Assembly (NCBI RefSeq): GCF_019656315.1
Contig: NZ_BPLU01000008.1
Coordinates: 349,140 to 413,139, forward strand
Reading direction: 5' to 3'
Length of the DNA stretch: 64,000 bases
From: Flavobacterium sp. UMI-01
GTDB lineage: Bacteria; Bacteroidota; Bacteroidia; Flavobacteriales; Flavobacteriaceae
Of this stretch, positions 1 to 64,000 are shown in pieces (within the stretch, counting starts at the first letter, position 1; the number at the start of each line of letters is the position of its first letter). The notes under the pieces are model-generated. The model ran no database searches, was not told the DNA's origin, and saw nothing but the letters and a program-made list of their open reading frames with translations. A program made the translations under genes and the position numbers.

Positions 1-50
1 AGATAATTCCATATTTTTAACTTTTAATTTTAAGTAAAAAAAAGCCTGTT

Positions 51-1586
51 ATGTTAGTTAAAGTTTTTGGAAGTGCCGTTTTTGGTGTTGAAGCCACCTC
101 AATAACAGTTGAAGTCAATATTGATCAAGGAATTGGATACCATTTAGTAGGGTTGCCAGATAATGCAATCAAAGAAAGTAGTTATCGCATAGCAGCAGCA
201 CTTAAAAACAATGGATATTACCTGCCGGGCAAAAAGATTATAATCAATATGGCACCAGCAGATTTACGCAAAGAAGGTTCGGCTTATGATTTAACACTGG
301 CTATTGGGATTTTGGTGGCCTCAGGACAAATCAAAGCCACCGACGTAGATCGTTACATCATAATGGGTGAAATGTCGCTTGATGGTAGCTTGCAACCCAT
401 CAAAGGGGCTTTACCAATCGCCATTAAAGCAAAAGAGGAAGGCTTTAAAGGCTTCTTTTTACCTAAACAAAACGTCAAAGAAGCGGCAATTGTAGCTGGT
501 TTAGATGTGTATGGTGTTGAAAATGTGGTTGAAGTTATTAACTTTTTTGAAGGTAAAGGCACATTGGAACCCACAAAAATTGATACTCGAGCAGAATTTT
601 ATAAAAGTTTGGATTTTCCAGAATTTGATTTTTCTGATGTAAAAGGACAGGAATCCATCAAAAGATGTATGGAAATCGCTGCGGCAGGAGGTCATAACAT
701 TATATTGATTGGCCCCCCAGGAGCGGGAAAAACAATGCTTGCTAAACGCTTACCTAGTATTTTACCGCCCATGACTTTGCGTGAGGCACTCGAAACAACT
801 AAAATTCATAGTGTGGCTGGAAAGCTTAAAGAAGTAGGATTAATGAATCAACGACCATTTAGAAGTCCACATCATACCATTTCGAATGTGGCGTTAGTAG
901 GAGGAGGAAGCTATCCTCAACCAGGAGAAATCTCGATGGCTCATAATGGTGTATTATTTTTAGACGAGTTACCCGAATTCAAACGGGATGTACTCGAAGT
1001 AATGCGTCAACCGCTGGAAGACCGAGAAGTAACCATTTCAAGAGCCAAGTTTACCGTTACTTATCCCTCTTCATTCATGTTAGTTGCTAGTATGAACCCG
1101 AGTCCGAGTGGTTTTTTTAATGATCCCGATGCGCCACAAACTTCTTCACCTCATGAAATGCAACGGTATATGAGTAAAATTTCTGGACCGTTATTGGATC
1201 GAATTGACATTCATATAGAAGTTACTCCCGTACCATTTGAAAAATTATCAGATGACCAAAAGGCAGAATCTAGTACCGAAATTCGGAAACGCGTTACTGC
1301 TGCTAGAGAGCTGCAATCAGTGCGTTTTCAGGAAATGGAAAATGTACATTACAATGCTCAGATGAATACGAAGTTGATTAGAGCGTTTTGCGCTTTGGAC
1401 GAAACCTCGAAACAATTATTAAAAACAGCCATGGAACGCCTTAATCTTTCTGCCCGAGCTTATGACCGAATTTTGAAAGTAGCAAGAACAATTGCAGATT
1501 TAGAAGCTTCTCCCGCCATAGGTCCAGCACACATATCCGAAGCGATTCAATATCGAAGTTTGGATAGAGAAGGGTGGTTAGGTTAA
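51..1586 (+). CDS. comM: YifB/ComM-family Mg-chelatase-like AAA+ ATPase
   Basis: A 511-residue protein of normal family length. The N-terminal domain is the ChlI-like region; the AAA+ core follows from about residue 200, with Walker A GPPGAGKT near residue 221 and Walker B GVLFLDELPEF near residue 302. A C-terminal Mg-chelatase subunit domain contains LNLSARAYDRILKVARTIADL. Known family members are hexameric helicases that promote branch migration during integration of incoming DNA in transformation, so a cytoplasmic role in recombination is likely. It is monocistronic and converges on recG. The function call is by family; natural competence of this strain is not shown. Confidence 0.93.
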   Translation: MLVKVFGSAVFGVEATSITVEVNIDQGIGYHLVGLPDNAIKESSYRIAAALKNNGYYLPGKKIIINMAPADLRKEGSAYDLTLAIGILVASGQIKATDVDRYIIMGEMSLDGSLQPIKGALPIAIKAKEEGFKGFFLPKQNVKEAAIVAGLDVYGVENVVEVINFFEGKGTLEPTKIDTRAEFYKSLDFPEFDFSDVKGQESIKRCMEIAAAGGHNIILIGPPGAGKTMLAKRLPSILPPMTLREALETTKIHSVAGKLKEVGLMNQRPFRSPHHTISNVALVGGGSYPQPGEISMAHNGVLFLDELPEFKRDVLEVMRQPLEDREVTISRAKFTVTYPSSFMLVASMNPSPSGFFNDPDAPQTSSPHEMQRYMSKISGPLLDRIDIHIEVTPVPFEKLSDDQKAESSTEIRKRVTAARELQSVRFQEMENVHYNAQMNTKLIRAFCALDETSKQLLKTAMERLNLSARAYDRILKVARTIADLEASPAIGPAHISEAIQYRSLDREGWLG

Positions 1587-1723
1587 ATTTTGAAGTATCT
1601 ATAACAACCTAGTTGCTTCGCCAGTTTCGAGTAAAGCGCTAGGGCAATGATTAAAAATGGAGTAAGTGCCTGAATTTGAATAGAAATAAAGTTGAGTAGA
1701 TATTTCTACTGCGGAATTTGAAT

Positions 1724-3829
1724 TCAACTAATGTAATTCCAAATATTTTTCTTTTTGGTTAATTCGAGATAAATGTTTTTGATGATAGCGTTTTCAGGCT
1801 TTTCTAGTGGGGTATCTGCTGCAAGGATGCGTTGTGCATAGTTGCGTGCGAAGCCTAATATTTCTTTATCCTTAACGATATCCGCAATTTGAAGATTCAA
1901 AACGCCACTTTGTTGGGTTCCCATCAGGTCTCCTGGACCTCGCAGTTTTAAATCAACTTCAGCAATTTCAAAACCATCATTGGTGTTCACCATGGTTTCC
2001 ATACGGATTTTACTTTCGGTACTCAGTTTGTGTCCTGTCATCAAGATGCAATAACTTTGTTCAGCACCACGTCCTACTCGGCCTCGCAACTGGTGTAACT
2101 GCGAAAGTCCAAAACGTTCTGCACTTTCAATAATCATTACGCTGGCATTAGGAACATTGACACCTACTTCAATCACCGTTGTTGCTACCATAATATTGGT
2201 TTTACCTTCCGCAAAACGTTTCATTTCAGCTTCTTTATCAGCAGGTTTCATTTTTCCATGAATAATCGATATGGCGTATTGAGGTAACGGAAAATCACGC
2301 GAGATACTTTCATAACCATCCATCAAATCCTTATAATCCATTTTCTCCGACTCTTGAATTAAGGGATATACTATATAAATTTGACGTCCTTTGGCAATCT
2401 CGTCCCGTAAAAACTTCCATACTTTTAAGCGATTACTGTCAAATCGATGAACGGTTTGAATAGGTTTTCGTCCAGGGGGTAATTCATCTATAACAGAAAT
2501 ATCCAAATCACCATACAAACTCATAGCCAGCGTTCGAGGGATAGGGGTAGCTGTCATCACCAAAATATGGGGCGGAATGACATTTTTTTTCCATAACTTA
2601 GAACGTTGTTCGACCCCAAAGCGGTGTTGCTCATCAATAATAGCCAATCCCAAATTTTGAAATTGTACCTTATCTTCTAACAAAGCATGTGTGCCAATCA
2701 AGATGTGCAAACTGCCATTTTCAAGTTCTTCGTGAATAATTTTTCTATCTGCAGTTTTAGTTGAACCTGTTAGCAGTTTTATATTTAAATTCAGTTTGTT
2801 AGCTAATTCTGATAGTCCTAAAAAATGTTGGTTAGCCAAGATTTCTGTTGGCGCCATTAAACAGGCCTGAAATCCATTGTCTAAAGCCAGCAAAATGCTC
2901 ATAAAGGCCACTATGGTTTTACCCGAACCTACATCACCTTGTAGCAAACGATTCATTTGGGCGTTGCTTCCCATATCAATACGAATTTCCTTAATCACTC
3001 TTTTTTGAGCTGTTGTCAGTTCAAAAGGCAAATGATTTTGATAAAACTCAGTGAACAAATGACCTACTTTGGCAAAAGGATGTCCTTTGATTTTATGTTT
3101 CTGAATGAGATTTTTAAGGATTAACTGAATCTGAATGTAGAATAGTTCTTCAAATTTTAAACGAAATTGGGCTTTCGCCAAAGCGTTATTGCTCTTAGGA
3201 AAATGAATGTTAAACAATGCTTCACGTTTCGAAATCAACTTTAAGTCTTGAATGAGATAATCTGGTAATGTCTCTGAAAATAAAGCTTGAGTTTCCACAA
3301 AAAGCTGTTGCATCATTTTATTCATCACCCGATTGGTAATGCCTCGATTCCCTAATTTTTCAGTCGAAGGATACACAGGCTGCATGGCCGAACGCAAACT
3401 TTGCTGATGCTCGGCTAGTAACTCAATTTCAGGATGTGCCATGCTAAACTGTCCGTTAAAAACAGTGCATTTTCCAAAAATCACCATCATTTCATTGAGT
3501 TTCAATGATTCCTTAATCCATTTTTGTCCTTGAAACCAAACCAATTCCATTTGCCCCGTATCGTCCACAAAATGGGCTACTAAACGCTTTTTGTTTTTAC
3601 CAAATTCAACTGTTTTGATATGAATGACTTTTCCAATGATTTGTACTTCAGTAGTGGTATTATGAAGTTCGTTAATTTTATAATACCGGGTGCGGTCAAT
3701 GTACCGATTAGGATATAAATTAATCAAATCACCATATTGGTGAATTCCTAATTCCTTTCTTAAAAGTTCGCCTCTACTAGGACCAACACCTTTGAGGTAT
3801 TCGATAGGAGTGAGGAGGAGGTTTGACAT
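1724..3829 (-). CDS. recG: ATP-dependent DNA helicase RecG
   Basis: A full-length 701-residue RecG. An N-terminal wedge/OB region (VQIIGKVIHIKTVEFG) is followed by the helicase core with Walker A GDVGSGKT, the DEQH box IIDEQHRFGVEQR, motif III TATPIPRTLAMSLYGD, motif V TTVIEVGVNVPNASVM and the motif VI stretch QLHQLRGRVGRG. The protein remodels stalled replication forks and Holliday junctions in the cytoplasm. It is convergent with comM, with 137 bp between the two stops in which I see no strong hairpin. No anomalies in key motifs. Confidence 0.96.
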   Translation of the reverse strand: MSNLLLTPIEYLKGVGPSRGELLRKELGIHQYGDLINLYPNRYIDRTRYYKINELHNTTTEVQIIGKVIHIKTVEFGKNKKRLVAHFVDDTGQMELVWFQGQKWIKESLKLNEMMVIFGKCTVFNGQFSMAHPEIELLAEHQQSLRSAMQPVYPSTEKLGNRGITNRVMNKMMQQLFVETQALFSETLPDYLIQDLKLISKREALFNIHFPKSNNALAKAQFRLKFEELFYIQIQLILKNLIQKHKIKGHPFAKVGHLFTEFYQNHLPFELTTAQKRVIKEIRIDMGSNAQMNRLLQGDVGSGKTIVAFMSILLALDNGFQACLMAPTEILANQHFLGLSELANKLNLNIKLLTGSTKTADRKIIHEELENGSLHILIGTHALLEDKVQFQNLGLAIIDEQHRFGVEQRSKLWKKNVIPPHILVMTATPIPRTLAMSLYGDLDISVIDELPPGRKPIQTVHRFDSNRLKVWKFLRDEIAKGRQIYIVYPLIQESEKMDYKDLMDGYESISRDFPLPQYAISIIHGKMKPADKEAEMKRFAEGKTNIMVATTVIEVGVNVPNASVMIIESAERFGLSQLHQLRGRVGRGAEQSYCILMTGHKLSTESKIRMETMVNTNDGFEIAEVDLKLRGPGDLMGTQQSGVLNLQIADIVKDKEILGFARNYAQRILAADTPLEKPENAIIKNIYLELTKKKNIWNYIS

Positions 3830-4062
3830 TTGAAATAAGAAGTTATAAGAAGTTAGAAGTTCAGTTATTCGATAATTGGGTGATAAGCTTATAATTTGAA
3901 AAACGAAGATAGTTTTTTACTGGTAATTTTAAAAATGAAAACTTTTTTGATTTTGTTGAGAAGTATGGCGGTTCAAAGATGTATTTATTAGAAAGAAACG
4001 ATATTTTTGAAAAATATTATCCTCTAAATAAAGCTATTGCCCTTTTTAAATTGCAATCCACC

Positions 4063-4512
4063 ATGACAAAAATATACACAGTACTCTTTCTTTTTCTTTT
4101 TACTATTGGCTTTTCCCAAACCTCTAAAACAAAAACAGCTGCTATCAAAGAACTATTGGAGCTTACGGGTTCAGCAAAGATAGGCGTGCAACTAGGGCAA
4201 ACGATTCTAACCAACTTTAAAAAAAGCCAACCTAATGTGCCGGAAGAATTTTGGAATGAAGCACAAAAGGAATTTAATGCTGAAAATTTGATTGAATTAC
4301 TCATCCCAATTTATGAATCTAACTATACTGAAAGTGAAATCAACGGACTGATTGCTTTTTACCAAAGTACTTTAGGGAAAAAAGTAATAGCAACCATGCC
4401 TAACATCATGAATGAATCTATGGAAGCGGGAAGAAAATGGGGAATGCAGATTTCTTTTAAAATTTACCAACAACTAAAAGACAAAAAACTTATAATAGAA
4501 GAAAAAAAATAA
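4063..4512 (+). CDS. DUF2059 family secreted protein
   Basis: The open frame starts at 3979, but I place the start at the internal ATG at 4063 because it gives a clean signal peptide (MTKIYTVLFLFLFTIGFSQ) and a 149-residue product. The mature part is all-helical with the DUF2059 pattern: a LLELTGSAKIGVQLGQ helix early and ELLIPIYESNYTESEINGLIAFYQSTLGKKV in the middle. Proteins of this family are exported and their biochemical role is not established. Next to it on the same strand is a DUF1697 gene; nothing in the context assigns a pathway. Confidence 0.82.
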   Translation: MTKIYTVLFLFLFTIGFSQTSKTKTAAIKELLELTGSAKIGVQLGQTILTNFKKSQPNVPEEFWNEAQKEFNAENLIELLIPIYESNYTESEINGLIAFYQSTLGKKVIATMPNIMNESMEAGRKWGMQISFKIYQQLKDKKLIIEEKK

Positions 4513-4580
4513 ACTGAAATTTAGCTTCGCTAAAAATTTGAATTTCGGACTTGTTATATAATTTTAGAAAAACACCAATA

Positions 4581-5129
4581 ATGACTACACATCTCGCTTT
4601 ACTTCGTGGCATCAATGTTTCAGGACATAACATGATTAAAATGGAGGCTTTGAAAACTTGTTTGGAAGCCATTGGATTTCAAAACGTGGTTACTTACATC
4701 CAGTCAGGAAATGTTTTTGTAGATGCTGACGAGGACAATCCTGCCAAAGTAGGTTTTACCATTAGACAGGAAATTTTCAAAGTTTTTGGGCATGAAGTAC
4801 CAGTCATTGTCATTAATCAATCGGATTTGAAAGCCTGTTTGACTAATAACCCTTTTTTGAAAGAAAAAGAATTAGATACCAAAAAGTTGTATGTCGCTTT
4901 TGTATCTGCTAATTTACGTCCAGAAAGCATTAATGATTTAAAAATAAGTCAATTCAAACCCGATGAAGCCCGAATTGATAATAATAGAATCTTTATTAAA
5001 TATGCTATAGGGGCAGGAAAAACACGATTAGACCAAAAATATATTGAGAAAAAATTGAATGTTACGGCTACCATACGTAATTGGAATACCGTAACACAAT
5101 TGCTTAAAATGTATGATGAACGTCACTAA
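4581..5129 (+). CDS. DUF1697 domain-containing protein
   Basis: A 182-residue cytoplasmic protein. The start is set at ATG 4581 because the DUF1697 signature begins immediately (MTTHLALLRGINVSGHN); the longer frame from 4551 adds ten unrelated residues. Family hallmarks visible are LLRGINVSG, the helix KMEALKTCLEAIGF, the strand VVTYIQSGNVFVD, and the C-terminal ATIRNWNTVTQLLKM. Function of the family is unknown. Its stop lies one base from the stop of the convergent PP-loop gene. Confidence 0.9.
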   Translation: MTTHLALLRGINVSGHNMIKMEALKTCLEAIGFQNVVTYIQSGNVFVDADEDNPAKVGFTIRQEIFKVFGHEVPVIVINQSDLKACLTNNPFLKEKELDTKKLYVAFVSANLRPESINDLKISQFKPDEARIDNNRIFIKYAIGAGKTRLDQKYIEKKLNVTATIRNWNTVTQLLKMYDERH

Positions 5130-5130
5130 T

Positions 5131-5865
5131 TTATTTTTCGACTAAATCGCAATACCAAAATCCGTAATCATAAGCAGTATCATCAGTATCACAAGCTGTA
5201 TTGGAAGGTTTTGATGCTTTAGGCTTTTCGTATTTTCGATAAACGATTTCACCAATATCAAAAGCTATGGGTTCTGAAAAAATAGGACCATCAAAAGTAA
5301 AAGTGTGAAACTCTCCATTTTCGCCACAAACATCTACATTTTCAGGTAAATCTTTGATAAAATCCTCGTCTATGATTCGGCCTACAAAACGTTCATCAAG
5401 GTATTTTTCATTCACACAGACCACTATGGTTTTGAATCCTAAAGCAATAAATTCATGAATTAATTGGGTGGTTGGGATTTTCCAAATAGGAAAAACACCT
5501 GTAAAACCCATTGTAGCTAGCTTGTCTTCACGGTATTTGCGTAAATCTTCTAAAAAAATATCTCCAAAAACCGAATGGGTAATCCCTTGCTTTTTGAGTT
5601 TGTCTAAGGTTTCGCTCATCACCTTTTCATACACTTCCATCGTAGGCATTTCGGGGATTTTCATGATTTCGAGTGGCAATCCAATACTCTTGGCTTGTCG
5701 TTGTAATAAGGTTTCTCGAACACCGTGCATAGAAATGCGCTGGTATTGTTGATTGACACTTGTGAGTAAACAACTTATTTCGAATTCAGGGTCTTGTAAA
5801 ATCTTGTACAAAGCTAAAGCAGAATCTTTTCCGCTACTCCAGTTAAATAAGGCTTTCTTTTTCAA
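5131..5865 (-). CDS. Dph6-like ATP pyrophosphatase (diphthine-ammonia ligase family)
   Basis: A 244-residue PP-loop protein. The ATP pyrophosphatase signature NWSSGKDSALALYKIL is at the N-terminus, and the family blocks GVFPIWKIPTTQLIHEFIALGF and CGENGEFHTFTFDGPIF follow. In eukaryotes and archaea Dph6 amidates diphthine on EF-2; bacteria lack diphthamide, so the true substrate here is unknown and an adenylation-dependent amidation or thiolation reaction is only inferred. Cytoplasmic, monocistronic, convergent with the DUF1697 gene. Confidence 0.85.
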   Translation of the reverse strand: MKKKALFNWSSGKDSALALYKILQDPEFEISCLLTSVNQQYQRISMHGVRETLLQRQAKSIGLPLEIMKIPEMPTMEVYEKVMSETLDKLKKQGITHSVFGDIFLEDLRKYREDKLATMGFTGVFPIWKIPTTQLIHEFIALGFKTIVVCVNEKYLDERFVGRIIDEDFIKDLPENVDVCGENGEFHTFTFDGPIFSEPIAFDIGEIVYRKYEKPKASKPSNTACDTDDTAYDYGFWYCDLVEK

Positions 5866-5934
5866 TGAAATTTAGGGTATTGTTTAAGAGGTAAACTTAC
5901 AAAATATGTTGCGAAATCTTCACAAAAGCTTTTG

Positions 5935-5942
5935 TAACTTTG
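5935..5942 (+). promoter_or_regulatory. Bacteroidota-type -7 promoter box for the M1 peptidase gene
   Basis: TAACTTTG fits the Bacteroidota sigma-ABfr -7 consensus TAnnTTTG and lies 25 bases before the ATG at 5967. A TTG at 5909-5911 could serve as the -33 element, with a rather long spacer of 23 bases. It supports the downstream start rather than the longer open frame from 5940. Confidence 0.55.
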
Positions 5943-5966
5943 GATTTTCAGAAAACATACACTCCC

Positions 5967-8054
5967 ATGAGATATCTATTTCTTTTTCTTTCCTATGTCG
6001 CTTTTGGCCAACAAATTGCATCGGTTGATTTTACAAAATCCTGTGGTAAATTGGTTTTAAATACAAAAAAAAAATCCATTTCGGGAAAAGTGGTGTATCA
6101 GTTTAAAGTTATTAAACCGCTCGATACCATTGCCATTGATGCTCAAAAAATGCATTTTGAAAACGTCCTTGTTAATGGCAAAAAAGTCACCTTTATAAAT
6201 ACTGACAAGCAACTGCAATTGATAGCACCCTTTAAAAAAGGCACCTATCAATTACAATTGGACTACAAAGCTTTTCCAAAACAGGCATTGTATTTTGTGG
6301 GGAATTTTGATGAAACAGGAAATTCGAAAATACCTTCCCAAATTTGGACACAGGGGCAGGGGAGATTCACCAGTAATTGGTTCCCTAGTTTTGATGATGT
6401 CAACGAAAAGCTTGTTTTTAACCTTGAAATTGCTTTTGACACTGATTATCAAGTAATTTCTAATGGGGTTTTGAAATCAAAAAAACAGGAAAACAACACT
6501 GTAGTTTGGCATTACAAAATGAACCAACCTATGAGTTCCTATTTATTGATGTTAGCTATAGGTAAATACGAAGTGTATCATAGTAAATCAGCAACCGGAA
6601 TTCCGTTGGAAATGTACCTGGAAAAAAATGAGGTTGCAAAGTTTGAAACAACTTATCGCGATTCTAAGCAGATTTTTGATTTTTTGGAGAAAAAAATAGG
6701 CGTAGGTTATCCTTGGAAAATCTACCGTCAAGTTCCAGTGCGTGATTTTTTATATGCGGGTATGGAAAATACATCTTCGACTATTTTTTCGAGTCGGTAT
6801 GTTGTGGACTCCATTGGTTTTGAAGACCGAAGTTATACCAATGTCAATGCGCATGAATTAGCACACCAATGGTTTGGAAATATAATAACGGCTCAAAGTG
6901 GAAAACACCATTGGTTACAGGAGGGTTTTGCAACTTATTATGCGCTATTGGCTGAAAAAGAATTAAAAGGGGATGATTATTTTTATGGAAAAATGCACGA
7001 ATACGGACAGCAATTAAAATATGCTTCTCGTACGGATACTATTCCGGTGTTGCATCCCAAGGCGAGTTCGTTAAGTTTTTATCAAAAAGGAGCTTGGGCT
7101 TTATTTGTTTTACAAAATGAAATTGGTGAAAAAGCTTTTGATAAAGCAGTGCAATCCTTCTTGAAAAAACACCAATACAAGTCGGTTACAACAGTTGATT
7201 TTTTTGAAGAAATCAAAAAAGTAGCTGATTATGATTTGGATGCTTTTAGTAAAGTATGGCTTGAAGATTATCGATTTAACACCAATAAAGCCAATGAATT
7301 ATTGGTAAAGAATAAAATGATGCAACTACTTTTTGAAGTAGAAGCAATGAAACAAAAAACATTAAAAGAAAAAGAGGTGTTTTTTAAAAATATCCTTGCG
7401 GATTCTGATACATCTTTTTGGGTTAAAAAAGCCATAATTACCCAATTGAAGTTGGAAAAATGGGAAGACAAAAAGCCTTTGTTTCAAACTGCAATGGCAA
7501 CGCAAAATGTTGCTTTGCGCCAACAAATAGCAGTCTCTCTCTCTAAAATTCCAACCGATTTTCAATCAGAATACGAAACATTGTTAAACGACAGATCCTA
7601 TCAAACGCAAGAAATAGCACTGTACTATTTGTGGAAAAATTTTCCCGAAAAACGTTTTGAATACCTCAATCAATCTAAGAATTGGATTGGGTTTAACGAT
7701 TACAATTTGCGCACCTTATGGCTGTCTTTAGCGTTATCCACTCCAAATTATATAAGCAACAAAGAACCTTTGATTGAAGAATTAATACACTATTCAAGTC
7801 CCGAATACGAGGCCATTACTAGAGAAAATGCATTGGAAAAATTAATAGGTTTTAAAATCATTAATGATAATGTCTTGATTAATTTAGTAAAAGCAACCAC
7901 ACATCATATGTGGCAATTTTCAAAATTTGGTCGAGACAACATACGAAAAATGCTCAAAGAAGCTGATATGAAATCCTCCTTTGAGCATATTTTACCCCAA
8001 TTAAACGAAGCAGAACAATTTCAACTGAAACGTTTACTGAATGAACTTAATTAA
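5967..8054 (+). CDS. M1 family metallopeptidase (aminopeptidase N-like), secreted
   Basis: A 695-residue peptidase. I use ATG 5967, which opens a signal peptide (MRYLFLFLSYVAFGQ); the frame extends to 5940 without support. An N-terminal beta-saddle is followed by the exopeptidase motif YAGMENTSS, a GAMEN variant, and the zinc site HELAHQWFG beginning near residue 296, with the third ligand Glu in WLQEGFATYYA. The C-terminal half is HEAT-like helical and shorter than in E. coli PepN, as is usual for Bacteroidota members. It should trim N-terminal residues from peptides in the periplasm or outside the cell. Confidence 0.9.
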   Translation: MRYLFLFLSYVAFGQQIASVDFTKSCGKLVLNTKKKSISGKVVYQFKVIKPLDTIAIDAQKMHFENVLVNGKKVTFINTDKQLQLIAPFKKGTYQLQLDYKAFPKQALYFVGNFDETGNSKIPSQIWTQGQGRFTSNWFPSFDDVNEKLVFNLEIAFDTDYQVISNGVLKSKKQENNTVVWHYKMNQPMSSYLLMLAIGKYEVYHSKSATGIPLEMYLEKNEVAKFETTYRDSKQIFDFLEKKIGVGYPWKIYRQVPVRDFLYAGMENTSSTIFSSRYVVDSIGFEDRSYTNVNAHELAHQWFGNIITAQSGKHHWLQEGFATYYALLAEKELKGDDYFYGKMHEYGQQLKYASRTDTIPVLHPKASSLSFYQKGAWALFVLQNEIGEKAFDKAVQSFLKKHQYKSVTTVDFFEEIKKVADYDLDAFSKVWLEDYRFNTNKANELLVKNKMMQLLFEVEAMKQKTLKEKEVFFKNILADSDTSFWVKKAIITQLKLEKWEDKKPLFQTAMATQNVALRQQIAVSLSKIPTDFQSEYETLLNDRSYQTQEIALYYLWKNFPEKRFEYLNQSKNWIGFNDYNLRTLWLSLALSTPNYISNKEPLIEELIHYSSPEYEAITRENALEKLIGFKIINDNVLINLVKATTHHMWQFSKFGRDNIRKMLKEADMKSSFEHILPQLNEAEQFQLKRLLNELN

Positions 8055-8572
8055 AATAATTCGCTTACTTCGTCCTTGATAAAAGCAATAGCAGTATTAC
8101 TAGGGGCTGATTTTTCCAGTAATTCTTTCAAAATGGACTCTCTTAAACCATTGGCATCTTCTACATTGTCTTTTTTAGGATTGACAAGAATCATTTGGAT
8201 AGTAGCGTTTTTTGCCGTCAAAATAATTGCCCAACATTTGGCTGAAATATAGATTTGCTGCGCCAAATTATGTTCAAATTCCTGTTCGATTTGAGCTATA
8301 AGATAATCTTGATACGCTTTTTTGTCGGTCGCTATGGGAGGGACGCGAACTAATAATTGTGCAGGGTTTATGCGCTCCATCAACAAAGTCATACGCTCAT
8401 ACGCTTGTAAACGTAAAGGCATAATGGCAGGTTTGGTTTCTTTTTGCAACAACCATTTTCGGGTATGCTGTTGGTCTTTAAAATAAGAATCAAAAAGATA
8501 ATAGGCCACTCCACCCGTAATTAATGATGGAAGAGTATAAGAGAAAAGTTGTATTAATTGAGTTGAATCCAT
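8051..8572 (-). CDS. Membrane-anchored hypothetical protein (DUF7935-like)
   Basis: A 173-residue protein with one N-terminal membrane span (about residues 8-28, SYTLPSLITGGVAYYLF) followed by a cytoplasmic helical domain with PLRLQAYERMTLLMERINP and IYISAKCWAIILTAKNATIQMI. The arrangement resembles a protein widespread and uncharacterised in Flavobacteriia; I do not know a function. Its 3' end overlaps the M1 gene by four bases in a convergent arrangement. Confidence 0.75.
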   Translation of the reverse strand: MDSTQLIQLFSYTLPSLITGGVAYYLFDSYFKDQQHTRKWLLQKETKPAIMPLRLQAYERMTLLMERINPAQLLVRVPPIATDKKAYQDYLIAQIEQEFEHNLAQQIYISAKCWAIILTAKNATIQMILVNPKKDNVEDANGLRESILKELLEKSAPSNTAIAFIKDEVSELF

Positions 8573-8593
8573 GTTTGCTTTAAATTTGTGTCA

Positions 8594-8601
8594 CAAAAAT
8601 A
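8594..8601 (-). promoter_or_regulatory. -7 promoter box for the DUF7935-like gene
   Basis: On the minus strand this reads TATTTTTG, a match to TAnnTTTG, 22 bases before the start at 8572. No clear -33 TTG at the standard distance. Confidence 0.4.
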
Positions 8602-8647
8602 TGTTTTTTTGGAGAGATTAAAAGAGAGGAATTCAATTTTGGAATGT

Positions 8648-8655
8648 TATTTTTG
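8648..8655 (+). promoter_or_regulatory. -7 promoter box for the TSUP transporter gene
   Basis: TATTTTTG matches TAnnTTTG and lies 27 bases before the ATG at 8683; with the box at 8594-8601 it forms a divergent promoter pair. Confidence 0.4.
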
Positions 8656-8682
8656 CCAAGTTATTGATCTCAAATCACCATT

Positions 8683-9453
8683 ATGGAAATTTACATCTAT
8701 GTTTTATTGTGTGTAGCGGCTTTTGCAGCGGGTTTTATAGATGCTGTTGTAGGCGGTGGCGGATTAGTACAAACTCCTGTGGGATTGATTTTACTACCTA
8801 ATTTACCCGTTTCAACGGTAATTGGCACCTTAAAAATCCCCGCTTTTAGTGGAACTTTTTTTGCAGCGATTCAGTATTTGAAAAAAGTAACCATGAATTG
8901 GCGTTTATTGTTTTTGATGATGTTAATAGCTATCCCTTCAGCATTTGCAGGCTCTACACTTTTAACCTATATGAGCAATGATTTTATGAAACCTTTGTTG
9001 TTGTTTATTTTATCATTATTGGCCATATATACTTATGCTAAGAAAAATTTTGGGCAACATATTGCGAAAAACTTGTCGAAGAGAACCCAAATCATCAATG
9101 CCATCCTCATTAGTTTCATCGTGGGATTTTATGATGGTTTTATAGGCCCAGGGACAGGTAGTTTTTTTGTAGTGGCCTTCATTGCTTTGATGGGGTTTGA
9201 TTTTTTACATGCTTCTGCTAATGCCAAAATGGTTAATCTAGCGACTAATTTTGGTTCCATAGTATTGTTTATGCTTAAGGGAAAAATCATTTGGTTGATT
9301 GCTATTCCTATGGCAGTCAGCAATGCCCTTGGTGGTTGGGCAGGAGCAAAGTTGGCAATTAATAAAGGAAATAGTTTTATTCGGGTCTTCTTTTTAATTG
9401 TAGTGGTTGGTACTTTGATTCGGTTTGCGTATGATGTATTTTGGAAAAAATGA
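8683..9453 (+). CDS. TauE/SafE (TSUP) family transporter
   Basis: A 256-residue inner-membrane protein with about eight hydrophobic spans. Both family repeats are visible: AAGFIDAVVGGGGLVQTPVGLILL near the N-terminus and IVGFYDGFIGPGTGSFFVVAFI around residues 147-168. TSUP proteins move sulfite, sulfoacetate or other organosulfur anions; the substrate cannot be read from sequence. Monocistronic with its own promoter box. Confidence 0.9.
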   Translation: MEIYIYVLLCVAAFAAGFIDAVVGGGGLVQTPVGLILLPNLPVSTVIGTLKIPAFSGTFFAAIQYLKKVTMNWRLLFLMMLIAIPSAFAGSTLLTYMSNDFMKPLLLFILSLLAIYTYAKKNFGQHIAKNLSKRTQIINAILISFIVGFYDGFIGPGTGSFFVVAFIALMGFDFLHASANAKMVNLATNFGSIVLFMLKGKIIWLIAIPMAVSNALGGWAGAKLAINKGNSFIRVFFLIVVVGTLIRFAYDVFWKK

Positions 9454-9482
9454 TTCCCTAAAACAGTTGTTTTATACTGCTT

Positions 9483-10643
9483 TTATCCTTTTCCTTTAAG
9501 AAAATACAATCCAATGAATGGTCCTATCGCCAATATCGTAAAAAGATAGTTTTGATTACTCGAATTAAGAAAATAACTAAGCAATTGAATGCTTACAATT
9601 GTAATGAAAAAACCAATACAATTAACGAGTGTAACTACCGACCCTTTAATATCTGGAGGGGCTTTTTGAGCAATTAATGTCGAAAAAAGAGGAGAATCAG
9701 CAATAACGACAAAAGACCAAAAAAATAAAAAAGCCAAAAACCATTTTGAAGAATCCATTTGTAAAAAAAGGGGAGAAATAACACAACAGGTAGCTGACAA
9801 GAATAAAATAATTTGAGATAATTTTTTAGTTCCAATATAGTGAGACAAATGACCACTTATAGCACAAGCCAGACTACCACTCGCTATAACTAAAAAACTT
9901 AATAAAGAAGTCGCATTTATAATTGTAGAATGAATTGAATTGTAATTATGAATCATAACAGGTACAAAGGTCCAAAAGGCATACAACTCCCACATATGAC
10001 CAAAGTAACCCACAGCAGCAGCGGATAATTCTTTATTTTGAAAAGCTGAAAAAATGGCTTTTACTTGAAAACTAGTACTCTTTGTTCGGTAAGGACCATC
10101 TGGCACCCATGCATACACTAAAAACCCGCCTACACAGGCCAAAAAAGATGTGATAAATACCACATACTGCCAAGTAAAATGAAAACTAAAACTTTTTAGC
10201 AAATGAGGGAAAGCGGTTCCTAAGACTAAGGCTCCAACCAAATAACCTAATGATTTTCCTAATTCTTCTTTGTAATAATCAGCTGCAATTTTGATTCCAA
10301 CGGGATAAATACCTGCAAGAAAAAAACCAGTCAAAAATCGACAGGTCAATACTAAAGTAGGTGTTAGATAGGGAAGGGTGATCCCCAAATTAAAAAAAGC
10401 TCCAACAAAAGCACTGATAAGAAAAACCAAAGAGGGGGAGTACCGGTCAGCAATAGACAAGATGGCAAAACACAAAGTCCCCGTGATGAAACCGAGCTGA
10501 ATAGTACTTGTACTATGAGCCAAAAAAGCATCTGTAACACCTAGTTTAAGAATCAAGTCAGGTAAAATAGCGTTTCCTGCAAACCAAAGAGAGGTACACA
10601 GAAATTGCCCCAGGATAATAAGGAATAGTATTTTTTTCATCAA
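9483..10643 (-). CDS. MFS transporter
   Basis: A 386-residue permease with about twelve spans in two six-helix halves, and the MFS A-like loop reduced to SIADRYSP between helices 2 and 3. LTCRFLTGFFLAGIYPVGIKI is the helix 4/5 region. It resembles cyanate/nitroimidazole-type (CynX-like) carriers in length and glycine pattern, but the substrate is unassigned. It stands alone, convergent with the TSUP gene. Confidence 0.85.
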   Translation of the reverse strand: MMKKILFLIILGQFLCTSLWFAGNAILPDLILKLGVTDAFLAHSTSTIQLGFITGTLCFAILSIADRYSPSLVFLISAFVGAFFNLGITLPYLTPTLVLTCRFLTGFFLAGIYPVGIKIAADYYKEELGKSLGYLVGALVLGTAFPHLLKSFSFHFTWQYVVFITSFLACVGGFLVYAWVPDGPYRTKSTSFQVKAIFSAFQNKELSAAAVGYFGHMWELYAFWTFVPVMIHNYNSIHSTIINATSLLSFLVIASGSLACAISGHLSHYIGTKKLSQIILFLSATCCVISPLFLQMDSSKWFLAFLFFWSFVVIADSPLFSTLIAQKAPPDIKGSVVTLVNCIGFFITIVSIQLLSYFLNSSNQNYLFTILAIGPFIGLYFLKGKG

Positions 10644-10665
10644 ATAGAAACAGTTCTAATTTTTA

Positions 10666-10800
10666 TATAATTGTCAAATAGAATCCAACGGCTTTGTGCT
10701 TGAAAAAATTATACGAGCAATGCTTGAAAAAATTATACGAGCAATGAATTTAATGGACGTAGAAATGATTTATCCTGACAATGAATATTATTTTAACTAG
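10666..10800 (+). pseudogene. 3' remnant of a protein gene with an internal 24-bp tandem duplication
   Basis: The plus-strand frame ending with TAG at 10798-10800 reads as plausible protein (NGFVLEKIIRAM repeated once, then NLMDVEMIYPDNEYYFN), but no start or upstream body is present. The frame closes about 45 codons before the stop. The 24-bp duplication keeps the frame and repeats eight residues. I interpret it as the decayed tail of a gene whose 5' part was lost; a very short real peptide is a less likely alternative. Confidence 0.4.
10697..10744 (+). repeat. Perfect 24-bp tandem duplication
   Basis: Two adjacent identical copies (10697-10720 and 10721-10744), each containing TGCTTGAAAAAATT then ATACGAGCAA. 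Looks like a recent slippage or duplication event in a non-functional remnant. Confidence 0.9.
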
Positions 10801-10845
10801 TTCCTGTCTAGTTATATTGAATACAAGACAATTATAAAGAAGTAA

Positions 10846-10891
10846 AAATAAAAACTGCCAGAACTAAATACTTTTTTGATTTAATTCTGGC
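10846..10891 (-). terminator. Rho-independent terminator of the APC permease gene
   Basis: Arms 10857-10869 and 10879-10891 pair at 12 of 13 positions; on the minus strand the hairpin is followed by a U-rich tract (AGTTTTTATTTTT). It sits 30 bases past the permease stop. Confidence 0.75.
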
Positions 10892-10920
10892 TAGTTTGCT
10901 TTATTTAAATTGTTTTCGGA

Positions 10921-12663
10921 TTACATGATTAATCGCACACCACCTAATTCTGATACTCGGTAAGAAAAACGATCTCCAGGAGAACCAATAAACATGAAGT
11001 TTTTAGGAATATTCCATTCGGTAGATAATTTATCAATGATTTCAGGCCCAAAAACACCTTCTAATTCAATAAACTCGATGTCAATTTCGGGATAAGCACG
11101 GTCCAAAACTTTAAGATCTGAAATCAATAATTCATTGTTTTCGTTATCTTTATTGATATTGACAATTTTTAATTTCTTCGTCGATTCGTTGTTTTGAACA
11201 TATTGCATTACCTTATTGATTATAGCCACATCATCCCCTTTGGTAAAAAACACAAACTCTTGCGATTTTATTTTTAGATTCATTTTCAACAAATAACGGT
11301 TACTGAAGATAACCATTTTTCGCAGAGGTTTGTAGAAATATTCTAATGCTTCGATTAATACTTTTATCAAAAACGAACGATTCAACATTATTGCTACAAA
11401 ACCAAAAGCAGGTATAAAATATTCAATGAAAGTGTAAAACGAACTAACATTGAGTTTTATATTTCCAATAAATGCTGTAATAATCAAAGAAACTGCTAAA
11501 ACAACGGCAGCTCCTTTGGCTTTTTCAGGACGAGGAAGTTTTTTTCGTTTAAATTTCAACAATAAATTTCCTATTCCAAACAAGCCCATTACAGCCAAAA
11601 ATGAAAAGGTATAAACACCTGCTAAAGCCACAATATCACCTTTGGTAACTAATAAAACTGAAATACATAAAATTAAAAAACTTATGATGATTCGGTAATT
11701 AGAACCTCTTTTGTTTTGTTTTAAAAAGTAATTTGGCAAAATTCGGTCTAATGTCATACGATTTAACAATCCTGATACACCTACAAAAGATGTTAAAACA
11801 GCACCACATAAAACCAATACGGCATCAATTGAAATTAAATAAGCTAGCCATGAACCTCCAGTAGTAGCCCCCAGATGTGCTAAAAGTGATTCTTGATGAT
11901 CCCCCACATGAGCCAAAGGGATAATACAAATAAGTAATAGTGCAATAACAGGGTTGAAAAAGCTTACGATTGCCCACATATTGCGAAGGGTTTTAGGGAA
12001 AACTCCCTGTTCTTGTTCTTCCACAAAATTAGCAGAACTCTCAAAACCAGATATCCCTAGCATTGCAGCAGAGAAGCCTAAAAATAAGGCATTAGCAATA
12101 CCACCTGAAGTGATAGGAAGGTTCCAATTCATATTAAAAATATCCAAACCGTGCATCGATATAAACCATACCGAAGCTAAAACTAACAAGGTTAGAGTCG
12201 TAAGATGGGTAATAAAAATAATTACTGCAACGATAGCAGACTCTCCAATACCTAAAATCGCTAAACCAGTAAATAAAAGTAAAATAACAATAGTTGAAAT
12301 AGTGATATTGATTTCAGGTGCAATGTTATGTAAATAATGCATTCCTTCTGAGGCTGATATAACTGCAGTAGCCATATACGATAATACAGTCAAAGTAGCT
12401 GCAATGGAAGCCAATCTTTTAGAAGAGGTATTTAAAAGTACATTGTAGGCTCCACCATTTAATGGCAAAGCACCAACAACTTCACCATATATTTTTCGGA
12501 ATAAAAACAATACAACCGCTACCAATAACAAAGAAATCCATGCATATTGACCCGCATACATAATGGTTAACGCTGACACATACAAACAAGACGAGCTAAT
12601 ATCATTACCACAAATTGCAGTGGCTTGTAATTCATTTAACTTAGTGTGTAATTCTTTTTTCAT
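10921..12663 (-). CDS. APC-superfamily amino acid permease with C-terminal cytosolic domain
   Basis: A 580-residue inner-membrane transporter from ATG 12663. The frame runs to 12708, but a TAATTTG promoter-like box just upstream (minus strand, about 12710-12717) would place the transcript start too close for that longer start. The APC core has about twelve spans, with the early loop GEVVGALPLNGGAYNVL and the central GISGFESSANFVEEQ. The last 120 residues are soluble and alternate strands and helices, resembling USP-like regulatory tails. Substrate is probably an amino acid or polyamine; not determinable here. Confidence 0.85.
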   Translation of the reverse strand: MKKELHTKLNELQATAICGNDISSSCLYVSALTIMYAGQYAWISLLLVAVVLFLFRKIYGEVVGALPLNGGAYNVLLNTSSKRLASIAATLTVLSYMATAVISASEGMHYLHNIAPEINITISTIVILLLFTGLAILGIGESAIVAVIIFITHLTTLTLLVLASVWFISMHGLDIFNMNWNLPITSGGIANALFLGFSAAMLGISGFESSANFVEEQEQGVFPKTLRNMWAIVSFFNPVIALLLICIIPLAHVGDHQESLLAHLGATTGGSWLAYLISIDAVLVLCGAVLTSFVGVSGLLNRMTLDRILPNYFLKQNKRGSNYRIIISFLILCISVLLVTKGDIVALAGVYTFSFLAVMGLFGIGNLLLKFKRKKLPRPEKAKGAAVVLAVSLIITAFIGNIKLNVSSFYTFIEYFIPAFGFVAIMLNRSFLIKVLIEALEYFYKPLRKMVIFSNRYLLKMNLKIKSQEFVFFTKGDDVAIINKVMQYVQNNESTKKLKIVNINKDNENNELLISDLKVLDRAYPEIDIEFIELEGVFGPEIIDKLSTEWNIPKNFMFIGSPGDRFSYRVSELGGVRLIM

Positions 12664-12778
12664 TATTTCATAATAAAGATGTGGAGCCTGCAAGGTAATA
12701 GTTTGCAAATTATTTCCAAATTTAAATAATGAAAAAGTTCAGAAACTTAACATCTAGGCAATTTACATCGCATAACAT

Positions 12779-13279
12779 CTAAATCCTTGAATTTGAGTAG
12801 GGGGTATCGCTAATACTCTTTTTATATTTTTGTAGTGACTGAATTGCTTTTTCATGAATTTTTTGCTGCATATAACCTGTCCATCCAAATAAAAATCCTT
12901 TGCAACCCAATGCCTGACGAGACCATTTCCAAATATCAAAATCATCCGTTTGCTTGATTATCAAACCCTCTTTAAAATGAAAATGAGTTGTTATGTGATT
13001 TACTATGGTTTTGTTACTTGGTTTAAAAGTATAGCTAGCAATCCATTGTGCGGTCCCAAGATAAGCGTCACTTTTACTGTTGACTATTTCAATTTTAATA
13101 TTTTCTTTGTTGTTTTCTAACAGCATAGACCACATAGCCGTTACATCTTTGCCTGTTAATAATCCAAAAATGGGATCTCTAAATTTAATATTGGTATCAT
13201 AACAGCTCACAACAGATAGTACATCAGCTTTTGATAATCCATTAAAAAATTGGTGAATTATAGGTTCGTTTGTTGTCAT
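12779..13279 (-). CDS. NTF2-like (SnoaL-like) family protein
   Basis: A 166-residue cytoplasmic protein from ATG 13279 (the frame extends to 13321 with a lysine-rich lead unlike the family). The cone-like fold is suggested by IHQFFNGLSKADVLSVVSCYDTNIKFRDPIFG at the start and by IVNHITTHFHFKEGLIIKQTDDFDIWKWSRQALG later. Many such proteins are ketosteroid-isomerase-like enzymes or binding proteins of unknown ligand. No operon partner gives a role. Confidence 0.8.
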   Translation of the reverse strand: MTTNEPIIHQFFNGLSKADVLSVVSCYDTNIKFRDPIFGLLTGKDVTAMWSMLLENNKENIKIEIVNSKSDAYLGTAQWIASYTFKPSNKTIVNHITTHFHFKEGLIIKQTDDFDIWKWSRQALGCKGFLFGWTGYMQQKIHEKAIQSLQKYKKSISDTPYSNSRI

Positions 13280-13374
13280 TTGGGGTAAATGTATGTAGAT
13301 AAAATTACTCTTTTTTTTCAATTAAAAAAGAACTAAACTAATTTTTATTACTACTTAGATGACAATTATTAGAG

Positions 13375-14025
13375 TTAATGCTGTTTTTGCAAATGATACA
13401 GTAGCGCCATCATGGAAGGAAAAACAGCATCGGCAAGCGTAAATCTTGGATCATCAGGGTTTTCAGGAATAACAAAAGTTTTCATAGAAGCGGCTTTGGC
13501 AGCAATCATACCAGTAACGCTATCTTCTAAAACAATGCAATCAGCAACTGCAGCTTGTAATTTTTGAATTACTCTCAAATATACCGCTGGGTGTGGTTTT
13601 CCATAAGCTTCATCATCAGCGCTATTAATTACTTCAAAATAGGGAGCTATAGAAAGCTTTTCAAAAACAGCGTTGATAATTGGCATGCTTGAAGAGGTTG
13701 CCAACGCAATTGTATAATTATTTTGTTTCAAAAAATCCAAAAGTTCATAAAGTCCCAACTTAGCAGAACCTTTGGCGTGAATAAGCCGCACAACAGATTC
13801 GATGATTTTATTTTCTAAAATTTTAGGATTTATTTTTAATCCAAATAAATCACACCATTTTTGAGCAACATCATCAATGCGTTTGCCCATAGTATGTTTG
13901 ATACAATCTTCAATGGTAATTGAAATATTTTGTTCCGCAAGAACTTTTATTTGGGCTTCACGCCACAACGGTTCAGAATCAATGATAACGCCGTCCATGT
14001 CAAATATGAATATGTTTCTTTTCAA
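13375..14025 (-). CDS. HAD-superfamily sugar-phosphate phosphatase (HxpB/beta-PGM-like)
   Basis: A 216-residue HAD hydrolase. Motif I FDMDGVIIDSEPLW holds the nucleophile and acid/base aspartates, motif II is the TSSS loop, the lysine motif is in GKPHPAVYL, and motif IV is VLEDSVTGMIAA. The helical cap between motifs I and II fits hexitol phosphatase (HxpB, YniC) or 2-deoxyglucose-6-phosphatase. It likely removes phosphate from sugar or sugar-alcohol phosphates. Its start lies about 100 bp from the left boundary of the integrated element. Confidence 0.85.
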   Translation of the reverse strand: MKRNIFIFDMDGVIIDSEPLWREAQIKVLAEQNISITIEDCIKHTMGKRIDDVAQKWCDLFGLKINPKILENKIIESVVRLIHAKGSAKLGLYELLDFLKQNNYTIALATSSSMPIINAVFEKLSIAPYFEVINSADDEAYGKPHPAVYLRVIQKLQAAVADCIVLEDSVTGMIAAKAASMKTFVIPENPDDPRFTLADAVFPSMMALLYHLQKQH

Positions 14026-14123
14026 AATAGCTATATTAAGTTTCTACAAAGCTAATGATACTTCGTTAAACAAAAAATTAAAAGAAAAATCAACGTAAAA
14101 CCACTATTTCGGGGTTAATTATA

Positions 14124-14151
14124 TTGAACTATAATTTATAGTATGAAAAAT
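14124..14151 (+). other. Left attachment site, dif-like
   Basis: XerC-type arm TTGAACTATAA (14124-14134), central region TTTATA (14135-14140), XerD-type arm GTATGAAAAAT (14141-14151). It matches the right site at 25 of 28 positions with an identical central region, as strand exchange requires. The XerC arm here should be host-derived and the XerD arm element-derived. Confidence 0.75.
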
Positions 14152-14173
14152 AATGTAAGTTCGAAGTTTTTAT

Positions 14174-14242
14174 TATATTTGCCATAGATTTATTTCGAAT
14201 AAGAGGCGAGGTATTGCAGTACCGTTTGAGCCTCTTTTTTTT
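14174..14242 (+). ncRNA. Candidate small RNA with promoter and terminator, antisense to the element's genes
   Basis: A TATATTTG box (14174-14181) matches the Bacteroidota -7 consensus. About 50 bases further the sequence folds into an outer stem AAGAGGC/GCCTCTT (14201-14207 with 14230-14236) enclosing an inner stem GGTAT/GTACC with loop TGCA, followed directly by a T-run. A short plus-strand RNA from about 14188 to 14242 is predicted. The hairpin could equally act as a DNA signal in a single-stranded genome, such as a complementary-strand origin or packaging site. No expression evidence. Confidence 0.4.
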
Positions 14243-14252
14243 GTTTATAATT

Positions 14253-14507
14253 TTACCAATTTTCTTTAATTCGCCCTCTATTGCTATAATTCGGGAACGG
14301 GTCTATAAAATCATTTTTTTCATAATAACAAAGTACTTTTCTGGACCTTCTTACGTAGATTAGAATAAAATCCCATTCAATAGACTGTTTTTGTAACCAT
14401 TGGGTGTAACTGTATATACTATGAACATATTCAGTAAATAGCCTTTTTTGACCGTTTAAATATACTGTTACGCTGTAATCATTTTTCTTTTTAAATTCTA
14501 TATCCAT
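14253..14507 (-). CDS. Element hypothetical protein, 84 aa
   Basis: I do not recognise it. It is a small soluble protein rich in aromatic residues (HSIYSYTQWLQKQSIEWDFILIYVRR). It is the last gene before the left boundary and has its own promoter-like box at 14690-14697 and a roughly 175-base leader with a hairpin and a direct repeat, so it may be expressed separately from the structural genes. Confidence 0.6.
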   Translation of the reverse strand: MDIEFKKKNDYSVTVYLNGQKRLFTEYVHSIYSYTQWLQKQSIEWDFILIYVRRSRKVLCYYEKNDFIDPFPNYSNRGRIKENW

Positions 14508-14515
14508 AATCTAAA

Positions 14516-14573
14516 AGGGGTAAGAGATAAAAAAAAATAACCAAGGAAATAGGGGTAAGAGATAAAAAAAAAA
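14516..14573 (+). repeat. Two-copy 22-bp direct repeat in the leader of the 84-aa gene
   Basis: AGGGGTAAGAGATAAAA plus an A-tract occurs at 14516-14538 and 14551-14574, 35 bp apart. In the minus sense it lies just upstream of the start at 14507, so it could be an operator or translation-control repeat. Only two copies; no array. Confidence 0.7.
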
Positions 14574-14634
14574 TAGCATACCCAAATTAATGAGCATACT
14601 ATTTATATAGTGTTTTATTGTTTTCATGATATTT

Positions 14635-14667
14635 GATTTATTTCAAACAAGAGGGTTTGCAGACCCT
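14635..14667 (+). repeat. Second copy of the left-end motif with a TTGCAG-loop hairpin
   Basis: Bases 14635-14654 match 14187-14206 at 18 of 20 positions (GATTTATTTC then AAACAAGAGG). Both copies lead straight into a hairpin whose loop region contains TTGCAG: here GGGT/ACCC at 14653-14666, there GGTAT/GTACC. A GATATTTG promoter-like box precedes this copy at 14628-14635. Confidence 0.6.
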
Positions 14668-14689
14668 TTATCTCATTTCGAAGTTTACG

Positions 14690-14697
14690 CAAATATA
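14690..14697 (-). promoter_or_regulatory. Predicted -7 box for the 84-aa gene
   Basis: Minus-strand TATATTTG, a perfect TAnnTTTG match, between the 150-aa gene end (14712) and the 84-aa gene. No clear -33 TTG. Confidence 0.45.
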
Positions 14698-14711
14698 CAT
14701 ATTTTTTAATC

Positions 14712-15164
14712 TTATGTTAAAAATCTTTTCATTTGTATTGTACAATTTGTTAGACCGTCATTTTCTGTATGGTCATCAATTTTTTTACATATAACAAAAA
14801 TACTATAACTATTTTCATTAGTATATCTTATATACGTGGGCGGGTCTGTATCAGTATTTTGTATAACTATTGGGTGTCTTAAACCAAAAATAGGCTGATT
14901 ACATGTAATTTTAACTATACCAGTGAAAACCTTTTCAAATGTAAATGTTAAGTCATTTGGTTTTTTAAATTCCTCAACTATTACAGTGTCATTAGCTCCC
15001 TGTCTAAATGCAATAATTATTTCCTCATAGTTGGGTTTGTTTAAATCAAATATTTGTTGCAATAAATCTGAAACAATAATATTTGTTATTTGATTGGGTT
15101 GGTTAGCTTGTGCAATGAAATCAATCCCTTGTTGTATTTCTAAAATTTTACTATTTAATGACAT
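14712..15164 (-). CDS. Element hypothetical protein, 150 aa (possible virion protein)
   Basis: No recognised domain. A helical N-terminus (EIQQGIDFIAQANQPNQI) is followed by a beta-rich half with FTFEKVFTGIVKITCNQPIF and NSYSIFVICKKID. It lacks a signal peptide or membrane span. It starts six bases after the 113-aa gene and ends the structural gene string, so a minor capsid or spike role is possible but only by position. Confidence 0.55.
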   Translation of the reverse strand: MSLNSKILEIQQGIDFIAQANQPNQITNIIVSDLLQQIFDLNKPNYEEIIIAFRQGANDTVIVEEFKKPNDLTFTFEKVFTGIVKITCNQPIFGLRHPIVIQNTDTDPPTYIRYTNENSYSIFVICKKIDDHTENDGLTNCTIQMKRFLT

Positions 15165-15170
15165 ATATTT

Positions 15171-15512
15171 TTAATTAAAAAGTTCGTTAAACTCATTTGA
15201 AAATATTCCTGTAAGTGGTTCTTTAGGAATATTAAAATTATAATCTGAATTCTCAACATTATACTCATTATCTTTAATTAGGAAATGAATGTTTGAAAAT
15301 TCAAATAAATACTTTTCAATTGCCTTAAAAGGAAAGTCTTTTAGGCGATCACCTTTTATTGGAACTCCTTTGATAATTAAACCGCATATTAAATGCTTTT
15401 CAGTTATCGAAAACGAAAAATTGTAATTTGTTCCAATCTCAGTAACAGAGATTGGAACATAATTTAAAAGTTTTTTTTCGTTTACATACAGTACAAAATT
15501 TTGTTCTACCAT
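15171..15512 (-). CDS. Element hypothetical protein, 113 aa
   Basis: Unrecognised, probably beta-rich soluble protein (NFVLYVNEKKLLNYVPISV, NYNFSFSITEKHLICGLII). Its start overlaps the end of the 163-aa membrane protein gene by seven bases, which is typical of translationally coupled phage genes. A structural role is inferred from position only. Confidence 0.6.
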   Translation of the reverse strand: MVEQNFVLYVNEKKLLNYVPISVTEIGTNYNFSFSITEKHLICGLIIKGVPIKGDRLKDFPFKAIEKYLFEFSNIHFLIKDNEYNVENSDYNFNIPKEPLTGIFSNEFNELFN

Positions 15513-15997
15513 ACTTTATTATATTGTTTGTAATAATTTTTTAATTCTGACAATTCTTTACTGTCTAGGAGCTTGTTTACATCATCCTTAAGGTTTCGCC
15601 TTTTGGTGTAAACCTCGTAGTATAAACGCTCTACTAAGTGATAGTTACGTACCTGATATTTTAAAATACGCAATACTTCAGCATCATTTTCAGTCCATCC
15701 CCTTGGATTAAGAAAGTCGTACCAATGACCAGCATCGCTATATTTAACCCCTAAGTGGTGCGCTAAGTCTGCGGCTGCATTTTGTACGCCTTTGTCAAGG
15801 GTTATTTGATTTGCGTTTTGAGTTCTAACAATAGGGTTGACATTATCTACTAACTGATTTTCGCCTTTTATCTCTTCATTTTGAAGTTTATTTAGTTGTA
15901 TCTGGTCTTTGAGATATCTATAAACTAAAGGAAGAACCAACAAAATTGCTAAAACAAAAAACCAATTAGTTTTGAGCCAATTAAAAAAACCATTCAT
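15506..15997 (-). CDS. Element single-span membrane protein, 163 aa
   Basis: From ATG 15997 the protein begins MNGFFNWLKTNWFFVLAIL with one N-terminal span and a long cytosolic or virion-interior tail (DKGVQNAAADLAHHLGVKY, DAEVLRILKYQVRNYHLVERL). The frame extends 13 codons to 16036, overlapping the 40-aa gene by 14 bases; I prefer 15997 because the span then sits at the N-terminus as in its neighbours. It could be a membrane-associated virion or assembly protein. Confidence 0.6.
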   Translation of the reverse strand: MNGFFNWLKTNWFFVLAILLVLPLVYRYLKDQIQLNKLQNEEIKGENQLVDNVNPIVRTQNANQITLDKGVQNAAADLAHHLGVKYSDAGHWYDFLNPRGWTENDAEVLRILKYQVRNYHLVERLYYEVYTKRRNLKDDVNKLLDSKELSELKNYYKQYNKVW

Positions 15998-16022
15998 TTG
16001 TGAATGGTTTCTTTTGTTATAT

Positions 16023-16145
16023 CTAACGCCTTGCATATCTGCCCGATTTTTGTTTTTTAGCTATAAAAAAGCCAATTCCAAAACCTACCGCCACTAAAGC
16101 GATTTTACCAACTGGTGAGTTTAACACCTCTTTAATTTTTTCCAT
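16023..16145 (-). CDS. Element tiny membrane protein, 40 aa
   Basis: ATG at 16145 and TAG at 16023 give a 40-residue protein: a short amphipathic start (MEKIKEVLNSPVGK), one span (IALVAVGFGIGFFIA), and a strongly basic tail (KKQKSGRYARR). Tiny membrane proteins with basic tails are common in membrane-containing and filamentous phages as virion membrane components. It lies between the transglycosylase and the 163-aa membrane protein. Coding status rests on frame, spacing and the span. Confidence 0.55.
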   Translation of the reverse strand: MEKIKEVLNSPVGKIALVAVGFGIGFFIAKKQKSGRYARR

Positions 16146-16181
16146 TATTTAAAAGAATTTAATATTTATACTTATTGTTTT

Positions 16182-16811
16182 TTAGATTGAAATAGTAAGC
16201 ACAGAGTAAAAAAAAACCACTAGCGGGATAAACCACTTTAAAGCCTTTTTTTGGTTGATATCTGCATCAAAGTCAAAACCATTTTTTGTAAAATAGCTAC
16301 TAAAAAAGTTTTCTATTTCGGACTTTGTGATTTTACCGTCTTTGTTAATATCAAAAATCGGATTTTGTTTTGCAATTAACGAAGCTGTTAAGCTTGATGT
16401 TTGCAATACGTAATTGCTTGACTGGTTCAGAGCCTTTGGGAAGAAAACAGCAAAGTAAACATCCATAAAGGAATTAAGACTTTTACCAGTTGTTTTTTTA
16501 ACTTCTTTAAAATACTCTAAAACTAAATCTAATTGCTTTTCAAAGCTCATTTTTGCAATATCTGTAAGAACGTATTTTTTGCCGTTTATAGTCTTATAAC
16601 CTACTCCCGCTTTATCCCTTGTAAACTGGATTAAACCGACCGAACCGATGGAATTAACTTTTGAGGGTGAAAACGTTTTTGCAGTTTCGAAATAGATTAC
16701 AGCCAGTAACCAATTTGGATTAATCTGTAATTTTGTTGCAACCTCAATAATTTTTAATTGTTTCGATTCGGATAGGTGTTTTTTAAAGACTTCGCTTATA
16801 ATATTACTCAT
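16182..16811 (-). CDS. Lytic transglycosylase-like protein with EF-hand and C-terminal membrane anchor
   Basis: A 209-residue protein from ATG 16811, which overlaps the upstream gene's stop (ATGAGTAA); the frame extends seven codons further to 16832. The SLT/lysozyme-like fold is indicated by the catalytic Glu in AVIYFETAKTFSPS (near residue 42) and by GSVGLIQFT (near 56-64). Residues 154-165 are a perfect EF-hand loop, DINKDGKITKSE, with a weaker second acidic stretch after it (DFDADIN). The last 18 residues form a membrane span. It should cut peptidoglycan glycan strands during entry or release, possibly with calcium dependence. Confidence 0.75.
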   Translation of the reverse strand: MSNIISEVFKKHLSESKQLKIIEVATKLQINPNWLLAVIYFETAKTFSPSKVNSIGSVGLIQFTRDKAGVGYKTINGKKYVLTDIAKMSFEKQLDLVLEYFKEVKKTTGKSLNSFMDVYFAVFFPKALNQSSNYVLQTSSLTASLIAKQNPIFDINKDGKITKSEIENFFSSYFTKNGFDFDADINQKKALKWFIPLVVFFYSVLTISI

Positions 16812-16950
16812 TGTCTTGATTTTTGTTATCAAGCTTCAAAGCTTCTATTTCATCAAGTGCAAATTGTAAAACTTTGACACCTACGGCAATTAAAGCACCA
16901 TATTTGATAACTAACTTTAATACAGTGGTGATACTATTGATTGTTTTCAT
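16804..16950 (-). CDS. Element small membrane protein, 48 aa
   Basis: ATG at 16950 and TAA at 16804 give 48 residues: one hydrophobic helix (TVLKLVIKYGALIAVGVKVL) and an acidic, polar tail. The start lies inside the end of the preceding 48-aa gene and the stop overlaps the transglycosylase start, a coupled arrangement that supports it as a real gene. Likely a virion or assembly membrane protein; it could also aid lysis, given the neighbouring transglycosylase. Confidence 0.6.
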   Translation of the reverse strand: MKTINSITTVLKLVIKYGALIAVGVKVLQFALDEIEALKLDNKNQDNE

Positions 16951-17080
16951 TTTCTTGAATTTTTGAAGTTATAATTTCAGTTTCTTTTTTTTGCCTTTGC
17001 TTTTCTTTAATTAAATCCGCTATTTCATGGAGAACTAACGGAAGTAATTTTAAAGAATATTTAAGCAGTAAGCGAAACAT
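16934..17080 (-). CDS. Element small amphipathic protein, 48 aa
   Basis: ATG at 17080 overlaps the stop of the 76-aa gene in a TAATG arrangement, and the gene ends at 16934 inside the next one. The product starts with a hydrophobic/basic helix (MFRLLLKYSLKLLPLVLHEI) followed by a charged helix (DLIKEKQRQKKETE). It could be a peripheral membrane or virion protein. Function unknown; the coupled overlaps on both sides support coding. Confidence 0.6.
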   Translation of the reverse strand: MFRLLLKYSLKLLPLVLHEIADLIKEKQRQKKETEIITSKIQENENNQ

Positions 17081-17310
17081 TAGAAACCTCTTTTTTGGTT
17101 TCCATTGTTCCCAAAACCTCTACCACCTTGGTTTTTTGTAACCTTGGTAATGGTTACCCATTCGTGAACACCTTCTTTGTTAGATGGTGATGTGGTAACC
17201 TTAAATAATTGGTTACCTACTTCGAAGTAACCTTTTGGGTATCCAGTACCCTTTTTATCTTTTAAACCGACAACAACCTGCGGATTTCCAAATCTATCGT
17301 TTTGAGCCAT
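17080..17310 (-). CDS. Element 76-aa basic protein with Gly/Arg/Asn-rich tail
   Basis: A soluble, basic protein with a strand-rich core (VVVGLKDKKGTGYPKGYFEVG, HEWVTITKVTKNQ cut across two halves) and a low-complexity tail GGRGFGNNGNQKRGF. Such tails are common in nucleic-acid-binding proteins, so an ssDNA-binding or genome-condensing role is a reasonable guess. It sits directly downstream of a hairpin carrying the element's GATACGATTT motif. Confidence 0.6.
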   Translation of the reverse strand: MAQNDRFGNPQVVVGLKDKKGTGYPKGYFEVGNQLFKVTTSPSNKEGVHEWVTITKVTKNQGGRGFGNNGNQKRGF

Positions 17311-17373
17311 TTTTTAATTTATTAAGTTGATTATTAATGTTTTAATTTCGTTAAACCTTTTTAAGATTAAGAC

Positions 17374-17413
17374 AATCGTATCTATTATGAAAATGATTAA
17401 ATAGATACGATTT
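17374..17413 (-). promoter_or_regulatory. 13-bp perfect inverted repeat containing the GATACGATTT motif
   Basis: AATCGTATCTATT (17374-17386) pairs perfectly with AATAGATACGATT (17400-17412) around a 13-base loop. It lies between the 182-aa and 76-aa genes. No good U-run follows on the minus strand, so it is more likely an operator, RNA processing site or DNA structure than a terminator. The right arm contains the same 10-mer that is tandemly repeated at 18819-18848. Confidence 0.65.
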
Positions 17414-17419
17414 TGTATT

Positions 17420-17968
17420 TTATCGCCTTTTATCACCTCGTAACATTAGGCGAAGAACTAAACCAAGTCCAAGAACAGCCAATAAAACTTTCCACCAATG
17501 AATTTTTAACCATTCGTTAAAAGTTTGATTTGCAATGTTTGCGCCCGCTTTTGCTAAACCAGTTTGTAAATCCTTGTTTATATTTTCGGTTGCTGTCTCG
17601 ACAACATTTTGCGTAATTTGCCCGCCTATTGAACCAATAGCTAAACCAATTTTACCGCCTACTGCTTGCGTGTTCAAGGCTTGAACTTGACGGCTATATT
17701 CTGCTTTGTCCATTGCTTCACGGATTAATTGTTTTTGTTTTTCGGCTTCAATTGCGTTATTTTCTGCAATTTGTTTATCATATTCGGCTTGAGCTCTGTT
17801 TTGTTCCTCAATCGCTTTTTTTTCTGCTTTTTTTGCTTCTACTGAATCAATTAAACCCCTTGAAATGCCCGTAGGGTCGAAACTTGAAGCAAGCTTAATT
17901 GCATTGTTAAAGCTGATTTTTTTTGACACCTTTTTGATGCCCGCACCAATTTTTTTAAAGAATCCCAT
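17420..17968 (-). CDS. Element coiled-coil protein with C-terminal membrane anchor (DNA-pilot-like)
   Basis: A 182-residue protein with a very basic N-terminus (MGFFKKIGAGIKKVSKKIS), a long charged coiled coil (about residues 42-100), a Gly/Ala-rich stretch (GGKIGLAIGSIGGQ), and one C-terminal span near 158-176 ending in basic residues. The layout recalls pilot or spike-base proteins of microviruses and related small phages that channel DNA across the envelope. It follows the candidate capsid gene. Assignment is by architecture only. Confidence 0.6.
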   Translation of the reverse strand: MGFFKKIGAGIKKVSKKISFNNAIKLASSFDPTGISRGLIDSVEAKKAEKKAIEEQNRAQAEYDKQIAENNAIEAEKQKQLIREAMDKAEYSRQVQALNTQAVGGKIGLAIGSIGGQITQNVVETATENINKDLQTGLAKAGANIANQTFNEWLKIHWWKVLLAVLGLGLVLRLMLRGDKRR

Positions 17969-17992
17969 AATATTAATTTTAAGTAGTTAATA

Positions 17993-18739
17993 TTATTTTG
18001 TTGGCATTTGGTAACGGATGTAGTCAGACTCATCAATACGCAAAGAGAAGTCTAGCCTAACACCTGGTTCTTTTCTGATGTTTACATTTACAATTTGTTT
18101 CAAAGGAAAAACAATGCGGTTTGCTTGTGAAACTTTGATAACAGAACCCTCTATGTAATTTGCTGAGTCAATTGTACGACTCATAACTTTTAACTCAAAT
18201 GGTGACATTTTTGTGACGCTACCGTTTTCGTGTGTGAATGAAATTTCAGTAATAGAGCCGTCAGTTTGTAAACTTCCTAAATCATACCCTTTTACATCAA
18301 AATCTCTACTTACATCTTCTGAACCCATACTTTTACGCTCATACATGATAATCGTATTAGTTGGATAGAATCCCTCTAAACCATGTAACTCATAGTTTTT
18401 TGTACCGTCTAAGTTTCTTAACTTGAATTTAATAGTTTCGGACTCCTGCAAAACAATATAACCGCCGTCCTTTGTAAGGTCGATGTTTGCAATGGTTAAA
18501 AGTGTACCATCACTTTGTATGATATCTTCTGCGAAAGTTCCTAAAGAAACTAAATCTTTAAGAAGTATCTCTTTTGCGATATCAATGTTTTTGCCCGCTT
18601 TTTCAACCCAAATGCTGATAACCTCAGTAGTTAAATTGTGGTGCGCTAATGCAGAACCTAAGATTAAAGCAGTAATTCCCTTATTTAAAGGGATTTCCGG
18701 ACTTTCAGTTTGGTTTTCTGAACTTTGCCAAATTTTCAT
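17993..18739 (-). CDS. Candidate major capsid protein, 248 aa
   Basis: The largest non-replication protein of the element. A helical N-terminal third (KGITALILGSALAHHNLT) precedes a long beta-rich region (GGYIVLQESETIKFKLRNL, GSITEISFTHENGSV, NRIVFPLKQIVNVNIRK). No membrane span or enzyme motif. It is the first gene after a terminator and a palindromic operator, so it would be the start of a strong late transcript. Size and beta content fit a jelly-roll capsid protein, single or double; this is inference, and a spike or major membrane-associated protein is possible. Confidence 0.5.
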   Translation of the reverse strand: MKIWQSSENQTESPEIPLNKGITALILGSALAHHNLTTEVISIWVEKAGKNIDIAKEILLKDLVSLGTFAEDIIQSDGTLLTIANIDLTKDGGYIVLQESETIKFKLRNLDGTKNYELHGLEGFYPTNTIIMYERKSMGSEDVSRDFDVKGYDLGSLQTDGSITEISFTHENGSVTKMSPFELKVMSRTIDSANYIEGSVIKVSQANRIVFPLKQIVNVNIRKEPGVRLDFSLRIDESDYIRYQMPTK

Positions 18740-18745
18740 ATACTT

Positions 18746-18779
18746 AAATTTTGTTAATATTAATACTGAAACAAAATTT
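18746..18779 (-). promoter_or_regulatory. Palindromic operator upstream of the candidate capsid gene
   Basis: Perfect 10-bp arms AAATTTTGTT (18746-18755) and AACAAAATTT (18770-18779) with a 14-bp AT-rich centre. The near arm ends only seven bases before the ATG at 18739. The position suits a repressor or activator site controlling the structural operon. No standard TAnnTTTG box is obvious here, so activator-dependent transcription is possible. Confidence 0.6.
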
Positions 18780-18784
18780 GGTAT

Positions 18785-18810
18785 AAAAAAAAGCCTTATT
18801 TAAGGCTTTT
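18785..18810 (-). terminator. Terminator between early and late element genes
   Basis: Arms AAAAGCCTTA (18789-18798) and TAAGGCTTTT (18801-18810). Read on the minus strand the stem is followed by an eight-base T-run. It ends transcripts coming from rep and the small early genes just before the capsid promoter region. Confidence 0.85.
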
Positions 18811-18818
18811 CTATTATT

Positions 18819-18848
18819 GATACGATTTGATACGATTTGATACTATTT
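18819..18848 (+). repeat. Three tandem 10-bp repeats (GATACGATTT), iteron- or operator-like
   Basis: Copies at 18819-18828 and 18829-18838 are identical; the third at 18839-18848 is GATACTATTT and overlaps the stop codon of the 56-aa gene. A period of 10 bp places them on one helix face. A fourth occurrence is in the hairpin arm at 17404-17413. Likely binding sites for the Rep protein or the small HTH-like protein. Confidence 0.75.
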
Positions 18849-19017
18849 AACATTTAAAATACTGTAAAAAGTGTTTATAAAGAACGGCACGTAAATTGTA
18901 TGTTGTCTTTATATCATTATAGTAACGTTTGGCAGTAGCTTCGGAAACGATTAAAAGACATTCTATATCTTTGTAAGATAATTTTTGTAACTCGGTGTAA
19001 TTATTGGTGTCAGCCAT
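18847..19017 (-). CDS. Element small HTH-like regulator, 56 aa
   Basis: ATG at 19017 and TAA at 18847 give MADTNNYTELQKLSYKD and so on. The segment LSYKDIECLLIVSEATAKR has the spacing of a helix-turn-helix in which the second helix starts at SEATAKRYY, so DNA binding is likely. It ends within the 10-bp tandem repeats and precedes the late-gene terminator, which suits an early regulator. No homologue recognised. Confidence 0.6.
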   Translation of the reverse strand: MADTNNYTELQKLSYKDIECLLIVSEATAKRYYNDIKTTYNLRAVLYKHFLQYFKC

Positions 19018-19034
19018 TGCATTAGGGTTTTTAG

Positions 19035-19064
19035 ATAGGAGGGGGGCAACCCTCCTATTTTTTT
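19035..19064 (+). terminator. Plus-strand terminator-like hairpin inside the element
   Basis: A perfect 9-bp stem ATAGGAGGG/CCCTCCTAT (19035-19043 with 19050-19058), loop GGGCAA, followed by seven T on the plus strand. All neighbouring genes are on the minus strand, where no U-run follows the stem. It may end antisense transcription, or be a DNA hairpin used in the single-stranded form. Confidence 0.6.
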
Positions 19065-19160
19065 AATAAAAATATCATTAACTCACTTATTGTTTTTTGG
19101 GACTTAAATAACCCAGCTTTTAACACTATCAGGAAAAGCAATAATAATATTGTAATGCTC

Positions 19161-19397
19161 CTAAATGGGAAAAAACAAAGATGTTTGAATAGGTGTAAAA
19201 TTTTCATTTTTTATTGGTTTTAAAGGTTCTAAAATTTCAGGATTGTGTTTTGATAAAAATTGATTGCAGGAATCATTTATAAATGTTATTTCACACCAGT
19301 TTTTACATATTCCTGCATGATTTGTTCTATTGTCATTTTTATGCCTTTCATTGTCAAAAAAAGAACAATTTTGACACTCATTTTGATATTTTTTCAT
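19161..19397 (-). CDS. Element Cys-rich (zinc-binding-like) protein, 78 aa
   Basis: The first half carries a cysteine/histidine pattern, CQNC, then H, then CKNWC and C in DSCNQF, consistent with a small zinc-binding fold. The tail is proline-rich and polar. Function unknown; in the early gene region next to rep it is plausibly a regulatory or replication-accessory protein. The 140 bases downstream hold only the plus-strand hairpin at 19035-19064. Confidence 0.55.
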   Translation of the reverse strand: MKKYQNECQNCSFFDNERHKNDNRTNHAGICKNWCEITFINDSCNQFLSKHNPEILEPLKPIKNENFTPIQTSLFFPI

Positions 19398-19461
19398 ATT
19401 ACTTAAATTAACATATTTGATAAAAATAGCCGACTATCATAGGTCGGCTTTTGCGAAAATG

Positions 19462-19638
19462 CTAAACGACTTTTTTAAGCTTAAAAAGTTCACCATTTAG
19501 GGTTTGAATTCTCATAGTCAAATGAAGCATTTCTAAGCCCTTATTTTCGGTTTTTCGTACTCCTGCCATAATTTCAAAACGTTGTTCCATTAAGCAGATT
19601 AATTCACTTTGTTTTTCGATAATTTGTTGTTGATTCAT
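19462..19638 (-). CDS. Element small helical protein, 58 aa
   Basis: ATG at 19638 and TAG at 19462. The product (MNQQQIIEKQSELICLMEQR onward) is predicted almost entirely helical with heptad-like hydrophobics and a basic C-terminus (LFKLKKVV). It may be a small coiled-coil regulator. It sits between the Cys-rich and 81-aa genes in the early operon. Coding is supported by frame length and position only. Confidence 0.5.
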   Translation of the reverse strand: MNQQQIIEKQSELICLMEQRFEIMAGVRKTENKGLEMLHLTMRIQTLNGELFKLKKVV

Positions 19639-19660
19639 AATATTTGATTTGGGATTTATT

Positions 19661-19726
19661 CACGTTGTTTTTAAGCCAGGAATTTAACTGAAGAATAATG
19701 TTTTCACGTTATTTCGTTAAGCCTGG
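19661..19726 (+). repeat. Imperfect direct and inverted repeats near the replication genes
   Basis: CACGTTGTTTTTAAGCCAGG (19661-19680) recurs as CACGTT...TTAAGCCTGG at 19705-19726, and CCAGGAATTTAAC/GTTAAGCCTGG form an imperfect inverted pair. The second copy covers the end of the 81-aa gene. The mix of direct and inverted repeats two genes downstream of rep makes it a candidate rolling-circle nick region, unproven. Confidence 0.45.
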
Positions 19727-19949
19727 AAAAAAGATCAGTAAAGTTTTTAACGTCATTTTTCAGCGTTCGAAATTTTTCCTTTTCTTTTTCTAATTCAACT
19801 CTTAATTGAATATTTGCTTTTTTAATCTTAAGATAATTAACTACACAATGTTCTACAGCTTTAGAGTTAGTATTTACAATTAACTCTTTTTTTACTTCAT
19901 TAACCGCATTTTCAAAATCAGGGCTAATGTTTCTTAAATCTATATTCAT
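19704..19949 (-). CDS. Element helical/coiled-coil protein, 81 aa (possible RHH-type)
   Basis: The N-terminal half (NTNSKAVEHCVVNYLKIKKA) resembles the helix pattern of ribbon-helix-helix DNA-binding proteins; the second half is a charged coiled coil (VELEKEKEKFRTLKNDVKN). It begins four bases after the rep stop and is therefore probably co-translated with rep, suggesting a replication-accessory or copy-control protein. No firm homologue recognised. Confidence 0.6.
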   Translation of the reverse strand: MNIDLRNISPDFENAVNEVKKELIVNTNSKAVEHCVVNYLKIKKANIQLRVELEKEKEKFRTLKNDVKNFTDLFSRLNEIT

Positions 19950-19953
19950 ATAT

Positions 19954-21081
19954 CTATAATTTAAAGTTTAAAAATTTTAAGTATTCTAATACGTGGGCGT
20001 TATACCTTGCTTTTGATTCTATTTTGACATCTTTATGTATCAATAAATCAAACAAATCAGTAATTTTTTTTCTCATTCGGGAGTGTGCTACTGATGTACT
20101 TTCTGTTGTTGTTCCTTTAAAACTTTCTACTATTGTAAGTAGTGTTTTATGGTCATAACCTTTGATTACACAGTTTTGAATTAACTCGTAGATTAAATGG
20201 TCTGTAGGGCTTAAATTCGGGGCTTTTTGCCTTACTGCATTTTCGATATAACTATTGATTGAAAAAACAACAACATTATATAAATCCTTTTCGGTAAATT
20301 CTAGATATTCCTCTAGGGTTTTAAATTGTGGTAAAATTTTAAATTTCTTAAGTCTTTCCTTATGAGCATAATTTTTTATAGTGACCTCAATACGAGTTAA
20401 ATTTTTTACTTGCTGTCCATAATGTGGAAATAAGTAAGTGTTATAAAATTCCGCTGATTTACTATACAATTCCATTTCTTTATGATAAAGCTTAATAAAT
20501 GGTAAAGATGGTTTTGCGTGTTGTCTTTTGTTGAACGATAAACCAATATTTTGAACTTCATTTACTAAATGCAAATGCTTTTGTTTTGTTCCTGTTTGAT
20601 TGTACAAAGTATTTAAAGCATCTAAAAAGATTGCAGGAGTATCCGCATAACGGTTAATACATATATCAACATCGGATAAATATCCCTGCAAAAAGGTTGT
20701 AAATGAGCAATAAAAGACATTAAAGCCAATAAATTCATAGTATAATTGTTTTACTGTCTCTTTATTAATCCCCTCAAAATACCTATGTTTCAATAACTTA
20801 GTTGAAACTGTAAGGTTTATAAATTTTGTTTGTTTTTTTTCTTTAGTTTCGTTATTAAAAATTGGAATTTCAGCCAAACCAATTCTTACAGTAATTCCAT
20901 TACGAACTATTGTTATTGGTTTCGGGGGAAATAACTCACAATCTACAGCGTCCAAACTTTCATAATAGATTGCTGTTTGAGATGTTAAACGTTCGTCTAA
21001 AATTCTGCATTCTGAAAATGGTATTTTTAGACTTAACGAATCTGTTAATGGAATGTTTATAGGAATATCTTTTATAATCAT
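19954..21081 (-). CDS. Replication initiation protein (Rep_trans-like, rolling circle)
   Basis: A 375-residue protein. I see the three landmarks of the Rep_trans / phage replication initiation factor family: an acidic strand DVDICIN (137-143, compare RiDla-D in the family), KLYHKEMEL (197-205, compare the Y-K motif) and LTRIEVTIKN (228-237, compare the R-E strand). Such proteins nick one strand and start rolling-circle replication, as RstA does. It is the first gene of the element after its right boundary, and its promoter abuts the attachment site. The catalytic tyrosine is not assigned. Confidence 0.6.
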   Translation of the reverse strand: MIIKDIPINIPLTDSLSLKIPFSECRILDERLTSQTAIYYESLDAVDCELFPPKPITIVRNGITVRIGLAEIPIFNNETKEKKQTKFINLTVSTKLLKHRYFEGINKETVKQLYYEFIGFNVFYCSFTTFLQGYLSDVDICINRYADTPAIFLDALNTLYNQTGTKQKHLHLVNEVQNIGLSFNKRQHAKPSLPFIKLYHKEMELYSKSAEFYNTYLFPHYGQQVKNLTRIEVTIKNYAHKERLKKFKILPQFKTLEEYLEFTEKDLYNVVVFSINSYIENAVRQKAPNLSPTDHLIYELIQNCVIKGYDHKTLLTIVESFKGTTTESTSVAHSRMRKKITDLFDLLIHKDVKIESKARYNAHVLEYLKFLNFKL

Positions 21082-21105
21082 AACAAATTGATTTTAAGAT
21101 TACTA

Positions 21106-21113
21106 CAAACATA
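21106..21113 (-). promoter_or_regulatory. Predicted rep promoter abutting the attachment site
   Basis: Minus-strand TATGTTTG matches TAnnTTTG and lies 25 bases before the rep ATG at 21081. Its -33 region would fall in the XerD arm of the right dif-like site, so promoter context would change between the integrated and circular forms. Confidence 0.5.
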
Positions 21114-21114
21114 T

Positions 21115-21142
21115 TTGAACCATAATTTATATTATGTAAAAT
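21115..21142 (+). other. Right attachment site, dif-like
   Basis: XerC-type arm TTGAACCATAA (21115-21125), centre TTTATA (21126-21131), XerD-type arm TTATGTAAAAT (21132-21142). The XerD arm differs from the E. coli dif XerD arm, as I recall it (TTATGTTAAAT), at one position, which is the main reason to call it dif-like. The predicted restored host site combines the left XerC arm with this XerD arm. Confidence 0.75.
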
Positions 21143-21330
21143 AGAAAATTTTAATAACAACTTTACTCAAAGAATTAATTATTAAAAAGACAAATTACGA
21201 TGATAACAGCTAACTCCTATTTTTAAACACAATATTTTGAATAAATTTGATAAAAAGTACTGAAAATTATATATTCAATAAAAGAATTATAATCGTACAA
21301 AACATGCCTGTTTATGACTATTTAATTTAG

Positions 21331-21338
21331 TAAATTTG
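21331..21338 (+). promoter_or_regulatory. -7 promoter box for the CBS/nucleotidyltransferase gene
   Basis: TAAATTTG, a match to TAnnTTTG, 22 bases before the ATG at 21361. The 190 bases between this and the element boundary are AT-rich with no feature seen. Confidence 0.5.
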
Positions 21339-21360
21339 CAGCATTCAATCAAAGATAACT

Positions 21361-23277
21361 ATGAATACAATTGCTACTCAAATTGCTGATTTTTTAAAAG
21401 ATTATGCACCTTTTAATCATCTGACTCTTCAAGAATTATCAGAAATTGCTTCCAGTATCCGAGTAATCAATTTAGAAAAAAATAAAACAATATTCAAAGT
21501 TAATGACCCTTTACATGATTGTTTTTATGTAGTGGCTTCAGGGCTCATCAATCTTTATGTGATTATGGATGCTGAAGAAACTATTTTGGACAAATGCCAT
21601 CAAGGAACTATTTTTGGTTTGCGCCCCTTTTTCGCCAAAAACAATTATATGATGACCGCAAAAGCGCGTGAGGAAAGCGTTGTCTATGCTATACCTATTG
21701 CGGTTTTTAGACCCTTTGTTGCTAGTAATTCAGAAGTTTTGAATTTACTACTTGAAAATTTTGCTGTTGACAAACGCAACACCAAGGATAAATCCAATTA
21801 TGAAAGTAATCTTATTTCAGAAAACGCCTTTTTTACTGGCCAACAGTCTGGAATGCAGTTTTTTCAAAATTTAACGTTCAATACTTCCCCATTAATTACT
21901 CAAGGCAATAGCATCGTCCAAGATGTCGCGCAATTAATGGCTGAAACACGATTAAACAATGCGATTGTAGCCGAGAATAACTTACCCGTAGGTATTGTTA
22001 CAGATATTGATTTAACTTATAAAATTGCTACTGGACGTCATCCCATTACAAGTACTGTGGATACTATCATGACATGGCCTGTGATTACAGTTTCAGAAAA
22101 TGTTTCTTTAGCTGAAGCGCAATTGTTAATGTTAAAAAACAATGTGACTCATTTGTGTGTAACCATTGATGGCTCTGATAAAACCGAAATTAAAGGTGTC
22201 ATTACAGAACATGATTTAATTTTAGCTCAAGCGAATAACCCTGGAATTTTAATAAAAGAAATAAAACGCTCTCAAACTGCTAGTGAATTAAAACAAATTC
22301 GCTCTCGCCTAGCAGATATCATCCAATCCTCCATCCAAAAAAACATTCCGCTAACGCACATTACCAATATCGCCAGCGAGGTTAATTTTGCCTTATTAAA
22401 AAGAGCGGTTGAACAGTCTATTTTGGAATTAGGCTCCCCTCCTGCTCGTTTTGCTTGGTTTAGTATTGGTAGTCAGGCCAGAAAAGAGCAATTATTGCTT
22501 ACCGATCAAGATAACTTTTTGGTTTTTGAAGATGTTGCACCTGAAAAGTATCGCGATGTAAAAGATTATTTTCTTAATCTAGCCAAAAAGGCTACCTTGA
22601 AGTTAGAAAAAGTTGGCTATTCACTTTGTCCTAATGGCCATTTGGCTAGTAATATGATTTGGTGTAAATCATTGTCGGATTGGTTAAAACAATTTGACAA
22701 TTGGATGCGTAATCCAGGAGAAAACAACAATGAATTGAGCAGTTTGTTTTTTGATTACGAAATTATTTTTGGTGACCAAAGAATTGAAGAAGCTATCAAT
22801 ACCATCGTTTTTGAGAACGCAGTGGATAGTATCTCGTTTTATGATTTTCTAGGAAATGATGCTTTACGCAAAAATTCCTCTCTTACCTTTTTCAAAAAAT
22901 TTATTGTTGAAGAAGAAGGACCTCATAAAAACAAATTTGACATCAAGACGCGTGCCCTTTTACCTTTAATTGATGCCGCTCGATTATTCACGCTAAGTCT
23001 TGGAATCAAAGGAATTAATAACACTTATGTTCGATTTAAACAATTAGCTATATCCGACCCTAAGCATTCTGAAATTTATTTGGATTGTGCCGATGCTTTT
23101 TTAACTCTTTTAAAGTTTAGAACTTTAGAAGGAATAAAAAATGACGATTCAGGACAATTCATCAATATTGAAGAGCTGACTAAAATAGATAGAGAAAAAC
23201 TAAAAAATGCGCTCTTACCAATGAAGGAATTAGAAGATTTAATTAAACACAAATTTCAATTAACTCAATTTTCTTAA
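21361..23277 (+). CDS. cNMP-binding/CBS-pair/DUF294 nucleotidyltransferase-like protein
   Basis: A 638-residue cytoplasmic protein with four parts: an N-terminal cyclic-nucleotide-binding-like beta barrel (about 1-135), a CBS pair (about 175-295, with GIVTDIDLTYKIATGRHP and GVITEHDLILAQ), a DUF294 nucleotidyltransferase core with GSQARKEQLLLTDQDN, and a helical C-terminal domain. The nucleotidyltransferase motif G-S...TDQD is intact. The family is likely regulatory, sensing nucleotides and modifying a partner; GlnD-like proteins are related. It is coupled to the exonuclease-like gene two bases downstream. Confidence 0.9.
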   Translation: MNTIATQIADFLKDYAPFNHLTLQELSEIASSIRVINLEKNKTIFKVNDPLHDCFYVVASGLINLYVIMDAEETILDKCHQGTIFGLRPFFAKNNYMMTAKAREESVVYAIPIAVFRPFVASNSEVLNLLLENFAVDKRNTKDKSNYESNLISENAFFTGQQSGMQFFQNLTFNTSPLITQGNSIVQDVAQLMAETRLNNAIVAENNLPVGIVTDIDLTYKIATGRHPITSTVDTIMTWPVITVSENVSLAEAQLLMLKNNVTHLCVTIDGSDKTEIKGVITEHDLILAQANNPGILIKEIKRSQTASELKQIRSRLADIIQSSIQKNIPLTHITNIASEVNFALLKRAVEQSILELGSPPARFAWFSIGSQARKEQLLLTDQDNFLVFEDVAPEKYRDVKDYFLNLAKKATLKLEKVGYSLCPNGHLASNMIWCKSLSDWLKQFDNWMRNPGENNNELSSLFFDYEIIFGDQRIEEAINTIVFENAVDSISFYDFLGNDALRKNSSLTFFKKFIVEEEGPHKNKFDIKTRALLPLIDAARLFTLSLGIKGINNTYVRFKQLAISDPKHSEIYLDCADAFLTLLKFRTLEGIKNDDSGQFINIEELTKIDREKLKNALLPMKELEDLIKHKFQLTQFS

Positions 23278-23279
23278 TT

Positions 23280-23876
23280 ATGCTAGATTGGTTAAAAAGT
23301 ATAAATAAAGTATATCCTGATTTCTGGAAAAATTACCTATCAACCTTTAATAAAAAATCCAAACGATATGTAATTTTGGCTACTGAAACCACTGGTGAAA
23401 GTTTACACGCCGATGTAATTTTGACTATTGGAGCTTTCTCAGTTATTGATGATAGCATTCATGTAGGTGATAGTTTTGAAACCGTTTTGATGCAATACAA
23501 GTATTTTCATGACAACAAGCTTCCCTTTGATTTTATCGTAGAGAGCAAGCTTAAAAAAATGGGAGAACCTGACGCTATAAGAGCTTTTATTGACTATTTA
23601 GGAAATGCCATTTTGGTAGGACACAATATCAATTTTAGTGTTGACATGATTAATGTTGCACTGGAACGATTAGAATGTGGCCACTTGAAAAATGAAGCTT
23701 TGGATGTTAATATTATGCATCAAAAATTAGTTGAAATTACCGATTATGATTTCAGCCTAAACGAATTATTAGAAGCATATAAAATTCCAGTTGACGAAAA
23801 TGTTTCGTCTCCAAATCTTGCTTATAAAACAGCCTTGTTGTTTTTAAAATTAAAATCTAGGTTAGGACTCAAATAA
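23280..23876 (+). CDS. DnaQ-like 3'-5' exonuclease-fold protein, catalytic residues degenerate
   Basis: A 198-residue protein with the DEDD exonuclease outline: strand VILATETTGESL, then ILVGHNINFSVDMINVAL, then SSPNLAYKTALLFLK. The expected acidic residues are missing: D-x-E in motif I is A-T-E, the motif II F-D is F-S, and the H...D of motif III is absent. It is therefore probably a non-catalytic binding protein. It follows the CBS/DUF294 gene by two bases, a pairing also known in other bacteria, so it probably acts with it. It overlaps the convergent yeiH-like gene by eight bases. Confidence 0.75.
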   Translation: MLDWLKSINKVYPDFWKNYLSTFNKKSKRYVILATETTGESLHADVILTIGAFSVIDDSIHVGDSFETVLMQYKYFHDNKLPFDFIVESKLKKMGEPDAIRAFIDYLGNAILVGHNINFSVDMINVALERLECGHLKNEALDVNIMHQKLVEITDYDFSLNELLEAYKIPVDENVSSPNLAYKTALLFLKLKSRLGLK

Positions 23877-24819
23877 AATACTGTATAGATAATAAAGACA
23901 ATACTGTTATAAAGAGCCATAAAAGAACTCCATGTAACAATGGTTTGATTCCTACAGAGAGTAAAATGGAACTATTTAAACCTGAACCTATCAAAAACAA
24001 GGTTACGGTTAATCCTATTTTGGCTACACTAACAATTTTAGGAGAAAAATCAGCGACACCTGTAATATAAGTATTCAAAAGCATGGCGATTACAAAAAAA
24101 ACGATAAAGTAAGGTACCTTAATTTTACTCGATTTATTCTTGAACAATACTGATGTAAACAGAGCAATTGGTATAATCCATAAGGCTCGGGCTAGTTTCA
24201 CAGTGGTCGCAATAGCTAAAGCTTCGGTTCCAAATTTATTAGCCGCTCCAACTACGGAACTCGTATCGTGAATAGCAATTGCACACCACAATCCAAATTT
24301 TTCTTGTGACATTCCTAGTTCGTGTCCTATAAACGGAAATACAAAAAGAGCTAATGAATTGAGTATAAAAATAACACCTAATGCTACCGAGGTTTGCTTT
24401 TCATCTGACTTGATAATGGGTGCTATAGCCGCAATCGCACTTCCTCCACAAATTGCAGTTCCACAAGAAATTAAATGAGAGGTCTTTTTTTCGATTAAAA
24501 AAAATTTGCCCAACCATAACCCAATAAGAAGTGTACTTATGATGGATATCAATGTAAACAAAAAACTGGTAGAACCAATAGCTACAGCTTGTAAAGCATT
24601 CATACCAAATCCTAATCCTACCACTGATAATTGCAGTAAATACCGAATAGCAATATGATTAAAAGGTAAAAATGGATGTCCTGAAACATTGGCTACTATC
24701 AAACCCAACAACAGTGCAATTGGAGGAGTAACTGCTGTACTAAGACAAGTTATTAAGAGCATGACAAAAACAACCTTTTGTAAGAGAGCCTCGTTTTTAA
24801 AAAATCGTATTTTGGTCAT
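23869..24819 (-). CDS. YeiH/UPF0324-family putative sulfate exporter
   Basis: A 316-residue inner-membrane protein with about ten spans. Family blocks seen are LSVVGLGFGMNALQA, the conserved CGTAICGGSAIAAIAPII and the AIHDTSSVVGAANKFG region. Transport role is assigned by family; the physiological substrate is not settled. Monocistronic. Confidence 0.88.
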   Translation of the reverse strand: MTKIRFFKNEALLQKVVFVMLLITCLSTAVTPPIALLLGLIVANVSGHPFLPFNHIAIRYLLQLSVVGLGFGMNALQAVAIGSTSFLFTLISIISTLLIGLWLGKFFLIEKKTSHLISCGTAICGGSAIAAIAPIIKSDEKQTSVALGVIFILNSLALFVFPFIGHELGMSQEKFGLWCAIAIHDTSSVVGAANKFGTEALAIATTVKLARALWIIPIALFTSVLFKNKSSKIKVPYFIVFFVIAMLLNTYITGVADFSPKIVSVAKIGLTVTLFLIGSGLNSSILLSVGIKPLLHGVLLWLFITVLSLLSIQYFI

Positions 24820-24870
24820 CTTGTCTTTTTATTTTTATTTTCCAAAAAATGATTTTCAAACAGCAAATCG

Positions 24871-26898
24871 TTATAACAAACCATTATATTTTCTAACAAA
24901 CCATTCTGTTGAAAGAAAACCAACAATTAGAATCAATAACCAATACCATTCTATTAACGGAGAACGTGTGGTGTTTTTTTTCTGTATTGATGGGTAGGCT
25001 TCGTCATTTAACAGCATGTCCACCAGTTGTTGCATTTGATTAGGATAAAATAGTTTTCCTCCTGTACGCTGTGCCAGATACCCTAATTTAACAGCATTAG
25101 CATTTACAAATTGTTTTTCGATATCAAAATCTAAAATTTCAAAAGCACTAGAATAACTGGTATTCGTATTTAATTCTTTGATGACAAAAGAATAATGTCC
25201 CGCAACTAGACCGTCTAAATTTACTTTATACGAAGCATTCGATTTTAATAAATCATAATTTTTACGTTCTTTGGTAATGGTATTTTGTACGCTAATGGTC
25301 AAATGTGCTTTTTCGTCAAACTCATAATTTTTATTAAAAAACTGAGCATTCAACATAATAGATTCGCCTGAATTATAAAATCGCTCGTGTTGGACCACTA
25401 AGGCTTTTTTTGTACTATTTGTTGCCAAATATTGTATTATTTTATCAATAAAAACATCATATTTATCAAAAGATTGTTGGTCAATGGCTGACTGCATACG
25501 CCATTTCCAACTGTTTTCTCCAAATAAGAAAGCAGTTCTTTTTCCAAAGTTTTCAATAAAACACAATAAGGGCGCATCTGTTTCAATACCTCTTATCTTA
25601 GCAGATAACAATACGGAAACAGCAGTTTTTGGGATTATTTTCCCAAAAGGATTCTCTAAAGGAGGAAAATTTTCAAAACCGATATCTTCCATCGCAAAGA
25701 GATTAAATTGAGGGTTGAAACTAGTTGTAAAATCTTCAGGTTGCCCGCTCATTTTAAATTCAAAAAAAGATTGATTTTGGTTTAAAAAACTAAAATCGGT
25801 ATCCATTCCTGTAATCGTAAAAGTATTGATTCCGGCTTTTTTAATTTGATTTAGAACAGCCGCAAATGAGGCATTGGGCTGATACAAAATACAAACAGCA
25901 TACTCTTCTATTTTGCTGATTTCTTTTGGCCTAGCAATGCTTACCTTACGTTGTTTGTTAGACTCTATTGCACGTTTTAAAGCTGCAATATCAGGATGTG
26001 AAACATCCGAAACTATTAGGATTTTAGTTTGTTGATTCAATACTTCAACTGCAAAATTCTTGGTGTTATTATAGGTGTTTTTCTCTTTCTCAACTGAAGA
26101 GATCGTTGCTTTAAAAACCTGAACCCCTACTCTATTAGCAGGCAATAGAACTGATACTGTTTCGTTTCTTTTGGTGGGTGAAAAAATAATTTTTTGCTTA
26201 TGTGTAATTGAATTTTTTGTTGCGATAGTTAATTCAGCTTTGACATTTTTGTCACCTGAATAATTCACAAAAACTTCCACAGGAAATTGGTTCTTGTAAA
26301 AAGCATATTTATTTACATTCAATTGCTCAATTTTTAAATCCAGCACCTCAGTGGTATCCCCTACTACGACTGGAAAAATTTTGTTATTGCTATCAAATGA
26401 ATAATTGTAATCATTACCAGAGGTTTGATTTCCATCTGTTATTATTACTGTAGGAAAGGTTTGGTTTCGGTGGTAATTTTTAAGCTGATTAGGAATGAGG
26501 TCAAACTTAGTTTGCTTTCCTTTAAAATCGAAAAGATTTGAGACTTGAAAATCAGCATCAAAACGATAGGTCTGAACATTGAATTTTTCAACGATTGCTT
26601 TATTATTTGCTAAAAATTGATAAACATTCGAAGTGGCTTGTGTTGCTTTCAAATGGTTAATCGAACTAGAATTATCAACCACAATAGCAAGTGGCGGTTT
26701 GACTACTTCGAGAGTATTCTTTGTGATAATTGGGTTTATTAGCAAAAGTAATATTCCAAATACCGCTAAAAAACGCAATAAAGCCAAAAACAAATTCAAT
26801 TTTGATTTGCTTTTGGCTTTAAAAAGGTATTGAAAAAAAGACAAACCACCTGCTACAATTAAAGATAAAATAATCAATAGAACGGTACTTGTTGTCAT
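24871..26898 (-). CDS. Membrane protein with von Willebrand factor A-like domain
   Basis: A 675-residue protein. Two N-terminal spans (about 5-27 and 37-60) precede a VWA-like domain with a MIDAS-type DxSxS sequence, AIVVDNSSSINHL, near residue 75, and TVIITDGNQTSG further on. A beta-rich middle follows and one C-terminal span (WYWLLILIVGFLSTEWFV) anchors the end. This build is common in Bacteroidota aerotolerance-like (Bat) or exported-domain membrane proteins; the role is unknown. Confidence 0.78.
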   Translation of the reverse strand: MTTSTVLLIILSLIVAGGLSFFQYLFKAKSKSKLNLFLALLRFLAVFGILLLLINPIITKNTLEVVKPPLAIVVDNSSSINHLKATQATSNVYQFLANNKAIVEKFNVQTYRFDADFQVSNLFDFKGKQTKFDLIPNQLKNYHRNQTFPTVIITDGNQTSGNDYNYSFDSNNKIFPVVVGDTTEVLDLKIEQLNVNKYAFYKNQFPVEVFVNYSGDKNVKAELTIATKNSITHKQKIIFSPTKRNETVSVLLPANRVGVQVFKATISSVEKEKNTYNNTKNFAVEVLNQQTKILIVSDVSHPDIAALKRAIESNKQRKVSIARPKEISKIEEYAVCILYQPNASFAAVLNQIKKAGINTFTITGMDTDFSFLNQNQSFFEFKMSGQPEDFTTSFNPQFNLFAMEDIGFENFPPLENPFGKIIPKTAVSVLLSAKIRGIETDAPLLCFIENFGKRTAFLFGENSWKWRMQSAIDQQSFDKYDVFIDKIIQYLATNSTKKALVVQHERFYNSGESIMLNAQFFNKNYEFDEKAHLTISVQNTITKERKNYDLLKSNASYKVNLDGLVAGHYSFVIKELNTNTSYSSAFEILDFDIEKQFVNANAVKLGYLAQRTGGKLFYPNQMQQLVDMLLNDEAYPSIQKKNTTRSPLIEWYWLLILIVGFLSTEWFVRKYNGLL

Positions 26899-26969
26899 TT
26901 TTTATTATTTATAGTTTTTTGTTAGTGGTTTATACTTGTAAAATTACAAACCATAAAACAAAACCATTT

Positions 26970-27716
26970 TTAAGTAAGCATTCCTCCACAAACATTCAAT
27001 GTTTGCCCAGTTACATACGCACTCATGTCTGAAGCTAAGAAAAGACAAGCATTAGCAACATCTTCTGTAGTTCCACCACGTTTCAACGGAATACCATCTC
27101 TCCATCCTTGAACTACATCTTCACTTAATTTTGCTGTCATTTCAGTTTCGATAAATCCGGGTGCAATAGCGTTGCAACGAATATTACGAGAACCTAATTC
27201 TAATGCAACTGATTTAGTAAACCCAATAACGCCTGCTTTTGAAGCAGCATAATTGGTTTGACCAGCATTTCCTTGCACTCCCACCACACTACTCATGTTG
27301 ATGATAGAACCAGCACGTTTTTTCAAAAAGGTTTTTTGAACCGCTTTAGTCATATTAAATACAGACTTTAAATTTACTGCAATAACATCATCAAAATCAG
27401 CTTCTGAAATACGCATTAATAAATTATCTTTAGTGATTCCAGCATTATTAATCAAAATATCAATTGTTCCAAAATCTTCTAAAACTTTGTCCACTAAAGT
27501 TTGTGCTTCGTTGAAATCTGCAGCATTAGATTGATACCCTTTTGCTTTTACACCTAAAGCATTTAATTCATTTTCTAATTCTAATGCAGATGCAGCAGAT
27601 GAACTGTATGTAAAAGCTACATTTGCTCCATGTTTTGCAAAAACTTCTGCAACTCCTCTACCAATTCCACGACTTGCGCCTGTTATAATGGCAACTTTTC
27701 CTTCTAGTAATTTCAT
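26970..27716 (-). CDS. fabG: 3-oxoacyl-[acyl-carrier-protein] reductase FabG
   Basis: A 248-residue short-chain dehydrogenase that reduces beta-ketoacyl-ACP with NADPH in fatty acid elongation. Rossmann motif TGASRGIGRG (12-21), NNAG at 89-92, the catalytic Ser in IINMSSVVG, and Tyr/Lys in YAASKAG are all present, and the C-terminus MSAYVTGQTLNVCGGML is typical of FabG. FabG function is likely but other SDRs share this signature. A TATATTTG promoter box precedes it. Confidence 0.92.
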   Translation of the reverse strand: MKLLEGKVAIITGASRGIGRGVAEVFAKHGANVAFTYSSSAASALELENELNALGVKAKGYQSNAADFNEAQTLVDKVLEDFGTIDILINNAGITKDNLLMRISEADFDDVIAVNLKSVFNMTKAVQKTFLKKRAGSIINMSSVVGVQGNAGQTNYAASKAGVIGFTKSVALELGSRNIRCNAIAPGFIETEMTAKLSEDVVQGWRDGIPLKRGGTTEDVANACLFLASDMSAYVTGQTLNVCGGMLT

Positions 27717-27746
27717 ATTAAGATATCCGTTTTTTTTATCGAGTTA

Positions 27747-27754
27747 CAAATATA
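27747..27754 (-). promoter_or_regulatory. -7 promoter box for fabG
   Basis: Minus-strand TATATTTG, perfect TAnnTTTG, 30 bases before the fabG start at 27716. Confidence 0.55.
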
Positions 27755-27786
27755 GATTATTTAGTTATTTTATGAAATTTGAAGCA

Positions 27787-27814
27787 TAAAAAAAGCCTTA
27801 CCGAAGTAAAGCTT
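27787..27814 (-). terminator. Terminator of the 140-aa gene
   Basis: 9-bp stem with one G-U pair (27793-27801 with 27806-27814) capped by a UUCG tetraloop on the minus strand, followed by a seven-T run. Confidence 0.85.
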
Positions 27815-27836
27815 TTTAGGTATTTTATCTTGGTTA

Positions 27837-28259
27837 TTAGAAAGCCACATTCCATCTTGGCAATTTGGAATTTTCATTTAAGAAATTTTGTAAAACCTGC
27901 GCTTCCACGTAAGTTGGAATTACTTTGATTTCGTTGTTAAATGTTTCATACCAAACCACTTCTAAACGACTGATATTTTCTTTTTTCATTTGTGCTGGCC
28001 AAGAGTATTTTCTTCCTGTTTTAGCAAATTGATGGCCATTTACAATTTTATCATACAATCCTCCATTTTTAGTTTTCAAACTACCATTGTTTTGTACTGT
28101 TCCTGTAGAACCCACCATTATCAATTCTTTTTCATCGGTTACATCATAAACCAAAAAAACACCTGAACCTTCAGAGGCATTACATGCATCTTCTAGATTA
28201 TCTTCGATTGTTAATGAAAACTGATTGGTTACTTTGAATCCTTCTAATTCCTTATACAT
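27837..28259 (-). CDS. Hypothetical protein, 140 aa, GIY-YIG-like outline
   Basis: Cytoplasmic protein with a pattern that resembles the GIY-YIG nuclease fold: a first strand with GVFLVYDV, then ELIMVGSTGTVQNNG, later the helix-associated RLEVVWYET, and a terminal Glu region PTYVEAQVLQNFLNENSK ending in LPRWN. Key residues are weakly conserved compared with true GIY-YIG nucleases (no Tyr-Ile-Gly pair seen), so this is a fold suggestion. It has its own terminator. Not part of the fabG transcript. Confidence 0.5.
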   Translation of the reverse strand: MYKELEGFKVTNQFSLTIEDNLEDACNASEGSGVFLVYDVTDEKELIMVGSTGTVQNNGSLKTKNGGLYDKIVNGHQFAKTGRKYSWPAQMKKENISRLEVVWYETFNNEIKVIPTYVEAQVLQNFLNENSKLPRWNVAF

Positions 28260-28412
28260 ACTATTTTCTTTTGAATTGTTATTTCAAAAATGACTTCATC
28301 CAAAAATGAGGTTTATTGAAATCAATTATTAAATGTTTATTTGTTTTCAATCAAATCCGTTCTGCCGATTTTAATTGGGTGCAAATGTATTTCTTTAATT
28401 CTGTTTTATACT

Positions 28413-28437
28413 AAAAAAGCCCCACAAATGTGAGGCT
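28413..28437 (-). terminator. Terminator of sucD
   Basis: Nine-bp stem (28418-28426 with 28429-28437, one G-U pair), U-run on the minus strand at 28413-28418, 30 bases after the sucD stop. Confidence 0.8.
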
Positions 28438-28464
28438 AAATCTATTTAAATGTGGTTTTGAAGA

Positions 28465-29337
28465 CTAACCCAAAACTTCTTTTACTTTTTTACCAATTTC
28501 AGCTGGTGAATCAACAACGTGGATTCCGTTGTCTCTCATAATTTGTTTCTTAGCAGCAGCAGTATCATCAGAACCACCTACGATAGCACCTGCATGGCCC
28601 ATAGTTCTACCTGCAGGAGCTGTTTCTCCAGCGATAAAACCAATAACTGGTTTGCGGTTACCATCAGCTTTAATCCATTTAGCAGCATCAGCCTCTAATT
28701 GACCTCCAATTTCACCAATCATGATAATTGCTTCTGTTTCTGGGTCATTCATTAATAATTCAACTGCTTCTTTAGTAGTTGTACCAATAATTGGGTCTCC
28801 ACCAATACCAATCGCAGTAGTAATTCCTAAACCTTGTTTTACCACTTGGTCAGCTGCTTCATAAGTTAAAGTACCAGATTTAGAAACGATACCAATAGTT
28901 CCTTTTTTGAATACAAAACCTGGCATGATACCTACTTTAGCTTCTCCTGGAGTAATCACTCCTGGACAGTTAGGACCAATTAATCTTGCGTTTCTTTCTT
29001 TTACATAACTGTTAGCTTTAATCATATCAGCAACAGGAATACCTTCAGTAATCGCAATAATTACTTTGATACCTGCGTCTGCAGCTTCCATAATTGCATC
29101 AGCAGCAAAAGCTGGTGGAACAAATATAATAGAAGTATCAGCACCTGCTTGATCAACAGCATCTTTTACGGTGTTAAAAACAGGACGGTCTAAATGAGTT
29201 GAACCACCTTTACCTGGGGTTACTCCTCCTACCACGTTAGAACCATACTCAATCATTTGAGAAGCATGGAATGTTCCTTCACTTCCTGTAAATCCTTGAA
29301 CAATTATTTTGGAATCTTTATTAACTAAAACACTCAT
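28465..29337 (-). CDS. sucD: Succinate-CoA ligase [ADP-forming] subunit alpha
   Basis: A 290-residue TCA-cycle enzyme subunit, typical length. Landmarks: the N-terminal CoA-binding loop [44 protein letters not shown], and the phospho-histidine region with [14 protein letters not shown], where His is phosphorylated. It converts succinyl-CoA to succinate with ATP or GTP formation together with SucC, which is not in this window. A TATTTTTG box lies at 29374-29381 on the minus strand. Confidence 0.97.
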
Positions 29338-29433
29338 GATATATATTTTATGTAGTTTTTAAATTTTGTGTTGCAAAAATATAAAATTGCAAGGAGTAAT
29401 CTGTCTCGAAAATCCGATTTTTTAACACAAAAT

Positions 29434-29796
29434 TCAGGCTTTTTGACTGATTTGAAACCCGCGGAATAATTTATTGTCTTTAATCTCCCAAAATGTCATG
29501 AAATAACCTAATACAATTTCTTCTCTAGGATTCTCTATAATCTTTACGGCATGGGTATAATGTACTGAAACCAAATTCTCTTCGGCTATGATGTGACTGA
29601 TTTTTACTTTGGAGCGAATATAGGTTTTACTTAATTCCTTAGTAAAATTGGTTATCGATTCGTAATTCATTTGTACAAAACCTGTACTGCTATTCCAATC
29701 AAATACAATTTCTGGATGAATGTATTCTTTTAACAAATCACTATTAATTAAAGCATCTGATTTATAAAAATCAATAACTAATTCTTTTGCAGTCAT
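29434..29796 (-). CDS. NTF2-like (SnoaL-like) small protein
   Basis: A 120-residue cone-shaped fold protein: helix KELVIDFYKSDALINSDLL, then the strands EIVFDWNSSTGFV, VKISHIIAEENLVSVHYTH and EIVLGYFMTFWEI. Proteins of this fold act as isomerases, dehydratases or ligand binders, or have no known activity. It starts three bases after the LpxD-like gene, so it may belong to the lipid A/EF-P transcript. Confidence 0.78.
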   Translation of the reverse strand: MTAKELVIDFYKSDALINSDLLKEYIHPEIVFDWNSSTGFVQMNYESITNFTKELSKTYIRSKVKISHIIAEENLVSVHYTHAVKIIENPREEIVLGYFMTFWEIKDNKLFRGFQISQKA

Positions 29797-29799
29797 ATA

Positions 29800-30729
29800 C
29801 TATTGAAGTTTGGTTAAAATTTCAGGTATTTTTTTAAGATTTGCAAGTTGTTTGAGTTGTTCTCTAGATTCTTGTATAGGAGTTCCAAAATAAGATTTAC
29901 CTCCTTCAACTGATTTAGTAACCCCAGTTTGCCCCATAATGACGGCTTTGCTTCCAATAGTTATCCCGCTTGTGGTTCCTACTTGCCCCCAAAGCGTGAC
30001 TTCATCTTCAACAATTACACAACCAGCAATTCCTGTTTGTGAAGCAATCAAACATTTTTTTCCTATCACGGTATCATGACCTACATGAACTTGATTGTCT
30101 ATTTTAGTTCCTTCTCCAATAGTTGTATCTCCTGTCACTCCTTTATCAATGGTACACAAAGCCCCAATACCTACATTATCTTGCACAACTACTCTACCTC
30201 CTGAAATCAATTGGTCAAATCCTGATTCTCTTTTTTTATAGTAAAAAGCATCAGCTCCTAAAATTGTACCCGCATGTATAATAACATTATTACCAATAAC
30301 CGTGTGGTCATAAATAGAAACATTAGAATGAATCAAACAATTTTCTCCGATGGTAACGTGGTTCCCTATAAAAACATTGGGTTGAATGATAGTGCCCGCT
30401 CCAATTGTAGCCGAAGGAGAAATGGCCAATGAAGCCAATTGGAAAGGTTTAAAATGATGCGTCAATTTATTAAAATCTCTAAAAGGATCATCAGAAATCA
30501 ACAAGGCTTTGCCTACTGGACAATCTACTTTTTTATTGATTAATACAACGGTAGCCGCAGATTGCAATGCTTTGTCATAATATTTAGGGTGATCAACAAA
30601 GACAATATCACCAGGTTCTACCACATGAATCTCGTTCATACCTAATATAGGAAAATCACTTTCCCCTACAAATTCGCATTGAAGCAAATTGGCAATTTCT
30701 TGTAAAGTACTAACTTTTGGAAATTTCAT
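29800..30729 (-). CDS. LpxD-like UDP-3-O-acylglucosamine N-acyltransferase paralogue
   Basis: A 309-residue left-handed beta-helix protein with hexapeptide repeats (about residues 105-260), for example IGAGTIIQPNVFIG and IGNHVTIGENCLI, and the LpxD-type N-terminal domain. The His segment VHVGHDTVIGKKCLIASQ matches the catalytic region of LpxD. The true LpxD is 3 kb upstream at 33726-34769. This one may use another acyl donor or acceptor; many Bacteroidota carry two copies, and I cannot say which reaction this one catalyses. Confidence 0.85.
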   Translation of the reverse strand: MKFPKVSTLQEIANLLQCEFVGESDFPILGMNEIHVVEPGDIVFVDHPKYYDKALQSAATVVLINKKVDCPVGKALLISDDPFRDFNKLTHHFKPFQLASLAISPSATIGAGTIIQPNVFIGNHVTIGENCLIHSNVSIYDHTVIGNNVIIHAGTILGADAFYYKKRESGFDQLISGGRVVVQDNVGIGALCTIDKGVTGDTTIGEGTKIDNQVHVGHDTVIGKKCLIASQTGIAGCVIVEDEVTLWGQVGTTSGITIGSKAVIMGQTGVTKSVEGGKSYFGTPIQESREQLKQLANLKKIPEILTKLQ

Positions 30730-30816
30730 AGTATTTCGTTTTTAGTTTCAGTTTTCAATCTCAGTTTTCAATCTTATTCAAAACACATAGAGACTGAAAA
30801 CCGAAACTTATAAAAA

Positions 30817-31383
30817 CTACTCTTTTACACGCTCCATATAAGAACCTGAAGCAGTGTCAATTTTGATTTTATCTCCTTCATTGATAAACAAAGGCACATT
30901 GATTGTAGCACCTGTTTCCACAGTTGCCGGTTTTGTAGCATTAGTTGCCGTATTACCTTTCACTCCAGGCTCTGTATAAGTAACTTCTAAAACTACTGAT
31001 GGAGCCATATCTACAGATAATGGCATATCTGTTTCAGTATTGATTTGAATCATTACGTTTTCCCCTTCTTTTAGTAAGTCTGGAGAATCCAAAACATTTC
31101 TATTTAAGGTAATTTGTTCGAATGTCTCAGCATTCATAAAGTGAAACTGATCCCCTTCTGGATACAAATATTGAAAAGTATGTGTTTCAACACGTACAAC
31201 ATCAATTTTATGTCCCGCTGAAAAAGTGTTATCTAATACTTTCCCGTTTGTCAACGATTTTAATTTTGTTCTTACGAAAGCTGGTCCTTTCCCAGGTTTA
31301 ACATGAAGAAATTCGATAATTTTATAAATATCGTGATTGTGCTTGATACAAAGTCCGTTTTTAATGTCTGCTGTAGATGCCAT
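30817..31383 (-). CDS. efp: Elongation factor P
   Basis: 188 residues, standard length with three beta-barrel domains. The N-terminal KOW-like domain carries the loop VKPGKGPAFVRTKL, whose lysine is the site that is modified in some bacteria. The C-terminal domain ends with YTEPGVKGNTATNATKPATVETGA and a short SGSYMERV tail. It relieves ribosome stalling at proline runs. It sits between lpxA and the lpxD-like gene. Confidence 0.96.
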   Translation of the reverse strand: MASTADIKNGLCIKHNHDIYKIIEFLHVKPGKGPAFVRTKLKSLTNGKVLDNTFSAGHKIDVVRVETHTFQYLYPEGDQFHFMNAETFEQITLNRNVLDSPDLLKEGENVMIQINTETDMPLSVDMAPSVVLEVTYTEPGVKGNTATNATKPATVETGATINVPLFINEGDKIKIDTASGSYMERVKE

Positions 31384-31472
31384 TGTCTTTTTATTTAATA
31401 TTTTGTTTCATACTTTAATTGCTTATTTGTTTTTCGACTAAGGATTAAACATTTAAGCAATTAAACTTTTAT

Positions 31473-32258
31473 TTAATAATTCCCCGTATATCCTTTCATT
31501 ACCCCACGAGATGAATTTCGAATAAAGTCTAAAATTTCGTCACGCTCAGGTGTCGCTTCCATTTCAGCTTCAATGATACCTATAGCTTGAGTTGTATTGT
31601 AATTTTTTTGATATAATATGCGGTAAATATCTTGAATTTCTCTGATTTTCTCTGTGGTAAACCCTCGTCTTCTTAATCCAACTGAATTAATTCCCACGTA
31701 AGACAGAGGTTCTTTAGCTGCCTTTGTGTACGGAGGAACATCTTTTCTTAACAAAGAACCTCCTGAAATCATTGCGTGGTCACCAATACTAATAAATTGA
31801 TGTACAGCTGATAATCCTCCTATTACTGCGTAATTCCCTACGGTCACATGCCCACCAAGAAGAACTCCATTAACAATAATTGCATTATCGCCTACGTGAC
31901 AATCGTGCGCAATATGAGCTGCGGCCATTATCAAGCAATTATTACCTATAGTAGTTTGTCCTGAAGCAATGGTTCCTCTATTGATAGTAACACATTCTCT
32001 AATGGTACAATTATCACCTATAATTGCTAGAGAGTCTTCTCCTCCAAATTTTAAATCTTGAGGTACAGCTGATATAACAGCGCCTGGAAAGATATTACAA
32101 TTTTTACCTATTCGAGCTCCTTCCATGATGGTAACATTAGATCCTATCCATGTACCATCCCCAATAACCACGTTATTGTGAATAGTAGTAAAAGGTTCTA
32201 TGACTACGTTTTTGGCTATTTTAGCCCCTGGATGAACGTAAGCTAATGGTTGATTCAT
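31473..32258 (-). CDS. lpxA: Acyl-ACP-UDP-N-acetylglucosamine O-acyltransferase (LpxA)
   Basis: 261 residues. A left-handed beta-helix of hexapeptide repeats from residue 5 (VHPGAKIAKNVVIEPF) to about 190, followed by the C-terminal helical domain RRRGFTTEKIREIQDIYRIL. The catalytic His is in MAAAHIAHDCHVGDNAIIVNG. It performs the first step of lipid A synthesis, adding a 3-hydroxyacyl chain to UDP-GlcNAc. It is 86 bases downstream of lpxC/fabZ in the same direction. Confidence 0.97.
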   Translation of the reverse strand: MNQPLAYVHPGAKIAKNVVIEPFTTIHNNVVIGDGTWIGSNVTIMEGARIGKNCNIFPGAVISAVPQDLKFGGEDSLAIIGDNCTIRECVTINRGTIASGQTTIGNNCLIMAAAHIAHDCHVGDNAIIVNGVLLGGHVTVGNYAVIGGLSAVHQFISIGDHAMISGGSLLRKDVPPYTKAAKEPLSYVGINSVGLRRRGFTTEKIREIQDIYRILYQKNYNTTQAIGIIEAEMEATPERDEILDFIRNSSRGVMKGYTGNY

Positions 32259-32344
32259 CTATTATTTTGTTTATTCGGTTAATCGTTTAATCGGATAATC
32301 TCTATGTGCTTTGCAACAAATAATGATTAAATGAGTAAACAAAA

Positions 32345-33733
32345 TTATTGTTTCTTAGCAATTTGGGCCATTAACTCAGCTTCTGCCACTAATTTTCCAT
32401 TAGCATAGGCATTGGCTTGCATGTGACAAATTCCTCTTCTTATTGGGGTAATCAAATCACATTTAAAGATTAGCGTATCACCTGGTAAAACTTTGTGTTT
32501 GAACTTAACATTATCCATTTTCATGAAATAAGTCAAATAATTTTCAGGATCTGGCACAGTACTCAATACCAAAATCCCTCCGGTTTGCGCCATAGCTTCT
32601 ACAATTAAAACACCTGGCATAACTGGAGCATCTGGGAAATGACCTACGAAGAAACTTTCATTCATAGTCACATTTTTCATTCCTACCACATGGCTTTCAG
32701 ACATTTCAATAATTCTGTCTAATAACAAAAATGGAGGTCTATGTGGTAAAACCGACATGATTTTATGAATATCCATTAATGGTTCTTGGTGCAAGTCATA
32801 ACTAGGAACAAAATTTCGTTGCTCAATTTTGATAATTTTAGCCATTTTCTTTGCAAATTGGGTATTTACAAAATGACCTGGTTTATTGGCAATAATTTTT
32901 CCTTGAATTTTAGTTCCAATTAAGGCCAAATCCCCTACTACATCTAATAGTTTGTGTCTTGCTGCTTCATTTGGATAATGCAAGGTGAGGTTATCCAAAA
33001 TTCCATTTGGTTTTACAGCCAATGTATCTTTACCAAAAGCAACTTTTAAATTTGCCATGGTATTATCAGAGATGTCTTTATCAACATACACAATTGCATT
33101 GTTCAAATCACCTCCTTTAATTAATCCATTTTCTAACAAGGATTCTAATTCATGTAAAAAACTAAATGTTCTTGAATTTGCAATCTCCGTTTTAAAATCT
33201 TCAATACTTTTAAGGGTAGCGTTTTGAGTACCTAAAATTTTAGTTCCAAAATCTACCATTGTAGTAACACTATACGAATCACTTGGCATAACCAAAATTT
33301 CACTTCCTGATTCTTCATCAGTAAAAGAAATCACTTCTTTAACAACATACACATTACGTTTGGCATCTTGTTCTTCGATTCCAGCATTTTCAAGGGCTTC
33401 AACAAAATATTTAGAAGATCCATCCATTATAGGTAATTCTGAAGCGTTTAGCTCAATGATAACATTATCTAAATCACAACCTACTAATGCAGCTAAAACA
33501 TGTTCAGGGGTTTGAATTTTTACTCCTAATTTTTCTAAATTAGTTCCTCTTTGTGTATTAACAACATAATTTGCATCTGCTTCAACAACAGGATGTCCCT
33601 CTAGGTCAACTCTAACAAAAGTAAAACCGTTATTTACTGGAGCAGGCTTAAAAGTCATTTTCACTTCTTTACCTGTGTGTAATCCAACCCCAGTTAGGGA
33701 GATTTCTGTTTTGATGGTCTTCTGTTTAACCAT
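32345..33733 (-). CDS. lpxC/fabZ: Bifunctional LpxC/FabZ: UDP-3-O-acyl-GlcNAc deacetylase and 3-hydroxyacyl-ACP dehydratase
   Basis: A 462-residue fusion typical of Bacteroidota. Residues 1 to about 300 are LpxC, with the zinc-binding His in [17 protein letters not shown] and [14 protein letters not shown], and the residue set PIMDGSS. From about 310 the hot-dog dehydratase FabZ begins, with the signature [13 protein letters not shown] and the catalytic Glu region [22 protein letters not shown] cut by the active-site turn. One polypeptide thus links the committed step of lipid A to fatty acid elongation. Its start overlaps lpxD by eight bases. Confidence 0.97.
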
Positions 33734-34769
33734 TGTTTCCGTTTTTTGTGTTTAATATTTGTTTCTTTAACTCTTCTATTTCAGTGATTATTTTAGGCAA
33801 GTTTTTAAAATGAACATACGATTTACTAAAATCATTATATCCAAAAGTAGGACTTCCCTGCAAAACTTCATTATCTTTAATATTTCTTCCCACGCCTGAT
33901 TGTGCTTGAATGCGCACATTATTTCCTATGGTCAGATGCCCTGCAATACCTACCTGTCCTCCTATCATTCCATTTTTGCCCACTTTTGTAGAACCTGCAA
34001 TACCCGTTTGAGCCGCTATTACCGTGTTTTCACCAATTTCTACATTGTGAGCAACTTGAATCTGGTTATCAAGTTTTACTCCTTTACGAATAATGGTTGA
34101 CCCCATAGTGGCGCGATCAATTGTGGTACAAGACCCAATTTCTACATCATCTTCAATTATTACATTACCAATTTGTGGAATTTTTTTGAAAGTACCATCG
34201 GCATTTGGTGCATAACCAAAACCATCTGATCCAATTATAGTCCCCGAATGGATTCGGCACTGATTTCCAATTTGGGTTTCAGAATATATTTTGGTGCCAG
34301 CAAAAATAGTTACGTTATTTCCTATTGTCACATTGTCACCAACAAAGCAATTTGGATAGATTTTTACATTATCGCCAATTTTTACATTGGCCCCTATATA
34401 ACTAAAGCTTCCTAAATAAAAATGGTCACCATGCACTACTCCATTTGAGATTACTGATGGTTGCTCAATACCTTCTTTATGCCCTTTTACTTGGTCATAA
34501 AATTCCAATAATTTAGTGAAGGACAAATAAGCATCATCCACTTTAATTAAGGTGGTTTTTAGTTCGTTTTCAGGAACAAAAGTTTTGTTAACAATTGTGA
34601 TGGAAGCTTCAGTTGTGTATATATAATTGTTGTACTTAGGATTAGATAAAAAAGTCAAAGCACCTTCTTTTCCTTCTTCAATTTTAGCTAATTGATATAC
34701 TTCAGCATTCGGATTACCTACTACTTCTCCGTCTAAAATACCCGCTATTTGTTCTGCTGTAAATTTCAT
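33726..34769 (-). CDS. lpxD: UDP-3-O-(3-hydroxyacyl)glucosamine N-acyltransferase (LpxD)
   Basis: A 347-residue LpxD with the uridine-binding N-terminal domain, a long left-handed beta-helix (about 100-320), and a C-terminal helix ([16 protein letters not shown]). The catalytic His lies in [19 protein letters not shown]. It adds the second acyl chain to the lipid A precursor. It overlaps lpxC/fabZ by eight bases, so the two are translationally coupled. Confidence 0.96.
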
Positions 34770-34877
34770 CTTAAATAAATTATTTTTTTACATCCTATTA
34801 AGCTTTGTTTAAGCCGTAATAGTTTCTAAAAAAATGATTGCCCTTTTCATTTCGACAAAAATATAAAAAAATTGATG

Positions 34878-36119
34878 TTAATTCTTTATTTGTTCGAGTT
34901 GTTTTGGGAAACAAATATAGTATTTAGTTACTGATTTCGATAATGATTTTAAATTCAGCTGATCCGGTGATTCAAAAACATCTTCAACAGAACGATCCTT
35001 TTTTAATATTCTAATTGGTTCGGCTTCCTTGCTGTATGCTTGGTTCTTAATTTTTCCTTTGAAAATAAAGTAATTGGCATCTTGAAGACTACTATTGTTT
35101 TGTTGTGCCCATTTTTCTTTTAATGATTCCAAATCGTCAATAGTGGTTTTTTCAGTAGATAATACGATTTTAGGTAAATCTCTGTCAATAATCATTCGAC
35201 TTAGCGAGGATAAAATATAATCCTCATTATACTGCCATGCTTTTAAAGCACTAATGATATCGAAATCATCCAATTGAGCAAATAAACCAAGGTTTGTAGC
35301 GTCAAATGTATCTAAAGTGATTTTGTTTTTCATAAAAAATAGCAAAGGCTCACTACACCATAATACAACACCTTTATTCGTTAATTCTTTTGCTCTTTTT
35401 AAAACTTTGGTCAACATGAGTTCAGCGGCCAAACTGGTTTTATGTAGATAAGCTTGCCAATACATTAATCTTCTTGACATTAAAAACTTTTCAACGGAAT
35501 AAATGCCTTTTTCTTCAATGACCAACACATCATCGACCACATTCATCATTTGAATAAGTCGTTCTGAATTTACATTCCCTTCTGCTACTCCAGAATAAAA
35601 ACTATCTCGTTTTAAATAATCCATTCGATCCATATCCAATTGACTAGAAATCAATTGCAACATAAATTTTCGATGGTATTCTCCTTTAAAAATTTTGATA
35701 GCTAAATCCAATTTATGTTCAAATTTTAGATTTAATTGTTGCATGAAAAGAAGCGAAATTTCTTCATGATGTACTTCCTCGACAATGCTTTTTTCCATTG
35801 TATGTGAGAAAGGTCCATGGCCAATATCGTGTAATAAAATGGCAATATATAATGCATTTTCCTCTTCCTCATTGATAGATACCCCTTTGAAACGCAAAAC
35901 ATCTACTGCTTTTTGCATCAAATGCATGCAACCTAAAGCATGATGAAAACGGGTATGATTGGCGCCTGGATAGACTAAATAGGACAGTCCCATCTGTGTG
36001 ATTCTTCGCAAACGTTGAAAATAGGGATGCTGAATTAAATCGTATATCAGCGCATTTGGGATTGTGATAAATCCATAAATGGGGTCATTAAAAATTTTTA
36101 GTTTATTGATTTGACTCAC
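34878..36119 (-). CDS. HD-domain phosphohydrolase (dGTPase/SAMHD1-like)
   Basis: A 413-residue cytoplasmic protein. HD motif residues are in RFHHALGCMHLMQKAV, then AILLHDIGHGPFSHTME (H-D pair) and the later Asp in SSQLDMDRMDYLKRDSFYSGVAEG. This arrangement is the SAMHD1/dGTPase type, so hydrolysis of deoxynucleoside triphosphates is likely; the family also includes enzymes with other nucleotide substrates. It is divergent from the GbsR-RND operon. Confidence 0.88.
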   Translation of the reverse strand: MSQINKLKIFNDPIYGFITIPNALIYDLIQHPYFQRLRRITQMGLSYLVYPGANHTRFHHALGCMHLMQKAVDVLRFKGVSINEEEENALYIAILLHDIGHGPFSHTMEKSIVEEVHHEEISLLFMQQLNLKFEHKLDLAIKIFKGEYHRKFMLQLISSQLDMDRMDYLKRDSFYSGVAEGNVNSERLIQMMNVVDDVLVIEEKGIYSVEKFLMSRRLMYWQAYLHKTSLAAELMLTKVLKRAKELTNKGVVLWCSEPLLFFMKNKITLDTFDATNLGLFAQLDDFDIISALKAWQYNEDYILSSLSRMIIDRDLPKIVLSTEKTTIDDLESLKEKWAQQNNSSLQDANYFIFKGKIKNQAYSKEAEPIRILKKDRSVEDVFESPDQLNLKSLSKSVTKYYICFPKQLEQIKN

Positions 36120-36260
36120 TACAGCTTTTATTTAGGTGGACAAATATATAAAATTTAGATTTCAAGTTACCTTGATAAAATGGATTCCTTTGAATTCCGC
36201 TTTTTTTTATTCGTTAAAAAAAATCTCAAAAAAGGTTTAACATAAATTTAAGTTCGATTA

Positions 36261-36292
36261 GTTCGGTAAATTACGAACCTATTGTAAATTTG
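36261..36292 (+). promoter_or_regulatory. Promoter with near-palindromic operator for the GbsR-RND operon
   Basis: TAAATTTG at 36285-36292 is a -7 box, 15 bases before the ATG at 36307. Just upstream, GTTCGGTAAATTACGAAC (36261-36278) is an inverted repeat with one unpaired base, in the -33/-10 spacer. This is where an autorepressor of the GbsR/MarR type would bind. Confidence 0.55.
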
Positions 36293-36306
36293 CAAAAAAA
36301 CTCAAA

Positions 36307-36798
36307 ATGGATATTGCGAAAGAAAGAGAAATTATCATTGAAATGTTTGGAGTGCATTTTGAAAAATTATACAACATTCCACCCTTGGGTGCCCGCATAT
36401 TAGGTACCTTAATTGTAGATGGTTGTAAATCAGGGTTAACATTTGATTCTTTAGTAGAAAAAATGGGAGCTAGTAAAAGTTCTATTTCAACGAATTTGAA
36501 CCTCCTCCTCAAAATGGAAAAAATCACGTATTTCACCATTACAGGTGACCGCAAAAAATATTTTAAACCAGCCGCATTAAACGAGCGATTGGCCAACTAT
36601 CTCAAGTTGATAAATTCGGAGATGGTCATCATTGATAAATTGACTACTTACCGCGAAATGACAGCTGCCTGTCCTGAAGAAAAGTGCAATTTGGAAAACA
36701 TTAAAGCCTATAAATCACATGTCGTTGAAGTAGGTAATGTATTTACCAAAACAATAAATGAGTTAAAAAAAATCGAACATAATAACAACCCTAAATAA
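36307..36798 (+). CDS. GbsR/MarR-family transcriptional regulator
   Basis: A 163-residue winged-helix protein. The helix-turn-helix is in LTFDSLVEKMGASKSSIST followed by NLNLLLKMEKITYFTITGDRKKYF (wing). It is the first gene of an operon with a periplasmic adaptor, an RND pump and an outer-membrane factor, so it most likely regulates the efflux genes; the ligand is unknown. Confidence 0.88.
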   Translation: MDIAKEREIIIEMFGVHFEKLYNIPPLGARILGTLIVDGCKSGLTFDSLVEKMGASKSSISTNLNLLLKMEKITYFTITGDRKKYFKPAALNERLANYLKLINSEMVIIDKLTTYREMTAACPEEKCNLENIKAYKSHVVEVGNVFTKTINELKKIEHNNNPK

Positions 36799-36806
36799 TA
36801 CATCTG

Positions 36807-37916
36807 ATGAAAAAAATTTCATTATCCATTATAAGCTTAGTGTTTTTAGTTGCTTGTGGTAAAAAAGAAGAACAAAAAGCACCGCCGATTATGCCGTACA
36901 AAGTAGTTGAAATTGCTGCATCCAACACGACATTGCTAGCCGAGTATCCTACTACACTTGAAGGGGTTACTGATATCGATATTCGTGCAAAAGTGGACGG
37001 ATATATTGAAAAAATCTACGTTAAAGAAGGGCAAGAAGTCAAAAAAGGACAGTTACTGTTTAAATTAGAAACACAAACAGCCAATCAAGAAGCGCAAGCA
37101 GCCAAAGCTAAAGTAGCCGCAGCTCAGGTAGAAGTAAACCGACTTAAGCCCTTAGTAGAGCGTAACATCATTAGTGACGTACAATTAGAAACTGCTAAAG
37201 CTAATTTGGCTAGTGCTAAGAGTACTTATCAAGGTATTATTGAAAAAATAAATTATGCTTCTATAAAAAGTCCCGTAAGTGGAATTGTAGGGACTTTACC
37301 ATTAAGAGTGGGGAGCTATGTAAGCAGTCAAACTGCAGAACCACTTACCCGTATTTCAGATATCAGCACCATCTATGCTTATTTTTCGGTTAATGAAAAA
37401 AAACAACTAGACATCATGATGAATGCCGAAGGAAAAACATTCCAAGAAAAAATTTCTAAAATGCCTATGGTAAATTTGATTTTAAGTAATGGAATGGAAT
37501 ACGAACAAAAAGGTAAAATTGAAACATTTAGTGGTCAAGCCAATACACAAACAGGTTCATTTAATGTAAGAGCTCGTTTTCCTAATACCAATAAACTCTT
37601 GCGTTCAGGAGGAACAGGTACAATTCAAATCCCAACAAATTTAAAAGATGTTATCTTGATTCCACAAAATGCAACAATGGAATTGCAAGACAAACGAATT
37701 GTTTTAATTGCTGACAAAGAAAATAAAGTAAAAGCCATTCCTGTTGAAGTACGTGCTGTACCTGGCGGTCAATTTTTTGTAGTTGATAAAGGACTTAATA
37801 TTAAGGATAAGATTTTGATAGAAGGTGTTGGAATTGTTGCAGAAGGAACAGAAATAAAGCCACAATTAGTGAGTTACGCAACTATAATTAATCCAGAGAC
37901 TAAAGCAATTAATTAA
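36807..37916 (+). CDS. RND efflux periplasmic adaptor (membrane fusion lipoprotein)
   Basis: A 369-residue lipoprotein with a signal peptide and lipobox, ISLVFLVACGKKEE. Domains: lipoyl/barrel-sandwich (YIEKIYVKEGQEVKKGQLLF), a helical hairpin (NQEAQAAKAKVAAAQVEV), the second lipoyl half (SPVSGIVGTLPLRVGSYV) and beta-barrel plus MP domains. It links the inner-membrane pump to the outer-membrane channel, AcrA-like. Eight bases after the regulator. Confidence 0.95.
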   Translation: MKKISLSIISLVFLVACGKKEEQKAPPIMPYKVVEIAASNTTLLAEYPTTLEGVTDIDIRAKVDGYIEKIYVKEGQEVKKGQLLFKLETQTANQEAQAAKAKVAAAQVEVNRLKPLVERNIISDVQLETAKANLASAKSTYQGIIEKINYASIKSPVSGIVGTLPLRVGSYVSSQTAEPLTRISDISTIYAYFSVNEKKQLDIMMNAEGKTFQEKISKMPMVNLILSNGMEYEQKGKIETFSGQANTQTGSFNVRARFPNTNKLLRSGGTGTIQIPTNLKDVILIPQNATMELQDKRIVLIADKENKVKAIPVEVRAVPGGQFFVVDKGLNIKDKILIEGVGIVAEGTEIKPQLVSYATIINPETKAIN

Positions 37917-37934
37917 TCCTAATTATCTAACATT

Positions 37935-40900
37935 ATGTTTTCAAAATTTATTGACAGACCTGTGTTGTCAACAGTGATATCTATTATCATTGTTATATTG
38001 GGAGTATTAGGGTTAATCGCTCTACCTGTTTCTCAATACCCTGAAATAGCCCCTCCTACCGTTTCCGTTTCAGCAAATTACCAAGGTGCAAGTGCCGAAG
38101 TTGTTATGAATTCGGTTGTTATTCCGCTGGAAGAACAAATCAATGGTGTTGAAGACATGACGTACATGACTTCAACTTCCAATAATGATGGTTCGGCTTC
38201 GATTAATATTTTTTTCAAACTGGGTACCAACCCTGATTTAGCAGCTGTAAATGTTCAGAATCGTGTAGCAAGAGCCACTTCATTATTGCCACAAGAAGTA
38301 ACCAAGGCTGGAGTTACCACTTCAAAAAAACAAAGCGATAACATCTTAATTTTGTCGCTTTACAGTGAGAATCCAGAATACGATATTACTTTCTTGCAAA
38401 ATTATGCAAACATCAATCTTCTTCCTAAAATTAAACGTGTAGCGGGAGTTGGAGATGCGGTTATTTTTGGACAACGAGATTATTCGTTACGTATTTGGTT
38501 AAAACCTGATGTCATGGGGGCTTATGGTTTGGTTCCTTCAGATATTACAGCATTATTGGCCGAACAAAACATTGAAGCTGCCCCAGGTCAATTAGGTGAA
38601 AGCAGCGACCAATCTTTTCAATATACTTTAAAATACAAAGGACGTTTACAAGATACCAAAGAATTTGAAAATATCATTGTACGTTCAACACCAAATGGTG
38701 AAGTGCTTAAATTAAGTGATATTGCTAGAATTGAATTAGGTGCTGTAAATTACGCCAGTAATTCGTACACTAACGGAAATCAATCCATTGCTATTGCTAT
38801 AGCACAAACGGCTGGATCAAATGCACAAGAAGTTATTGAAGGTTCTTTGAAAGTAATGGAGAAATCCTCAATAAATTTCCCAAAAGGTGTAAAATACACT
38901 ACCCTAATTAATGCAAATGACTTCTTAGAAGAATCCATTACCAAAGTGGTACATACATTAATAGAAGCCTTCTTGCTTGTATTTATAGTAGTTTTCATTT
39001 TCTTGCAAGACTGGCGTTCCACCTTGATACCAGCTATTTCAGTACCAGTAGCAATCATTGGAACCTTCTTTTTTCTAAGCTTGTTTGGTTTTACGATTAA
39101 CTTATTGACTCTATTTGCACTGGTGCTTGCGGTAGGGATTGTGGTTGATGATGCTATTGTTGTGGTTGAAGCTGTACACGCAAAAATGGAAGCAGGAGAA
39201 CACGACCCACGAAAAGCGGCTCATAGCGCTATGAGTGATATTAGTAGCGCTATTATCTCAATCACACTTGTGATGTCAGCGGTGTTTATCCCTGTTTCGT
39301 TTATTAGTGGTTCCGCAGGAGTTTTCTATAAACAATTTGGTTTAACCTTAGCCATAGCAATTGTACTTTCAGCAATTAACGCCTTAACGCTGTCCCCTGC
39401 TTTATGTGCTATTTTCTTAAAAAATCACGGAGAAAAGAATCACAAGGGATTTTTAGACCGTTTTTATAGTGCATTCAACACAGGCTTTGATGCAACCACT
39501 GCAAAATACAAAAGATCAGTTGAATTTTTAACCAAACGCAAATGGTTAGCATTTTTAGGAGTAGCGGTATTCGTTGGTATATTTATTTTGTTGCTTTCCA
39601 CTACACCAAAGGCGTTTGTACCAAGTGAAGATACCGGAGCTATTCTTTCAGACATCTCTTTAGCTCCTGGAACTTCCTTGAAAAGAACTGAGGAAATCTT
39701 AGTTCAAGTTCAAGATAAAGTAAAAGACCTTCCTGAAGTCAAAGAAGTATTACGTATTTCTGGCCGAAGTTTGATTAGTGGTACAGGAAGTAACTATGGT
39801 ATGGTAATTTTAAAATTAAAACCTTGGGCAGAACGCAAAGGAGATAATCAAGAAATAACAGCTGTAGTACAAGAATTATTTAAGCGTACCGCAAGTGTTA
39901 AAGATGCTAAAGTGTTGTTTTTTGCACGACCTACTTTAACTGGTTTTGGATATTCAAATGGATTCGAATTCCAGTTACAAGATCAAAAAGGAGGTACTAT
40001 TCAAGAATTAAATGAGGTTAAAACTAAATTTCTTGACGCTTTGAATAGTCGTCCTGAAATTAAATATGCAGCCACTTCGTTTTCACCAAATTTTCCTCAA
40101 TATCGCATAGATTTAAATGTTCCTGCAATTAAAAAATCAGGATTGAGTGTAACGGATATTTTAGGAACGATGCAAGGTTATTATGGTGGAGTCTATGCTT
40201 CCAACTTTAATAAATTTGGAAAACAATACCGTGTGATGTATCAATCAGAACCTCAATTTAGGAGTGATCCTGAATCTTTAAATAAAGTGATGGTTCGAAA
40301 TAATAATGGCCAAATGGCACCAATTTCACAATTTGTAACATTAGAAAAAGTGTTTGGTCCCCAAGCTATTGACCGCTTTAATTTGTTTACTTCAGTTAAG
40401 GTTACTGGAGCACCTAATGCAGGTTATAGTACTGGAGATGCCATTCAAGCTATCGAGGAAGTTTCAAGTCAGTTGTTGCCATTAGGATATGGTTATGAGT
40501 ATTCAGGTATGACGCGTGAGGAAATTAGCGCAGGCAGTCAAACTTTATTTATTTTCTTATTGTGCTTGGTTTTTGTTTATTTCTTATTAGCCGCTCAATA
40601 TGAAAGTTACATATTGCCATTTGCAGTATTAATTTCGCTTCCAATAGGTTTAGCGGGTACATATATTTTTGCTTATTTTTTCAATTTAAGTAATAATATT
40701 TACCTACAGATTACTTTGATTATGCTCATTGGGTTATTAGCTAAAAACGCCATTTTGATTGTCGAATTTGCTGCTGATGCCCGTAGAAAAGGGTTAAGTA
40801 TTACACAGGCGGCCATTACTGGTTCAGTAGCGCGATTACGCCCTATCCTTATGACATCGTTTGCCTTTATTTTAGGATTATTACCATTGATGTTAGCGCA

Positions 40901-41099
40901 AGGTGCAGGAGCTGTTGGAAACAAAGCTATTGGTACGGGTGCCATAGGCGGAATGCTTATAGGTACTGTTTTAGGAGTATTTGTAATTCCTATTTTGTTT
41001 ATCGTTTTTCAAACGTTACAAGAAAAAATTTCGATTAAACCGTTACCTATAACACAAGAAACAGATGTTCAATCATTAGCCGAAGAAAATGAAAAATAA
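37935..41099 (+). CDS. RND multidrug efflux permease (AcrB-like)
   Basis: A 1,054-residue permease of the HAE1 type. Twelve spans, with TM1 at the start (VLSTVISIIIVILGVLGLIAL), the proton-relay Asp residues in LVLAVGIVVDDAIVVVE and the Lys/Arg region LLAKNAILIVEFAADARR. Two large periplasmic loops hold the porter domains. It uses the proton gradient to export lipophilic compounds; specificity is not readable. It overlaps the TolC-like gene by 11 bases. Confidence 0.96.
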   Translation: MFSKFIDRPVLSTVISIIIVILGVLGLIALPVSQYPEIAPPTVSVSANYQGASAEVVMNSVVIPLEEQINGVEDMTYMTSTSNNDGSASINIFFKLGTNPDLAAVNVQNRVARATSLLPQEVTKAGVTTSKKQSDNILILSLYSENPEYDITFLQNYANINLLPKIKRVAGVGDAVIFGQRDYSLRIWLKPDVMGAYGLVPSDITALLAEQNIEAAPGQLGESSDQSFQYTLKYKGRLQDTKEFENIIVRSTPNGEVLKLSDIARIELGAVNYASNSYTNGNQSIAIAIAQTAGSNAQEVIEGSLKVMEKSSINFPKGVKYTTLINANDFLEESITKVVHTLIEAFLLVFIVVFIFLQDWRSTLIPAISVPVAIIGTFFFLSLFGFTINLLTLFALVLAVGIVVDDAIVVVEAVHAKMEAGEHDPRKAAHSAMSDISSAIISITLVMSAVFIPVSFISGSAGVFYKQFGLTLAIAIVLSAINALTLSPALCAIFLKNHGEKNHKGFLDRFYSAFNTGFDATTAKYKRSVEFLTKRKWLAFLGVAVFVGIFILLLSTTPKAFVPSEDTGAILSDISLAPGTSLKRTEEILVQVQDKVKDLPEVKEVLRISGRSLISGTGSNYGMVILKLKPWAERKGDNQEITAVVQELFKRTASVKDAKVLFFARPTLTGFGYSNGFEFQLQDQKGGTIQELNEVKTKFLDALNSRPEIKYAATSFSPNFPQYRIDLNVPAIKKSGLSVTDILGTMQGYYGGVYASNFNKFGKQYRVMYQSEPQFRSDPESLNKVMVRNNNGQMAPISQFVTLEKVFGPQAIDRFNLFTSVKVTGAPNAGYSTGDAIQAIEEVSSQLLPLGYGYEYSGMTREEISAGSQTLFIFLLCLVFVYFLLAAQYESYILPFAVLISLPIGLAGTYIFAYFFNLSNNIYLQITLIMLIGLLAKNAILIVEFAADARRKGLSITQAAITGSVARLRPILMTSFAFILGLLPLMLAQGAGAVGNKAIGTGAIGGMLIGTVLGVFVIPILFIVFQTLQEKISIKPLPITQETDVQSLAEENEK

Positions 41100-42489
41100 A
41101 ATATATAAACTAGCTATTGTTTTGGTTGCTACTTCCCTATTCCAATCTTGTTTTGTTGCCAAAGATTATCAACGACCAGATGTGAAAACGGAAAAACTGT
41201 ATCGTTCAGAAAAAACCTCCACAGACTCTTTATCTTTAGCTAGTATGAGCTGGGACAAAATCTTTACAGATCCCATTTTACAAGGTTATATTCAAAAAGG
41301 ATTAGAAAATAATCTGGATATTCGTATTGCAATGCAAAATTTAGTAGCTGCTGAGGCAACCATGAAACAAGGAAAAGCAGGTTATCTGCCTACACTGAGC
41401 ATTTCCAGTGATTGGACCCATCAAGAGTTGTCAAGAAACAGCCAGTTTGGAGCAATTGTAAGAGATCGTAGTGTGGACCAATTTCAACTCTCAGGAAGCA
41501 TGAGTTGGGAAGCTGATATTTGGGGTAAAATAAGAAGTAATAAAAGAGGAGTTCAGGCTGCTTTCTTACAAACGCAAGCTGCCAATCAAGCAATAAAAAC
41601 ACAACTTATTGCAACTATAGCTGCTACTTATTATCAATTAATTACCATCGATGAGCAAATCAAAATTACCGAAAATACTTTAGTCAATAGAGATAAAAGT
41701 ATCGAAACTATTTTGGAATTAAAAAAAGCAGGATTAGTAACCGAAGTGGGCGTTAAACAAACCGAAGCTCAAAAATATGCTACTGAATTAATCTTAGCCG
41801 ATTTAAAAAACAGTACGGTTTTACTTGAGAACACTTTAAGTGTCTTATTAGGTCAAGCACCTGGTGCAATAGCACGCGCTAGCTTTACAACGGCTCAACA
41901 ATTTCCTGAGATTACTCTTGGTGTACCCGCAAGCCTATTACGAAACCGACCAGATGTAATAGCGGCAGAGTACAACTTGATTACCAATTTTGAAATGACA
42001 AATGTAGCTAAAAGCAGTTTTTATCCTAGCTTAAAAGTAACTGCTACAGCTGGACTTCAGAGTATTGATATTAAACAATGGCTGAGTGCCAATTCAATTT
42101 TTGCTAGTGTTATTACAGGACTTACTCAACCTATTTTCAATCAAAGACAAATAAAAACAAGATTTGAAATTGCAAAAGCTAATCAAGAAAAAGCTTATTT
42201 ACAATTTGAACAATCCTTATTGACAGCAGGAAAAGAAGTCTCTGATGCTTTGGCACAATACAAAAATGAATCATACAAAATTTCCGTTAGAGAAAAGCAG
42301 GTACAAGCACTTACAAAAGCTTCAAATTATTCAGACGAATTATTGACCTATGGTTTAGCAAACTATCTTGAAGTGTTAACGGCTAAAAACGACGCTCTTA
42401 ATGCGCAATTAGGACTTGTAGATAATAAATTTCAACAACATAAAGCCATCATACAATTGTATAGAGCCTTGGGAGGTGGATGGCAATAA
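41089..42489 (+). CDS. TolC/OprM-type outer-membrane efflux lipoprotein
   Basis: A 466-residue protein of the NodT/OprM family. Signal peptide with lipobox (LVATSLFQSCFVAKDY), then two outer-membrane-factor repeats with long alpha-helical barrels; the NodT-family block LLRNRPDVIAAEYNLI is clear. It forms the trimeric exit duct of the pump. Ends with a strong terminator about 50 bases later. Confidence 0.95.
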   Translation: MKNKIYKLAIVLVATSLFQSCFVAKDYQRPDVKTEKLYRSEKTSTDSLSLASMSWDKIFTDPILQGYIQKGLENNLDIRIAMQNLVAAEATMKQGKAGYLPTLSISSDWTHQELSRNSQFGAIVRDRSVDQFQLSGSMSWEADIWGKIRSNKRGVQAAFLQTQAANQAIKTQLIATIAATYYQLITIDEQIKITENTLVNRDKSIETILELKKAGLVTEVGVKQTEAQKYATELILADLKNSTVLLENTLSVLLGQAPGAIARASFTTAQQFPEITLGVPASLLRNRPDVIAAEYNLITNFEMTNVAKSSFYPSLKVTATAGLQSIDIKQWLSANSIFASVITGLTQPIFNQRQIKTRFEIAKANQEKAYLQFEQSLLTAGKEVSDALAQYKNESYKISVREKQVQALTKASNYSDELLTYGLANYLEVLTAKNDALNAQLGLVDNKFQQHKAIIQLYRALGGGWQ

Positions 42490-42537
42490 AAAATAGTTTC
42501 TTGGTTAGGAATTATAATTGGTTGGTTATGTTAGAAG

Positions 42538-42567
42538 CCACTAAGTTTTATACTTAGTGGTTTTTTT
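42538..42567 (+). terminator. Terminator of the RND operon
   Basis: A perfect 9-bp stem CCACTAAGT/ACTTAGTGG (42538-42546 with 42552-42560) followed by seven T. Confidence 0.9.
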
Positions 42568-42819
42568 ATACCTCATACCAAACCTTAAAAAAGAGTATTG
42601 TTTTTTATTTAATATTATATTTTTCTCAAAAAGAAGTACCACTCTTTACATTTTTATTTTTTTTCTATTTGTTATTTCACACAAAATCACTAAATTAGTG
42701 CATTACACTTTTTCATTTTTAACAAAAATAACGAATACTCTAAATTTATAGCCTAACTATTTAAGGTCCATAGAATCTAAAAAATCAAAAGAAATACCCA
42801 ATAAAAAATCAATTAATGT
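42568..42819 (+). other. AT-rich intergenic region before nqrA
   Basis: After the terminator, about 250 bases without a gene. It is very AT-rich. Some promoter-like AT stretches occur near 42720-42770 but I see no clear TAnnTTTG box and no riboswitch-like fold. The nqr promoter is presumably here. Confidence 0.5.
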
Positions 42820-44175
42820 ATGAGTGAATATATTAAAATTAAACGGGGATTGAATCTCAAATTGATTGGAGAAGCTGCTAAAACAGTCTTAGATATGCCT
42901 GTACCCGAAATTGTTGCTATTAAACCCACTGATTTTATAGGAGTCACCGCCAAACTATTGGTAAAAGTAGGTACAAATGTTGCTGCAGGAACACCTCTTT
43001 TCTATGATAAAAATAGCGAAGAAATTCTCTTTTGCTCTCCGGTAAGTGGTGAAATTATTGAAATTGTACGAGGGGCCAAAAGAGCACTACTAGAAATAAA
43101 AATCCTTCCTGATAGAGAAACCAATTATGTTTCCTTTCCTGTGGCTTCACCCGAGGAACTTTCAAAAAATAAAATTATAACACAACTTTTACAAAGTGGT
43201 GTTTGGCCTTTTATTCGGCAACGACCTTACGGAATTATTGCTAATCCACAAGACACACCAAAAGCGATTTTTATTTCAGCATTTGACACCAATCCGTTGG
43301 CTCCTGATTACAATTTTATTTTCTCAAAAAATGAAGCGCATTTTCAAACAGGACTTAATGTTTTAAAAAAACTAACAACAGGAGCAATTCACTTAAACAT
43401 TGCTGCAAATAGTCCTACAGCTAATGTCTTTTCTCAGGCTAAAAATGTTCAAATTAACACCATTAGCGGACCACATCCCGCAGGAAATATTGGGGTGCAA
43501 ATTCATCATATTGACCCTTTGAATAAAGGAGAAATAATTTGGTTTGTTTCTCCACAGGATGTGGTGGTAATTGGAAAACTATTTGATAAGGGATTATTTG
43601 ATGCTTCAAAAATTATCGCTGTTACAGGATCTCAAGTCCAAACGCCTCAGTATTACAAAACCATGATGGGTACTTCCATAAAAACCATTCTTGCTCACGC
43701 AGGAGTCAAAAAAGGAGATACCCGAATCATCAGTGGCTCTGTTTTATCAGGAAGTCAAATTGCTGCCGATGGTTTTTTGGGGTTTTATGATTCTCAAATT
43801 ACTGTAATCCCAGAAGGAAACGAACATGAATTTATGGGTTGGTTGGCTCCAGGTTTTGGAAAATTCAGTATGTCACGTACCTTTTTCTCTTGGTTAACAC
43901 CCAATAAGAAGCATGATTTGAATACTAATTTACATGGTGAAGAACGTCCATTTGTTATGACGGGACAATATGAAAAAGTTTTTCCAATGGATATTTATCC
44001 CGTTCAATTATTAAAATCAATACTAATAGAAGATATCGATATGATGGAAAAATTGGGTATTTATGAAGTAGCAGAAGAAGATTTTGCGCTTTGTGAGTTA
44101 GTTTGTACCTCTAAAATTAAATCTCAAGATATCATCCGTCGAGGACTAGATATCATAAGAAAAGAGTTTAGTTAA
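42820..44175 (+). CDS. nqrA: Na+-translocating NADH:quinone reductase subunit A
   Basis: A 451-residue NqrA, cytoplasmic face of the six-subunit respiratory Na+ pump. Signature regions GANVAA-like sandwich (VKVGTNVAAGTPLFYDKNS), GPHPAGNIGVQIHHIDPL, and GSVLSGSQIAADGFLGFYDSQI. It likely starts the nqrABCDEF operon. The ATG at 42820 sits inside the sequence ATGTATGAGT; the first ATG is out of frame. Confidence 0.96.
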   Translation: MSEYIKIKRGLNLKLIGEAAKTVLDMPVPEIVAIKPTDFIGVTAKLLVKVGTNVAAGTPLFYDKNSEEILFCSPVSGEIIEIVRGAKRALLEIKILPDRETNYVSFPVASPEELSKNKIITQLLQSGVWPFIRQRPYGIIANPQDTPKAIFISAFDTNPLAPDYNFIFSKNEAHFQTGLNVLKKLTTGAIHLNIAANSPTANVFSQAKNVQINTISGPHPAGNIGVQIHHIDPLNKGEIIWFVSPQDVVVIGKLFDKGLFDASKIIAVTGSQVQTPQYYKTMMGTSIKTILAHAGVKKGDTRIISGSVLSGSQIAADGFLGFYDSQITVIPEGNEHEFMGWLAPGFGKFSMSRTFFSWLTPNKKHDLNTNLHGEERPFVMTGQYEKVFPMDIYPVQLLKSILIEDIDMMEKLGIYEVAEEDFALCELVCTSKIKSQDIIRRGLDIIRKEFS

Positions 44176-44269
44176 CACTATCTCTATTGAAACAGAATAA
44201 CCGAGTTAGGAGTGGCTACAAAATTTTTCACTAGTTGGCCTTTTGATTTACTATTAAAAACAGAATGAT

Positions 44270-45451
44270 TTGGAATCACTTAGAAAATTATTGAATAAAC
44301 TCAAGCCTAATTTTGAAAAAGGAGGAAAATTAGAAACGTTTTATCCTGCCTTTGACGCATTTGAAACTTTTTTATTTGTTCCTAACCATACAACACAAAG
44401 TAAGGGAACGCACGTGCGGGACGCAATAGATTTAAAGCGCACTATGATTTTAGTGGTATTGTCATTGCTTCCTTGTTTGTTATTTGGTATCTGGAATATC
44501 GGATACCAACACCACAAAGCGATAGGAATCCATCAGGTTCCATTACTAGACAATTTTATATATGGTGGCATCAAAGTACTACCTTTAATCTTAGTTTCTT
44601 ATGGAGCAGGACTTACTACTGAATTTGTTTTTGCCATCATCAGAAAACATACAATTAATGAAGGTTTTTTAGTTTCAGGAATGTTAATTCCGTTGATTAT
44701 GCCTATTGATATTCCGCTATGGATGTTGGCTGTTGCTACTATATTTTCAGTTATTATAGGAAAAGAAGTGTTTGGCGGAACAGGTATGAACATCTTAAAT
44801 CCAGCACTTACCGCTAGAGCTTTTCTTTTTTTTGCGTATCCTAGTAAAATGTCTGGGAACGAAATTTGGATTGATACCACCACAACAAACGGACAATCTC
44901 TAGTTGATGCTTACACAGGCGCAACAGCTTTGGGTGATGCCGCAGCAGGTTATGTCGATAAAATTCCGAGTATTATGGATGCTTTCATTGGAATTATTCC
45001 TGGTTCTGTTGGAGAAACCTCTACCCTTGCCTGCTTGTTAGGTGCTGCCATATTACTCTATACCGGAATTGGAAGCTGGCGCATTATGACTTCGGTTTTT
45101 ATAGGAGGTTTTTTAATGGCTTGGCTCTTTAATGCTTTTGGTAGTAATACTTTAATGCAGCTTTCACCGTTGCATCATTTAGTTTTAGGTGGTTTTGCTT
45201 TTGGTGCTATTTTTATGGCAACTGACCCCGTAAGCGCCACACAAACCAATACAGGAAAATACATCTATGGTTTTTTGATAGGAGTATTAGCCATTCTTTT
45301 TAGAGTATTTAACCCTGCCTATCCCGAAGGAATGATGTTAGCTATACTATTTATGAATGTGATGGCTCCATTGATTGATCATTATGTATTAGAAGCCAAT
45401 ATTAAAAGAAGATTAAAGCGAGTAAAGTCAATACAGAAACAAAATGGATAA
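44270..45451 (+). CDS. nqrB: Na+-translocating NADH:quinone reductase subunit B
   Basis: A 393-residue inner-membrane subunit with about ten spans. Signature TGATALGDAA includes the threonine that carries covalent FMN. The in-frame start appears to be TTG at 44270: a TAA is in frame at 44255-44257 and no ATG lies between, and the family N-terminus (LRKLLNKLKPNFEKGGK) begins at once. A TTG start would lower translation compared with its neighbours. An ATG at 44265 is out of frame. Confidence 0.95.
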   Translation: MESLRKLLNKLKPNFEKGGKLETFYPAFDAFETFLFVPNHTTQSKGTHVRDAIDLKRTMILVVLSLLPCLLFGIWNIGYQHHKAIGIHQVPLLDNFIYGGIKVLPLILVSYGAGLTTEFVFAIIRKHTINEGFLVSGMLIPLIMPIDIPLWMLAVATIFSVIIGKEVFGGTGMNILNPALTARAFLFFAYPSKMSGNEIWIDTTTTNGQSLVDAYTGATALGDAAAGYVDKIPSIMDAFIGIIPGSVGETSTLACLLGAAILLYTGIGSWRIMTSVFIGGFLMAWLFNAFGSNTLMQLSPLHHLVLGGFAFGAIFMATDPVSATQTNTGKYIYGFLIGVLAILFRVFNPAYPEGMMLAILFMNVMAPLIDHYVLEANIKRRLKRVKSIQKQNG

Positions 45452-46175
45452 AGACAGTAACAAAACAACTTTTATTTTTTCCTCTGTTATGGTAGTGGTA
45501 ATTGCTATACTACTTTCAGTAACAGCTATCAGTTTGGCACCTTATCAAGAAAGGAATAGTAACATTGAAAAAATGAAAAACATTCTCAACAGTGTTTCAA
45601 TTACTCCTAAAGATAGTCAGATAGAAACTACTTTTAAACAATACATTACACAACAAATTGTATTGAATAACAAGGGCGAGGCACTAAGTGGAAGTACAGC
45701 TGCCTTTGATGTAGATTTAAAAAAAGAAATGGACAAAATTAAATCAGGAAAGTCGGATGAGCGATTGTATCCTCTTTTCATTTGTACAAAAAACAATGAA
45801 AAATTCTACATCATACCTATCCGAGGCAAAGGTTTGTGGGGACCTATATGGGGCTACATTGCACTTGAAAGCGACAAAAACACCGTTTATGGGGTGAGTT
45901 TTGGTCATAAAAGTGAAACACCCGGTTTAGGAGCCGAAATTGAGACTGTTTCTTTTCAAGAGCAATTTAAAGGAAAAAAAATACGAAATGATTCAGGTGA
46001 ATTTATCTCAGTCAGTGTAATCAAAGGAGGAGCGGGTGTCACTAACCATCACGGTGTAGATGCAATTTCAGGAGCGACTATAACAAGTATCGGTGTTAGT
46101 GATATGATACGAAATACGCTTCAAAATTACATTCTGTATTTTGATAAAGAACAAGAAGTAGCAAATAACAATTAA
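45444..46175 (+). CDS. nqrC: Na+-translocating NADH:quinone reductase subunit C
   Basis: A 243-residue subunit with one N-terminal span and a periplasmic FMN-binding domain. The covalent FMN threonine is in the motif SGATITSIGV. GFGHKSETPGLGAEIE-like strand (SFGHKSETPGLGAEIETV) is present. Overlaps nqrB by eight bases. Confidence 0.95.
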   Translation: MDKDSNKTTFIFSSVMVVVIAILLSVTAISLAPYQERNSNIEKMKNILNSVSITPKDSQIETTFKQYITQQIVLNNKGEALSGSTAAFDVDLKKEMDKIKSGKSDERLYPLFICTKNNEKFYIIPIRGKGLWGPIWGYIALESDKNTVYGVSFGHKSETPGLGAEIETVSFQEQFKGKKIRNDSGEFISVSVIKGGAGVTNHHGVDAISGATITSIGVSDMIRNTLQNYILYFDKEQEVANNN

Positions 46176-46186
46176 AATAACAGGAT

Positions 46187-46867
46187 ATGAGCAAAGAAAA
46201 TGTAGCAGTTCCTGCAAAAGTAAAAAAGACAAAAGAGCCTTTGTTGTCTCCCAAAAACAAAAGGCTTTTGTACGACCCTCTGAATGATAATAATCCGATT
46301 ACAGTTCAGGTTTTAGGCATCTGTTCAGCGCTTGCTGTTACGGTGAAGATGAAGCCTTCAATCGTAATGGCACTTGCAGTGATAGTCGTATGTATGTGTT
46401 CTAATTTTATTATTTCATTAATTCGAAATATAATTCCAAATCGCATTCGCATTATAGTACAGCTAACAGTAGTTGCTACGATGGTCATTCTAGTAGATCA
46501 ATTTTTAAAAGCTTTTTTGTTTGATGTAAGCAAGCAACTTTCTGTTTTTGTGGGCTTAATAATTACAAATTGCATTATTATGGGACGATTAGAAGCCTTT
46601 GCTATGTCCAATAAACCTTGGCCTTCGTTACTAGATGGTATTGGAAACGGTTTTGGATATGGAGCAATTTTAATTATCGTTTCGATGATTCGAGAATTGT
46701 TTGGTTCAGGCGAATTGTTAGGGTATCGTGTAGTTCCTGATGTTATTTACGAAATGGGATATTTTAATAATAGCTTGGCAATTATGCCTCCTATGGCGTT
46801 AATTATAGTTGGCATTCTTATTTGGATACAAAGAAGTCGCAATCAAAAACTCATCGAATCTAAATAA
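46187..46867 (+). CDS. nqrD: Na+-translocating NADH:quinone reductase subunit D
   Basis: A 226-residue integral membrane protein with about six spans. Family blocks: PLNDNNPITVQVLGICSALAVT at the start, NCIIMGRLEAFAMSNKPWPS with an Fe-binding Cys, and ELFGSGELLG. Twelve bases after nqrC. Confidence 0.95.
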   Translation: MSKENVAVPAKVKKTKEPLLSPKNKRLLYDPLNDNNPITVQVLGICSALAVTVKMKPSIVMALAVIVVCMCSNFIISLIRNIIPNRIRIIVQLTVVATMVILVDQFLKAFLFDVSKQLSVFVGLIITNCIIMGRLEAFAMSNKPWPSLLDGIGNGFGYGAILIIVSMIRELFGSGELLGYRVVPDVIYEMGYFNNSLAIMPPMALIIVGILIWIQRSRNQKLIESK

Positions 46868-46919
46868 TCAAGCTATTTTAATGCTTAGTAATTCACAAAA
46901 ATAAATTAAACTTTTCATC

Positions 46920-47534
46920 ATGGAGCATATCAATATTTTTATAAAAGCCATTTTTATTGAGAACATGATATTTGCTTATTTTTTGGGCATGTGTTCCTAC
47001 TTAGCTATTTCCAAAACCGTCAAAAGTGCTTTGGGATTAGGATTAGCGGTAACTTTTGTCTTATTTATTTCGGTGCCTGTCTGTTATCTTTTGGAAAAAT
47101 ACATTTTAAAGGCAGGAGCTTTGCGATGGATTTCAACCGAATATGAAACCGTTGATCTTAGTTTTTTAAGTTTTATCATGTTTATTGCAACCATAGCTTC
47201 AATTGTACAATTAGTCGAAATGATTATTGAAAAATTTGCGCCTGCATTGTATAGTTCCTTGGGGATATTTTTACCCTTAATTGCCGTGAATTGCTCCATT
47301 TTAGGAGGAGCTTTGTTTATGCAAGAAAGAGAATATGCCTCCTTAGGCGAAGCAACTGCATTTGCTTTAGGTTCGGGTATAGGATGGTTATTGGCTATTA
47401 TTGCTTTAGCAGCTATACGAGAAAAATTACGCTATTCCAATGTTCCTGCCCCTTTAAGAGGTTTAGGTATAACATTTATTTTAACAGGCTTAATGGCTAT
47501 TGCCTTTATGAGCTTTATGGGCATATCATTATAA
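46920..47534 (+). CDS. nqrE: Na+-translocating NADH:quinone reductase subunit E
   Basis: A 204-residue membrane subunit with six spans, homologous to NqrD in inverted topology. Blocks seen are [19 protein letters not shown] and [16 protein letters not shown], whose Cys residues, together with NqrD, bind iron between the spans. Confidence 0.95.
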
Positions 47535-47553
47535 ATCTTTAATCCAATTGAAA

Positions 47554-48819
47554 ATGATTCTATTTAGTATTGATACAACCACAATCATTTCTAGCATAAT
47601 TGTTTTTTTATTATTCAATTCGCTTTTGGTATATATCATTTTGTATGCTAAATCCAAATTGACGCCATCTGGTCTTGTGAAAATTGTGATAAACAAAGAA
47701 GACGAATTGGAAACAGAAGCAGGAGCTTCACTACTTGCCACACTTTCGAATAAAAAAATATTTTTACCTTCAGCTTGCGGCGGTGGTGGCACTTGTGGCA
47801 TGTGTAGATGCCAAGTATTATCAGGAGGTGGTGCTATATTACCAACAGAAACGCCTTATTTTTCTAGAAAAGAACAACAAGACAACTGGCGATTGGGTTG
47901 TCAAGTTAAGGTTAAACAAAACATGGAAATTGTAGTTCCTACAAGTGTCATGGGAATTAAAAAATGGGAATGCGAAGTGGTTTCAAATAACAATGTTGCA
48001 ACCTATATAAAAGAACTCGTAGTGCAATTGCCTAAAGGTGAATTTTTAGATTTTCAACCCGGTTCTTATATTCAATTAGATGTTCCTGAATGTGAAATAG
48101 ATTTCAAAACTGATCTTTATAAAATTGACGATCGTTTCAAATCTGATTATGATAAATTCGGGATTTGGGATTTAATCATGAAAAATCCAGAGCCTATTTT
48201 TAGAGCTTATTCTATGGCAAATCATCCTGCCGAAGGAAATATTATCATGCTCAATATCCGTCTTGCTACTCCTCCATTTGACCGTAAAGCGGGTGGATTT
48301 ATGAAGGTCAATCCTGGTGTTTCGTCTTCTTATGTTTTTTCGTTAAAACCAGGTGATAAAGTGGCTATCGCAGGTCCGTTTGGTGATTTTCATATCAAAC
48401 CTACACAAAGAGAAATGGTTTATATAGGTGGTGGTGCAGGAATGGCCCCGTTGCGTTCGCACCTATTTCATTTGTTTCATACATTAAAAGAAAAAAATCG
48501 AAAAATAAGTTTTTGGTATGGCGGAAGATCCTCTAAAGAAGTGTTTTATACTGATGATTTTAGAAAAATTGAAGCTGAATTTCCTAATTTCGAATACAAT
48601 ATAGCCTTATCCGAACCCTTACCTGAAGACAATTGGACAGGTTTTACGGGTTTTATCCACAATGTATTATTTGAGAATTATTTAAAAAATCATGAGTCAC
48701 CAGAAGATATCGAATATTATATTTGTGGGCCTCCCTTGATGAATGCAGCCGTCTTTAAAATGTTAGACGAACTAGGAGTTCCTCCTGAAAATATTGCTTT
48801 TGATGATTTTGGAGGATAA
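47554..48819 (+). CDS. nqrF: Na+-translocating NADH:quinone reductase subunit F
   Basis: A 421-residue subunit. I use ATG 47554; a TTG two codons earlier is less likely. One N-terminal span, then a 2Fe-2S ferredoxin domain with Cys near 75, 81, 84 and 116 (SACGGGGTCGMCRC, WRLGCQV), then an FAD domain (RAYSMANHP) and an NADH-binding domain (VYIGGGAGMAPLRSH, YYICGPPLMNAA). It takes electrons from NADH. Completes nqrABCDEF. Confidence 0.95.
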   Translation: MILFSIDTTTIISSIIVFLLFNSLLVYIILYAKSKLTPSGLVKIVINKEDELETEAGASLLATLSNKKIFLPSACGGGGTCGMCRCQVLSGGGAILPTETPYFSRKEQQDNWRLGCQVKVKQNMEIVVPTSVMGIKKWECEVVSNNNVATYIKELVVQLPKGEFLDFQPGSYIQLDVPECEIDFKTDLYKIDDRFKSDYDKFGIWDLIMKNPEPIFRAYSMANHPAEGNIIMLNIRLATPPFDRKAGGFMKVNPGVSSSYVFSLKPGDKVAIAGPFGDFHIKPTQREMVYIGGGAGMAPLRSHLFHLFHTLKEKNRKISFWYGGRSSKEVFYTDDFRKIEAEFPNFEYNIALSEPLPEDNWTGFTGFIHNVLFENYLKNHESPEDIEYYICGPPLMNAAVFKMLDELGVPPENIAFDDFGG

Positions 48820-48876
48820 TCATTTAGATAACCAAATAAAAATATTTCTTAATTAAACCTGTTTCAAAACAATCAG

Positions 48877-49884
48877 ATGATAAAAACGTTATGGGGTATT
48901 ATTTGTTGCACCTGTCTTTTGGGTAGTTGTACTTCTCCAAACGATACAACCATTTTTCTGAGTGGCAAAACACAAGGAACCACTTACCATATCACTTATT
49001 TGTCTCCAAATGGAAAAGCATTTCAAAAAGAAATAGACGCTATACTTAAGAATATTGATGCTTCGATGTCCACTTGGGAACCCAATTCAATTATTTCTAG
49101 AATAAATGACAATGATACCACTGTGGTAATTGATGATTATTTTAGAAGGGTTTACACCCAATCTGTTGTTATTTCAGAAGCCACAGAAGGTGCCTTTGAT
49201 TGTACTATTGGTCCTTTAGTTAATGCTTATGGCTTTGGTTCTACTACAAAAAAAACGCTTGATAAAACAAAGGTAGATAGTTTATTACAGCTTGTTAATT
49301 ATCGAAAAATAACGCTCAGAAACAATAAAATAATCAAAGAAAAACCCGAAATTAAAATCGATTTTAATGCTATTGCCCAAGGCTTTTCGGTAGATATTTT
49401 AGCTGATTTTTTAGAGCGTCAAGGAATAAAAAATTATTTGATTGAAATAGGCGGCGAAATCAAAACCAAAGGAAAAAAAGGAAAAAATAATTGGAAAGTA
49501 GGCATAGAACAGCCCATTGACAATCCTGATTCACAAAGAAATTTAGAGGCCATAATAACTTTAGAAAACAAAGCGTTGGCTACTTCAGGAAATTATCGAA
49601 AATTCTATGTTGAGGGCAATCAAAAATTTTCACACATCATTAATCCGAAAACAGGATATCCAGCCAAACATAATTTATTAAGCACTACCGTAATCGCTGA
49701 TGACGCCACTACCGCTGATGCTTATGCCACTGCCTTTATGGTGATGGGACTCTCTAAGTCGATTGCTTTTATTGAAAAAAACAAACACTTACATCTTGAA
49801 GCTTATTTTATTTATGACGAAAAGGGCAACTGGAAAACGTATGCTTCTGAAAGTCTTAAAACACGTATTCAAAAAGCCGATTAA
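48877..49884 (+). CDS. apbE: FAD:protein FMN transferase ApbE
   Basis: A 335-residue lipoprotein (LLGSCTSPN lipobox). Signature blocks: STWEPNSIISRIND, AFDCTIGPLVNAYGFG, KIDFNAIAQGFSVDIL and ALATSGNYRKFYVEG, and the C-terminal TTADAYATAFMVMG. It attaches FMN to the threonines of NqrB and NqrC. It is 57 bases after nqrF and likely in the same operon. Confidence 0.96.
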   Translation: MIKTLWGIICCTCLLGSCTSPNDTTIFLSGKTQGTTYHITYLSPNGKAFQKEIDAILKNIDASMSTWEPNSIISRINDNDTTVVIDDYFRRVYTQSVVISEATEGAFDCTIGPLVNAYGFGSTTKKTLDKTKVDSLLQLVNYRKITLRNNKIIKEKPEIKIDFNAIAQGFSVDILADFLERQGIKNYLIEIGGEIKTKGKKGKNNWKVGIEQPIDNPDSQRNLEAIITLENKALATSGNYRKFYVEGNQKFSHIINPKTGYPAKHNLLSTTVIADDATTADAYATAFMVMGLSKSIAFIEKNKHLHLEAYFIYDEKGNWKTYASESLKTRIQKAD

Positions 49885-50069
49885 GATTTACATTTTTCTT
49901 GTGGTTTAGCCCCACAGATACTACACACCTCCCCTTCTTCACTTTGCACTAACGGATTGTTACTGCTACATGTACCTGAAAAGCGTCCGTTTTTTTTAAT
50001 TAAAAGTTTGATGGCAAGTCCCATTATCGCCAGACCTAAAAACAAAACAGCAAGAATAATAGTAATCAT
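49881..50069 (-). CDS. Small Cys-rich membrane protein, NqrM-like
   Basis: A 62-residue protein: one N-terminal membrane span (ILAVLFLGLAIMGLAIKLLI) followed by a short cytoplasmic tail with four cysteines, GTC then CSIC and C near the C-terminus (KNGRFSGTCSSNNPL, EVCSICGAKP). Length, single span and four cysteines fit NqrM, which delivers iron to Na+-NQR during its maturation. It converges on apbE with a four-base overlap, on the opposite strand instead of downstream as in Vibrio. Homology to NqrM is my inference; the cysteine spacing is not identical to Vibrio. Confidence 0.55.
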   Translation of the reverse strand: MITIILAVLFLGLAIMGLAIKLLIKKNGRFSGTCSSNNPLVQSEEGEVCSICGAKPQEKCKS

Positions 50070-50087
50070 AGTATTGTTTTTGAATAA

Positions 50088-50525
50088 TTATTTGGCTTTT
50101 GTTCCGTGAATATACGAATCCAAATGATCAATGGTGTTTTTTTGTAATTCAATAATTGATTTTACAACATCTCCAATAGAGACAATACCTACTACGTTGC
50201 TATCCTCCACAACAGGTAAATGTCTTACTCTTTTATTTGTGATCAAATCCATGCAATAATAAATGTCATCATTGGGATGTACGCTGATGATTTCCTCATC
50301 CATAATTTCATGAACAAAAGTTTCTTTGGAAGCTTTATTTTTCAGAACTACTTTTCGGGCATAATCTCTCTCCGATAAAATCCCTTTCAAAAGATTATCT
50401 TCGATGACTAAAACAGCTCCTATATTTCTTTCTCCCATGATTCTTAATGCTTCATAAACGGTAATGTTGGATGGGATGGAATGGATATCGTATCCTTTTT
50501 CGGTGAGTATTTGATTTACAGTCAT
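50088..50525 (-). CDS. CBS-domain protein
   Basis: A 145-residue protein made of two CBS motifs: VYEALRIMGERNIGAVLVIED then LKGILSERDYARKVVLK, and the second ISVHPNDDIYYCMDLITNKR, VRHLPVVEDSNVVGIVSIGDVVKS. It should bind an adenosyl ligand and act as an energy-sensing regulator. No catalytic domain. Immediately after NqrM-like gene on the same strand. Confidence 0.85.
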   Translation of the reverse strand: MTVNQILTEKGYDIHSIPSNITVYEALRIMGERNIGAVLVIEDNLLKGILSERDYARKVVLKNKASKETFVHEIMDEEIISVHPNDDIYYCMDLITNKRVRHLPVVEDSNVVGIVSIGDVVKSIIELQKNTIDHLDSYIHGTKAK

Positions 50526-50634
50526 AATTGATGGTTTTTATGTTATCCTTAAATTTAATAAAAAATACAGTTCAAACTCGTAAAAAATAGTTAATTATTT
50601 CTTTATATTATTCTGAATACCAATATTATGACAT

Positions 50635-50672
50635 AAAAAAACTCAAGTAGAACCAATTTTCTTTCTTGAGTT
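50635..50672 (-). terminator. Terminator of the M23-like gene
   Basis: Stem AACTCAAG/CTTGAGTT (50640-50647 with 50665-50672), with a T-run on the minus strand (six bases at 50635-50640). The gene stop is at 50720. Confidence 0.75.
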
Positions 50673-50719
50673 TTTCAAATTTTTTTTAAAAAGCTTTTGA
50701 TTCACTTTTAGCCTATTTA

Positions 50720-51667
50720 TCAAATGGATTTGCTTTTCAAATGCTGTTTCATTTCCCGTTTGGACATTTCTTTGGTGATTAAAGTAGCATTGGATTCAGC
50801 TGTGTAACTGTCTTTGGGTACAATCTTGATTACCCCTTCTTTTGTATAAAAATAAGGCGTTAGATAGGCATACGGACTTTTTGCTGTTTTAAATGTCGCA
50901 TTGGTATTATCAACTTTTCTATTTTGATCGTAATAATAAATATTAAAATGCAAAACATGGCGGCTGTTATCAAATTTACTCAATACCCCCAACATGGTCT
51001 CTGGATAAACTACATCGCCTAATTTTACTTTAAAACTGTCTTTTTTAAAACCTTTGTAAATGGCATAGGTTCCATCTTCATGCTCAATTAAAACTGAATT
51101 GGTTTTACTTGTAAAAATGACACGTGATAAAGTATCCATTTGGTATTCATTTTTAATTTGAACAACAATTCCTTTTCTCATTGCATAAACACTATCTGGA
51201 GTTTTACTACTCACACTATAGGATTTCCATGACTCAATTTTTTCTGCTCCATAGTATTTTTCGTTTACATTGTTGCTTTCTTGAACTGTAATTTTTTTCC
51301 TTTTCTTAAATGGGAGTATATATTGAAAAAGGCTATCCACTTTAGGTTCGTTATTTCCTAGAGAATACGAAACGGAATAAGCAAAATTAATCGGCGCCTC
51401 TTTATTTTCTGGGTTAAGTCTAATCAAATCCCCTTGATCGTATTTTAATACTTTTTCAAAATCACTAACATAAGTGTTATTAAAATTCGTGAATTTTAAT
51501 TTTACAACATAACTCCCAGGCATTTTTTTAATATACTTAATATCCACGGTGTTGTCGTTATTTCGCACAGAAGTTACTTCAATCACATTTTGTTGCGCTA
51601 ATGTTTTGATGCTTGTACCAAGACAAACCAAAGTTATCCCAATGATAAAGGGTAATTTTAATTTCAT
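50720..51667 (-). CDS. Exported M23 (LytM)-like domain protein, zinc ligands missing
   Basis: A 315-residue secreted protein (signal MKLKLPFIIGITLVCLG to near residue 24). The C-terminal half has the duplicated-hybrid fold of LytM peptidases: VYAMRKGIVVQIKNEY, SVLIEHEDGTYAIYKGF and VKLGDVVYPETMLG, then VLHFNIYYY. In active M23 peptidases this region has H-x3-D and an H-x-H; here only a single H is left, so no catalysis is expected. Such degenerate LytM proteins often act as cofactors for amidases (EnvC/NlpD-like). Function here is inferred. Confidence 0.65.
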   Translation of the reverse strand: MKLKLPFIIGITLVCLGTSIKTLAQQNVIEVTSVRNNDNTVDIKYIKKMPGSYVVKLKFTNFNNTYVSDFEKVLKYDQGDLIRLNPENKEAPINFAYSVSYSLGNNEPKVDSLFQYILPFKKRKKITVQESNNVNEKYYGAEKIESWKSYSVSSKTPDSVYAMRKGIVVQIKNEYQMDTLSRVIFTSKTNSVLIEHEDGTYAIYKGFKKDSFKVKLGDVVYPETMLGVLSKFDNSRHVLHFNIYYYDQNRKVDNTNATFKTAKSPYAYLTPYFYTKEGVIKIVPKDSYTAESNATLITKEMSKREMKQHLKSKSI

Positions 51668-51676
51668 AAAGTAGTT

Positions 51677-52381
51677 TTATAATAGTTGATTGATAAATTG
51701 ATAGGTTAGAGAGATTGATATAGCGAGTCCAAAACTAAGTAACGTCCCTACTAATACATATTCAGTGAGATTTCTATCATTGGCATTATTCAAATCTCCA
51801 AAACGAAAAATAGATTTAGCTCCTAGTAAGAACCCCACTCCTTCCCAATAATTCATTGTTATAAATAAAAAAATAAAAAGTCGTTCCAGCATACCGATGA
51901 ATTTACCCGCTTGATTAGGGTTTTGTTCTTTCATTTTCCATTTGGAGAGCAAAATTTTAATCACCACGGCGGCAACCTGAGTTTGCATGATGAACGCCAT
52001 TAAGAGTAGTAACATTTTCGAAACCAAAAGTGGTTCTGCTTTAAAATAATAAGGTTCATATTGGTAAACAACCAATACGATAACTAGTAAATGTGCCAAT
52101 TGGTCTAAAAAAAATAAAGAAATTGTATTCTTTTTATTTTGGTAAATAGCTTTACATCTATCAATGATATAATGCGTTACGAGTACCGTTAAAATGCCTA
52201 ACCAGTATCTAAATTGAAATTGTAACGCTATCAATAGTACCACGCCATGAACACCAATATGATAACTAAGGTATTTTGTATGCTGTTTATGCGTTAGTCT
52301 GGCCTGTACCCATTTGTCAGGTTGCAATAAAAAATCTCCTATAATATGTGCTAATAAAAAAGGAATCAGTAATGTTAACAT
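51677..52381 (-). CDS. DUF3307 membrane protein
   Basis: A 234-residue integral membrane protein with about six spans. DUF3307 hallmark at the start, FLLAHIIGDFLLQPDKWVQ, with HYIIDRCKAIYQNK-like cytosolic loop. It overlaps the SatD-like gene by seven bases, so they form one transcript. Role unknown. Confidence 0.82.
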   Translation of the reverse strand: MLTLLIPFLLAHIIGDFLLQPDKWVQARLTHKQHTKYLSYHIGVHGVVLLIALQFQFRYWLGILTVLVTHYIIDRCKAIYQNKKNTISLFFLDQLAHLLVIVLVVYQYEPYYFKAEPLLVSKMLLLLMAFIMQTQVAAVVIKILLSKWKMKEQNPNQAGKFIGMLERLFIFLFITMNYWEGVGFLLGAKSIFRFGDLNNANDRNLTEYVLVGTLLSFGLAISISLTYQFINQLL

Positions 52382-52977
52382 AATGCTACAATCGTTTTTT
52401 GATAATAAACCAGTAATTGATGGAGTTCATCATATCCCCCTCGTTTCAAAGCCTCACTAATATTTCCTTGTCTTTTTTTAGGAAGACTTTCTGCAATTTC
52501 TTTTTGACTCATCAAAGGATTTTGAAGTTTCCATAAGACTACTTCGGCTGTTTTTGGAGTCCATTTATCCATTGTCAAAGAGGCCAATTGCAACATGGTG
52601 TTTAAGGTTATATCCCAATCTTGCCAAGGTGATTGTAATGCCAAAGTTTGTTTGCTCAGTCCATCGAAACAAGTCCCTGAATTTAAAAAGGCTGTTCCAT
52701 TTGATTCTGTTACTTTATCTGTTTGGTATTCTACCTCGCCTATTCCTATTGCCATTCGTACATTGATATCTTTGCTTTTTAAAAAAGATTTGATAACAAA
52801 ACTTATGTGCAAGGCTTGTTCTGGAGTTACAATCAATTGAAAACTATCTCCTCTAAAAATTTCCCATTCCTTAGGATTGGTTCCGTATTGATTTAGGACC
52901 TCTTTTAAAGCCGTTAGCCATAACGATGCCTCTTTTTGTCGTGACTGGATGATATCTCCAGTGATTACTGCTACCAT
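52375..52977 (-). CDS. SatD-like protein
   Basis: A 200-residue cytoplasmic protein similar in pattern to SatD (VAVITGDIIQSRQ at the N-terminus, then WEIFRGDSFQLIV and VRMAIGIGEVEY). A C-terminal helix-turn-helix-like segment LMSQKEIAESLPKKRQGNIS could bind DNA. Paired with the DUF3307 protein downstream, which in other bacteria is also next to SatD. Function unknown. Confidence 0.75.
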   Translation of the reverse strand: MVAVITGDIIQSRQKEASLWLTALKEVLNQYGTNPKEWEIFRGDSFQLIVTPEQALHISFVIKSFLKSKDINVRMAIGIGEVEYQTDKVTESNGTAFLNSGTCFDGLSKQTLALQSPWQDWDITLNTMLQLASLTMDKWTPKTAEVVLWKLQNPLMSQKEIAESLPKKRQGNISEALKRGGYDELHQLLVYYQKTIVALC

Positions 52978-53167
52978 AACTTTTTTCTTGTAAAGATATC
53001 TATTTAAAAGAAGATATTATAAAATATCTACAAAAAAGCATATATTTTAAATTATCTTTCAATTAACAGATATTTTAATCCTATAAAGATTTACAGATAA
53101 TTCAAATTAGAATAAAAGTAAGTAAATTTTTAAAGCAAATAATAATTGACTTTCGATTTATTAAAAA

Positions 53168-54091
53168 TTAATGTTCTTCGTACCAATGAAACTTTTGTTC
53201 TACAATGGTTTGCTTTTCTAACTTGATGTAATCAAGCAATGCATTCGAAATCAGGGAATGTTTTTTTCCTTTAAGCCATATCAAACTCCAATTTGTTTTA
53301 ATAGGAAGTCCTTTTACAGGAATAATTTGCAATTCCTTCCTATAGAGTTCATTTTTGATACCAATTAAAGGCATAATAGAATAACCAAGACCCGCAATAA
53401 GTGCTTGTTTGACTGCTTCATTAGAGGTTAATTCCATTTTTTTAAGGACCGAAATGTCATGTCGTGCAATAAACTTTTCCATAGTTTGTCGTGTCCCCGA
53501 ACCTTCTTCTCTAAAGATTAAAGGTAGGTTTTCAAAAATCTTCTTAATGTTTTTCTCACCATTATAACTCGTTTCGGTATTGCCTACTAAGTACAATTTA
53601 TTTTGTAATAAATCCAGTTGTTCAATTTCTAGATTAGTAGGAATAATGGAAACCAAAGCAAAGTCAACATCGTTATTCTTCAAACTATCAATGACTTTAC
53701 TTTTATTTGTCACATCCATCTGAAGCTCGATTCCAGAGTGTTTTTTCATAAAATCAGCCAAAAAATAAGGCATCACATATTTTCCTGTAGAAACAATAGA
53801 GAGTTTTAATTTACCTGCCAAATGTCCTTTATAAGCCATCGTTTTATAATCAATTGCCTGTACCTGATTGATGATATTCTCGGCTGCTTCGGCAATTTCG
53901 TGACCAAAATCCGTAATGTAAATTTTTCTTCCAATGACTTCTGTAAGCGGAATTTCAAACTGGTCCTGAAAATTTCTAAGCTGAATAGAAACCGCAGGTT
54001 GAGTCAAATGCAATTCATCAGCTGCTTTGGTGACACTTTTGGTTTGTACAATTTTTAAAAATATCTGTAATTGATTAAGAGTATAATTCAT
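53168..54091 (-). CDS. LysR-family transcriptional regulator
   Basis: A 307-residue LTTR. HTH VTKAADELHLTQPAVSIQLRN at residues 20-40 and the substrate-binding domain from about 90. The inducer is unknown. It is divergent from a 92-aa protein and an SbtA-like bicarbonate permease and probably controls them, as CmpR/CcmR does for inorganic carbon genes. Consistent with the inverted repeat in between. Confidence 0.9.
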   Translation of the reverse strand: MNYTLNQLQIFLKIVQTKSVTKAADELHLTQPAVSIQLRNFQDQFEIPLTEVIGRKIYITDFGHEIAEAAENIINQVQAIDYKTMAYKGHLAGKLKLSIVSTGKYVMPYFLADFMKKHSGIELQMDVTNKSKVIDSLKNNDVDFALVSIIPTNLEIEQLDLLQNKLYLVGNTETSYNGEKNIKKIFENLPLIFREEGSGTRQTMEKFIARHDISVLKKMELTSNEAVKQALIAGLGYSIMPLIGIKNELYRKELQIIPVKGLPIKTNWSLIWLKGKKHSLISNALLDYIKLEKQTIVEQKFHWYEEH

Positions 54092-54141
54092 AAAATATAT
54101 TTATGTTTTTGATTACGAATATAAATAAAAATTTATGAATT
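54085..54141 (+). promoter_or_regulatory. Divergent promoter region with inverted repeat between LysR gene and sbtA-like operon
   Basis: AATTCATAAA (54085-54094) and TTTATGAATT (54132-54141) form a perfect 10-bp inverted pair with a 37-bp centre. The left arm covers the LysR start codon. It fits a LysR-type control region; the arms are AT-rich, so chance cannot be excluded. Confidence 0.5.
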
Positions 54142-54191
54142 ACTTTCTTCAATTTTGCTGTGTAAAAAAACAACTTTAAAAAAAATTGAAC

Positions 54192-54470
54192 ATGCAAAAA
54201 ACACACGACTTAAAATTAATCAATGGAACTTACTTACCTGAAGAGGCAACAGCTATTTTACTGAACTTATATGATAAAAAAATAAGCTTTCATGTTTTAC
54301 AGGAATTCAGCACGCAAATATGCAAGGGAAAATCAGATTTGAATTCAGTGGAACGAATCCCAGAACTACAGGCTGATATAAAAACAATTAAGGGAATCAT
54401 TGCAGAAGCAAAAAAATACAATCAAAAACTAACTGTAAAATCAGTACTTCAAATTGAACTTAGTTCTTAA
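54192..54470 (+). CDS. Small helical protein upstream of sbtA-like gene, 92 aa
   Basis: Unrecognised, all-helical, cytoplasmic protein (HDLKLINGTYLPEEATAILL, FHVLQEFSTQICKGKSD). Start at ATG 54192; a TTG two codons before also keeps the frame. In cyanobacteria SbtA is paired with the PII-like SbtB; this protein has no PII T-loop or fold pattern but could be an analogous regulator. It precedes sbtA-like by 53 bases. Confidence 0.55.
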   Translation: MQKTHDLKLINGTYLPEEATAILLNLYDKKISFHVLQEFSTQICKGKSDLNSVERIPELQADIKTIKGIIAEAKKYNQKLTVKSVLQIELSS

Positions 54471-54523
54471 GCAAAAGACTTTTTAAAAAATAAAAATCAC
54501 CATACAAAGAAAAAACATAATCA

Positions 54524-55486
54524 ATGAATTTTAATCTTCTTACTGAAAATTTGACAAATCCTGCTTTACTCTTTTTTGTTCTAGGAATTATTGCAGCTTA
54601 TTTAAAAAGTGATTTAGAAATACCACAAAATTCTTCAAAATTCATTTCCTTATACTTACTATTTGCCATAGGTTTCAAAGGTGGACAAGAATTATCCCAC
54701 GAAGCCTTTACTAGTGAAATTGCGCTGTCAATTTTATTTGGAATAGTTATTTCACTGAGCATACCACTTTATACATTTTTTATTTTAAAAAGAAAACTAA
54801 ACGTGTTTGACTCAGGTGCCATTGCAGCCGCCTATGGTTCGGTGAGTGCCGTAACCTTTGTAACAGCGGTTTCTTATCTGGAAGCACAAAACTTAGTTCT
54901 TCATGGTCACATGGTTGCCATAATGGCATTAATGGAGAGCCCTGCCATCATTATCGGTTTAGTATTAATTACACTTTTCAATAAAAAAGAATCTAATACT
55001 GTTAAAAAGCGTATGGTACTCAAACATTCACTAACCAATGGAAGTGTCTTATTGATTCTAGGAAGCTTATTAATAGGTTATATGGCAAATGCGCATCAAG
55101 CTGAAGGCATAAAACCTTTTACGAATGATTTATTCAAAGGTTTTCTGGCCATTTTCCTTTTGGATATGGGAATTACCAGCGGTAAAAAATTAAAATCTTT
55201 TTTCTCCTTTGGTTGGTTTCCATTCCTATTTGCACTAGTAATTCCCTTGGTTAATGGGGGTATATTTGCAATAGCTAGTTCACTTGTGACCGATGACGTT
55301 GCTAATCGATTTATCTTTGCCATCCTAGCAGCCAGTGCTTCATACATAGCAGTTCCTGCCGCGATGAAAATTACTGTTCCAAAAGCAAATCCAGGATTGT
55401 TTTTACCCATGGCGCTCGCAATAACCTTTCCAATCAATATCACTATAGGAATGCCAATCTATTTCTTGATAATACAATCTTTTTAG
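54524..55486 (+). CDS. Sodium-dependent bicarbonate permease (SbtA-like)
   Basis: A 320-residue membrane protein with about ten spans in two inverted five-helix halves. SbtA hallmarks: YLLFAIGFKGGQELSH in the first half, DSGAIAAAYGSVSAVTFVTA, then FLLDMGITSGKK and ASYIAVPAAMKITVP. It should take up HCO3- with Na+. In a heterotroph it probably supplies bicarbonate for carboxylases, and Na+ from the nearby Na+-NQR could drive it. Substrate by family. Confidence 0.88.
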   Translation: MNFNLLTENLTNPALLFFVLGIIAAYLKSDLEIPQNSSKFISLYLLFAIGFKGGQELSHEAFTSEIALSILFGIVISLSIPLYTFFILKRKLNVFDSGAIAAAYGSVSAVTFVTAVSYLEAQNLVLHGHMVAIMALMESPAIIIGLVLITLFNKKESNTVKKRMVLKHSLTNGSVLLILGSLLIGYMANAHQAEGIKPFTNDLFKGFLAIFLLDMGITSGKKLKSFFSFGWFPFLFALVIPLVNGGIFAIASSLVTDDVANRFIFAILAASASYIAVPAAMKITVPKANPGLFLPMALAITFPINITIGMPIYFLIIQSF

Positions 55487-55506
55487 AAACAATACCACAC
55501 TAGTTA

Positions 55507-55582
55507 CTAAAAAAGGATGTTTAAAAAGCTGCTTGAATTGTCCTCTAATTAGGGCAAAAGTGCGAACTTTTTAAACATCCTT
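55507..55582 (-). terminator. Long hairpin terminator with 16-bp stem and 38-base loop
   Basis: AAGGATGTTTAAAAAG (55513-55528) pairs perfectly with CTTTTTAAACATCCTT (55567-55582). On the minus strand a T-run follows at 55509-55514. It lies between the sbtA-like stop and the OMP stop (convergent), so it ends the OMP transcript and perhaps both. Unusually long loop for a terminator. Confidence 0.6.
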
Positions 55583-55609
55583 ACATCAGGAATTTTACAA
55601 CAAAAATTA

Positions 55610-56194
55610 CTAGAAATCAATCCCTAGAGAAAATTGCCATACTCTGTTAAAGGTTTTATTTTCTTCATACAAATCACCTAAACCTAAATGGTAACGCACT
55701 CCGATACTGATACCTGAATTAGATTTTAACCCTGCTCCAAAGTTCATTCCCCAATCAAATTTTTTCGGATCATATTCTTCTGAACTATTGAAAAAAGTCC
55801 CACTGTATTCTTCTTTATGTGTTACGGCAAAACCAGCTTGCGGGCCTATTTCAAAGAAAAAATTATCTGCAGGATACGCTTTGAACATTAAGGGAATATT
55901 GATATAATTTAATTTTTGAGTGAATTTAGAATTTCCATTGTTAATCACGTATCCTTGTTGAGAAAACATAATCTCAGGCTGAATCGCAAAGTTATCACTC
56001 ACAAATGATTCTCCGTACAATCCAATATGAAACCCATGACGTTGATCAGTTTCACCATCACCATCAAAGCTTACAGCAGCCAAATTATATCCTCCTTTAA
56101 TTCCTACACGTGATTTATCTGAAGTGTTTTCTTGGGCAAAAAGGGCACTAAAATTTACAAAACATAAGGCTAAAATGAAATGTGTTGTTTTCAT
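55610..56194 (-). CDS. Outer-membrane beta-barrel (porin-family) protein
   Basis: A 194-residue protein with signal peptide MKTTHFILALCFVNFSALFAQ and eight predicted amphipathic strands, for example VGIKGGYNLAAVSF, HGFHIGLYGESFV, FFFEIGPQAGFAVT and WGMNFGAGLKS. The last strand ends in Phe (FSLGIDF), as required for BamA recognition. A small barrel of unknown function, common in Bacteroidota. Confidence 0.88.
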   Translation of the reverse strand: MKTTHFILALCFVNFSALFAQENTSDKSRVGIKGGYNLAAVSFDGDGETDQRHGFHIGLYGESFVSDNFAIQPEIMFSQQGYVINNGNSKFTQKLNYINIPLMFKAYPADNFFFEIGPQAGFAVTHKEEYSGTFFNSSEEYDPKKFDWGMNFGAGLKSNSGISIGVRYHLGLGDLYEENKTFNRVWQFSLGIDF

Positions 56195-56228
56195 AATTAT
56201 TATTTTTAATTAAACGTTTTTACAATAG

Positions 56229-57002
56229 TTATTTTCCTCCATTCGCTTTTAAATCAGCTAGACATTGAGAATCCAATTTAGGAACAGAACCACCCGAAAT
56301 CATTGACCCCACACCTCCACCAGTTTCAGTTGCCCAATACATCAAACAACTTTCTACATTACAATGTTTTTCATGCTCAGTATCTTCGTGATTGCTTTGA
56401 AGTGGGGCGCCAAAATTAGTCAATCCTAACAAATGTCCAAATTCATGTTCGATTACCGTCGTTTCCAGTAGGCTTCGATTGGGCTGAAAAGCTCCTCCTG
56501 ATAGTCGTTGAATGGTTTTTTGATAAATCACAAATGAAGTATTGCGATATGCAGTTCCCATTACTACACGATCTGAGGTGTTATTGGCTGATTCACCATC
56601 TGCAAAAAAAGCCCAGACTGCTATTTCACTATCTGTATTGTACAAGGTTCTATTAGCATTTTCAAAGGCAATTACTTCTTGATTGGTAAAAGTCGTTTTT
56701 TGAGGAGAAGCAATGCTTCTTTTTACAACTCGAATACCACCTGGTTTATAGGTTCTTTCGTTTAAGAAAGCGACTAGATTTGCTATTGCTGTAGCCGAGG
56801 GTTCATTTCCTGAGACATAAACCACCTCCAAAACCATACTTTTAAAAACAGCATCCGACAGTAAGTCTTTGGAAGAACTACCCGTGCTTTTTCTATTATT
56901 AGCAACTGGATATCCATTTACCATTTCTCCGCCTGTATCATCTTGAGAACAAGAGAAAAACAGAAATAAAAACAAGAAGGCAACTATAATTTCTTTTTTC
57001 AT
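56229..57002 (-). CDS. Zinc metalloprotease lipoprotein (metzincin-like)
   Basis: A 257-residue lipoprotein with signal MKKEIIVAFLFLFLFFSC and a lipidated Cys. The zinc site is HEFGHLLGLTNFGAP followed by NHEDTEHEKHCN, an HExxHxxGxxH-type arrangement with the third His in SNHED, and a Met-turn-like LMYWATE. It lies between the OMP and another lipoprotein gene, all on the minus strand. Confidence 0.82.
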   Translation of the reverse strand: MKKEIIVAFLFLFLFFSCSQDDTGGEMVNGYPVANNRKSTGSSSKDLLSDAVFKSMVLEVVYVSGNEPSATAIANLVAFLNERTYKPGGIRVVKRSIASPQKTTFTNQEVIAFENANRTLYNTDSEIAVWAFFADGESANNTSDRVVMGTAYRNTSFVIYQKTIQRLSGGAFQPNRSLLETTVIEHEFGHLLGLTNFGAPLQSNHEDTEHEKHCNVESCLMYWATETGGGVGSMISGGSVPKLDSQCLADLKANGGK

Positions 57003-57027
57003 GATGATGATTTGATATCAATTAATA

Positions 57028-57161
57028 AAAAAGGACTGAAAAGCGAATACCAATTATTTAATTTTCATTTCTAACTATTAGGATAAATACTCTATTATTT
57101 GAAATACTAATACCTAGTTAAGTTAGTAAAAAAAACAGAATGGTTATTTTCAGTCCTCTTT
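57028..57161 (-). repeat. Inverted repeat of 11 bp separated by about 104 bases
   Basis: AGGACTGAAAA (57032-57042) and TTTTCAGTCCT (57147-57157) are reverse complements. On the minus strand the second arm reads into a T-run (57028-57031 and beyond), so a long-range stem could terminate the upstream lipoprotein transcript or form a leader structure of the metalloprotease gene. The arms lie between 57002 and 57173. Confidence 0.5.
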
Positions 57162-57172
57162 TTTACATTAGA

Positions 57173-58210
57173 TTAAATTTGTTTCAAAACCAACGTCACT
57201 GCAGCATTTGTAGTACTTTGTAAAGTAATTGCTGAGGTTGTCATACTGGTCACTTTCCATTTATTGTTGAATAAATTAAAGTTAGCATTTCCAGAAAAAT
57301 TCATTTCCAAATACACATCAGTAGTTGTTGTTACAGCATACGTACCATTTACTGTTGAAATCAATGCATTGGTAGCTTTAATTTTAAAGTCATTAGTAAA
57401 ATCAACTGTATAATCTTTATAATCATTGGCTTTATCCACCCCTAAACTAATAAACGACTGCACTTTAAAAGCCCCATCAACCATAATCTTTTGCAATTTA
57501 ACAGCATTAGCCTCAGCTTCATCCATAACGTTTTCAGTAGCTCTACATTCGTTGATACTGGATTGCAATTCAGCATCACTATTAATTGAAATCGTGGTGT
57601 TGTCACTGAAAGTGATTGAAATAGGGTATTTTATTGCAAATAATTCATCGTTATTTGCATTACTCATATACGTGTATAATTGTTGTTTGGATGTAATTAC
57701 AAGACTTCCTGTTTGCTCAAAGGTCGTGTTGTACGTTAAAAGTGTAAGTGGGAAATTAAATTTAATACATTTAATAGCATCCTTACCTTCATTTGTAGCT
57801 TGTGAACAAGCATTTACAATAGCATTATATTCTGTTTGATTGTTAACAGTAACTTCTGTGTAGTTGCTAGTTTTAACTTTTAATGGAAATTGTAAGGCTA
57901 CCGTATCTTGATCATCATTAAATTTTCCAAGAATCGAAATCACTTGTTGATAATCCAATTGGGTTAATAAGGTAATCATCACCCCATTTACGGTTGCTGT
58001 AGCAGGTAAAACAATAGACGAACAAGAGTTACCGTCCAAAAAATCATCAAAAGAACCATCGTACATCGTAGTACGCTTGATGTTATTGGCCGTGGTAGAA
58101 TTGACACTGTTAGGATTATCTCCATTTACTTCATCAATTTCGTTTTGGCAAGAGGTAAAACCTAATAAGGCTACTAAAGCCATTCCTGTAATAATTCTTA
58201 ACTTTTTCAT
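57173..58210 (-). CDS. Secreted lipoprotein of unknown function, 345 aa
   Basis: Start at ATG 58210 (an earlier in-frame TTG at 58219 is less likely). Signal peptide and lipobox LGFTSCQNE. The mature part has a Ser/Thr-rich linker and repeated beta segments: ITLLTQLDYQQVISILGKF, VALQFPLKVKTSNYTEVTV and FPLTLLTYNTTFEQTGS, CIKFNFPLTL and FAIKYPISITFSDNTT have the same FPL-strand pattern, so several tandem domains. Divergent from the sigma factor gene and a possible target of it; no function assigned. Confidence 0.72.
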   Translation of the reverse strand: MKKLRIITGMALVALLGFTSCQNEIDEVNGDNPNSVNSTTANNIKRTTMYDGSFDDFLDGNSCSSIVLPATATVNGVMITLLTQLDYQQVISILGKFNDDQDTVALQFPLKVKTSNYTEVTVNNQTEYNAIVNACSQATNEGKDAIKCIKFNFPLTLLTYNTTFEQTGSLVITSKQQLYTYMSNANNDELFAIKYPISITFSDNTTISINSDAELQSSINECRATENVMDEAEANAVKLQKIMVDGAFKVQSFISLGVDKANDYKDYTVDFTNDFKIKATNALISTVNGTYAVTTTTDVYLEMNFSGNANFNLFNNKWKVTSMTTSAITLQSTTNAAVTLVLKQI

Positions 58211-58464
58211 AATTTTCAAATTTAATGTTTTTATAATTATTTATGGTGTTTAAAACCGTTTCTATAAATAAGACAACCATGGCTTTGTTTACCCTACCCT
58301 AATTTTGAAAAAAATATAAAAAAATAATCCTATGTGAGTTATGTTCTTAAAAATCAACATATTAAATATTTAAAAAATATATAAAAAAGGGAATGACACA
58401 TTCTTTTTAGATTGTTTATTAAAAAAAAGTAATTTTACAGTTACCAAAAAAACAAATAACCCTG

Positions 58465-58980
58465 ATGATCGAAGAAAAAAATAGTCTTTGTGAAGAAAAC
58501 CATTTTAACGATTTTTATTTGAAAAATGTTCAGTCTGCCACCAACTTTGCCTTTTTCAAATGTGGAAACCGTGATACAGCATTGGATTTAGTTCAAGATG
58601 CCTTTACAAAAATTTGGGAGAACTGTGCTCAAATTGATTTTACCAAAGTCAAAACATATTTATGGACAACAGTCAATAATTTATTTCTCAATTCAATTAA
58701 GCATCAAAAAGTTGTTTTTCAATATCAAAAAGACGTTCCTAATTTAGATATAACAAATCAAAACCCCGAATATCTTTTACAAGAAGAAGAATTCAAAGAA
58801 AAACTTCAAAAAGCGATTAGTGCTTTAAGCGAAGCGCAACGAGAAGTTTTTTTACTCAATAGAATTGAAGGCAAAAAATACCGTGAAATTGCCGACTTAC
58901 TCGGGGTTTCACAAAAAGCAGTAGAAAAAAGAATGACCGCTGCACTTAAATCACTCAAATCACAAGTAGAAGGTATATAA
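58465..58980 (+). CDS. ECF-type RNA polymerase sigma factor
   Basis: A 171-residue sigma-70 family protein with region 2 (AFFKCGNRDTALDLVQDAFTKIWE) and region 4 (GVSQKAVEKRMTAALKSLKSQ, helix-turn-helix, preceded by LSEAQREVFLLNRIEGKKYREIA). No region 1 or 3. It is followed by a FecR anti-sigma and a TonB receptor, so it should direct their transcription in response to an outer-membrane signal. Confidence 0.93.
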   Translation: MIEEKNSLCEENHFNDFYLKNVQSATNFAFFKCGNRDTALDLVQDAFTKIWENCAQIDFTKVKTYLWTTVNNLFLNSIKHQKVVFQYQKDVPNLDITNQNPEYLLQEEEFKEKLQKAISALSEAQREVFLLNRIEGKKYREIADLLGVSQKAVEKRMTAALKSLKSQVEGI

Positions 58981-59046
58981 TAATTTTAAGCGGCAAAGTA
59001 GGGTAATTTAATTGTGAGTTGTCTTACTACTATAGAAGGGAAAATT

Positions 59047-59958
59047 ATGAAAAATGATGAGAAAATAGTAAAATGGCTTAACGGCGAACTTTCTAATCAA
59101 GAAATCGAAGCGTTAAAAAAAACGGATGATTTTAAATTATACGAAAAAATAGCCCATTACAGTGCGCACTTGGAGACTCCAATTGTGGACGCTGAAGAAG
59201 CTTTGGCCGCATTCCAAAAAAGAGAAAAAAACAAGAAAAAAAGCAAAGTAATCGCTTTTGATAAACCGCTTTGGTTTTCAATGGCCGCTGCTTTTATCGT
59301 ATTACTTACAACAGCTTATTTTTTATTCTACAATCGCACCACTGTATTTGAAACTCAGGTGGCACAAACTCAAACTTTTCGTTTACCCGATGATTCTGAA
59401 GTAATTTTGAATGCCGATTCTAAAATTAGCTTTAAAAAACAAGAATGGGAGGAAAATCGTGATTTAGTTCTTGAAGGTGAAGCTTATTTTGAGGTACAAA
59501 AAGGCAAAACTTTTAGCGTAAATACTGCTGACGGAATCGTAAAGGTATTAGGAACTCATTTCAATGTAAAACAACGTCAAGACTATTTTGAAGTACGCTG
59601 TTATGAAGGTTTAGTGAGTGTAACACATCAAAACAATACTATTTTATTACCTCAAGGAAAAACGTTTAGGCTCATCAACAACCAGATTGAAAATGTAGCT
59701 GATTTTACCGTTTCATCTCCTTCATGGTTACAACAAGAATCTAGTTTTGAAAGCATTCCGTTGTCTCAGGTAATCAGTGAGCTAAAACGTCAATATGATT
59801 TAAAAATCACTACTAAAGATATTGATACCTCTGTATTATTTACAGGAACATTCACCCATAAAAACACTACAATAGCCTTAGAAGCTATTACTATACCGTT
59901 ACAAATTCGTTATAAAATAGAAGGCAAAACCGTTATATTTTACAAACATGCAAATTAA
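59047..59958 (+). CDS. FecR-family anti-sigma/signal-transfer protein
   Basis: A 303-residue protein from ATG 59047 (a GTG at 59014 in frame is less likely). Cytoplasmic N-terminus NDEKIVKWLNGELSNQEIEAL, one span near 75-97 (WFSMAAAFIVLLTTAYFLFY), then the periplasmic FecR domain VFETQVAQTQTFRLPDDSEVILNADSKISF and the C-terminal STN-like part, with SFESIPLSQVISELKRQYDLK. It binds the sigma factor and relays a signal from the TonB receptor. Overlaps the receptor by 11 bases. Confidence 0.92.
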   Translation: MKNDEKIVKWLNGELSNQEIEALKKTDDFKLYEKIAHYSAHLETPIVDAEEALAAFQKREKNKKKSKVIAFDKPLWFSMAAAFIVLLTTAYFLFYNRTTVFETQVAQTQTFRLPDDSEVILNADSKISFKKQEWEENRDLVLEGEAYFEVQKGKTFSVNTADGIVKVLGTHFNVKQRQDYFEVRCYEGLVSVTHQNNTILLPQGKTFRLINNQIENVADFTVSSPSWLQQESSFESIPLSQVISELKRQYDLKITTKDIDTSVLFTGTFTHKNTTIALEAITIPLQIRYKIEGKTVIFYKHAN

Positions 59959-62482
59959 TAGATGGCTTATTTTTCTGTTTCTATTGTTAGGTTTTGGCAC
60001 TTATGGACAAAATCCAGCCACTAAAATACCACTTGAAAATTACATCAAACAGGTTGAAACCAAATTTGATGTAAAATTCTCGTATGCAGTAGCTGATGTC
60101 GCCGAGGTAAAATTATTTCCTCCCCAAACCAAACAAACACTACAAGAAGTAATCGAATATTTAAACACGCATACTGTTTTAAATTTCAAATCTTTAGATA
60201 ACAGGTATATTACTGTTACCAAAGCCAATAAAAGAATCACCATTTGCGGAACTCTTTATACCTCAGATACCAAGATGGTTTTGGCTGGCGCATCTATAGC
60301 TATTAATGGAATTGTAAAAACAACGACAAACAACCAAGGCTTTTTCACCATCGAAAATACAAATCCTGAGGCCATTGTATTGATAACATACTTAGGATAC
60401 GAAAATCAACAAATACTTGCCAGTGATTTTTTGAATTCTGATTCTTGTAAAAAAATCGTTTTAAAACCAATGCAACAGGAATTAAACCCTGTTTTAATTA
60501 ATGTTTATTTAACCGCTGGTTTACAAAAATACATTGATGGGAGCATTGTACTTAATACCAAAAAATTTGAAATTTTGCCTGGTTTAGTACAACCAGATGT
60601 TCTACAATCCATCCAAGTATTACCCGGTGTTGAGAGTACAAATGAAAGCATTGCAAATATTAATGTTAGAGGAGGAACAAACGATCAAAATGCCATGTTT
60701 TGGGACAATATAAAAATGTACCATTCAGGACATTTTTTTGGTTTAATATCGGCCTACAATCCAAATTTAACGAACCAAGTTGTAGTGACCAAAAACGGAA
60801 CTTCAGCTGCTTATAGTGACGGTGTTTCCAGTACGATTTCCATGTTTACCAAAGATGATGTTAGCTCAAAGTTTTCAGGAGGTATCGGGGTCAATTTGAT
60901 TGATACAGATGCTTTTATCGAAATTCCTTTGGCTAAAAAATGGTCCATTCATCTTTCAGGACGACGCTCTTTTACGGATTTTTTAGACACTCCCACTTTC
61001 ACAAATTATTTTGAACGTAGTTTTCAAGATTCAGAAATCAAAGCCAAACCCAATCCGCAAGATTACACGACCAAATCGGATTTTTATTTTTATGACTACA
61101 CCGCCAAACTGTTGTTTGACTTAAATGAGAATCATCAATTAAGAGCCAATATTATTGGTATTCAAAATGATTTAGCCTATACTGAAAATAATTTTCAGCA
61201 AAATCAAGTGGATACAAAATCTAGTTCTTTAGGTCAAAAAAACCTAGGAGCAGGATTGAATTGGAAAGGAAAATGGAACGAAAAATGGGAAACCGAATTC
61301 AATACCTATTATTCAAAATATACCATTAACGCTACGGATTACCGCCTACAAACAGATCAATTACTGACCGAAACCAATGAGGTTTTAGAAACTGGAACCA
61401 AATTAAATGCCACTTATAAAGCCTTCGAAAGACTTGAGTTTTTAACAGGGTACCAAGTCACTGAAACAGGTATGCTCAATCAAACTACCGTGAGTGCCCC
61501 AACTTACAGCAGTACCAAAAAAAATGTTTTATTAAGTCAAGCTTTGTTTAGTGAGATGGAACTTCATTATCCAAAAACATTTTTAAGAATGGGTGTTCGG
61601 GTGAATTACTTTGACAAATTCAACAAATTCATTGTTGAACCAAGACTTAATTTCAGACAAGTTTTAGCCACATCATGGGCACTTAAGATGGAAGGAGAAT
61701 TTAAAAACCAAATTGCCACTCAAATAATTGATTTTGAAGATGATTTTTTAGGTGTTGAAAAAAGAAGATGGGTCGTAGTTAACAATTCCTCTATACCTAT
61801 TGCAACCAGCAAGCAAGCCTCTATAGGTATCGAATTCAAAAAAAACAATCTCACAATTGATGCAACAAGCTTTTATAAAATTGTTAATGGTATTACTGCT
61901 TCGAATCAAGGGTTTTACAACAATTTTCAGTACAAAAATGCCAATGGCAGTTATACTGTTAAAGGGGCAGAGTTTTTAATTAATAAAACCGCTCAAAGCT
62001 ATAGCGTTTGGACCAGTTATACTTGGAGTAAAAATGATTACACCTTTGAGAGTTTTACTCCTTCACAATTCCCTAATAATGTAGATATCCGACATTCGGT
62101 TACGTTTGGTTTTAATTATAACCTTTTAAAAAACCTTAGTTTGTCAGTTGGAGGAATTTGGCACAGCGGACATCCTTACACTTCCCCTGTCCTAGGCAAC
62201 GAAACCACTCAAACTGGCAATACTATTGTTGTCAATTATGACACTCCCAATACTAAAAACTTAGATGATTTTAAACGATTGGACATGTCTGTAAGTTATA
62301 AATTCCCTTTTTCATCCACAATCAAAGGAATTTTGCGTGCAGGAATCATTAATATGACTGACGAAAAAAACAGTATCAGTCGTTATTACAAAGTAAACCC
62401 CTCCAACACTAATCAAGCAATTGAGGTCAATAACACCTCACTAGGTTTAACACCCAATCTCAGTTTTAGAGTTAATTTTTAG
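59948..62482 (+). CDS. TonB-dependent outer-membrane receptor with STN and carboxypeptidase-like domains
   Basis: An 844-residue protein: signal peptide, a secretin/TonB short N-terminal domain (ENYIKQVETKFDVKFSY) that contacts FecR, a carboxypeptidase-like regulatory domain (TICGTLYTSDTKMVLAGAS), the plug with DVLQSIQVLPGVESTNESIA and NVRGGTNDQNAM, and a beta-barrel ending LTPNLSFRVNF. It is a transducer-type receptor; the nutrient is unknown. It completes a sigma/FecR/receptor regulatory set. Confidence 0.92.
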   Translation: MQINRWLIFLFLLLGFGTYGQNPATKIPLENYIKQVETKFDVKFSYAVADVAEVKLFPPQTKQTLQEVIEYLNTHTVLNFKSLDNRYITVTKANKRITICGTLYTSDTKMVLAGASIAINGIVKTTTNNQGFFTIENTNPEAIVLITYLGYENQQILASDFLNSDSCKKIVLKPMQQELNPVLINVYLTAGLQKYIDGSIVLNTKKFEILPGLVQPDVLQSIQVLPGVESTNESIANINVRGGTNDQNAMFWDNIKMYHSGHFFGLISAYNPNLTNQVVVTKNGTSAAYSDGVSSTISMFTKDDVSSKFSGGIGVNLIDTDAFIEIPLAKKWSIHLSGRRSFTDFLDTPTFTNYFERSFQDSEIKAKPNPQDYTTKSDFYFYDYTAKLLFDLNENHQLRANIIGIQNDLAYTENNFQQNQVDTKSSSLGQKNLGAGLNWKGKWNEKWETEFNTYYSKYTINATDYRLQTDQLLTETNEVLETGTKLNATYKAFERLEFLTGYQVTETGMLNQTTVSAPTYSSTKKNVLLSQALFSEMELHYPKTFLRMGVRVNYFDKFNKFIVEPRLNFRQVLATSWALKMEGEFKNQIATQIIDFEDDFLGVEKRRWVVVNNSSIPIATSKQASIGIEFKKNNLTIDATSFYKIVNGITASNQGFYNNFQYKNANGSYTVKGAEFLINKTAQSYSVWTSYTWSKNDYTFESFTPSQFPNNVDIRHSVTFGFNYNLLKNLSLSVGGIWHSGHPYTSPVLGNETTQTGNTIVVNYDTPNTKNLDDFKRLDMSVSYKFPFSSTIKGILRAGIINMTDEKNSISRYYKVNPSNTNQAIEVNNTSLGLTPNLSFRVNF

Positions 62483-62744
62483 TTACACTAACGATTAACT
62501 TTTTTGAAATTTTTTTATACTTTTAATCATAAAGTAGCGTTACTACTCCCAATTACTTTTTTATCCATTCCAAAGTTTAGTTTTTTTTAGGTCACAAAAA
62601 TCGAATTACAAAAGCTCATTTTTGTAAAACAAATACATCCTAATTATTTTCATTTTTTATAAAAATATTAGGAACATTAGACTTTAAAAAAATGTAAATT
62701 GGCACATTCATTGCTAATTATTCTGGCAAATTTAAATCAACGAT

Positions 62745-64000
62745 ATGGACAAAATAAAAATATTATGGGTAGATGACGAAATTGATTATCTAAAGCCCCA
62801 CATCCTTTTTTTAGAGAAAAAAAACTACAGTGTAACGACATGTAATAATGGTCGTGATGCCATCGAAATATTTGAAAACGAAAATTTTGACATCGTATTT
62901 CTAGACGAAAACATGCCAGGAATGAGTGGACTCGAAACCCTTTCGGAAATGAAAGAAAAAAAGTCGGCCGTTCCTATGATAATGATTACCAAAAGCGAGG
63001 AAGAATATATTATGGAAGAAGCCATAGGTTCTAAAATCGCTGATTATCTTATCAAACCAGTCAATCCTAATCAAATTTTATTAAGTTTAAAAAAGAACCT
63101 AGACCATTCTAGACTTATTTCTGAAAAAACAACCTTGGATTATCAAAAAGAATTTCGGAAAATAGCAATGGAAATGGCTATGGTGAATTCTTATGAAGAT
63201 TGGATTGAATTGTATAAAAAATTGATCTTTTGGGAACTCAATTTAGAAAATATCAATGATCAAGCGATGATTGAAATTTTGGAATCTCAAAAAGTTGAAG
63301 CGAATTCTCAATTTGGAAAATTTATTGAACGAAATTATGAAGACTGGTTTGAACCAAAAGCTGATAAACCCATACAATCGCATACTTTATTCAAAGAACT
63401 TGTAGTTCCTGAATTAGTCAAAAAAGAGAAACCAGTACTTTTTATAGTCATTGACAATTTACGTTATGACCAATGGAAAGCCTTTGAAGATGTAGTGGCC
63501 AACTATTACAAACTAGAAAAAGAAGTACCCTACTACTCCATCCTGCCTACCGCTACTCAATATGCACGAAATGCAATTTTCTCAGGCTTATTACCAGTGG
63601 ATATGGAAAAAAAATTTCCTCAATATTGGAAAAACGATCCTGACGAAGGCGGAAAAAACTTATATGAAGCCGAATTTTTATCCGCTCAATTAAAACGTTT
63701 GGGACTTAATATCAAAGAAGATTATTTTAAAATTACCAATCTAGCAGGTGGAAAAAAATTAGTCGAAAATTTTAAAGCTTTCAAAAACAATGATTTGGTC
63801 ACCATCGTTTACAATTTTGTGGACATGCTTTCTCATGCCAAAACAGAGATGGATGTGGTAAAAGAACTAGCTTCAGATGACAAAGCGTATCGTTCATTAA
63901 CTTTAAGTTGGTTTAAAAATTCTCCGTTGTTAGAAATCATTCAACAAGCGCAACTCCTTGGTTTTAAACTGATTTTAACCACTGACCACGGAACTATAAA
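62745..64000 (+). CDS. porX: T9SS response regulator PorX (3' end beyond the window)
   Basis: ATG 62745 starts an open frame that runs to the edge (418 codons seen of about 515 expected). Residues 1-120 are a receiver domain with WVDDE and the phospho-Asp in VFLDENMPG (D54) and the switch Lys in IKPVNP. A PglZ/alkaline phosphatase-like domain follows, with VLFIVIDNLRYDQWK, LPTATQYARNAIFSG and TTDHGTI at the window end. PorX with PorY and an ECF sigma factor regulates the type IX secretion system. The frame is open at the right edge because of the window cut. Confidence 0.93.
   Translation, partial: MDKIKILWVDDEIDYLKPHILFLEKKNYSVTTCNNGRDAIEIFENENFDIVFLDENMPGMSGLETLSEMKEKKSAVPMIMITKSEEEYIMEEAIGSKIADYLIKPVNPNQILLSLKKNLDHSRLISEKTTLDYQKEFRKIAMEMAMVNSYEDWIELYKKLIFWELNLENINDQAMIEILESQKVEANSQFGKFIERNYEDWFEPKADKPIQSHTLFKELVVPELVKKEKPVLFIVIDNLRYDQWKAFEDVVANYYKLEKEVPYYSILPTATQYARNAIFSGLLPVDMEKKFPQYWKNDPDEGGKNLYEAEFLSAQLKRLGLNIKEDYFKITNLAGGKKLVENFKAFKNNDLVTIVYNFVDMLSHAKTEMDVVKELASDDKAYRSLTLSWFKNSPLLEIIQQAQLLGFKLILTTDHGTI

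Follow-up and report, generated by a model that had tools for sequence, protein, structure and literature searches.

Gene content and boundaries of the element

The window, the 64,000-nucleotide stretch of the Flavobacterium sp. UMI-01 genome that was analysed, contains two dif-like 28-mers in the same orientation, 6,991 bp apart from start to start, with 16 plausible genes between them that are all open and all on the minus strand (Table 1). Further small minus-strand open reading frames at 14511–14627, 17314–17436 and 19055–19207 are possibly real as well. The whole 4.02-Mb genome was scanned with a pattern covering both 28-mers, which was found at 2 places with 0 mismatches and at 1 further place with 3 mismatches; the control pattern, read backwards, gave 0 matches. 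Six Phage_integrase-family matches are present in the genome, none of them inside the element, and no tyrosine recombinase was found there. These results agree with the initial annotation, which had described 16 minus-strand genes bounded by two dif-like sites, a predicted circle of 6,991 bp and the absence of an integrase. The element combines a dif-mimicking attP with the absence of a recombinase of its own, as is the criterion for a Xer-exploiting integrative element (IMEX). GC skew gave no clear mark of the terminus. Gene content, sites and locus were read directly from the DNA, as were the empty sites in relatives described below.

Table 1. Features of the element and its flank, listed from the CBS-domain gene towards the far site.
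Feature	Position	Strand	Remarks
Host CBS-domain gene	21361..23277	+	outside the element, beside dif; locus marker in relatives
CBS-side dif hybrid	21115..21142	+	phage XerC arm TTGAACCATAA, centre TTTATA, host XerD arm TTATGTAAAAT
Rep, 375 aa	19954..21081	-	unannotated family; model resembles pT181-type initiators
81-aa protein	19704..19949	-	54.5% identity to FLiP gp16
58-aa ORF	19462..19638	-	ORF
Cysteine-rich ORF, 78 aa	19161..19397	-	similar ORFs in several related prophages
HTH-like protein, 56 aa	18847..19017	-	counterpart precedes the capsid gene in 47/47 loci
Major capsid protein, ΦCjT23 type	17993..18739	-	sequence matches
ΦCjT23 gp6 homologue	17420..17968	-	E 9e-12
76-aa protein	17080..17310	-	present in related prophages
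ΦCjT23 gp8 homologue, 48 aa	16934..17080	-	sequence match
ΦCjT23 gp9 homologue, 48 aa	16804..16950	-	phmmer 9e-7
Lytic transglycosylase, FLiP gp14 homologue	16182..16832	-	E 5e-17
Small hydrophobic protein, 40 aa	16023..16145	-	ORF
Structural protein homologue (ΦCjT23 gp12 / phi18:4 gp9)	15506..16036	-	sequence match
Free-standing penton base, 113 aa (predicted)	15171..15512	-	predicted ΦCjT23 P13 N-terminal fold
150-aa ORF, possible separate spike	14712..15164	-	6 nt past the penton stop, same frame
84-aa protein, far end	14253..14507	-	similar ORFs in related prophages
Far dif hybrid	14124..14151	+	host XerC arm TTGAACTATAA, centre TTTATA, phage XerD arm GTATGAAAAAT

Relation to known phages and prophages

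ΦCjT23 is an isolated Flavobacterium phage, temperate and plaque-forming, that has an inner membrane and a genome of ssDNA, and Kejzar et al. (2022) reported 57 dif-flanked ΦCjT23-like prophages of 6,021–8,407 bp (PMC9719478). The kind of element found here is therefore already known, and 'rarely described', in the words of the initial annotation, was overstated. The capsid protein of the element is 38% identical to the ΦCjT23 major capsid protein (E 2e-40; E 4e-43 against 7zzz), and four other proteins also have ΦCjT23 matches. Homology of the capsid to that of ΦCjT23 and a replication gene closely followed by the capsid gene are criteria for ΦCjT23-like prophages; both were found here, with Rep and capsid on the same strand and the Rep assigned by its predicted fold. 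The size also falls within the published range, with a dif-like 28-mer at each end. FLiP gp8 was not matched by the capsid in BLASTP (E<1) or phmmer, and at the sequence level the FLiP-type capsid protein that characterises the Finnlakeviridae is thus lacking. The initial annotation had suggested an affiliation with FLiP or the Cellulophaga phages, to be checked against the proteins of both: this stood for the transglycosylase, which it had listed among the genes, and for gp16, both of which have FLiP relatives, and failed for the capsid, which is nearest to ΦCjT23.

ΦCjT23 and the ΦCjT23-like prophages share with the element the capsid, the homologues of gp6, gp8, gp9 and gp12, the HTH-like gene, the size and the dif ends. 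Relative to ΦCjT23, the element has another Rep family, a FLiP-type transglycosylase replacing gp10, a predicted free-standing penton base instead of a one-piece spike, and in addition the FLiP gp16 homologue; gp16 matches were noted in a few of the prophages of Kejzar et al. (PMC9719478). Finnlakevirus FLiP (MF361639) has the transglycosylase (gp14), gp16 placed after Rep and a penton separate from the spike in common with the element, but it has no homologue of the HTH-like gene, its Rep matches PF05144, and it lacks a dif-like site, the best candidate in its genome having 9 mismatches. The Cellulophaga ssDNA phages phi18:4 and Omtje_1 have a capsid of about 31% identity, an HTH-like gene and a dif-like site; they are isolated phages with another Rep and another endolysin. 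The element is a mosaic of a ΦCjT23-type capsid, FLiP-type transglycosylase and gp16, a Rep of an unannotated family and a predicted free-standing penton of ΦCjT23 fold. It differs from the published kind mainly in the predicted vertex protein and the predicted unannotated-family Rep.

The Rep was not recognised by any Pfam or PHROG model. PF02486 (Rep_trans), which is matched by the Reps of phi18:4 and (below cut-off) ΦCjT23, gave nothing up to E 1; no match was found in 50,697 phage records, nor any free phage genome in IMG/VR with a Rep of this type. Foldseek alone gave no convincing match, with nothing better than E 0.02. Compared with RepDE (4cij), the reference for the Rep_trans (pT181-type) fold, the predicted fold gave a moderate Z, and profile links are weak. 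The model resembles pT181-type initiators, and the predicted fold points to a rolling-circle-type initiator, as the initial annotation had proposed. An HUH endonuclease was also considered, as the protein has an HLH stretch that resembles the H-hydrophobic-H motif, and was rejected because this stretch lacks conservation in the family, being absent from the invariant and the 90% columns of 46 homologues. Tyr199 is a candidate for the nicking residue.

At all 47 loci the HTH-like gene precedes the capsid gene by 46–366 nt, in most cases by about 110 nt, in a profile search for which 10 of the 13 seed sequences were taken from these same loci. With a profile built from the 8 seeds without a ΦCjT23-type Rep, all 29 copies accompanying a ΦCjT23 Rep outranked every off-site ORF, the lowest of them narrowly (E 0.36 vs 0.39); with the reverse profile, 3 of the 18 other copies ranked above the best off-site ORF. 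A FLiP-like prophage situated between two dif-like sites (L114) is without this gene. The Pfam matches, of which one exceeded its cut-off, were to HTH families of a general kind, and none pointed to a Xer role. The protein may be a repressor or another regulator, which is at least as likely as an activator of Xer.

A one-piece spike whose N-terminal part is the penton domain characterises ΦCjT23 and is no published criterion for ΦCjT23-like prophages; in the element the predicted penton domain has a separate ORF. Structure prediction suggests that the 113-aa protein is a free-standing vertex protein, possibly accompanied by a separate spike of 150 aa. The two could also be a single spike gene broken by a stop codon, which we consider rather doubtful. 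In favour of it, the second ORF follows in frame, the protein is longer and fused in most of the relatives, and one relative (L103) resembles such a cut. On the other hand, P0079, from another source and 63–65% identical, has the same end point and a like C-terminus, and in three prophages (L104, L106 and L107) penton proteins of 104–125 aa are followed by other genes.

Empty sites and asymmetry of the XerD arm

The empty site was predicted from the two hybrids before the relatives were searched. Swapping the arms between the hybrids gives TTGAACTATAATTTATATTATGTAAAAT, which is present letter for letter in 5 of 22 same-genus relatives (G001, G005, G006, G014 and G015); no match to the capsid gene was found in any of these five. 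G014 also carries a phage-type site. The dif site adjoins the CBS-domain gene in 15 of the 19 same-genus relatives that have it. A related capsid gene was found in 44 of the 398 genomes of the genus. The FLiP capsid gave one match (E 9e-7) in 395 genomes of the class, and the capsid alignment found two contigs in IMG/VR, which judging by length look like known Cellulophaga phages.

Of 47 prophage rows, representing 46 distinct places, 42 (41 places) have both sites in the expected orientation. The five exceptions are two flipped cases (L089, L091), two with one site near a contig end (L090, L092) and one for which a single site was found at the cut-off used (L093). Throughout the 42 rows both ends retain the XerC arm and the centre, and the XerD arm is degenerate at the phage end only, with T changed to G at position 18 of the phage-end site in 39; in all 42 the two sites share the centre TTTATA, the core having been part of the site choice. 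The isolated ΦCjT23 genome has one attP with the same degenerate XerD arm, and a prophage with 97% identity to ΦCjT23 over 7,378 of 7,642 bases (L066) has exactly both hybrids expected from this attP. The matched empty-site prediction, the capsid count in the genus and the arm asymmetry are what the present work adds.

Overall, the ΦCjT23-related capsid gene and the flanking dif copies indicate with high confidence that the element is a ΦCjT23-related prophage at the chromosomal dif, probably inserted by the host XerC/XerD via a dif-like attP of the phage. The proposal that a small icosahedral membrane phage without integrase uses XerCD at dif is supported in the same way. An XerC-first integration as in VGJφ, instead of the TLCφ/gonococcal-island route, is somewhat unlikely; the better-kept arm is that of XerC at both ends, as it would require, but the VGJφ centre departs from dif near the XerD side and the centre here, itself part of the site choice, does not vary. 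The element could be a stuck remnant that entered via Xer and has since lost excision and particle formation, and the degenerate far XerD arm and a spike possibly cut by a stop codon would fit. We regard this as unlikely, as all 16 genes are open, the plaque-forming ΦCjT23 has the same degenerate arm, and the far XerD arm of the window differs from dif at 2 of 11 positions, among the least decayed of the set. That the region is ordinary chromosome in which two AT-rich repeats occur by chance, named initially as what would overturn the proposal, is practically without probability and already refuted: the AT-richness of the region and the shortness of the repeats would fit, but the genome scan, the capsid homology and the same arrangement in 42 rows contradict it.

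Proposed route and its implications

Integration, excision, virion formation and every enzymatic step are given here as we infer them. The attP of the phage circle would be TTGAACCATAA-TTTATA-GTATGAAAAAT, in which the XerC arm is good, the centre resembles that of the host and the XerD arm is degenerate, and crossover with the host dif would yield the two hybrids seen. In the CBS-side hybrid the XerD arm is entirely that of the host, and this site would keep working as dif. The far hybrid has the poor phage arm; judged by the gonococcal island, it is probably a partner that is weak or insensitive to FtsK, which would keep the prophage from leaving. We know of no gene that TLCφ or this island has in common with the element. 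According to the accessible part of PMC5357621, their attP sites have a dif-like XerC side and centre and a divergent XerD side, as found in the window and the 42 rows; recombination was experimentally shown for them, and the likeness is one of description, not sequence. In the 42 rows the XerD arm has decayed at one end only, which points to the gonococcal-island solution for avoiding excision. Excision would give the junction TTGAACCATAATTTATAGTATGAAAAAT, Rep may then start rolling-circle replication, the ssDNA would be packaged inside a membrane-lined capsid-protein shell, and the transglycosylase would open the cell wall. As far as the accessible descriptions go, Enterogokushovirus (PMC7062461) and the Vibrio NO16 prophages (PMC9966536) are likewise small, tailless and integrase-less users of dif/Xer, with other capsid families and hosts.

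A more far-reaching reading, which is improbable with all its parts taken together, combines swappable modules, an asymmetric attP, HTH-driven excision and a penton intermediate. A constant capsid block, the universal HTH-like gene and the asymmetric attP would then form a chassis with exchangeable parts, namely initiators of at least three kinds (Rep_trans, HUH-type Rep_1 and the unannotated family of the window) and a number of different lysins and vertices. The attP would restore a full dif at one end and a site ignored by FtsK at the other, and the prophage would thus be stable and dimer resolution unharmed. The HTH-like protein would turn on Xer excision in the manner of XafT, and the penton base would be the intermediate required by the spike-swapping model of Kejzar et al. 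(PMC9719478).

phi18:4, which has a dif-like site and forms a turbid 'temperate phage-like' halo with no identifiable lysogeny genes, is predicted to be able to lysogenise Cellulophaga at dif. An intermediate in the vertex exchange of double-jelly-roll phages was postulated in 2022, to which a detached penton base with the ΦCjT23 fold would correspond. The element makes testable how such phages exchange their vertex proteins, and how an integrase-less phage at dif escapes excision at every division.

Boundaries and gene content of the element

As the initial annotation had proposed, two dif-like sites bound the element at a spacing of 6,991 bp. They are 28-mers in the same orientation, with identical 6-nt centres. 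The arms that we take to be XerC and XerD were assigned by comparison with E. coli dif. The pattern is nearly unique: elsewhere in the 4.02-Mb genome (76 contigs) one place has at most 3 mismatches, at exactly 3, and the pattern read backwards gave zero matches across the whole genome. The predicted block of 16 plausible genes, every one on the minus strand, lies between the sites. Three smaller ORFs are also present there, and ORFs similar to two of them occur in related prophages. No integrase was found, again in line with the earlier reading; the genome has six Phage_integrase-family matches, all of them outside the element. Two of these have open frames of 305 and 314 aa, the size of XerC/XerD.

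Features of the element (positions in the window)
Feature	Position	Remarks
dif-like 28-mer, far side	14124-14151	centre TTTATA
hairpin followed by T run	14200-14240	just inside far dif site, by eye; possible terminator
two near-identical 25-nt repeats	14511-14573	35 nt apart, near far end
small ORF	17314-17436	look-alike in prophage L006
capsid protein gene	17993-18739	248 aa
small HTH-like gene	18847-19017	ahead of capsid gene
small ORF	19055-19207	look-alike in prophage L095, by eye
dif-like 28-mer, CBS side	21115-21142	same orientation as far copy; centre TTTATA

Structural proteins and replication modules

The capsid protein is 38% identical to the major capsid protein of ΦCjT23 (E of 4e-43 against the solved protein) and matched 12 phage records, of which 11 are from Cellulophaga phages. 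Four further proteins match ΦCjT23 gp6, gp8, gp9 and gp12 (gp9 with phmmer only). The anticipated transglycosylase is present and matches FLiP gp14 (E of 5e-17), and an 81-aa protein matches FLiP gp16 (54.5%), whose gene comes after Rep in FLiP as in the element. Since the matches are split between ΦCjT23 and FLiP, the element is mosaic, and its capsid is of the ΦCjT23 type. The suggested FLiP-like or Cellulophaga affiliation thus holds in part, for the two FLiP-type proteins and for the ∼31% identity to capsids of Cellulophaga ssDNA phages, but the capsid protein has no match in that of FLiP and is closest to ΦCjT23.

Among 398 genomes of the genus, 44, counting the window's own, matched a capsid profile; with loci L033-L035 added, this gave 47 rows at 46 distinct places (L035 equals L101). 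Rep was of the ΦCjT23 type in 29 rows, of the window's family in 13 (12 distinct) and of neither type in five. One of these five, L095, matches Rep_1 (PF01446, E of 7.5e-15), and its HPHLH motif was seen by eye in the other four. The structural block of L095 is close to that of the window (transglycosylase, 3e-110; gp12-type protein, 2e-73), but its Rep is different, which amounts to a replication-module exchange. In L095, L097, L098, L099 and L104, all prophages of the ΦCjT23 type, the initiator is HUH-type (Rep_1-like) and takes the place of Rep_trans. The HTH-like gene ahead of the capsid gene was also present at 47 loci, every locus examined, with any Rep type.

Empty and occupied dif sites in relatives

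The empty host site (attB), predicted by arm swap between the two hybrids, is TTGAACTATAATTTATATTATGTAAAAT; the prediction was recorded ahead of the search in relatives. Comparison with relatives agreed with the initial annotation: the exact site was found in 5 of 22 same-genus relatives, none of the five with a capsid match. A site within 3 mismatches was present in 19 of the 22, with a CBS-domain gene nearby, as in the window, in 15 of the 19 (within a 1.5-kb flank). One of the five, G014, also carries a dif hybrid of the phage type (L109:1148, contig 91), accompanied by a ΦCjT23 gp1-like ORF, where a capsid gene was not found; this is possibly a remnant or an assembly break. Related prophages adjoin the same CBS-domain gene at the same place in F. 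undicola and F. xinjiangense, and Pontimicrobium aquaticum has one between its own dif-like pair.

Both sites were in the expected orientation in 42 of the 47 rows. The CBS-side XerD arm TTATGTAAAAT was unchanged in 41 of these; on the far side, position 18 was G in 39 and positions 23-28 were mixed. The far site had first been chosen partly by its core, and the choice was redone on XerC arm and centre only, leaving out L035. This gave 0-2 mismatches in 17 for 43 of 46 rows. On the opposite strand, 44 of the 46 rows had 3-5 mismatches, the other two being the flipped loci L089 and L091. Choosing by centre and XerD arm led to the same position for just 12 of the 46 rows. The decay of the XerD arm is therefore one-sided and not an artefact of the choice. 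In L089 and L091 the prophage genes run the other way with respect to dif and the CBS gene.

The ΦCjT23 genome record carries the matching phage site (attP), and prophage L066 is 97% identical to ΦCjT23 over 7,378 of 7,642 bases. The CBS side of L066 has the left context and XerC arm of this attP and the far side its XerD arm and right context; these sites show the exchange expected from the ΦCjT23 attP. That the window's element is a dif-located ΦCjT23-like prophage is well supported.

Published prophages and dif-like sites in other phages

Kejzar et al. 2022 (PMC9719478) report 57 Flavobacterium prophages of 6,021-8,407 bp, with Rep followed by the capsid gene, a dif site at each end and FLiP gp16 matches in a few. 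Dif use by such phages is therefore already known, so that 'rarely described' was an overstatement, and elements like the present one may be among the 57. The listings from literature searches gave no fuller account. The kind of prophage is already known; the particular mosaic is new.

No dif-like site was found in FLiP (best place, 9 mismatches). The FLiP-like prophage L114, from another family (Rep, 3.5e-34; capsid, 3.7e-9), lies between dif-like sites at L114:5923 and L114:16727, 10,804 bp apart. They differ from the Flavobacterium site by 5 and 10 mismatches, the latter alone being at chance level; the weaker site has its partner's centre and G at position 18. FLiP relatives may thus also use dif. 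FLiP-like prophages are reported in Sphingobacteriia in the FLiP-2 paper (PMC13269007), whose accessible text lacks the word Xer.

Among the Cellulophaga ssDNA phages, phi18:4 has a dif-like site with 3 mismatches (L003:5166) and Omtje_1 one with 5 (L002:1121), both on the minus strand. The available text on phi18:4 describes a turbid, temperate-like halo and is silent on a dif site and Xer (PMC11946311). The dif-like sites in these phages, known as isolates, predict lysogeny at dif.
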